A stretch of DNA of 32,671 nucleotides from Candidatus Zipacnadia bacterium (GTDB taxonomy: Bacteria; Armatimonadota; Zipacnadia; Zipacnadales; Zipacnadaceae): NCBI GenBank assembly GCA_029819875.1, contig JALGVG010000011.1, forward strand, positions 1-32,671. Direction: 5' to 3'. Below the pieces are notes generated by a model. The model was not told where the DNA came from, did not search any database, and saw only the letters and a list, made by a program, of their open reading frames with translations. Positions 1-32,671 of the stretch are shown here, piece by piece (position 1 is the first letter of the stretch; each line of letters starts with the position of its first letter). Made by a program: the position numbers and the translations under genes.

Positions 1-1
1 A

Positions 2-1690
2 TACCTGAAACTGCTCCTGAAGCTTGAGCCGGGGCAGACGTGCCTGCGGGAGGTACAGATAATCGGCACCAAGCCGAACGAAGCGGCGCCCCAACCCCCT
101 CCGGTCAAGCGCCGGGGAGGGAAACTGGTGCTGGCCGAGGCGGGCAGGGCCTATTGCTCGGTGGTGGCAGACGAAAACGGCTCGCAGCAAGCCGTCAACG
201 CAGCATGGATGCTGAAAAATGCGCTCGAGGCGATGACGGGGGCCGAGATACCCATCTTCGACGTTCGTGAGCGGCCGGGGGGAGCGCGGCTGGTCGTGGG
301 CAACAATGCCCTGGCACGGCGCCTGGGCCTGGACGTAGCCCAGCAGTACCCGGGCGAGGAAGGGTTCGTCATCAAGACGGTAGGCGATGACATCGTGCTG
401 GCCGGCAACGAGGCCGGCTCCTACCAAGGCACACAGGATGCGGTGGCACAGTTCCTGCGGACGCTGGGCTGCGGGTGGTTTGCTGAAGATCCGCTATGGC
501 AGCCCATCCCCAAGAGGAATGTCGTGGCGGTGGCGCCGCTGGACATCGTCTCGCACCCGGCTATCTCGATGCGCCATATATGGTACGTTCCCAAAGCGGT
601 GGCGCGCAACTGGGGACTGGGCGGCGATCAGGTCGCAAGCGCTCATAATCAGCTGTACATGTTCCCGCCCAAGCAGTATTTTGCCGAACATCCCGAATAC
701 TATGCCCTCATTGACGGCAAACGGACCGCCGAAGGCGAGTGGCAACTGTGCACGACCAACCCCGAGGTCATTGCATTGACCGTCGAGAAGGCCCGCCAGG
801 CGTTCGACAAGAACCCCAACCTGGTGGCCTTCTCGCTGACAAACAATGACTGCGGGGGATTTTGCCAGTGCCCGAAATGCCAGGCGGTGCGGAAGGGCGA
901 GGGCAACCCCAATGCGCGGGCGATGCTGGCCTACGCCAATGCCGTTGCGCGGGGGCTGCGCAAGACGCACCCCGACGCGCGCGTGTGTTTTCTGGCATAC
1001 TGGTACACCCAAGCTGCGCCGGGCCCGGACATGAAGGCGGAGCCGGGGGTGGTGGTGATGGTGGTGGACGAGGGCTGCAAGGCCCATGCGCTGGATGATC
1101 CGGCGTGCGAGCGGAACGCAAAGTGGTGCCGGAACTTTCAGGCGTGGGCGGCGACGGGGGCGGAGATGGCCATCTACGAGTGGTACATTCCCGGCTGCAG
1201 CGACAAGCGCTGGCTGAAGCTGCCGTGGGTGTCGGGCGAGGCAGCGGTGCGCAATATTCGCTGGTGGATTGCGCACGGGGTGAAGTGGATCACCTACGAA
1301 TCGCAAGCCAGCTACAGCCCCGCCCTGCCGCTGGGCTGGCCGCTGTACTACGTGGCCGCCCGCGCGATGTGGGATCCGAGCCTGAGCGCCAGGCAGATCC
1401 TGGCGGAGGCGTGTCACAGCCTGTACGGGCCGGCGGCCGAGGAAATGCTGGCTTATTACTTGACCCTGGAACACGCGGTAAGCAACACGAAGCTGCACTC
1501 CACGATATGGGCGCTGCCGGACCCGGCGCAGATATATGACGAACAGGTGCAGGCGCAATGCCGCAAGCACCTGGCGCGGGCGCTGGCCGCAGCGGCCGGC
1601 GCACCTGACCCCAAGGTGTGGCAGCGAGTAAGCGCCGAGGTCCAGAACTGGCGGATCGCCGAACAGACACTTAACCCGCCCGGCGAATGA
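2..1690 (+). CDS. DUF4838-type (glycoside hydrolase family 20-like) protein, 5' truncated by window edge
   Basis: Frame 2 is open from the first base (YLKLLLKLEPGQTCLREVQIIGTKPNEAAP... into ORF 128..1690). Body resembles DUF4838 proteins (NPNLVAFSLTNNDCGGFCQCPKCQAV, YEWYIPGC). The N-terminal fragment ending LREVQIIG looks like the end of a discoidin-type beta-sandwich. Confidence 0.75.
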   Translation, partial: YLKLLLKLEPGQTCLREVQIIGTKPNEAAPQPPPVKRRGGKLVLAEAGRAYCSVVADENGSQQAVNAAWMLKNALEAMTGAEIPIFDVRERPGGARLVVGNNALARRLGLDVAQQYPGEEGFVIKTVGDDIVLAGNEAGSYQGTQDAVAQFLRTLGCGWFAEDPLWQPIPKRNVVAVAPLDIVSHPAISMRHIWYVPKAVARNWGLGGDQVASAHNQLYMFPPKQYFAEHPEYYALIDGKRTAEGEWQLCTTNPEVIALTVEKARQAFDKNPNLVAFSLTNNDCGGFCQCPKCQAVRKGEGNPNARAMLAYANAVARGLRKTHPDARVCFLAYWYTQAAPGPDMKAEPGVVVMVVDEGCKAHALDDPACERNAKWCRNFQAWAATGAEMAIYEWYIPGCSDKRWLKLPWVSGEAAVRNIRWWIAHGVKWITYESQASYSPALPLGWPLYYVAARAMWDPSLSARQILAEACHSLYGPAAEEMLAYYLTLEHAVSNTKLHSTIWALPDPAQIYDEQVQAQCRKHLARALAAAAGAPDPKVWQRVSAEVQNWRIAEQTLNPPGE

Positions 1691-1735
1691 GGACTACCAC
1701 TTCACCGGGCGGGAAAACGCACCTCGGCGGCGAGG

Positions 1736-2563
1736 CTAGCCGACGCTGTCAATTACGTCCTGGACGTAGCGTGTATCAATGCGGCACTGGTGAATGATGG
1801 ACTCGGCAGGCAGGCGGCTGTACTCGCAGTGGAAGCTGATCGGCCCGCGGAAGTCAAGCTCCTTGAGGACCTTGATCACGGTCGGGAAGTCGCCGAAGCC
1901 CAGGCCCAGGGGCACGACTTCAACGCGCCACACCGGCTGACCGTTCTCGATGTACCTTTGGCGCACCAGGTCCTTGAAGGCAACAGCCGCCAGGTACTCC
2001 TTGACGATGTCGAAGGCCATGGGGTACGGCTCGCCGACGATGGAGAGGTGGCCGACATCGGCATATACTCCCACCAGGTTGGGGTCAAAGCCCTTGACAA
2101 TGTTCATCACGGAGCTTGAGTTGAGGCCCATGCTGCCGCCGGAATGATTGTGGATAATCGGCTTGACGCCGGTTTTTTCCGCCAGCTTGGCAAAGCCTTC
2201 GAGGCGCTGGCGGCAGTGGTCGATAGTGGCCCAGTAGCCGCCCTCTTCCATGAACCAATATCCGAGTTTGACCAGCTTGACGCCCGCCTCGGCACAAGCC
2301 TCGAACAATGACTGTGCGTAGTCAACATCGGCACTGACAAAATCGCCGGGCGTGGTGATGAGCGGGATGGACAGGCCCTCGTCGGCAAAGCGACGTGCGG
2401 CCTTGGGCAGTTCCGTTGTCGCGTTTTCGGGATTGACCGGGTAGCCGGGACGCACGCACAGGTCCGCACCCTGCACACCTGCTTGTTTGAGACCGGCCAT
2501 AATCTGCTCCAGGTCCCAGCCCTCCAAATGCTTGGTAAACATTATCCAAGGTTTCAACAACAA
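1736..2563 (-). CDS. Sugar phosphate isomerase/epimerase (xylose isomerase-like TIM barrel)
   Basis: 275 aa; IIHNHSGGSMG, GVYADVGHLSIVG, ISFHCEY motifs typical of AP_endonuc_2-type sugar epimerases. AAAGGAG SD upstream of TTG codons; internal ATG (MFTKHLEGW) is an alternative start. Confidence 0.8.
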   Translation of the reverse strand: MLLKPWIMFTKHLEGWDLEQIMAGLKQAGVQGADLCVRPGYPVNPENATTELPKAARRFADEGLSIPLITTPGDFVSADVDYAQSLFEACAEAGVKLVKLGYWFMEEGGYWATIDHCRQRLEGFAKLAEKTGVKPIIHNHSGGSMGLNSSSVMNIVKGFDPNLVGVYADVGHLSIVGEPYPMAFDIVKEYLAAVAFKDLVRQRYIENGQPVWRVEVVPLGLGFGDFPTVIKVLKELDFRGPISFHCEYSRLPAESIIHQCRIDTRYVQDVIDSVG

Positions 2564-2684
2564 TCACTCCTTTGGGAATATGTAACAGTCGGCACGTAGG
2601 TTACCGGCCAACCACAGTCCAACTGCGTGGGGGAAGTTCCTCACGGCGGTAGATAACTCCTTCACAGGCGACGCAAGAGCCGGT

Positions 2685-3266
2685 CTAGTGGAGGGAGGTA
2701 GAGGTACGGGACGACACGGATGACTCCTGTTGCTGGGTCAAGTGGGGGGCGAAGGGTTCCAGGTAATCACGCCACGCCTGGTTGCGCAGTGCACGGGTGA
2801 AGGTCGAGAAGCTAAGGTAGGGAATGAAACGCGGGCGCTGAGGCGGGCGCAGCAGGGTCATTCCGGCCTCGCGGGGTGTGCGGTTGCCCTTCTTGCCGTT
2901 GCAACGCACGCAGCAGGCCACCAGGTTTTCCCAGGTATGCTTGCCGCCTCGTTCCCGCGGGATGACGTGATCCACTGTCAGGTGCTTGTCTCGCTTGCCG
3001 CAATACTGGCAGGTGTAGTTGTCACGCGCCATCACGCTGCTGCGCGACAGCTTTATCTGGGGCAGTGGCCGCTTGACGTACTCGGCCAGCCGCACCACAG
3101 TCGGCAGCCGGATAGTCGTGGTGGGCGAATGGATCTCGCGCGAATCGTAGGCCAGCGGCACGACTTTGCCCAGGTACAGCAGGGTTATCGCGCGCTGCCA
3201 ACTGCAGATGTTCAGCGGCTCATAGTTTTGGTTCAGAACGAGTACTTCACTATCCATTTTCACCAT
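2685..3266 (-). CDS. HNH endonuclease
   Basis: 193 aa; VLVLNQNYEPLNICSWQRAITLLYLGKV, CQYCGKRDKHLTVDHVIPRERGGKHTWENLVACCVRCNGKKGNRTP (two CxxC pairs plus DHVIPRERGG). The start may be the inner ATG at 3257. Confidence 0.92.
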   Translation of the reverse strand: MVKMDSEVLVLNQNYEPLNICSWQRAITLLYLGKVVPLAYDSREIHSPTTTIRLPTVVRLAEYVKRPLPQIKLSRSSVMARDNYTCQYCGKRDKHLTVDHVIPRERGGKHTWENLVACCVRCNGKKGNRTPREAGMTLLRPPQRPRFIPYLSFSTFTRALRNQAWRDYLEPFAPHLTQQQESSVSSRTSTSLH

Positions 3267-3278
3267 CTACTGACAGCC

Positions 3279-3305
3279 AAAAACTCGTGACTTGATTGTC
3301 ACGAG
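3279..3305 (-). terminator. Rho-independent terminator upstream of the HNH gene
   Basis: Minus strand CTCGTGAC-aatcaa-GTCACGAG-TTTTTGG: perfect 8-bp stem, 6-nt loop, T5 tract. Confidence 0.85.
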
Positions 3306-3426
3306 CTTTCTGGACATACTAATCCGTCCCGCCTGCAACGGCAGCCGGGTGGATGCCTAGTATCCGAAATTCGCTGGCATGGAAGTAGTAACCCATTATC
3401 CGCTCTTGCGATAGTAGTGTAAAATT

Positions 3427-3455
3427 ATCGTACCAAACCGGCACTGTGCTGTCAA
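3427..3455 (-). promoter_or_regulatory. Sigma70-type promoter in the dapL-HNH interval
   Basis: Minus strand TTGACA (3455-3450), 17-nt spacer, TACGAT (3432-3427). Confidence 0.6.
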
Positions 3456-3509
3456 GCTGTACAGGCGCCGCAGAGAAGCCGCTTACGGCGCCGCACTGCC
3501 GGCACATTT

Positions 3510-4697
3510 CTACCATTCCAGCTTGACATTTTGGCGGATGCTGTCGATAGCCTGCCGGATCTGCCCTAGCTTGTCGGGGCCCTTGATGGTCAGGGACATG
3601 CGCACGAAGCCCTCGCCGTAGGCCCCGTAGACTGAACCGGGGATGGCCAGCACCTGGGCGTCCCGCAGCAGGACGGTGGCAAAGTCGCCGCTGGTTTCAT
3701 AATTGGGGGGGATAGGAACCCAGACATAGAAGGTGGCCTTGGGCTTTTGCAGCTTCCAGCCCAGGCTGTTGAGCCCCTCGACGAGGGCGTCCCTGCGCTC
3801 TTGGTACTGGGAGCGCACGGTGTCCACCCACTGGTCGTACCTTTGCAGCCCGGCGATGGCGGCGCGCTGGATTGCCATGAAGGTGCCGCTGTCCACGTTG
3901 CTTTTGGTCTTGGAAAGCGCCTCGACGTACTGCCGGCCGCCCATCGCCCAGCCTACCCGCCAGCCGGTCATGTTGAAGGTCTTCGACAGCGAGTGCATCT
4001 CGATAGCGACGTCCTTGGCGCCCTCCACTTCCAGGATGCTGTGGGCGCGGTAACCATCGAAGGATATCTCAACGTAGGCGGCATCATTGACTATCAGAAG
4101 CTCGTTGTCGTGGGCGAACTTGACCGCTTCCTGGAGAAACTCCGGAGGCGCCACGGCACCGGTGGGGTTGTTGGGGTAGTTGAGAAACATCATCTTGGCC
4201 GCCTTGGCCACGCCCTTGGGGATGGCGTCAAAGTCCGGCAGGAAGTCGTTCTCGGCCAGCAGGGGCATGGGAAAGGCGGCTCCGCCGCACCAACTGGTTT
4301 GCACCTTGTATACCGAATAAGCCGGGTCGGGCACGAGCACGATGTCGCCGGGGTCGATGTAGGCCCACACGATGTGCGCGAGGGCTTCCTTGGAGCCGAT
4401 GCAGCTTTGGACCTCGCCGTCCGGATCGATGTCAATGCCGAAGCGGTGCTGGACGAAGTCGGCTATGGCTTGCTTGTATTCGGGAATGCCGAACCCCGAT
4501 TCGTCGTAGGGGTGAGTGTCAGGGTCGTGAGCTGCCTGGCAGAGGGCCTCAATGATGAAGTCGGGCGTGGGCATGTCCGGGTCGCCGATGCCCAGATCGA
4601 TGGGTTCGGTGCCCTCCTCAATCATCTTGGCCTTGAGCATAGCGATCTCGCGGAAGGGGTAGGGGGGGATACGCTGAAGTCGCTGTGCTACTTGCAC
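3510..4697 (-). CDS. dapL: LL-diaminopimelate aminotransferase
   Basis: 395 aa; class I/II aminotransferase with IDLGIGDPDMPTPDFI, NYPNNPTGAVAP, HSLSKTFNMTGWRVGWAMG; GTG start with AAAGGAGG SD; next to dapF. Confidence 0.9.
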   Translation of the reverse strand: MQVAQRLQRIPPYPFREIAMLKAKMIEEGTEPIDLGIGDPDMPTPDFIIEALCQAAHDPDTHPYDESGFGIPEYKQAIADFVQHRFGIDIDPDGEVQSCIGSKEALAHIVWAYIDPGDIVLVPDPAYSVYKVQTSWCGGAAFPMPLLAENDFLPDFDAIPKGVAKAAKMMFLNYPNNPTGAVAPPEFLQEAVKFAHDNELLIVNDAAYVEISFDGYRAHSILEVEGAKDVAIEMHSLSKTFNMTGWRVGWAMGGRQYVEALSKTKSNVDSGTFMAIQRAAIAGLQRYDQWVDTVRSQYQERRDALVEGLNSLGWKLQKPKATFYVWVPIPPNYETSGDFATVLLRDAQVLAIPGSVYGAYGEGFVRMSLTIKGPDKLGQIRQAIDSIRQNVKLEW

Positions 4698-4777
4698 TGG
4701 AAAACCTCCTTTGGGGTACGCGAACGCCGCCGGGGCAGTGCCGGCTGGCGGCGCGGGCAGGCGTCGGCGCCTGCGTG

Positions 4778-5653
4778 CTAAAGCTTAGCCAGTTTGAGCA
4801 GTTCTTCGCTGACCTCCCCGCTGAAGACCTCGGCTGCCGGGCCAGCGAGGAAGACATGGTCGTCAGCGGCCCATTCTATGTGCAAGGCGCCACCAAGCAG
4901 TGACACGCGCACCGCCCGCTCGGTGCGCCCGGTCAGTGCGCCTGCCACGCAGGCGGCTGAGGCCCCCGTCCCACAGGCCAGCGTTTCACCCGCCCCGCGT
5001 TCCCAGACCCGCATCTGCACGTGCTTGCGGTCCATCACGGTCACAAACTCCACGTTGGTGCGGTTGGGGAACAAGGGATGGTTCTCCACGGCCGGTCCTA
5101 CTTCGTCCACGGGGAAGTTGTCTACGTCGTCGACAAAGATCACGCAATGGGGGTTGCCCATGGAGACGCAAGTGACAAGAAATGTCTCATCGGCAGCTTC
5201 CAGGGGCTGCTCTATGACAGGTTGATCGGGCGGAGTACCAAGCATGGGTATTTCGCGGCGCTGAAGGCGTGGTTGCCCCATGTCCACCCGCACGCTGCTC
5301 ACGCGGCCGTCCTCCACCTGCAGTTGGGGGCGAACGATGCCCGCCTTGGTCTCCACCCGCAGGCTGGTCTTGGAGGTTAAACCATGCTCGTAGACGTACT
5401 TGGCAAAGGCGCGCACGCCGTTGCCGCACATTTCAGCTTCCGAGCCATCGGCATTGAAAATCCGCATGCGAAAATCAGCGTCAGTGGAGGGCATTACCAG
5501 AATTATTCCGTCACCGCCGACGCCGAAGTTGCGGTCACTGAGGACCTGTGCCAGGCTCGGCAGGTCGTACCCGCTGAGGTCCTCGGTGAAGGTGTTTATG
5601 TAGATGTAGTCATTGCCCAACCCATGCAGCTTCGTGAAACGCACGGCGTTCAC
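4778..5653 (-). CDS. dapF: Diaminopimelate epimerase
   Basis: 291 aa; FTKLHGLGNDYIYINTF, ADGSEAEMCGNGVRAFAKYV, ERGAGETLACGTGASAA. Confidence 0.97.
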   Translation of the reverse strand: MNAVRFTKLHGLGNDYIYINTFTEDLSGYDLPSLAQVLSDRNFGVGGDGIILVMPSTDADFRMRIFNADGSEAEMCGNGVRAFAKYVYEHGLTSKTSLRVETKAGIVRPQLQVEDGRVSSVRVDMGQPRLQRREIPMLGTPPDQPVIEQPLEAADETFLVTCVSMGNPHCVIFVDDVDNFPVDEVGPAVENHPLFPNRTNVEFVTVMDRKHVQMRVWERGAGETLACGTGASAACVAGALTGRTERAVRVSLLGGALHIEWAADDHVFLAGPAAEVFSGEVSEELLKLAKL

Positions 5654-5670
5654 CTCGACGAGGGCCTGCC

Positions 5671-5910
5671 CTACGCCTGCTGCATATCGCTTTGCCCGGC
5701 GGTAGTCGCATCCGGGGCGATAGCAGCGATGGCTCCCTTGTAAATAAGTACGTCCATGCCGTTGGCATTGAGCATGAGGGTGAAGGTGTCAAAGGATGTG
5801 ACCTTGCCCCTCAGCTCCTTGCCGTTGCACAATAACACCCGCACGGGGCGCTGCGTCTTGCGGGCTTCATTGAGAAACGTGTCCTGTACATTGGGCTTGT
5901 CGCCGGCCAC
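5671..5910 (-). CDS. hfq: RNA chaperone Hfq
   Basis: 79 aa; VQDTFLNEARKTQRPVRVLLCNGKELRGKVTSFDTFTLMLNANGMDVLIYKGAIAAIAP; directly downstream of miaA. Confidence 0.93.
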   Translation of the reverse strand: MAGDKPNVQDTFLNEARKTQRPVRVLLCNGKELRGKVTSFDTFTLMLNANGMDVLIYKGAIAAIAPDATTAGQSDMQQA

Positions 5911-5938
5911 TGGCTGTCCCTCTTCCTGGAATGTAAGG

Positions 5939-6895
5939 TTAATCCGTTACGCTGCAAACCGCGGCAATAATGGTTTGCAGCGCCGCATCGAATTGCGCAG
6001 CATCAGTCCACTGAAGCCACTTAATACCGCTTTCACGCCGGAACCAGGTTAGTTGTCGCTTGGCGAACCGGCGTGTGTCACGCTTGATGAGTTCGATTAT
6101 TGCCGACAAGTTTCCCCCGTGCAGGACGTAATCTATCAGATGCCGATAACCAATGGCCTGCAGCGCGGGCAGCGAGGGGTCGTAGCCCTTGTCGAGGAGG
6201 CTACGGACTTCTTGGACCCACCCCGCGCGTATCATCTGCTCCACGCGCGCATCAATGCGTTGATACAGCAGCGGACGAGGACAAGTCAATGCGAAACCGA
6301 TTACATTATAATGGGCCAGTTGCCGCTCGTCAACGCGCTGCTGGACGGAGAAGGGGCGTCCGGTCAGTTCGTAGACTTCCAGGGCGCGGATAATCCGCTT
6401 GCTGTCGGCGACGGCTATGCGCGCTGCAGCCTGGGGATCTACGGCACGCAGGCGCTGATGCATGGCTTCGTTGCCGATTTCGGCAAGCTGTGCTTGCAGC
6501 GCTCGGCGGACGTGCTGAGCTTCCGGAGACTGGGCCGCGGGGAAGTCGAAGCCGCGGATGACGGCTCGCAGGTACAGGCCCGTTCCCCCGCATAAAATGG
6601 GCAACTTCCCACGCCCGGTGATCTGCTCGAGGGCGGCGCGGGCGTCCTTCTGGAAGAGTGCGACGTTGTACGGCTCATCCGGCTCGACGATGTCAACGAG
6701 ATGGAAGACGGCGCGCCGGCGCTGTTCGGCCGTCGGCTTGGCGGTGCCGATATCCAGGTGGCGGTAGACCTGCATCGAGTCAACGGAGATTATTTCGCCG
6801 CCGAGACGCTCGGCCACGCGGACCGCCATTTCCGTCTTGCCGGTCGCCGTAGGACCACATATCACCAGCAGGGGGGTACGTTGCCGCTGTTGCAT
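5939..6895 (-). CDS. miaA: tRNA dimethylallyltransferase
   Basis: 318 aa; LLVICGPTATGKTEMAVRVAERLGGEIISVDSMQVYRHLDIGTAKP. Confidence 0.97.
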   Translation of the reverse strand: MQQRQRTPLLVICGPTATGKTEMAVRVAERLGGEIISVDSMQVYRHLDIGTAKPTAEQRRRAVFHLVDIVEPDEPYNVALFQKDARAALEQITGRGKLPILCGGTGLYLRAVIRGFDFPAAQSPEAQHVRRALQAQLAEIGNEAMHQRLRAVDPQAAARIAVADSKRIIRALEVYELTGRPFSVQQRVDERQLAHYNVIGFALTCPRPLLYQRIDARVEQMIRAGWVQEVRSLLDKGYDPSLPALQAIGYRHLIDYVLHGGNLSAIIELIKRDTRRFAKRQLTWFRRESGIKWLQWTDAAQFDAALQTIIAAVCSVTD

Positions 6896-6901
6896 AGCCT
6901 T

Positions 6902-8695
6902 CTACCGGCGTTCAAAGCGCCTATCGAGGTAATCAATGCCTAGGGTCAGTATAACCGGATCACCGTGCGGGCAGACAGCGGGTGCCTGCGTGCGCAGCAA
7001 GTCAGCAACCAGTCGCTCCATCTCATCCTGGGACAGCTTCTCGCCCGCCTTCAACGCCCCGTGGCAGGCAATGCTGGCGCGAAGCTGACTGTCATCGAGC
7101 CGCTGGGTGGCGCCGTGCTGGGCCATTTCCTCAATCAGGCCGCGCAATATCTGTTCGACATCGCGGTCGGCTATCACCGCCGGAACGGCCCGCACCAGCA
7201 GGCTGGTTCCGCCGAACGGTTCGATGACGAAGCCCAGCTTCGCCAGGGCTTGTTGATGGTTTTCGGCGGCCGCCAGCTCCGTGGCGGAGAGCTCCAGGGT
7301 CAACGGCACCACCAACAGTTGGCTGCGCACCTGGTCGTCAGCATTCTCCAGGGCCTCGTAGGCGACCCGCTCGGCGGCCCGATGCTGGTCAATCAACAGC
7401 AACTGCTGGCCGAGTTGTGCCACGATGTAGCGATCGGCGTGTTGGCCGAGCACCCGCACGGGCACGTCACCTTCGGCGGCGGCCTGCCACAGGCGCTGCT
7501 GATTGTGTGCTTCCTGGGCCAAGGGAGCGGACTGGTATACCTCCAGGCCCGCTTGCCGGTCATCGAGCAGGTCCCGCGAAGGTCCCAGGCGCAGGCGGCG
7601 GATTCGGCTGCGCTGCTCCTCGTCGGCCGGGGCAAGCCGCCCGGCCGGCAACCGGTCGCGCGGATGCTCCGCCTCCGCCGAGGGGCGTTGTCCCAAGGAA
7701 CGGTAGCCGGCCGCCGCCAGTGCTTCCGCCGCCGCCCGGGAGAGCAAGTTGTGTACCTCCGCCTGATTGCGGAAGCGGACCTCGATCTTGGTGGGATGGA
7801 CATTGGGGTCTACGCTGTGCGGGTCAATGTCAATATGAATGGCGCACAAGGGATTCTTGGCGGCAGGCAGCAGCATTCCGTAAGCCTCGGTCAGCGCGTG
7901 AGAGAGCATCCTGCTGCGGACAAAGCGGCGATTGACGAAGAACAACTGGTGCTGCTTGGTGCTGCGAAACAAGCGGGGGCTGGAGATAAACCCGCTGATA
8001 GCAAGACCGCGCGCCTGCAAGGATATCGGGATGAACTGGCGCGCGCCGGTGCTGCCGTAGATAGCCGCCAGCACGGACAACAGGTCGCCTGAACCGGTTG
8101 AGGTGAACAGGACCGTGCCATTGTGCGTGAACTTGAAAGCAATGTCGGGACGGGCGAGAGCCAGGCGGCTGACCCACTCCTGGCAGTGCCCCCGCTCCGT
8201 GGCGGTGGTGCCCAGGAACTTGCGCCGCGCGGGGGTGTTGAAGAACAACTCGGCGACCTGCACCGTCGTGCCGGCCGGGCAGCCGATGGCCCGCAGGTCT
8301 TCTATCTGCCCGCCGTTGACCACCAGCACATAACCTTCGTCACCGTCGGCAGGGCGGGTTATTATGCGCATGCGGCTGACAGCGGCGATACTGGGCAAGG
8401 CCTCGCCGCGGAACCCCATCGTCACAACTGCCTGCAAGTCGTCCGCCGTACTTATCTTGGAGGTGGCGAAGCGCTGCACGGCGACCACGACGTCTTGGTC
8501 GGTCATTCCGCAGCCGTCATCTACGACCTCAATGAGTTTCTTGCCGCCCTCCTCAATGTTCACCTCGATGCGGCCGGCGCCGGCATCAATGCTGTTTTCC
8601 ACCAGTTCCTTGACCACGCTGGCCGGCCGTTCGACGACCTCGCCGGCGGCGATGCGGTTGGCGACATCTTCGGGCAGCACTTTAACGGTGGGCAT
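6902..8695 (-). CDS. mutL: DNA mismatch repair protein MutL
   Basis: 597 aa; VLPEDVANRIAAGEVVERPASVVKELVENSIDAGA, GFRGEALPSIAAVS, MutL C-terminal domain. Confidence 0.97.
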   Translation of the reverse strand: MPTVKVLPEDVANRIAAGEVVERPASVVKELVENSIDAGAGRIEVNIEEGGKKLIEVVDDGCGMTDQDVVVAVQRFATSKISTADDLQAVVTMGFRGEALPSIAAVSRMRIITRPADGDEGYVLVVNGGQIEDLRAIGCPAGTTVQVAELFFNTPARRKFLGTTATERGHCQEWVSRLALARPDIAFKFTHNGTVLFTSTGSGDLLSVLAAIYGSTGARQFIPISLQARGLAISGFISSPRLFRSTKQHQLFFVNRRFVRSRMLSHALTEAYGMLLPAAKNPLCAIHIDIDPHSVDPNVHPTKIEVRFRNQAEVHNLLSRAAAEALAAAGYRSLGQRPSAEAEHPRDRLPAGRLAPADEEQRSRIRRLRLGPSRDLLDDRQAGLEVYQSAPLAQEAHNQQRLWQAAAEGDVPVRVLGQHADRYIVAQLGQQLLLIDQHRAAERVAYEALENADDQVRSQLLVVPLTLELSATELAAAENHQQALAKLGFVIEPFGGTSLLVRAVPAVIADRDVEQILRGLIEEMAQHGATQRLDDSQLRASIACHGALKAGEKLSQDEMERLVADLLRTQAPAVCPHGDPVILTLGIDYLDRRFERR

Positions 8696-8701
8696 ACGCT
8701 A

Positions 8702-8730
8702 ATTATAGTCGCCCTTTGCGCTCATCACAA
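8702..8730 (-). promoter_or_regulatory. Sigma70-type promoter of mutL
   Basis: Minus strand TTGTGA (8730-8725), 17-nt spacer, TATAAT (8707-8702); the ATG at 8695 lies 6 nt past the -10 box. Confidence 0.6.
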
Positions 8731-8901
8731 CAGCGGCCTGCCAGGCGGTCCCACCCGAAGGCCGGGCAGGGTGAAAAAAATTGCAGGAGCTTGCCGACGC
8801 GCGTTGTATATTTGACATAAGTATACACTCTTGATACTCCGGTAATTAGGGGCAGCCGGTGAAAGAGCCCTGCTTGCCGGTGGTCTGGGTACCGAAGGGA
8901 A

Positions 8902-10590
8902 GTGGTGATATTGCCAAGAACACGTTTCGTTGTGACGGCAGGATGGCTGATATTGTGCGTTCTCGCCCTGTCGGTGTGGACAAGCGGCATTGCGTCTGCA
9001 CAGGCTGTTAAACCCGGCGCCATATTGCAGGTGCGGCCGCCTATGGGGCTGCTGTTGCTGCGGCGCGGTCCGGACCTAGCCGTGTCAGTCAGCGGCCCGT
9101 CACGGGTGATCCCGGGCCAGAGCCTTCCGCTGAAGGTCACCGTGTACAACAAAGGCACAACAAGGGCACTTGGCACGGCTGATGCGCCTTCTGCAAAGGC
9201 GTACTTCGTGGACATCGTGCTGTCTTCGGATACAACTATCCCGATGCAACTGGCCGTGCAGCCTGTCTACCAGGGGCTGACACAGGAGGATTTCGTGGAG
9301 GATATGCTGATGCTGGGTGCCAGGCTCAGCAACACGCGTTCTGTGGCAGCCGGCAAGCAGACCACCTACACGGTAACGACGCACATTCCAGCGCACACCG
9401 CGCCGGGGCTTTACTACGTGGGGGCTGTAGTGGATCCCGCCCAGAAGGTGGCCGAGACCAACGAAAGCAACAACATCGCGATGTACAGGATCCAGGTGGG
9501 CGCCAGCCGCACGCCCGGAACGTCCGTGCCGCCGGGAGTGAACTACTGGGTTATGCCCTATGCCGTGGGTGGGACAACCATCAACAATATCAAGCCCAGC
9601 GGGCTGACGGACTACATCGATTCGCTGAGCGCGCTGCACATGGTTGATGCGCCGTTCGGCGGACGCCTGGGACTGCGCCACGGCTACGACGGGCGCATAC
9701 CCACTCCCCGGATCGCCTATTACCGCTGGACCTACAAGCGCAAGGGTACAACCCGCTGGCACGAGTTTACCGAACCGGTGGGTGTGCACTACGTCAAGCG
9801 CCGGGGCAGCGTAGTTACGTTCCCCGTTTACGTGCTCGGCCCGTACAGCGTCAACGGCATGAACCTGTACAAATTCAGGCCTCACAACCCGCCGACGGTG
9901 CCGGGGGCGTCCACTTCGTGGCCCACGACAGACTGGTTCGGCGACATATACAGCGGGTTCCTGAATTCGGCAACTCTCCCCGACGGCCCCTATGACATCA
10001 AGCTGGAGATATTCAACCAGGCGGGGCACAAGGTGATGCCCGGCGCTACGACATTCCGCTTCATCGTGCCGACAGGCGTGGCTCCCAACGGCACCATCCT
10101 GACCGCACCGGCAACGGCCACCAGCGACGGGGGGTTCGCCTTCACCATTTACATTGACAACCGCCCCTGTAGTGCCGACATAGATGCGCCGGCAATCGGC
10201 AGCAGGACCGTGGCGGACGAGTGCGGCTTCCTGCTGTATGATCCGTCGCAGCCGGCGACAGCGAGCAATGCAAAGGTGAGGATCGGATTCCACGCTACGC
10301 ATCCAGGCAACCGCGCGATGTTCAGTTTCCGCATCGTGCGGGGGATAAACACTGCTTCAGCCGCCAGCGGCGAGGTGGGAGCGTCAGCGGCCGGAGTTTA
10401 CAGCGGGGACGGGCATGGCAATTTCAGCCATCACTTCGCCAGGACGGAACTACTGGGCCCCAAGTGCCCCGACAAGGCGGCATTTTCCTGCAACTTGCAC
10501 GTATACGCCAAGGCCACCAATGGATGGCGGCAGCGGCTTAACAAGCTCGATGCGCACTTCGTGCGGGCATTTGCCTTGGCGCCGCAATAG
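8902..10590 (+). CDS. Secreted CARDB-domain protein of unknown function
   Basis: 562 aa; GTG start, signal peptide (RTRFVVTAGWLILCVLALSVWTSGIASAQA), CARDB-like domain (PDLAVSVSGPSRVIPGQSLPLKVTVYNKGT...GLYYVGAVVDPAQKVAETNESNN), C-terminal ~350 aa not recognised. Confidence 0.8.
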   Translation: MVILPRTRFVVTAGWLILCVLALSVWTSGIASAQAVKPGAILQVRPPMGLLLLRRGPDLAVSVSGPSRVIPGQSLPLKVTVYNKGTTRALGTADAPSAKAYFVDIVLSSDTTIPMQLAVQPVYQGLTQEDFVEDMLMLGARLSNTRSVAAGKQTTYTVTTHIPAHTAPGLYYVGAVVDPAQKVAETNESNNIAMYRIQVGASRTPGTSVPPGVNYWVMPYAVGGTTINNIKPSGLTDYIDSLSALHMVDAPFGGRLGLRHGYDGRIPTPRIAYYRWTYKRKGTTRWHEFTEPVGVHYVKRRGSVVTFPVYVLGPYSVNGMNLYKFRPHNPPTVPGASTSWPTTDWFGDIYSGFLNSATLPDGPYDIKLEIFNQAGHKVMPGATTFRFIVPTGVAPNGTILTAPATATSDGGFAFTIYIDNRPCSADIDAPAIGSRTVADECGFLLYDPSQPATASNAKVRIGFHATHPGNRAMFSFRIVRGINTASAASGEVGASAAGVYSGDGHGNFSHHFARTELLGPKCPDKAAFSCNLHVYAKATNGWRQRLNKLDAHFVRAFALAPQ

Positions 10591-10703
10591 TCGCCTGTCG
10601 CGCACTTGCGTGGGAAGCTGCTACGACGCCTCCGGGTTGCAGCCCGGGGGCGCCGTTGTGAAACGTCCACTGCCGGGGTGTGCGATCGACCCGCCGGGAG
10701 ACT

Positions 10704-10730
10704 GCGCCGGGCGCCCGGTGCCTGTCTTTG
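10704..10730 (+). terminator. Possible terminator downstream of the CARDB gene
   Basis: GCGCCGG-GCGC-CCGGTGC followed by CTGTCTTTGCTT; the U-tract is weak. Contains the 12-nt perfect palindrome CCGGGCGCCCGG (10707-10718). Confidence 0.35.
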
Positions 10731-10731
10731 C

Positions 10732-10760
10732 TTGCGGGGCGGGGGATTTTTTGCTATACT
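10732..10760 (+). promoter_or_regulatory. Extended -10 promoter for rpmH
   Basis: TTGCGG, 17-nt spacer, TGCTATACT (TGn extended -10) ending at 10760. Confidence 0.5.
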
Positions 10761-10770
10761 AATATGCGCC

Positions 10771-10816
10771 GCGGTGATACGCTTCCCGGATAAGTTGGCG
10801 TATCACCGCAGTTTTT
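10771..10816 (+). promoter_or_regulatory. 12-bp perfect inverted repeat plus T-tract in the rpmH leader
   Basis: GCGGTGATACGC (10771-10782), 15-nt loop, GCGTATCACCGC (10798-10809), then AGTTTTTC. Confidence 0.7.
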
Positions 10817-10852
10817 CAGGGTGCCTAATATCCAACACAAACGGCGAAACAT

Positions 10853-10987
10853 ATGAAGCGGACATATCAACCCAAGGTTCGAAAGCGCAAGCGCAAGCAC
10901 GGCTTCCTGGCCAGGATGCGGACGCGCGAGGGCCGGGCCATCATAGCCAGGCGCCGGCGCAAAGGGCGCACGGTACTGGCAAAGTGA
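10853..10987 (+). CDS. rpmH: 50S ribosomal protein L34
   Basis: 44 aa [44 protein letters not shown]; below the ORF-track length cutoff. Confidence 0.98.
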
Positions 10988-11349
10988 TACCTGCCGGGGC
11001 CGGCACCACAGTGGCGAAAGTAACGACGCTGCGCAAGCAACGTGACTTCAAGCGCCTGTACGCGCAGGGCCGCAGATTCCGCAGCCCGTTGCTTACGCTG
11101 GTTGTATTGCAGCAGCCGCCCGGTGGCGGAGTGCGTGTCGCGTTCGTGGTGAGCAACAAGGTGGGCAAGGCAGTGACCCGCAACAAGCTGCGGCGGCGGC
11201 TGCGAGAGGCCTTCAGGCGGCTGCTGCCGCGCATCGGATGCGAGGCCGACATTGCAATAATCGCGCGCCAGAAGGCGGCTTGCGCCACCTACCAGGAACT
11301 TGCGGACACACTCTCCGACCTGTTGGCAGGAGCCGGGCTGGTGCATTAG
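10984..11349 (+). CDS. rnpA: Ribonuclease P protein component
   Basis: [31 protein letters not shown]...[31 protein letters not shown] at 10984 overlaps the rpmH stop (GTGA); alternative GTG at 11011. Confidence 0.93.
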
Positions 11350-11363
11350 AAGGTAGCTGCGCC

Positions 11364-11624
11364 ATGCGGCGGTTGGTAGTAGGGTTAATCGGGATTTATC
11401 AACATATTTCGCGTCTACTGCCGCCGGTATGTCGGTTCCGGCCAACATGCAGCGAGTATACACGCATAGCCATCAAAAAGTACGGAATCATCAAGGGTGG
11501 ATGGCTGGGTATCAAGCGAATAGCGCGCTGCAACCCGTTTTGGCCGGGCGGATACGATCCGGTGCCGGGTACCGAAGCAGTGAAGACGGAGAAGAAGAAC
11601 TCCTGTAATCGAGTTGATAAATAG
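11364..11624 (+). CDS. yidD: Membrane protein insertion efficiency factor YidD
   Basis: 86 aa MRRLVVGLIGIYQHISRLLPPVCRFRPTCSEYTRIAIKKYGIIKGGWLGIKRIARCNPFWPGGYDPVP. Confidence 0.95.
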   Translation: MRRLVVGLIGIYQHISRLLPPVCRFRPTCSEYTRIAIKKYGIIKGGWLGIKRIARCNPFWPGGYDPVPGTEAVKTEKKNSCNRVDK

Positions 11625-13604
11625 ATGACAATCGCATCGTGGTGGTGCCGAGCGATCGCGGTGGTTGCTGCGCTGGCCGTAGCAAGCACGTGCGCCGTTG
11701 CCAAGCCGTTACCGGGCCAAGACGGTTTACCTCCTGAACTTGTAATTGAGGATAACCCGTCGCTGGAGGTACAGGCGCGCCTACTGCGTTCATGCATCGA
11801 ATGGGCCCGACAGAACCAGCCCCGGGGAGGGTTCCTTGAGGGCCTCAAGGGCCTGTTTTCCCGCAAGCCGACGGTATTGCAGGTCAACGTCAGCGACCTC
11901 AGCCAACATCCAGGCCAGTTCGCCGGCCAACTGGTGGCCGTTCATGGCCTCTACGAAAAGATCAGCGAGCAGCGCGGGTTGTTCAGCTCCGGCACCACGG
12001 AGCTGTGCTATATCGCTGTCCCCCAGTCGGTGAGGCCGGTTGGATTCCCCGATGGTAGTGCCGAAGGTCTTCCCACAAAGGTGGAGGGGTTCGTCGAGTC
12101 GGAGGGTGGAGTGCCGGTCATCCACGCCACGTCCATACAACCTTCGGGATTGCTGGCAGTGATACGCCTCGGCCGGGTTCAAGAGCTGCAGGCCCAGCGG
12201 CTGGAGGAACTAAGCGCCGCTATCGCCGCCGAGGCGGGGCTGCAGCCCGGCGACATCGAGGTCGGTATTTGGCGGGCATCAGGGCGCTACGTGGTGCGGG
12301 TGAAAGCCTTGGCGACGCGCGATGGTGACAAGATCCGAGCCGTCGCCGGCAAGGCCCTAGGGCTGGAGCCCAAGCAGGTGGAGCTGGTGGACCTTGAAAT
12401 ATCGCGCGAGACGCAACCCAGCATCATTACCAGCGTCGACAAGTACCAGGAGGCAGCTTCCACCTACGCCCAGATTGGGGGGCAACTAGGCAGCGGTCAC
12501 CTGTACGCCTTCATCCCGTTTGCCAGTACCCATGGTGCACTGTTGGAGATGCAAAAGCTTGCCGACAGGGGAGGACGCAAGCGAGCGGCCAAGCAGCTAA
12601 GTCGCGCGTGGACGCCGTTGACTGCCCGCGACCGAAGGGGCAAGCCGCTGTACTACACGTGGTTGCAGCAGGCAGACGGCAAGTGGCAGAAGGTTGCGGT
12701 GCGCGATGCCATCGCCAAGCCGCTGGACAGCATGAACCGGCAGAGCATCTGGTATAAGCTGGTGGAGCTGTTCGTTCTGCTGGGGGGCGGCAATGCGGCG
12801 ATGGGCATGATATTGCTGGCCGTCATAAGCCGGGTAGCCATCTATCCGCTGACGAAAAAGCAACTGGAATCGGCGGAGAAGATGAAGAGACTGCAGCCGC
12901 AGATTAAGAAGCTGCAGGAGCAATACAAGAGCGACAAGCAGAAGTTCCAAGAGGAATTCTGGAAGCTATGCCAGGCCAACAAGGTGAATCCGCTGGGCGG
13001 ATGCATGCCTTTGTTGGTGCAAATGCCGATTCTTATCCTGATATACCAAGGTATACGCCAATACATCGTCCAGTTCGACAAGGCTTCATTCCTGTGGGTG
13101 CACAACCTGGCACAGCCGGATCTGATACTGTTGTTGTGCTACACCGCCAGCATGGTGTTGTTCCAGCAGATGACGAACAAGACGAACCCGACGGCTTCGA
13201 TGGACCCGCAACAGGCCCAGCAGCAGCGGATGATGACATGGATGATGCCGCTGATGTTCTTTTTCTTCTTCAGAGGGCTGCCGGCTGCATTCATCTTGTA
13301 CTGGCTGGGGACCAACGTCGTATACTTCCTGCAGCAATGGCTATACATGCGGCAGGCGGCGGCACACGGCGAGGCAGTGCCGGTCGGCGCCCAGGCCTCG
13401 GGCAGCGGGGCGGGCGGGGGTTTCAGCGGCTGGATGGCGAAACTGATGAGCAGCGGCCAAGGCGAGGAGGGCCAGCCGCGGTCCACGCAATCGAAGCCCT
13501 CCGGGCAGTTGTCCAGCTACGAGGAGAAGAAGCGGGCGGAGGCGGGCAAGAAGCTGGGCAGGGAGGATGAGCCGAAAAGCAAGCGGCGGCGCGGCCGCAG
13601 GTAA
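11625..13604 (+). CDS. yidC: Membrane protein insertase YidC with a large N-terminal extracytoplasmic region
   Basis: C-terminal 60KD_IMP domain (ISRVAIYPLTKKQLESAEKMKRLQPQIKKLQEQYK...NPLGGCMPLLVQMPILILIYQGIRQY...GLPAAFILYWLGTNVVYFLQQ); starts immediately after the yidD stop. Confidence 0.93.
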   Translation: MTIASWWCRAIAVVAALAVASTCAVAKPLPGQDGLPPELVIEDNPSLEVQARLLRSCIEWARQNQPRGGFLEGLKGLFSRKPTVLQVNVSDLSQHPGQFAGQLVAVHGLYEKISEQRGLFSSGTTELCYIAVPQSVRPVGFPDGSAEGLPTKVEGFVESEGGVPVIHATSIQPSGLLAVIRLGRVQELQAQRLEELSAAIAAEAGLQPGDIEVGIWRASGRYVVRVKALATRDGDKIRAVAGKALGLEPKQVELVDLEISRETQPSIITSVDKYQEAASTYAQIGGQLGSGHLYAFIPFASTHGALLEMQKLADRGGRKRAAKQLSRAWTPLTARDRRGKPLYYTWLQQADGKWQKVAVRDAIAKPLDSMNRQSIWYKLVELFVLLGGGNAAMGMILLAVISRVAIYPLTKKQLESAEKMKRLQPQIKKLQEQYKSDKQKFQEEFWKLCQANKVNPLGGCMPLLVQMPILILIYQGIRQYIVQFDKASFLWVHNLAQPDLILLLCYTASMVLFQQMTNKTNPTASMDPQQAQQQRMMTWMMPLMFFFFFRGLPAAFILYWLGTNVVYFLQQWLYMRQAAAHGEAVPVGAQASGSGAGGGFSGWMAKLMSSGQGEEGQPRSTQSKPSGQLSSYEEKKRAEAGKKLGREDEPKSKRRRGRR

Positions 13605-13646
13605 GCGAGCTGCTGCGCTGCAGCTTTACGAAGGGAGCAGGTAACT

Positions 13647-14405
13647 GTGCGCCAGGTGGAAGTTACTGCAAAAAGCATCGAGGAGGCTACCCAGTTAGCT
13701 GCCAACGAGCTCAACGTGGGGGTGGAAGAGATCGAGATAGAGGTGATTGACAGGCCGCGCAAGATACTGGGCCTGCTTGGCAGCGGTGAATACCACATCC
13801 GGGCATGGGTGCGTGAGGCGGGCACGCAAGCGCCGCAGGCTGCAACAGAGCCCGAAGCCGCACAACCCGAGTCAGAAGGCGAAGCGGAGAGTGCGCCCCA
13901 GGAGGAGCAGCCAGCCCCTGAGTCCGGTGCACAGGTGGTTGCCCAGCGCGCGGTAAAGGTGTGCCAGGACATTATTGACCTCATCGGCCTGCAGGCCGAG
14001 GCTGCAATTACCTCAGTAGAAGAGAAAGAGGTCAACATTAAGCTGGAGGGCGAGGGGTTGGGGCTGCTCATCGGGCGGCACGGGGCCACGCTGGACGCCC
14101 TGCAGTTGCTGGTGGCGATTATCGCCAACCGGGGGCTGCAGGATGGCGCCCGTGTTATCATTGACGCCGAAAACTACCGGCAGCGCCGGCGCGAGATGCT
14201 GGAGCGGCTGGCGCATACGCAGGCCGAGAAGGCCAAGCGCACCGGCAAGGAGGTCGTTATCCCGGACTTGAAGGCGTTCGAGCGGCGGATAGTTCACTTG
14301 GCATTGGCCGACGATCCGCACGTGCGAACCTACTCCGAAGGTCACGGCGAGGCGCGGCAGTTGGTAATATCGCCGGAGGAGCCTCCTCCCAACCCCGAAC
14401 AATAG
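13647..14405 (+). CDS. jag: Jag/KhpB (SpoIIIJ-associated) RNA-binding protein: Jag-N, KH, R3H
   Basis: 252 aa; VEVTAKSIEEATQLAANELNV, GLLIGRHGATLDALQLLVAIIANR, R3H-like RIVHLALADDPHVRTYSEGHGEARQLVISP; downstream of yidC. Confidence 0.93.
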   Translation: MRQVEVTAKSIEEATQLAANELNVGVEEIEIEVIDRPRKILGLLGSGEYHIRAWVREAGTQAPQAATEPEAAQPESEGEAESAPQEEQPAPESGAQVVAQRAVKVCQDIIDLIGLQAEAAITSVEEKEVNIKLEGEGLGLLIGRHGATLDALQLLVAIIANRGLQDGARVIIDAENYRQRRREMLERLAHTQAEKAKRTGKEVVIPDLKAFERRIVHLALADDPHVRTYSEGHGEARQLVISPEEPPPNPEQ

Positions 14406-14436
14406 AAACCACATTGCCAGCTCGCTGATGCAAAAG

Positions 14437-14477
14437 AGCCGGTCCGCACAGGTTCTGTGCTGACCGGCTTGTTGTTT
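14437..14477 (+). terminator. Intrinsic terminator of the yidC-jag transcript
   Basis: AGCCGGTC-C-GCACAG-GTT-CTGTGC-T-GACCGGCT followed by TGTTGTTTG. Confidence 0.8.
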
Positions 14478-14572
14478 GTGAGATTACGAGGGGCGCTTCC
14501 ACTCCCCGACACAAGCAAGTCAGCGCCGGCTGTCGCCCTTGCGGTCATCGCTGATACAGCCGAAAGAGCGGC

Positions 14573-14612
14573 AAAAAGACGGCCGGGACACAGCCGCTGC
14601 CGTGCCCCGGCC
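14573..14612 (-). terminator. Intrinsic terminator of hppA
   Basis: Minus strand GGCCGGGGCAC-ggcagcggct-GTGTCCCGGCC-GTCTTTTT (11 bp including one G-U). Confidence 0.85.
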
Positions 14613-14635
14613 CCGTGGCTTGCCGATATTCGATA

Positions 14636-16933
14636 CTATGCTGCGTCAGAGCCGCCGGCCAGCCTCTCTTGCACCTCGATGACTTCCTTGCTTTCGCGCT
14701 TGGATATCATCAAGGCCACGACCACAATGGCGGCGAGGACGATTCCCGTCACATACAAGGCAGTCGGATTGCTTTCGCCGACACTCACTATTACCGGCAC
14801 CACCAGCAAGCCGACGAGGTTCATGACCTTGATCAACGGGTTGAGGGCCGGCCCGGCGGTATCCTTGAAGGGGTCTCCCACGGTATCGCCGATTACGGCC
14901 GCTTCATGGGCGTCACTGCCCTTGCCGCCGTACGCGCCATCCTCGATTACCTTCTTGGCGTTATCCCACGCGCCACCGGCGTTGCACATCAAAACGGCCA
15001 GTAGCTGGCCGACCACTATGATGCCGCCCAAGAAGCCGCCCAGGGCGGTCCATCCCAGCCAGCAACCCACGATAATGGGTGCGAGGATGGCGAGGATTCC
15101 GGGGGCAATCAGTTCGCGCAGCGCGGAGGCCGTGCAGATGTCCACCACGCGCCCGGATTCAGGCTTGACACCCTCCTTGCCTTCCAGCAGGCCGGGGATT
15201 TCCCTGAACTGCCTGCGCACCTCGTTGATGATGTAGAAGGCAGCACGGCTGACAGCGCGCAGGGTGATTGAGCTAAACAGCAGCGGCATTGCCCCACCGA
15301 TGAGCAGTCCGATGAAGACGATGGGGACGTCAAGGTTGAGGTGGTAGCGCGCCAGCGCCGCCGGGTCAATCGACTCGACGCCGCCCTTGCCCAGGTAGCC
15401 GGCCGCGACCTTCGACAGGTACGAGCCGTACAGGGAGATAGCGGCGATGACTGCCGAGGCGATGGCGATCCCCTTGGTGGCCGCCTTGGTGGAATTCCCC
15501 ACCGCATCCAGTTGTTCCACGATGGGCATGGCATCATCTACGCCGGCCATCTCGGAAATGCCCTGGGCATTGTCAGCCACCGGTCCGTAGGTATCCATGG
15601 CGATGATGACCCCGGTGGTGGTAAGCATACCCAGTCCACAGAGCGAGACGCCGTAAAGTATCTCCACTGGGGACGCCCCTGTGCCGAACACGAGGATGGA
15701 GAAGATGATGGAGCCGCAGATCAGCAGCAGGGAGAAGGCGGAACCCTCCAGGCCCTCGGAAAACCCTGTCAACAGGTCGGTAGCGGCCCCCGTTTGAGCG
15801 GACTTGGCTATATCCTGGACCGGTCGGAAGCGAACGGAGGTGTAGTACTCGGTCAGCTTGTACATGGCCACGGCCAGGACCAGGCCCGAGATGGTGGCCA
15901 GGAATAGCTTCCACCAGTCATCGTGTGTCTGGGCGAATGCTCCCACGTAGAAGCGGGCGACAAAGTAAAAGCCTACTGCGGAGACAATCGCCGAGTAGAT
16001 GAACCCGCGGCTGATGGCTATCATCGGGTATTCATCCTCGGAGCGCGAGCGCACCAAGGCGATTCCCAGTATCGAGGTGAGCACACCCACGGCACGGATC
16101 ATCAGAGGGTACATGATCCATACGGTGGCGGTTCTCATGCCTTCGGCCCCACCGCCGGCGTGGGCAAGTGCCAGGATCATCGAGGCGACGAGGGTCACTT
16201 CATACGACTCGAAGATATCGGCAGCCATACCTGCACAGTCGCCGACGTTGTCGCCCACGTTATCGGCGATGACGGCGGCGTTGCGCGGGTCGTCCTCAGG
16301 AATGCCGGCCTCAACTTTGCCCACCAGGTCGGCACCGACGTCGGCCGCCTTGGTGTAAATGCCGCCGCCGACCCGCATGAACAGGGCCAACAAGCAGCCG
16401 CCGAAGCCGAAGCCCAGCAATACTTCAGTGGCATGTTCCTTGAAAATCATGAAAATGATGGTTGCACCCAGCAGCCCCATGGTTACAGTGAACATCCCCG
16501 TTACCCCGCCTGACTGGAAGGCAATGGCGAGGGCTTCGCGCAGGCTGGTGCGGGCTGCATTGGTGCAGCGGACGTTGCCCTGCACTGCCAGCGTCATTCC
16601 CATGTAGCCGGTGATGCCCGAGCCGAAGCAGCCGAGCAGGAACGCGATGGCGCGTCCCACCGCAATCGACCAGTGTTCGCTCAGGCCGCTCAGGAACAAG
16701 GCTACGGCCAGTATTACCACCAACACCAAGATAGTGCGGAATTGCCGGTTCAAGTAGGCATAGGCTCCTTCTTGAATCTGGCTGGCGACGTCACGCATCT
16801 TCTCGGTGCCCGCGTCGGCTTTCAGAACCTTCTGGCGCAGGTATAACGCGTATACTACGCCGATCAGGCCACAGACGATGACACCGATCAGAGCTGCGTT
16901 CTCAAACTCCGTCAACTGCATCAAAGATTCCAT
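14636..16933 (-). CDS. hppA: Membrane-bound ion-translocating pyrophosphatase
   Basis: 765 aa; DVGADLVGKVEAGIPEDDPRNAAVIADNVGDNVGDCAGMAADIFESYEVT; SD GGGAGGAATGTCGCATG. Confidence 0.97.
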   Translation of the reverse strand: MESLMQLTEFENAALIGVIVCGLIGVVYALYLRQKVLKADAGTEKMRDVASQIQEGAYAYLNRQFRTILVLVVILAVALFLSGLSEHWSIAVGRAIAFLLGCFGSGITGYMGMTLAVQGNVRCTNAARTSLREALAIAFQSGGVTGMFTVTMGLLGATIIFMIFKEHATEVLLGFGFGGCLLALFMRVGGGIYTKAADVGADLVGKVEAGIPEDDPRNAAVIADNVGDNVGDCAGMAADIFESYEVTLVASMILALAHAGGGAEGMRTATVWIMYPLMIRAVGVLTSILGIALVRSRSEDEYPMIAISRGFIYSAIVSAVGFYFVARFYVGAFAQTHDDWWKLFLATISGLVLAVAMYKLTEYYTSVRFRPVQDIAKSAQTGAATDLLTGFSEGLEGSAFSLLLICGSIIFSILVFGTGASPVEILYGVSLCGLGMLTTTGVIIAMDTYGPVADNAQGISEMAGVDDAMPIVEQLDAVGNSTKAATKGIAIASAVIAAISLYGSYLSKVAAGYLGKGGVESIDPAALARYHLNLDVPIVFIGLLIGGAMPLLFSSITLRAVSRAAFYIINEVRRQFREIPGLLEGKEGVKPESGRVVDICTASALRELIAPGILAILAPIIVGCWLGWTALGGFLGGIIVVGQLLAVLMCNAGGAWDNAKKVIEDGAYGGKGSDAHEAAVIGDTVGDPFKDTAGPALNPLIKVMNLVGLLVVPVIVSVGESNPTALYVTGIVLAAIVVVALMISKRESKEVIEVQERLAGGSDAA

Positions 16934-16994
16934 GCGACATTCCTCCCTGAAGTTCTACTGCACCCAATAAGTGATTGTCCGTCATCGAAGTTGG

Positions 16995-17813
16995 TCATTG
17001 CAGCCATCCGTTTGAGGCAGCAAGCAGGGTCAGACACCCGACTGCCAAGCAATAGACACTAAAGTATAACAAATTTCCCCGCTGCACGCTACGCACCACC
17101 AGGTGAATTGCCGCTATCCCCGAGAGGGCAGCCACCACTACGCCCAACAGGTAACAATCCAGCCCGGCTGCGGGCACGGATGCAGCGACGAGCTCCCGGA
17201 CTTTCTGGGCCGTACCCCCCAGGATGATGGGCACCGACAGCAAGAACGCAAACCGCGGCGCCCATTGGCGGGAGAAGCCGACCGCCAGGCCGCTGCAGAT
17301 CGTCATTCCCGAGCGCGACAAACCGGGAATTATGGCGGCTGCCTGGGCAAGGCCGACCGCGACGGCATCGTACCACCGGCTGGCCCTGCCTTCCTTGGGG
17401 CCGTCCAGCCGCTGCACGACGGCCAGCACCAATCCTGTCACCACCAGTGCCGCGCCTACAACGTACAGGCTGCTGAAGGCACTGTCAATGTAACTTTCCA
17501 GTCGCCAGCCGATGAGGGCAGCCGGTATCGTCCCGATAATCAACAGCCACAGCACGTGGCGGGCATCCGCCGCCTGCACCGCACCTTCCCCCTTCCACGT
17601 CGCCACCGACCGCACCATCGCCCACAAGTCGGCCCGGTAGTAGATGACTACCGCCAGCAGCGTGCCAAAGTGCAGGAAGATGACGAAGGCCAGGTCCAAC
17701 TTCGGCACTCCAATCAACTTTCCTGCCAGAACCAAGTGCCCCGAACTGGAGACCGGCAGAAATTCCGTGGCTCCTTGCAGCACCGCCAGTACGAACGCCT
17801 GCAGCAGGCTCAC
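16995..17813 (-). CDS. uppP: Undecaprenyl-diphosphatase (BacA/UppP)
   Basis: 272 aa; VLAVLQGATEFLPVSSSGHLVLAGKLIG, IIPGLSRSGMTICSGLAVGFSRQWAPRFAFLLSVPIILGG. Confidence 0.97.
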   Translation of the reverse strand: MSLLQAFVLAVLQGATEFLPVSSSGHLVLAGKLIGVPKLDLAFVIFLHFGTLLAVVIYYRADLWAMVRSVATWKGEGAVQAADARHVLWLLIIGTIPAALIGWRLESYIDSAFSSLYVVGAALVVTGLVLAVVQRLDGPKEGRASRWYDAVAVGLAQAAAIIPGLSRSGMTICSGLAVGFSRQWAPRFAFLLSVPIILGGTAQKVRELVAASVPAAGLDCYLLGVVVAALSGIAAIHLVVRSVQRGNLLYFSVYCLAVGCLTLLAASNGWLQ

Positions 17814-18985
17814 TGCCGCCCGCCCTCCCTGTTGGGCACGAACTCCTCGGGCGGCTGCGTGCGAAGCTCAAAGGCATACTCCAGGGCATCACAAATCCGC
17901 TGCGCGGCACGGCCGTCGCCATACGGACATCCTCCGCTGGTCATGGCCTGATAAGCCGCCGGGCTGGTCAGCAGCTCATCGGCTGCCGCCACGATGGCCT
18001 CGGTTTCCGTGCCTACCAGTTTCGCCACGCCGGCCTCGATACCCTCCGGCCGCTCCGTGGTGTCCCTTGTCACCAGGACGGGTATGCCCAGGGCGGGGCC
18101 TTCTTCTTGAAGGCCGCCGGAATCGGTGATGATAAGATCGGCCCGCGACAGCAGCGGCACGAACGTCAGGTAATCGGGCGGCTCGCACAACACCACCCGC
18201 TCGGTGCCGTCGAGGATTTCGTGCACGGCATCGTGTACCGCGGGGTTGGGATGCACGGGGTAAAGGATGGTGACATCCGCATGCTTTTGCACAATCTGCT
18301 GGAGGGCCTCGCAAATCCGGGTCAACGGCACCCCCAGGTTCTCGCGGCGGTGGGCGGTAACCAGCACCAGCCGGCCGGGGAGGTCCTCCACCCACCCGAA
18401 CTCGGTTTCGCGCAGCGGAGGGGCGATTTCACAAATCGTCCGCAAGGCGTCCACCACCGGATTGCCGGTGACGAAGATAGCCGCAGGGCTTACGCGGGCG
18501 GCCAGCAGGTTGGCACGCGCCAGAGGCGTGGCGGCAAAATGCAAGTCGGCAAGCTGGCTGGTAAGCCTGCGGTTGATCTCCTCCGGATAGGGAGAGAACT
18601 TGTCGCCGGTGCGCAGGCCGGCTTCCACGTGCCCCACGAGCACATGCTGGTAGAACGCCGCCAGGCTAGCGGCGAACACCGTCGTGGTGTCGCCCTGCAC
18701 CAGGATTACGTCGGGCCGCAACTGCCTCAGAACCGGCTCAAGTCGCTGCAGCACCCGGCAGGTAACCTCCGTCAGGCTCTGGCCTTCCTGCATCACGTCC
18801 AGGTCGGCCGCCGGTTCCATGCCGAACACCCCCAGCATCTGGTCCAGCATCTGGCGGTGCTGGGCGGTGACGACTATGTTGGTGTGAAACTTGTCGGCAC
18901 GGCGCGTCAACTCGGCGTAAATGGGAGCCAGCTTGATTGTTTCAGGCCTGGTGCCGAAAACCAGGGTAACCCTCACTCTGCTCAT
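17810..18985 (-). CDS. wecB: UDP-N-acetylglucosamine 2-epimerase (non-hydrolyzing)
   Basis: VTLVFGTRPETIKLAPIYAEL, VQGDTTTVFAASLAAFYQ, VGHVEAGLRTGDKFSPYPEEINRRLTS, LITDSGGLQEEGPALGIPVLVTRDTTERPEGIEAG. Start trimmed to the ATG overlapping the wecA stop (ATGA). Confidence 0.96.
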   Translation of the reverse strand: MSRVRVTLVFGTRPETIKLAPIYAELTRRADKFHTNIVVTAQHRQMLDQMLGVFGMEPAADLDVMQEGQSLTEVTCRVLQRLEPVLRQLRPDVILVQGDTTTVFAASLAAFYQHVLVGHVEAGLRTGDKFSPYPEEINRRLTSQLADLHFAATPLARANLLAARVSPAAIFVTGNPVVDALRTICEIAPPLRETEFGWVEDLPGRLVLVTAHRRENLGVPLTRICEALQQIVQKHADVTILYPVHPNPAVHDAVHEILDGTERVVLCEPPDYLTFVPLLSRADLIITDSGGLQEEGPALGIPVLVTRDTTERPEGIEAGVAKLVGTETEAIVAAADELLTSPAAYQAMTSGGCPYGDGRAAQRICDALEYAFELRTQPPEEFVPNREGGRQ

Positions 18986-19920
18986 CGGAACCAAATCCCC
19001 AATGCCACTGCGCATAGCGCGATCGAGATTGCATATATCACCAACACCGCCTGGGTCATGCTCAGGCCGCGAGCCAGCAGGCGGTGATGAAAGTGCGACT
19101 TGTCCGCGTTGTAAATGGGCTGCCGACGGCGCGCGCGGCGGAACACGGTTACGACTGCATCACCCAGGGGCACTCCCAGCACCAGCAGGGGGACGACAAC
19201 GGCCAGCACGGTCGTGCTCTTGAAAGCGCCTATGACCGATATGCAGGCCAGCACAAAGCCCAGGAACATCGCACCGGTATCCCCCATGAAGATGCGGGCG
19301 GGCGCGAAATTGTAGGGAAGAAATCCCAGGCAAGCCGCAGCCAGCGCGGCCCCCATGACCGCCACCGTCGGCATGTGGGCACTTGCCGCCATTATCGTCA
19401 GCGTAGTGGCGGCGATGGCGCAGACGCCGGCCGCCAGGCCATCCAGCCCGTCGAGCCAGTTGATGGCGTTGATGACAAATATTATCCACAGCACCGTCAG
19501 GGGCCCTGACAGCCAGCCGACAGCCAGGTAATGCTGGCCGGGGAGCAGGGCCAGTGGGTTGGTCAATCCCTCGATGCGTACTCCCCACTGGAACGCTATC
19601 ACGGCGACCAGGAACTGCCCGATGAGCCGCGGGGCGGGGTGGAGGCTGTAAATATCATCAAGCAGGCACAGGAGCAATAACAGCGTGGAAGCAATGAACA
19701 TGCCCAGCTGGGTGCGCCCCGGCGGCCAGGCAACTGCTGCAACCGCCAGCCAGAAGGCGATGTAGATGGCTACGCCCCCTGCCGTCGGGACCAGGCGCTT
19801 GTGGACGCGGCGCTCACTGGGGCGGTCAACTATGCCGGTGCGCTGAGCCAACCGCTGTACGACAGGGGTCAGAAGCAAACTACATACAAGCGCGATGCCG
19901 GCACCTACCAGCGGCGTCAC
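18982..19920 (-). CDS. wecA: Undecaprenyl-phosphate GlcNAc-1-phosphate transferase family (MraY/WecA-like)
   Basis: 312 aa; [73 protein letters not shown]. Confidence 0.93.
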
Positions 19921-20414
19921 AAGTCCTCGCCCACCTCATCTTCCGGATGCCATTGCACCATCTCAATGCCCGCTTCCCGCAGCAAGCTATGTGCCAAGTC
20001 GTCGGGATATTCGCCCTCGAACACGATGCGGCGGACGTTGGCGTTGATGAGCATCTTGGCACATACCACGCAGGGATGAGTGGTGGTATAACAGGTCACA
20101 TTTTCCAGCTTGACGCCATGGATTGCTGCCTGGATGATGGCATTCTGCTCGGCGTGCAAGCCCCTGCACAGCTCCTGGCGCTCGCCGGAAGGGATACCCA
20201 GTTTGTCGCGGTAGCATCCGCCAAGCTCCGCACAGTGGGGGAGGTGTTGAGGTGCTCCGTTGTAGCCGGTGGCCAGAATGCGGCGGTCGGATACCAGGAT
20301 CGCGCCCACGTGGCGCCGCAAGCAGGTCGAACGCTTGGCCACAACGTGGCAAATCTCCATAAAGTACGCGTCCCACGAGGGACGCCTGTCAGGTACCGGT
20401 TGTTTTTTCTCCAT
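19917..20414 (-). CDS. dCMP deaminase family protein (ComEB-like)
   Basis: 165 aa; [13 protein letters not shown] and [22 protein letters not shown] deaminase zinc motifs. Confidence 0.92.
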
Positions 20415-20432
20415 TGGTCTATACAGGCTTGG

Positions 20433-20870
20433 TCAGATGATCTCGGCCATCTTCTGGCGCCTGCGAAGATGGCGCTGCTCGGAAGAGGGGCTGGCGGTCA
20501 GGAACGTCTCCACGAGTTGCTGTGCCAGCCCCGGCCCCACCACGCGGCCGCCGAAACACAAGACGTTGGCGGCATTGTGTTCGCGGGCCATGCGGGCACT
20601 GTAACAGTCGCTGCACACTGCCGCGTATACGCCGCGCACCTTGTTGGCGGTCATAGCCATACCGATGCCGGTCCCGCAGATAAGCACCCCCACGTCCACC
20701 TTCTCATCAGCCACCGCTCGCGCCACCTGGACCGCGATGTCGGGATAGTCCACCGGTTCGGTGCTGTCCACGCCGAAATCAACCACTTCGTGCCCTAGTT
20801 GCCTGATTGCGTCAATCACCGGCCCGCGCAGGACATATCCACCATGGTCATTTCCCAAAGCGACGCGCAT
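20433..20870 (-). CDS. rpiB: Ribose 5-phosphate isomerase B
   Basis: MRVALGNDHGGYVLRG, VGVLICGTGIGMAMTANKVRGVYAAVCSDCYSARMAREHNAANVLCFGGRVVG; SD AGGTGA 6 nt before the ATG at 20870. Confidence 0.95.
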   Translation of the reverse strand: MRVALGNDHGGYVLRGPVIDAIRQLGHEVVDFGVDSTEPVDYPDIAVQVARAVADEKVDVGVLICGTGIGMAMTANKVRGVYAAVCSDCYSARMAREHNAANVLCFGGRVVGPGLAQQLVETFLTASPSSEQRHLRRRQKMAEII

Positions 20871-20898
20871 TGTATCACCTGCAGGATAGAATTCCACG

Positions 20899-20926
20899 AA
20901 AAAGGCCCCCTGCCCAGCAGGAGGCC
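20899..20926 (-). terminator. Intrinsic terminator downstream of the histidine kinase
   Basis: Minus strand GGCCTCCTGC-TGG-GCAGGGGGCC-TTTTT (10 bp including one G-U). Confidence 0.85.
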
Positions 20927-20958
20927 CGCCTGGATATTCGGGCCATCAGCGCACTGTT

Positions 20959-22659
20959 TTACTCCTCGGCAGACTTCACTTGGGCTTCTTTCGGCAGCCG
21001 CACGCTAAAGGTCGAGCCTTTGCCCACCTCGGTCCAAGCCAGCCAGACGTCGCCGCCGTGCGCTTGCGCAAGGTGCTTGACCAGATACAACCCGATGCCG
21101 GTTCCCTTGACCGCCTTGTGACCGGCGTCATCATCAACCATGTGGAAACGCTCGAAGATCTTGTCGCGGTGCTGCTCGGGCACGCCCAGCCCCTCGTCGG
21201 TGATATCCAGCCGGATGGTTTCGCCCTCGTCCTCGGCCGTGACCGTCACCGTGCCGCCGTCGGGAGAGTACTTGACCGCGTTGCCCACCAGGTTGTCCAG
21301 TATCTGGACGACCTTGTCTGCGTCGGCCGTGATGGTCGGAAAGTCCGGCGGGACTTTGCTTACCAGCTTGTGTCTGTGCGTGTACTGCTGCTGTATCTCC
21401 AGGACGCGGTTGACGGTTTCGTAGATATTGACAGTGGTTATCTGCATCTCCAGGGCACGGCCGGACTCGATGCGCGATATGTTGAGCAGGTCGCTTATCA
21501 GGCGCGTGAGGCGGTCGCATTCCTGGTCGATTATCTCGTAGAACTCGCGCCGTGTCTCAGCATCGTAAAGCTCTTCATTCGGATCGTCAAGCAGGGTGGA
21601 GATGAATCCCTTGATGGAGGTCAACGGAGTACGCAGTTCGTGGGAGACGGTCGAGACGAACGCGGTCTTCATGCGCTCGACCTGGCGGATTTCGGTGATA
21701 TCGCTGAAGATAGCGACCACGCTGTCGGCCTGGTGGTTTTCGCCCGCCATCAGGCTTGTCTCAACCCTGTAGATGCGATGCTTGTCCGGGAAGTCTATTT
21801 CCCGCGACATTTCGGAGCGCTGTTGTAGGCTGTCGCGGAACAGGGACTTCAAGACAGGAACGGGTATTACCTCGTCAAATGGCTCGCCCACGTATTGTTC
21901 ATTGTCATCGTCCAGCCCTAGCATTTCACAGGCGAACTTGTTGATGAGGCGAATCTTGCCTTGATTGTTCACTACCATAACGCCGGCATGGATGCTTTCA
22001 AAGGTGGCCTCCAGGCGCTCTTTCTCTTCGGTCAACTCGATGTAAAGCTGGGCATTGTTGATAACCGCCGCCGCCTGCTCGGCCAACATCTCCAACAAGC
22101 GCACGTCGTCGTCGTTGAATTCCTGCTCGTAGCGCTTGTTGAAGGCGTGCATGACGCCGATAACGCGCTCTTGGACGACACGCTCTTCATCGTCCCGCTG
22201 CTTGATCGTCAGGGGGGCACAGATTCCGTTGCGCACTCCCAGCATCTCCGCCTTGTCTCTGAGAATGTGGGGGGCGGAGGCTACGTCGTTGAAGCTGGCA
22301 GACTGGCCGCTCCGGTAGACCCAGCCTGTTATGCCCTCGTCGGGAGTGATTCTGAGCTGTGAGGCTTGCTCTTCGGTGATACCCAAGGCCGGCGGCAGGA
22401 CGGTCAGCTCCCCCGCCTCCGCCTGGTAGACCATCGTCACGACCTTCTCGGCCTGGACGATCATGGCGATCTTGTTGATCAGCCGTGAGAGGGTCTGCCG
22501 CAACTCCGGCCGCGTCATGATGACCTGGGGCATCTCGGCCATCGCGGAGGCCGTTTGCAGCTCACCTTCGAGTTCCCGGATCTTGCCTTGGAGTTCGGCA
22601 ACAACCGTCCGGTATCGTTCAAGTTCTTTGCGCAACTGGACAGAATCCTCAGGGGTCAC
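20959..22659 (-). CDS. Soluble sensor histidine kinase (coiled coil, GAF, PAS, HisKA, HATPase_c)
   Basis: 566 aa; FVSTVSHELRTPLTSIKGF (H box), ILDNLVGNAVKYSPDGG, GTGIGLYLVKHLAQAHGG; no hydrophobic TM segments seen. Confidence 0.93.
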   Translation of the reverse strand: MTPEDSVQLRKELERYRTVVAELQGKIRELEGELQTASAMAEMPQVIMTRPELRQTLSRLINKIAMIVQAEKVVTMVYQAEAGELTVLPPALGITEEQASQLRITPDEGITGWVYRSGQSASFNDVASAPHILRDKAEMLGVRNGICAPLTIKQRDDEERVVQERVIGVMHAFNKRYEQEFNDDDVRLLEMLAEQAAAVINNAQLYIELTEEKERLEATFESIHAGVMVVNNQGKIRLINKFACEMLGLDDDNEQYVGEPFDEVIPVPVLKSLFRDSLQQRSEMSREIDFPDKHRIYRVETSLMAGENHQADSVVAIFSDITEIRQVERMKTAFVSTVSHELRTPLTSIKGFISTLLDDPNEELYDAETRREFYEIIDQECDRLTRLISDLLNISRIESGRALEMQITTVNIYETVNRVLEIQQQYTHRHKLVSKVPPDFPTITADADKVVQILDNLVGNAVKYSPDGGTVTVTAEDEGETIRLDITDEGLGVPEQHRDKIFERFHMVDDDAGHKAVKGTGIGLYLVKHLAQAHGGDVWLAWTEVGKGSTFSVRLPKEAQVKSAEE

Positions 22660-22767
22660 AGCACTTCGCCTTTCCTACCAGCGCTTGCGCGAATCGCGGT
22701 CGGCGCCCTGTGGGGCTGGCCGGTCAAGTGTGCCACCTGTCCGCGCCCCCAAGGACGATAACTCTGC

Positions 22768-23142
22768 TCAACGCCGCCGTCCCTCGCGCGCACGCCTGCA
22801 CTCACTCTGTTTTTGATTGCTCTTTTTCATGAAGCTCTCGAGGCGCTTTTCGAAAGCCTCGTCAATACCGCGCCGACTCCGGGGCGGAGACGGTGCATTA
22901 GGGGCTGTAGGGTTGGCCTGCTTGATTGACAATTCGAAACGCCCGGGTTCCTTGCGAACCAGTACCTTTACCTTGACCTGGTCTCCTTCATGCAGGTAAT
23001 CCGTTACATTCCGGACGTACTCGTCGGCTATCTCGGAAATATGTACCAGACCCGACTCGCCTTCCTCCAACTCCACGATGGCACCATACTTAAGCAGCTT
23101 CACGACGCGTCCGTCAACTATGTCACCAGGATTTGTGGGCAT
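22768..23142 (-). CDS. S1 RNA-binding domain protein (YabR/YugI-like)
   Basis: MPTNPGDIVDGRVVKLLKYGAIVELEEGESGLVHISEIADEYVRNVTDYLHEGDQVKVKVLVRKEPGRFELSIKQA; start trimmed to MPTNPGD. Confidence 0.92.
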   Translation of the reverse strand: MPTNPGDIVDGRVVKLLKYGAIVELEEGESGLVHISEIADEYVRNVTDYLHEGDQVKVKVLVRKEPGRFELSIKQANPTAPNAPSPPRSRRGIDEAFEKRLESFMKKSNQKQSECRRAREGRRR

Positions 23143-23218
23143 GAACTTTCTACTCTCTGTTTGGCGATGACCACCTGTCAGGTGGCCGTTTGTGCCGACT
23201 GATAAGGACTGACTATGA

Positions 23219-23247
23219 ATTATACTAGCGCCCCTATGTGGTGTCAA
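23219..23247 (-). promoter_or_regulatory. Consensus sigma70 promoter for the S1-domain gene
   Basis: Minus strand TTGACA (23247-23242), 17-nt spacer, TATAAT (23224-23219); both hexamers perfect. Confidence 0.85.
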
Positions 23248-23262
23248 GCACATTGGCTGTGC

Positions 23263-23291
23263 TTGTTCCTGGTAAGAAATTATGTTATACT
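23263..23291 (+). promoter_or_regulatory. Promoter for the MarR-family gene
   Basis: TTGTTC (23263-23268), 17-nt spacer, TGTTATACT with -10 at 23286-23291 (extended -10). Confidence 0.7.
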
Positions 23292-23341
23292 GTTAAGTAA
23301 TAACTTGAATGTATTTACGCACCCACAGGAGGGACTAAGCG

Positions 23342-23902
23342 TTGTCATCCACAGCGGAACGCTACTGCAGTCATGCCGACCGGCTGTGCAGGTTATTCTG
23401 TAACGTGGTCGGCGAGGTGGTGGCCGGCCAGGCTATTCGTGAGGCTACGGATGGCGCAATAACCAAATCGCAGTTTGCCGGCCTGGAATTCATCTACCTG
23501 CATCCCTCCTGCTGCATAAAGGACCTTGCCAGGGGGCTGGGTGTAAGCCACCCGGCGGCGGTAAAACTGGTGGAACGCCTGGTTGCCCGGCAATTCGTGC
23601 GCCGCAGGATCTCGGCCACGGATCGGCGCGTCGTTCAGTTACGGCCCACAGCGATGGGCGCGCGCCTGGTGAAACTTGTTCAGCAGCGGCGCGCACAGCT
23701 TACAGAGCAGGTGCTCGATGCCATGGCCGAGGGAACCGGGCAGCGGCTGCTGGAGGCGATGACAAATTTCGTGCGCTCGGCAATTCAACTGAGCAAGGGG
23801 CAACAGCTATCCATCTGCTTGCATTGCGGCGTTGCGCACGACGACGAATGCCCGGTACACAAGGCCGAGGCGTGGCTGGGCGTCGAAAGCCACATCAAAT
23901 AG
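23342..23902 (+). CDS. MarR-family transcriptional regulator with Cys-rich C-terminal tail
   Basis: 186 aa, TTG start with AGGAGG SD (23327-23332); wHTH CCIKDLARGLGVSHPAAVKLVERLVARQFVRRRISATDRRVVQLRPTAMGARLV; tail ICLHCGVAHDDECPVH. Confidence 0.88.
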   Translation: MSSTAERYCSHADRLCRLFCNVVGEVVAGQAIREATDGAITKSQFAGLEFIYLHPSCCIKDLARGLGVSHPAAVKLVERLVARQFVRRRISATDRRVVQLRPTAMGARLVKLVQQRRAQLTEQVLDAMAEGTGQRLLEAMTNFVRSAIQLSKGQQLSICLHCGVAHDDECPVHKAEAWLGVESHIK

Positions 23903-23911
23903 CCGGCACAT

Positions 23912-24631
23912 TCACCGGCAAGCGGAATCCCCAGGTCCTGCCTGCTCTCCTTCCCCTTTAAGCAGCGCAACCGCCTCAAATAACCTCGCAAGCCGCGAGG
24001 CGGATTTTTTACCCGGACTTTCTTCCACGCGACTGGAGACATCGAATCCCGCCGGCCTGACTACACGCCACGCCTCCATGAGGTTGTCTGCGCCGATGCC
24101 GCCCGCCAACATGACAGGAAGCGGGCTGGCCGCCACGACTTTGGCCGCTAGGCTCCAATCCGAGGGCTGTCCCGTACCACCCACTCCGCTCTTTGTTGCA
24201 GTGTCCAAAACAATCATGGCGCAGCCGGCATCTCGATAGGCGCGGACATCGCGCAACAAGTCGGCAGCCGCCGCCTGCGGGTCCGCGGCCAGCGGCGGCA
24301 CTCCCAGGGCCTTCCACACTGCCACGCCTGCAGGCAGCTTGCGGCACAGGGAAGCGATAAACTGGGGATGCTCGCGGCCGTGCAGTTGAAGGGCGGCAGG
24401 TTGCAAGGCTTCGGCGAGGGCTGTCAGTCGTTCAGATTTGAGGTCTTCCGTCACGATTACGGCCTTCTTCTGCGCGTGACGACGCAGGTACCTGGCCGCC
24501 TGCAGGCTCAGATTGCGGGGCGAGCGAGGGATGTCAATGATCATGCCCACGTAATCGGCACCTAGTGCGAGCGCCAGGCGCAGATCGGCAATCGTGGTCA
24601 ATCCGCAGATCTTCACAAGTGGCCTGGACAT
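23912..24631 (-). CDS. trpF: Phosphoribosylanthranilate isomerase
   Basis: VKICGLTTIADLRLALALGADYVGMI, IVLDTATKSGVGGTGQPSDW, VMLAGGIGADNL, FDVSSRVEESPGKKS; catalytic Cys and Asp present. Confidence 0.93.
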   Translation of the reverse strand: MSRPLVKICGLTTIADLRLALALGADYVGMIIDIPRSPRNLSLQAARYLRRHAQKKAVIVTEDLKSERLTALAEALQPAALQLHGREHPQFIASLCRKLPAGVAVWKALGVPPLAADPQAAAADLLRDVRAYRDAGCAMIVLDTATKSGVGGTGQPSDWSLAAKVVAASPLPVMLAGGIGADNLMEAWRVVRPAGFDVSSRVEESPGKKSASRLARLFEAVALLKGEGEQAGPGDSACR

Positions 24632-24638
24632 CGGGTTC

Positions 24639-25919
24639 CTACCCACCACCTACTACTTGAATATCCCGGACGCGAACGGTGGGCATTATCTGGCCCGGTT
24701 CGGAGCGATAATCCGAGGAGATGGCATCGATCTTGCCCAGCAGTTCGAATATGTCGCTTCCCACCATCGTCGTGGTTATCGGGTAGGCAAGTTCGCCCTT
24801 TTCGATCTTGAATCCGAAATCAATGGTGGCCGAGATGTCGCCGGTTACCGGGTCGGGGGTGAGACCTGCTGCATTGATGTAGATACCTTCGTCCAGCTCG
24901 GCGATAAGTTCGGCCTCCGTCTTGTCGCCGAGCGTGGGCACCAGGTTGCTGGTTGTGATGCCTCCTCCCCAGGCTGCGTGTGCCGTGTTCTCAACACCCG
25001 CCTTGTTGGCGGTGTACGAATTGTGAAGATAGGTGGTCAGCACGCCGCGATCCAGCAGCGTCAGCCGCCTCTTGGGCACGCCCTCGCCGTCATAGGCGGT
25101 TGACGCCAGCCCCGCGGGGATGAACGGATCCTCGGTGACTGTGACAACCTCGCTGGCGATCTGCGTGCCTTCTCTGCCGACCATGCAGGAGCGGCCGCGC
25201 TGCACGCTCTCGGCATTGGCTGCCGCAATCGCGCTGGCAATCACCCCCATGCCGGCAAACGGCCCCAGCACCAGCGGCAGACGAGCTGTGGCAACCTTCC
25301 TGGCACCTAGAAACCGCAACGCCTCTGTAGTAGCCTTGGTGCCTAGTCCCTGGGGCTCAAAGTCAAGCAGGCGCCGCGCCACGTCCTGGTCGAAATAGCT
25401 TCCCACGTCATCGCCCCGTTGCACGACTGCGAAATAACCCAACTGTACGTGTGTGCCCCGGCGCTGCACGGCCACGCCCGTGGAGCTGGCCAGCGCCATC
25501 TCGCTGACAACCAGGTCACCTCCGCCTGAGAGGGCCACATCCGGGGCAACGGCCCGTGCTTCCTCGATTCCCTGGCTGCACCAGCGCACCACCTCCGCCG
25601 CCGCCAGCCCGGCCAGCTTGTCATCAAACAGGCCCTCTATCTGCGCCTGGGCGGCGGCCGGCGAGGGAAGGGCGACAAAGTCGGGGTCCGGGTGGGTGGC
25701 GCGCGCCAACTCCACGGCATTTTCCGCGCAGCGGCGTGCAGCTTCTTCACCCAATCTGCGGGTCGTGGCAAAGCCCACTCCCCCGTTTATGAACGCCCGC
25801 ACCCGCACGGTGTAGTCACGCACCACCTCGCACTCCCTAATGCTCGTTTTCTCAACAATGACACCGATTTGCCGGCTGGTGCCGCAGAGCGCCTCTGCCC
25901 ACTCGGCGCCCGCCTTCAC
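24639..25919 (-). CDS. pmbA: TldE/PmbA-family protein (metalloprotease subunit)
   Basis: MKAGAEWAEAL, LPLVLGPFAGMGVIASAIAAANAESVQRGRSCMVGREG, YLHNSYTANKAGVENTAHA; adjacent to tldD. The true N-terminus is probably upstream of the ORF-track GTG (see findings). Confidence 0.93.
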   Translation of the reverse strand: MKAGAEWAEALCGTSRQIGVIVEKTSIRECEVVRDYTVRVRAFINGGVGFATTRRLGEEAARRCAENAVELARATHPDPDFVALPSPAAAQAQIEGLFDDKLAGLAAAEVVRWCSQGIEEARAVAPDVALSGGGDLVVSEMALASSTGVAVQRRGTHVQLGYFAVVQRGDDVGSYFDQDVARRLLDFEPQGLGTKATTEALRFLGARKVATARLPLVLGPFAGMGVIASAIAAANAESVQRGRSCMVGREGTQIASEVVTVTEDPFIPAGLASTAYDGEGVPKRRLTLLDRGVLTTYLHNSYTANKAGVENTAHAAWGGGITTSNLVPTLGDKTEAELIAELDEGIYINAAGLTPDPVTGDISATIDFGFKIEKGELAYPITTTMVGSDIFELLGKIDAISSDYRSEPGQIMPTVRVRDIQVVGGG

Positions 25920-26060
25920 GGCGCTTTCGACGGCAAGTTGAGCGATATCTTGCTCCTTGAGTGCAATTTGTTCTTGTTTGCGACAAGGCGGTCAGCATAG
26001 CCGGGCCCACGGGCTTGCAGCAGACGCAAAGTGACCCGGTTGCGGCAGCTCCGGCCTCAC

Positions 26061-27473
26061 TCAACCCCGCCCGCCCACTACTACGTTCCTGATACGCAGA
26101 TGGGGGCCGCCGGCATCGACGGGCATGGACTGGCCGTCCTTGCCGCACGTTCCGCCCAGCTCGAAGCGCAGGTCGTTTCCTACCGCCGTCACGCTGCGCA
26201 GCGTCTCCAGCGTCAAGCCCGAGATGCTTACATTGCGATAGTGCTGGCCCAGCTTGCCGTTTTCGATGGCGTAGGCCTCCTCCACGTTACAGGTGAATTG
26301 CCCGCGGGCCGTGAAGACATACCCCCAGTTGCCGCCGGTCAGGTACAGCCCCTTCTTGGTGTCAGACAGCATCTCCTGGAAGCTGCAATCCCCCGGGGCC
26401 ACGAAGGTGTTGCTCATGCGCACGATAGGGGGAAAACTGTAGCCCTGAGCCCGCGCTGATCCCTGCGGCCGCACTCCGAAGCGGGCGGCTGTTTCCAGGC
26501 TGTGCAAGTAGCTTTCAAGGGTGCCTTCGTGCACCAGCCGGTGCTGGCGGGCCTGCACCCCCTCGTGGTCATACACAAACGAGCCGTTAAGGCCGGGCAG
26601 AGTGGGGTCGTCAATGATGGTGACGCTTTCATGCGCCACCTGCTGGCCGATCTTGCCCTCCAGTATCGATTCACCGGCCCACACGGCATCTGCTTCGCAG
26701 TTGTGGCCGAATGCCTCGTGGACCAGCAGCCCGCAGATGATGGGGTCGATTATCACTTCGAAGGTGCCGGCCGGTGCAGGGCGGGCCGACAGCAAGGCAA
26801 CCGCCTTGCGAGCCGGCTCGCCGGCGAATTGCTCGGGGTCCAGCGAGCTGATAAGCTCGTAGCCTCCCAGCTTGGCCCGGCGCTTGGAGGCCCACTGCAG
26901 TTCCCCATTGTCCGTTGCAGTCACAAACACGTTCACCCCGCAACGTACCACCTCGACCTGCAGGTAGGTCCCGTAGGTGTTGGCCAGGTACATGGTGGTG
27001 ACGGCGTCGCCATAGGAAGCCACCACGTTGGCCAGCTTGTCGCCGGCCTGCTGGCGCGCTGCTTCCTCCAGGGCGAAGATAGCCGCGACACGCTCCTTGA
27101 GGGGCACCTGGCGGGGATCGATCTTGTACTCGGTACGAACCGAAGCCTCGACCGGCTCAATCTGCGCAACCATCCCCGGGTCCGTGACACTGGGCGCCGC
27201 AGTGCGCGCCATTGCGATGGCGTCATCCAATGCCTGCAGCAATTGGCGCTCTGCGATGTTGTTGGTGGGGGCAAACCCCCAGGCTCCATCTACCAGCACC
27301 CGCAAGCCGGCTCCCAGCGCCTCGCCGGCCGAGATTTTGTCCGCCCGGCCGTCTTGGACCATGATGGAGGTATTGGTGCTGTCGGTGATGCGAAGGTCAG
27401 CGAAATCCACGCCCTTGCGGGCGGCTGTTCTGATAACGCGTTCCATTGTTTCCCGAATCTGAGCTGCGAGCAC
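26061..27473 (-). CDS. tldD: Metalloprotease TldD
   Basis: 470 aa; LLVHEAFGHNCEADAVW (HExxxH), GSFVYDHEGVQARQHRLVHEGTLESYLHS, RMSNTFVAPGD. Confidence 0.95.
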   Translation of the reverse strand: MLAAQIRETMERVIRTAARKGVDFADLRITDSTNTSIMVQDGRADKISAGEALGAGLRVLVDGAWGFAPTNNIAERQLLQALDDAIAMARTAAPSVTDPGMVAQIEPVEASVRTEYKIDPRQVPLKERVAAIFALEEAARQQAGDKLANVVASYGDAVTTMYLANTYGTYLQVEVVRCGVNVFVTATDNGELQWASKRRAKLGGYELISSLDPEQFAGEPARKAVALLSARPAPAGTFEVIIDPIICGLLVHEAFGHNCEADAVWAGESILEGKIGQQVAHESVTIIDDPTLPGLNGSFVYDHEGVQARQHRLVHEGTLESYLHSLETAARFGVRPQGSARAQGYSFPPIVRMSNTFVAPGDCSFQEMLSDTKKGLYLTGGNWGYVFTARGQFTCNVEEAYAIENGKLGQHYRNVSISGLTLETLRSVTAVGNDLRFELGGTCGKDGQSMPVDAGGPHLRIRNVVVGGRG

Positions 27474-27869
27474 CTATTGTTCACCCTTTGAGGCCTGCTT
27501 GCCGCCTTTGTCCTTGCTCAGGCTCCACCCTGCAATCATGGCTATTACCAGCATCAAGCCCGCCGCAATCAGGTAGGGGACGCCCGGAGTCCTGAACAGG
27601 CTGTCCAGCAGCAGGACAATAGCAATGGATAGGAATACAATGCACAGCATCACGCTGGCAAACAGCACCGCCGCCACGGCGATTTTCTGGCCCGCCGCGC
27701 GCAGCGGCTCAACGAAGACACTGTACATGCTTTGCCGAGCCTTGGCCTTGAGGCCCTCGCCCACAGCAGCCGCAATCGCGCCCACTGTTTCCCCCCACGA
27801 TGTCGAGCGGTTCGATCCCGTGTCCTTGTCGGCGGACTGTTGCGGCTCTTGTGTCTCGTTGTCCGGCAT
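27474..27869 (-). CDS. Small membrane protein with two predicted TM helices (holin-superfamily-like?), unknown function
   Basis: 131 aa; hydrophobic segments IAVAAVLFASVMLCIVFLSIAIVLLL and VPYLIAAGLMLVIAMIAGW; its stop codon abuts the tldD GTG. Confidence 0.65.
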   Translation of the reverse strand: MPDNETQEPQQSADKDTGSNRSTSWGETVGAIAAAVGEGLKAKARQSMYSVFVEPLRAAGQKIAVAAVLFASVMLCIVFLSIAIVLLLDSLFRTPGVPYLIAAGLMLVIAMIAGWSLSKDKGGKQASKGEQ

Positions 27870-27919
27870 GTCGACACCTCGCGATCCTTATGTTATCCCC
27901 TGTCGGTCGGTTGTACGTG

Positions 27920-28999
27920 TTACGGTCGGTCACTGCCGAAGAGCCGCGCCCCCCACTTCCTGGTACGCCCCGCAAGCGGCTGCAAAACCGCGAACAACTT
28001 GTACCACAAGGGCGAGAAAACAGCCCCCCATTCACCCACATATTCAACGTAGCGAGCATTGAACCCTCTCTTGAAGCGGTTGAGGCCGGCCAGCGCTTCG
28101 TCCTGGGGCTGCCCGTCCACCTCTTTCGCCACCCCTCGCATGTCGTACAGCGTGCAGCCTTGGGCCTTGGCCCAGCGCATTATTTCCCACTGCAGCAGGT
28201 GGTTGGGCATCTTGTTGCGATGCCGGTTGCTTGAGGCGCCGTACACGTACCAGCACTGCCGCCCCAACAGGAAAACGACCGCCCCGGCCACGGCCTCCTC
28301 GTCCACGTATGCCAGGAACAAGCTGGCAAGTCCAGGCTCGACAAGCAGTTCCCAGATGTCGTGGAAGTAGGAGCGTGCCCGGATGACGAAGCCGTCACGC
28401 CGGGCGGTGATCACCAGCAGGTCATAGAATACATCCATCTCGTCGCGGCTGGCAGCCGCTTTTACCACGACGCCCTTGCGTTGCGCCAGCCGGATATTGT
28501 AGCGCCACTTGCTGGCGAAGCCGGCCAGCAACTGCTCCTGTGGCGCCGAGATGTCCACTTTCATGACGTACCGGGGCTGTATTGCACCAAAGCCGGTCGC
28601 CGTGGTTGCGGTCGGCTCAAACCCTGTTGCCGCCAGCGTCCGGCACCCCGCTTCATCGCCGGCCTCGATCGCAGGGTCCATCTTGACGGCTACGGCCCGG
28701 TGTCGGACGGCCAGTTGCCTTATCGCCGCTCCCAACTGGGCGGCAGCGGCGTAGTCGCCCAGTTCAATGATGGGACCGCGCGGGGCATAAAACAGGCATT
28801 TGCCCAGGGCCGGCAGGGGCCGCTTGAGTACCAGGCAGGCTGCGGCCAGCTTCCCGCCGCGTTCCACGGCGACAGGCAACGGCTGCCAGCCGGTGCGCTG
28901 CTTCAGTTCGCCCCATTCCCAGCACTGCAGCACATCGCCGTATGGTGAAGCGGCGATGAACTCGTTCCATTCCCGGCGCCTGTCGGATGGCCAGAGCAT
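27920..28999 (-). CDS. FemAB/FemX-like aminoacyltransferase (GNAT fold)
   Basis: 359 aa; WNEFIAASPYGDVLQCWEWGELKQRTGWQPLPVAV, LFYAPRGPIIELGD, KWRYNIRLAQRKGV, ANHLLQWEIMRWAKAQGCTLYDMRGVA-type C-terminal block (PNHLLQWEIM in this protein). Confidence 0.9.
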   Translation of the reverse strand: MLWPSDRRREWNEFIAASPYGDVLQCWEWGELKQRTGWQPLPVAVERGGKLAAACLVLKRPLPALGKCLFYAPRGPIIELGDYAAAAQLGAAIRQLAVRHRAVAVKMDPAIEAGDEAGCRTLAATGFEPTATTATGFGAIQPRYVMKVDISAPQEQLLAGFASKWRYNIRLAQRKGVVVKAAASRDEMDVFYDLLVITARRDGFVIRARSYFHDIWELLVEPGLASLFLAYVDEEAVAGAVVFLLGRQCWYVYGASSNRHRNKMPNHLLQWEIMRWAKAQGCTLYDMRGVAKEVDGQPQDEALAGLNRFKRGFNARYVEYVGEWGAVFSPLWYKLFAVLQPLAGRTRKWGARLFGSDRP

Positions 29000-29019
29000 A
29001 GTGCACCTGCTTACGAGAA

Positions 29020-30981
29020 TTAGTCGCCGATGACCCGCGAGACCTCGGGGGCGGGACGCTTGAGATTGAAAGCCGCTGCCAGGATGTCACGGGCCACGGG
29101 AGCAGCCGCCGTGGAGCCATGGCCCCCTTCGGACACCAACACCGCGCAAGCGTACTTGGGCTTGTCGTAGGGGGCGAACGCCACAAACCAGGCGTGCGGC
29201 GGCTTGTCGCGGCCGTGTTCGGCCGAACCCGTCTTGCCGGCCACGGCGATGGGAAACTTGCGGAACATCCACGAGGCCGTTCCGTGCTTGTCGGAGCAAG
29301 CCAGGCGCATACCGCGCCGCACGTGGGCCAGCGCCGTCGGGTCAATGCCCAGGTCGCGGGGCGGCTGAGGCGTGCACATCTGCACCCCGCGCTTGGTGTA
29401 AGCCGGCCATTGAATCTTGCGCAGCAAGGTGGGATGCACCAGCTTGCCCCCGTTTGCCACGGCAGCCGTCACCACCGCCATTTGCAGCGGTGTGACGGTC
29501 AAGTAGCCCTGCCCGATTATCATGTTGAGGGTATTACCGCGCCACCATTTTTCCCGGAGAATGTTCAGCTTCCATTCCGGGGTGGGCACAAAGCCCGCTG
29601 CTTCGGCAGGAAGCTCGATGCCGGTCGGGCTGCCGAGGCCGAACTTCCTGGCGTATTCGGCCAGCATGGCGCCGGTGACTCCCGCCTTGCGGGCCAGCTC
29701 GTAGAAATACACGTCACAGGATTGGGCGAGGGCCTGGTAGAAATCCATGCGGCCGTGCCCGCCCTTTTTCCAGCAGTCAAAGCGGCGGTGATATTCCCCC
29801 TCGTGAATATTGCCCTTGCACACAAAGGTGGTGGTAGTCTTAAGTCCCACCTCGCACAGCGCGGTGACCGCCGAGATTATCTTGAACGTGGAGCCCGGCG
29901 GGAACTGCCCGGCAATGGCGTAGTTGTTCTGGGGTTTGCGAGGGTCGTTTTGCAACTGTTCCAGCTCCCGGCGGGTCCATCCGCGCACCCACCTGTTCAG
30001 GTCGTAACCCGGTACGCTGGCCAGCACCAGCACCTCGCCGCTGTTGACGTCCAGCAGTACGGCGGCCCCGATACTGGCCGGACCCGCCCGTTCGATGGCA
30101 TGGTGCAGCGACTGTTCGGCGACTTGCTGGAGGCGTGCGTCAAGTGTCAGGTATATCGAGGCGCCCGGTATCGGTTCGCGCTCCTCCAGCGGCGGGCCGA
30201 TCGGCTCGTTCTTGATGGTCACCTCGTACAAGGTGCGCCCCCGGATACCTTGCAGCATGGGCAGCGGCGGGTCTGTCGACTCGTCCAGCTCGCACACCTT
30301 CTCGATGCCGGATTTTCCGATAATCGCGGTGGGCGAGTACAGGTATTCGGGCAGCACGTTCCAATCGGTGCTGACCGGCCGCACCAGCACTTGGGGCACG
30401 GGAATCTTTTTCAGCTTCTCCAGTTCGTCGGCGTCAATAATGCGGGCGTAGCCCAGCACGTGGCAGGCGAGATCCTTGTGGGGATAGTAGCGTTGGCTGA
30501 CTTCCTGTATCTCAACTCCCGGCAGCTCGTAACTGTGCTCTTCGATGCGGGCGACCGTCGTCAACGGCACGTCTTCGCCGATCTTGTCCAAGCAGACCGA
30601 GTCAACATTGCTGTGCGACTTTATTATGTGCGCTATGGCCGCGCGCACCTGTGCAGTGGTCGGCTTGGAGGGCAGAAGGCCGGCTAGCTGTTGGATGACC
30701 TTTTCCGCCTCGCCTTCGTCGGAGGGGAAGTCAGCCGGCCGGATGGCCACATTCCACATGGGCCGGTTATCAGCCAGCACCACGCCGTTACGATCATAGA
30801 TGAGGCCGCGGGGGGCAGGCTCCCACACCGCCTTGAGCCTGATGCGCGCCGACTGCTCGGCATAGTGGGCCGGGTCAAAGAGTTGTAGCTGCCACAACCG
30901 TCCGACTAAGATTAACATCGCTGCTATGATCGCAGCAGCTAATATCCAAAAGCGCGTCATAGGCACGGTGGATTGTGTCAC
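29020..30981 (-). CDS. mrdA: Penicillin-binding protein 2 (class B PBP)
   Basis: 653 aa; N-terminal TM, PRGLIYDRNGVVLADNRP, FPPGSTFKII (SxxK), SCDVYFYE (SxN-type), AGKTGSAEHG (KTG). Confidence 0.95.
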   Translation of the reverse strand: MTQSTVPMTRFWILAAAIIAAMLILVGRLWQLQLFDPAHYAEQSARIRLKAVWEPAPRGLIYDRNGVVLADNRPMWNVAIRPADFPSDEGEAEKVIQQLAGLLPSKPTTAQVRAAIAHIIKSHSNVDSVCLDKIGEDVPLTTVARIEEHSYELPGVEIQEVSQRYYPHKDLACHVLGYARIIDADELEKLKKIPVPQVLVRPVSTDWNVLPEYLYSPTAIIGKSGIEKVCELDESTDPPLPMLQGIRGRTLYEVTIKNEPIGPPLEEREPIPGASIYLTLDARLQQVAEQSLHHAIERAGPASIGAAVLLDVNSGEVLVLASVPGYDLNRWVRGWTRRELEQLQNDPRKPQNNYAIAGQFPPGSTFKIISAVTALCEVGLKTTTTFVCKGNIHEGEYHRRFDCWKKGGHGRMDFYQALAQSCDVYFYELARKAGVTGAMLAEYARKFGLGSPTGIELPAEAAGFVPTPEWKLNILREKWWRGNTLNMIIGQGYLTVTPLQMAVVTAAVANGGKLVHPTLLRKIQWPAYTKRGVQMCTPQPPRDLGIDPTALAHVRRGMRLACSDKHGTASWMFRKFPIAVAGKTGSAEHGRDKPPHAWFVAFAPYDKPKYACAVLVSEGGHGSTAAAPVARDILAAAFNLKRPAPEVSRVIGD

Positions 30982-31029
30982 CGGTCAACCTCAACCTTGT
31001 TTGGAACTTATGACGGCGTGGATTGCATG

Positions 31030-32671
31030 TTACTCCGCCGGTTGGTTGTCTGCCTGCGGTTCCGCAGGGGTGTTATCTTCGGCGGCCGGTGGCGGCGGCT
31101 CAGGGGCAGCAGGCGGTTGCTTTTTTTCCGCAGATTGCGGGCCATGGATGTTGCAGGGCGCAGGGACCTTGTCCTTGGGCACCCGGCGCTGCACCACCTG
31201 TGGGCAGTAGGGGGTCGCCAGCCCCCCACTCTCCACGCAAATAGAGACTGTCACCATCTCCTGCTCCTCGGTGCCGGATGAAGCCGGCGGCGACGGTTGT
31301 GATGGTCGTGGAGATGCCGGCCGGGAGGGCGGGCCGTGCAGAGTGCACGGAGGCGGCGGCTTTTCACCCGGCTGCAACTTTCGCTTGGCGGTTCTGGGGC
31401 AGTAACGCGTGGCCAGCCCCCCCGAATCGAGGCAGATGGTAATCTCCTCGCCCTCCGGGGTCGTGATACCGGGCTTGGTGGCGACCACACCCGGGCCTGT
31501 GGGAAAGTCGCCGTGGCATCCCAGTATCTTGATTGCCCGCCGCATGAACTCGCGGAATACCGGCGCACAGAACCTGCCGCCGGCGCTGTGCAGCATGGGA
31601 GTGTCATCGTCGTTGCCTATCCACACCGCGCAAGACAGGTCCGGGGTGTAGCCCACCCACCAGGCATCGCGTCCCCTCTGCGTGGTCCCCGTCTTGCCGC
31701 ACACCTTCGTGTAGCCGGCAATGGCTGCCCGCTTGCCGGTACCGGATGTAACGACCGAGCGCATGATACTTATCATGCTCACGCACGTATCCGGCCTCAA
31801 CACGCGGACACGCCGAGGCTCGTGTGCCACCAGCACGTCACCTTTGTAGTTTTCGATTCTCGTCACGAAGTAGCGCTCGCAACGGATACCGCCGCTGGCA
31901 AACACGGCATAACCGCTGGCCTGTTCCAGCGGCGACAGCTCACACACGCCGAGGGCGATCGCGGGCACTGCCGACAATCTTGATTCGGGAATATTCAGTA
32001 TCCTGGCTGCATACCTGACTACCTTGTCGGCCCCCAACGCTTGCACCAAGCGCACGGAGACGAGGTTTACCGACTGGGCCAGCGCATCGCGCAGGGTGTA
32101 GTTGCCGCGTTGGCGCGGAGTGTAATTTTTTGGCCTCCACCACTTGCCGGTATCCAGTTGGATGGCAATCGGCTCGGCCGAAAAGCGCGTCGAGGGGCCG
32201 TAGCCGGACTCGAATGCCGTTGCCCATATGTACGGCTTGAAGGATGAACCCGGCTGCCGGCCGTACTGGGGTGGCCCGGGATGAGCGCGGTTGTACTGGA
32301 TCTTCTCGTACGGCCCTACCCCACCGACCATGGCAAGCACCGCGCCGGTGTGCACGTCCACGCAGGCCAGTGCCCCTTGGCCGATTAGCCCTCCTCGGAT
32401 AAGCTTGGAGCGGCGCAGGCTCTCCACCATCTTGGTAAGTTCCTCGGTGGCCGCGTTCTGAAGGCGCATGTCAAGGGTTGTGTATACTCGCAACCCTCCT
32501 TGGTAGACCACGTCCACCCCATATTCCTGGCACAACTTGCGGATGACCAGATGAGTGAAGTGCGGGGCACGAATTACAGCCAGGCCCCGGGGCTTGAGCG
32601 GCTGGAGGCGCGACTGAATCTGCTCCTTGTCCGCCTCCTGCGCCTGCTGCGGTGTTATGTAGCCTTCCCTG
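31030..32671 (-). CDS. Class A penicillin-binding protein (PBP1A-like), 5' end beyond the window
   Basis: ORF 31030..32535 stays open in frame to the window edge (REGYITPQQAQEADKEQIQSRLQPLKPRGLAVIRAPHFTHLVIRKLCQEYG...). Transpeptidase motifs GSSFKPYIWA, AQSVNLVSVRL, KTGTTQRGRDAWWVGYTP. Confidence 0.95.
   Translation of the reverse strand, partial: REGYITPQQAQEADKEQIQSRLQPLKPRGLAVIRAPHFTHLVIRKLCQEYGVDVVYQGGLRVYTTLDMRLQNAATEELTKMVESLRRSKLIRGGLIGQGALACVDVHTGAVLAMVGGVGPYEKIQYNRAHPGPPQYGRQPGSSFKPYIWATAFESGYGPSTRFSAEPIAIQLDTGKWWRPKNYTPRQRGNYTLRDALAQSVNLVSVRLVQALGADKVVRYAARILNIPESRLSAVPAIALGVCELSPLEQASGYAVFASGGIRCERYFVTRIENYKGDVLVAHEPRRVRVLRPDTCVSMISIMRSVVTSGTGKRAAIAGYTKVCGKTGTTQRGRDAWWVGYTPDLSCAVWIGNDDDTPMLHSAGGRFCAPVFREFMRRAIKILGCHGDFPTGPGVVATKPGITTPEGEEITICLDSGGLATRYCPRTAKRKLQPGEKPPPPCTLHGPPSRPASPRPSQPSPPASSGTEEQEMVTVSICVESGGLATPYCPQVVQRRVPKDKVPAPCNIHGPQSAEKKQPPAAPEPPPPAAEDNTPAEPQADNQPAE
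31138..31254 (-). repeat. Protein-level tandem repeat unit 2 in the PBP1A tail
   Basis: VTVSICVESGGLATPYCPQVVQRRVPKDKVPAPCNIHGP. Confidence 0.85.
31330..31443 (-). repeat. Protein-level tandem repeat unit 1 in the PBP1A tail
   Basis: ITICLDSGGLATRYCPRTAKRKLQPGEKPPPPCTLHGP. Confidence 0.85.

Follow-up and report, generated by a model that had tools for sequence, protein, structure and literature searches.

The region directly upstream of an HNH nuclease gene in the stretch of DNA analysed here (32,671 nucleotides, referred to as the window) is probably a cis-acting transcription attenuator, in which a translated leader peptide controls the nuclease gene. The loci resembling the window belong to Armatimonadota, with 'Candidatus Zipacnadia' as the nearest named ones. 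The order promoter, short open reading frame (ORF), terminator and HNH gene recurs across the phylum and is restricted to HNH genes. An earlier note on this DNA had proposed an attenuator, a riboswitch or a small RNA (sRNA). The conserved arrangement and selection at the codon level favour an attenuator with a translated leader, while the conservation of the coding frame and the lack of an Rfam match speak against a riboswitch.

The gene under predicted control is located on the minus strand (2685-3257) and has orthologues in the phylum. Its product matches the Pfam families HNH_5 (PF14279) and HNH above the gathering score (63.9 and 58 bits, respectively), and the residues DH, N and CxxC are present. 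Matches to IscB, Cas9d and PtuB are confined to the HNH domain, and the NCBIfam matches in this comparison are far below the cut-off. The gene was found in 252 of 291 Armatimonadota genomes (E below 1e-40) and in 181 of the 194 genomes of good quality. The ATG at 3266 or 3257 had been suggested as the start, and both codons are present. Position 3257 is likelier, since most HNH orthologues begin 2-4 residues before VLVLN, and 3266 is possible. The HNH genes of the window (3257-3266) and of locus L002, both of the same genus, each contain two ATGs (pattern M-x-K-M), which makes the start codon ambiguous.

A sigma70-type promoter is predicted on the minus strand at 3455-3427, exactly where the earlier note had placed it. 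It consists of the -35 hexamer TTGACA (3455-3450), a 17-nt spacer and the -10 hexamer TACGAT (3432-3427) preceded by TG, giving 10/12 matches and a predicted start near 3420. Eight promoter-like sites were found in 10 kb, compared to 2.3 expected from shuffling. In the same-genus genome G001, both hexamers are identical and TGGTACGAT is retained. A second promoter-like site (3423-3395) was set aside; its start would fall within the leader ORF. Between dapL and the leader promoter, the minus strand also contains a hairpin without a T-run (GGCGCCG...CGGCGCC, 3464-3492), which may mark the dapL operon's end, though weakly.

The transcript predicted from this promoter would run into an intrinsic terminator hairpin, CTCGTGAC-AATCAA-GTCACGAG (3284-3305, minus strand), followed by a T5 tract (3279-3283). 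The stem contains 8 bp (CTCGTGAC at 3305-3298 and GTCACGAG at 3291-3284) and encloses a 6-nt loop. Folding of the hairpin together with its flanks gives -20.2 kcal/mol (z -5.4), and none of 200 shuffled sequences was equally stable. The strong terminator ending at about 3279 described earlier is present. The window contains a single 8+6+8 pattern of this kind, against 0.16 expected when up to 3 mismatches are allowed. An automatic terminator scan missed it, apparently since A-U and G-U pairs prolong the stem into the T-run. The claim that no promoter fits between terminator and gene also held, as only ~21 nt separate the terminator from the ATG at 3257.

Three additional helices had been described in the leader. 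They exist, and the leader without the terminator is merely mildly more stable than shuffled sequences (z -1.5). One of them, CCCG-G-CTGC-CGTT-GCAG-G-CGGG (3328-3349, minus strand), lies between the ATA codon of the leader ORF and its stop codon; at the matching place in G001 (L002), a CCGGA/TCCGG helix can be seen by eye. A leader of ~140 nt with helices and a terminator, close to an Hfq-like gene (the ORF at 5671-5910, upstream, as had been noticed before), could also be read as a riboswitch for a metabolite or as a free sRNA that Hfq may bind. This is very improbable. In agreement with the earlier failure to recognise a riboswitch core, the Rfam 15 covariance models gave no match for the window, for the leader (E up to 5) or for 20 related loci. 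In addition, the conservation tracks codons, and in the 41 genomes searched the peptide adjoins HNH genes only (E < 0.01). The promoter found directly at HNH in lineages that lost the leader also speaks against a separate sRNA, which may be formed as a by-product of termination.

Conservation of the leader upstream of HNH orthologues had been proposed as a check, and the arrangement is found widely. In total, 141 HNH upstream regions were collected, 139 of which were long enough to score, and a terminator was counted when its dG was -12 or better and it was located 15-200 nt before the region of the HNH coding start. A terminator is present in 115/139 Armatimonadota regions, matching the position of the one in the window. 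A promoter-like site precedes this terminator in 95/139, and in a single region such a site lies between terminator and gene. Using the same detector on the Armatimonadota locus set, the order promoter, terminator and gene was observed for 14/30 HNH genes vs 3/65 other genes (Fisher p 3e-6). HNH homologues outside Armatimonadota have a terminator at that place in 3/29 loci. In genus g2 and in G006 (L006-L011, L013 and L005), the leader is gone and a promoter of the same type is located directly at the HNH gene. Because these natural leader deletions keep the promoter at HNH, they suggest that the leader promoter serves HNH. In genus g2, a few nucleotides separate the -10 hexamer from the start of HNH, which suggests that the HNH mRNA is nearly leaderless there.

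The leader ORF of the window is present as described before, with 25 codons at 3396-3319 on the minus strand, encoding MGYYFHASEFRILGIHPAAVAGGTD and ending at the stop codon TAG (3321-3319). Its counterpart in G001, MGYCLYNSGFVIVRAQPDADKLRMM, has the same length (25 codons), start and position of the F-x-I(ATA) motif. Multiple families of leader peptides were distinguished across the phylum. FRI(R) peptides are found in the Zipacnadia families f1, f3 and f5 and also in f11, RRGRHAAVGF in f6, and SLRMLEDG in f45, with LRLVED or LRLAED relatives in f44, f15 and f20. Other families carry RWSTGSWFGTRGRYR (f34), PPxWRDTII (f21), HHRFGHVMR (f13) or FVFRH (f42). Mixed peptides also occur, as f11 combines LED with PGFRI and f15 combines LAED with FRLRKPH. 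These mixed motifs suggest that the families descend from one putative ancestral leader peptide.

The leader ORFs are coding and under selection at the protein level, as indicated by the family alignments and, for the window itself, by the comparison with G001. Among 15 f34 sequences, the variability per codon position is 0.06/0.09/0.24, with the third position varying most. Nei-Gojobori dN/dS in frame is 0.28-0.73 (13 families), compared to 0.6-3.3 in shifted frames, where most values are 1 or more and the lowest (0.61) comes from two f3 pairs; the pairs were peptides aligned in the chosen frame with at least 50% identity, which somewhat favours that frame. A peptide profile search of 41 genomes returned HNH leaders only at E < 0.01, and no copies away from HNH were found below this value in these genomes.

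A conserved ORF with promoter and terminator, tightly linked to HNH, would also be expected of an independent small-protein gene whose product acts in trans, perhaps on the nuclease itself. We regard this as improbable. Only a short motif is conserved, with lengths and ends being free, and the f34 ORFs are unconserved past the motif and run into HNH. Moreover, such a gene would leave HNH with no promoter of its own after the terminator, and lineages that lost the leader have retained HNH with a promoter.

One constraint in the leader ORF of the window concerns a single codon. The F-R-I residues are encoded by TTT CGG ATA (3361-3369, minus strand; ATA at 3363-3361), and in the F-x-I peptides, the window included, the isoleucine is ATA in 21/21 loci, with R, V, L or Y at the x position. 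In f21, the Ile of PPxWRDTII (following PPxWxDT) is ATA in 12/12. The background share of ATA among Ile codons is 18% in the HNH genes of the nearest genomes and 23% in the genes of the window. Under independence, chance would produce these counts with probabilities of 6e-14 (21/21) and 3e-8 (12/12), values to be read with the relatedness of the genomes in mind, as these are not independent. In f45, f44, f15, f13 and f34, peptide residues are conserved and there is no invariant ATA, so AUA is not a phylum-wide feature. The Arg codon of FRI in the Zipacnadia and f11 leaders is nearly always CGG (two CGC), compared to ~30% usage elsewhere.

Two explanations of the invariant codon at the RNA level were considered. 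A CsrA-type GGA site in CGGATA was rejected, as the variants GTGATA, CTGATA, TACATA and CGCATA occur. An RNA hairpin around TTYCGGATA, seen in L018, L021 and L126, is not evident in all loci, and a codon-phase constraint explains more. TilS, the lysidine synthetase, was found, so that decoding of AUA presumably falls to tRNA-Ile(CAU) in the usual way. The leader could be a sensor that gauges the decoding of AUA by lysidine-modified tRNA-Ile(CAU) and is coupled via the terminator to the HNH nuclease. This idea is speculative and rather unlikely to be correct.

In the type with a stop codon before the hairpin, 54/54 measured ORFs stop inside the stem or no more than 12 nt short of it, compared to 12/36 ordinary genes ending that near a hairpin. 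The ORFs of f34, f35 and f21 run through the hairpin. The ATA codon lies 57 nt from the terminator stem in the window, 31-59 nt in 20 loci and 24-34 nt in f21. In Escherichia coli, the ribosome represses terminators located within ~27 nt of a stop codon; with the stop codon shifted to 5 nt, termination fell from ~90% to below 10% (PMC4824070). In the pyrBI leader, tight coupling is needed to prevent the terminator (PMC5021804).

In the attenuator proposed here, the single promoter (start near 3420) would give a transcript with the short peptide ORF followed by the intrinsic terminator, and HNH would be made only through readthrough. On reaching the ORF end, a ribosome would cover the 5' arm of the hairpin and keep it unfolded, resulting in readthrough. 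If the ribosome were instead held at the motif (in this lineage AUA, ~50 nt ahead of the stem), the hairpin could fold and transcription would end, with little or no readthrough. This direction, with the ORF end as the on position and the motif as the off position, has roughly an even chance of being right; it was chosen because stop-proximal terminators are repressed in E. coli, pyrBI needs tight coupling and ATA lies farther from the stem. We infer promoter use, terminator function and the dependence of readthrough on ribosome position, and this logic takes transcription-translation coupling in Armatimonadota as its premise.

The same geometry could serve an arrest peptide, in which a small molecule or antibiotic would cause the nascent chain to stall the ribosome near the ORF end, as for TnaC or macrolide leaders; the stalled ribosome would mask the terminator and switch HNH on. 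In many families, conserved residues lie ~7-13 codons before the stop codon, which would place them in the upper exit tunnel during decoding of the stop codon, and the stop codon adjoins the hairpin. However, an arrest peptide leaves the invariant synonymous codon ATA unexplained, the distance between motif and stop codon is variable (about 6-21 codons) and the f34 and f21 ORFs pass through the terminator. We consider an arrest peptide possible but somewhat doubtful.

With attenuation of the trp/his type, stalling would switch HNH on, because the ribosome waiting at the motif would free a segment that pairs with the 5' arm of the terminator. Segments complementary to this arm are located upstream of the motif in f5, f1 and f18 (z about -2), with strong ones in L002, L003 and L018. 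Those of f5 resemble AGCGGGCC (L019, L020, L021, L023 and L114) and lie at a nearly constant ~30 nt before the FRI codons (five loci, -27 to -32). Over 78 leaders, however, pairing with the terminator arm has a mean z of -0.16 on the upstream side of the motif and +0.3 on its downstream side, and the best upstream duplex in the window is no better than chance (z -0.4). No conserved or general antiterminator was found between motif and terminator in these 78 leaders, in line with the earlier note, which had seen no obvious one by eye. Trp logic is disfavoured because such a general antiterminator downstream of the motif is absent, and this type of control is unlikely.

The f34 loci (Fimbriimonadales; e.g. 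L141, L155-L164 and L173) contain a near-invariant TGGAGCACAGGCTCCTGG within the ORF, which can base-pair either with itself or with GGAGCCT, the terminator arm. Alternative hairpins could arise in these leaders from the series GGAGC/GGCTCC/GGAGCC, with possible 1:2, 2:3 and 3:4 pairing of the trp/his type. A three-state hairpin series is thus possible in f34, where the sequences vary too little for a covariation test. Because of this series and the arm-complementary segments in f5, f1 and f18, another switching logic, perhaps in the opposite direction, is possible.

Among known systems, the pyrBI leader (pyrL) of E. coli has an ORF that reaches or spans the intrinsic terminator, and a close ribosome blocks the hairpin (PMC4824070, PMC5021804). 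The f34 and f21 ORFs likewise extend past the terminator in the direction of the HNH start, and the 54/54 ORF ends within 12 nt are near enough to block the hairpin. The target of pyrBI attenuation is pyrimidine synthesis, whereas here it is a nuclease, and the HNH leaders add a conserved peptide motif and the invariant AUA. The trp/his/ilv attenuators share with the HNH leaders the order promoter, short leader ORF, terminator and gene, as well as control codon(s). They differ in that the F-x-I peptide lacks a regulatory codon run and has a single invariant ATA, that there is no general antiterminator and that the target is non-biosynthetic. TnaC and the antibiotic-resistance leaders (erm, msrD and the tylosin-induced leader) also combine attenuation with a short leader, in which conserved residues perhaps act in the exit tunnel. 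No sequence kinship with the HNH leaders is known; the codon-level constraint of the HNH leader is unlike nascent-chain sensing, and its target is an HNH nuclease.

The literature library that was searched returned nothing relevant on such a leader, on AUA-codon attenuation or on leader peptides of Armatimonadota. This probable phylum-wide leader-peptide attenuator on an uncharacterised nuclease is apparently undescribed so far. As far as can be told, the class of mechanism is already known, and the target and the invariant AUA are new. It is rare that a single synonymous codon stays fixed across distant lineages while the rest of the leader peptide changes fast. If AUA were indeed the sensor, the regulatory unit would be a synonymous codon and not an amino acid; in the extreme form of this idea, the nuclease itself would act on this tRNA or on translation, and the leader would close a feedback loop. 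The leader offers a way into the physiology of an uncharacterised HNH nuclease that is nearly universal in Armatimonadota, and whatever it senses would hint at the conditions that call for the nuclease.
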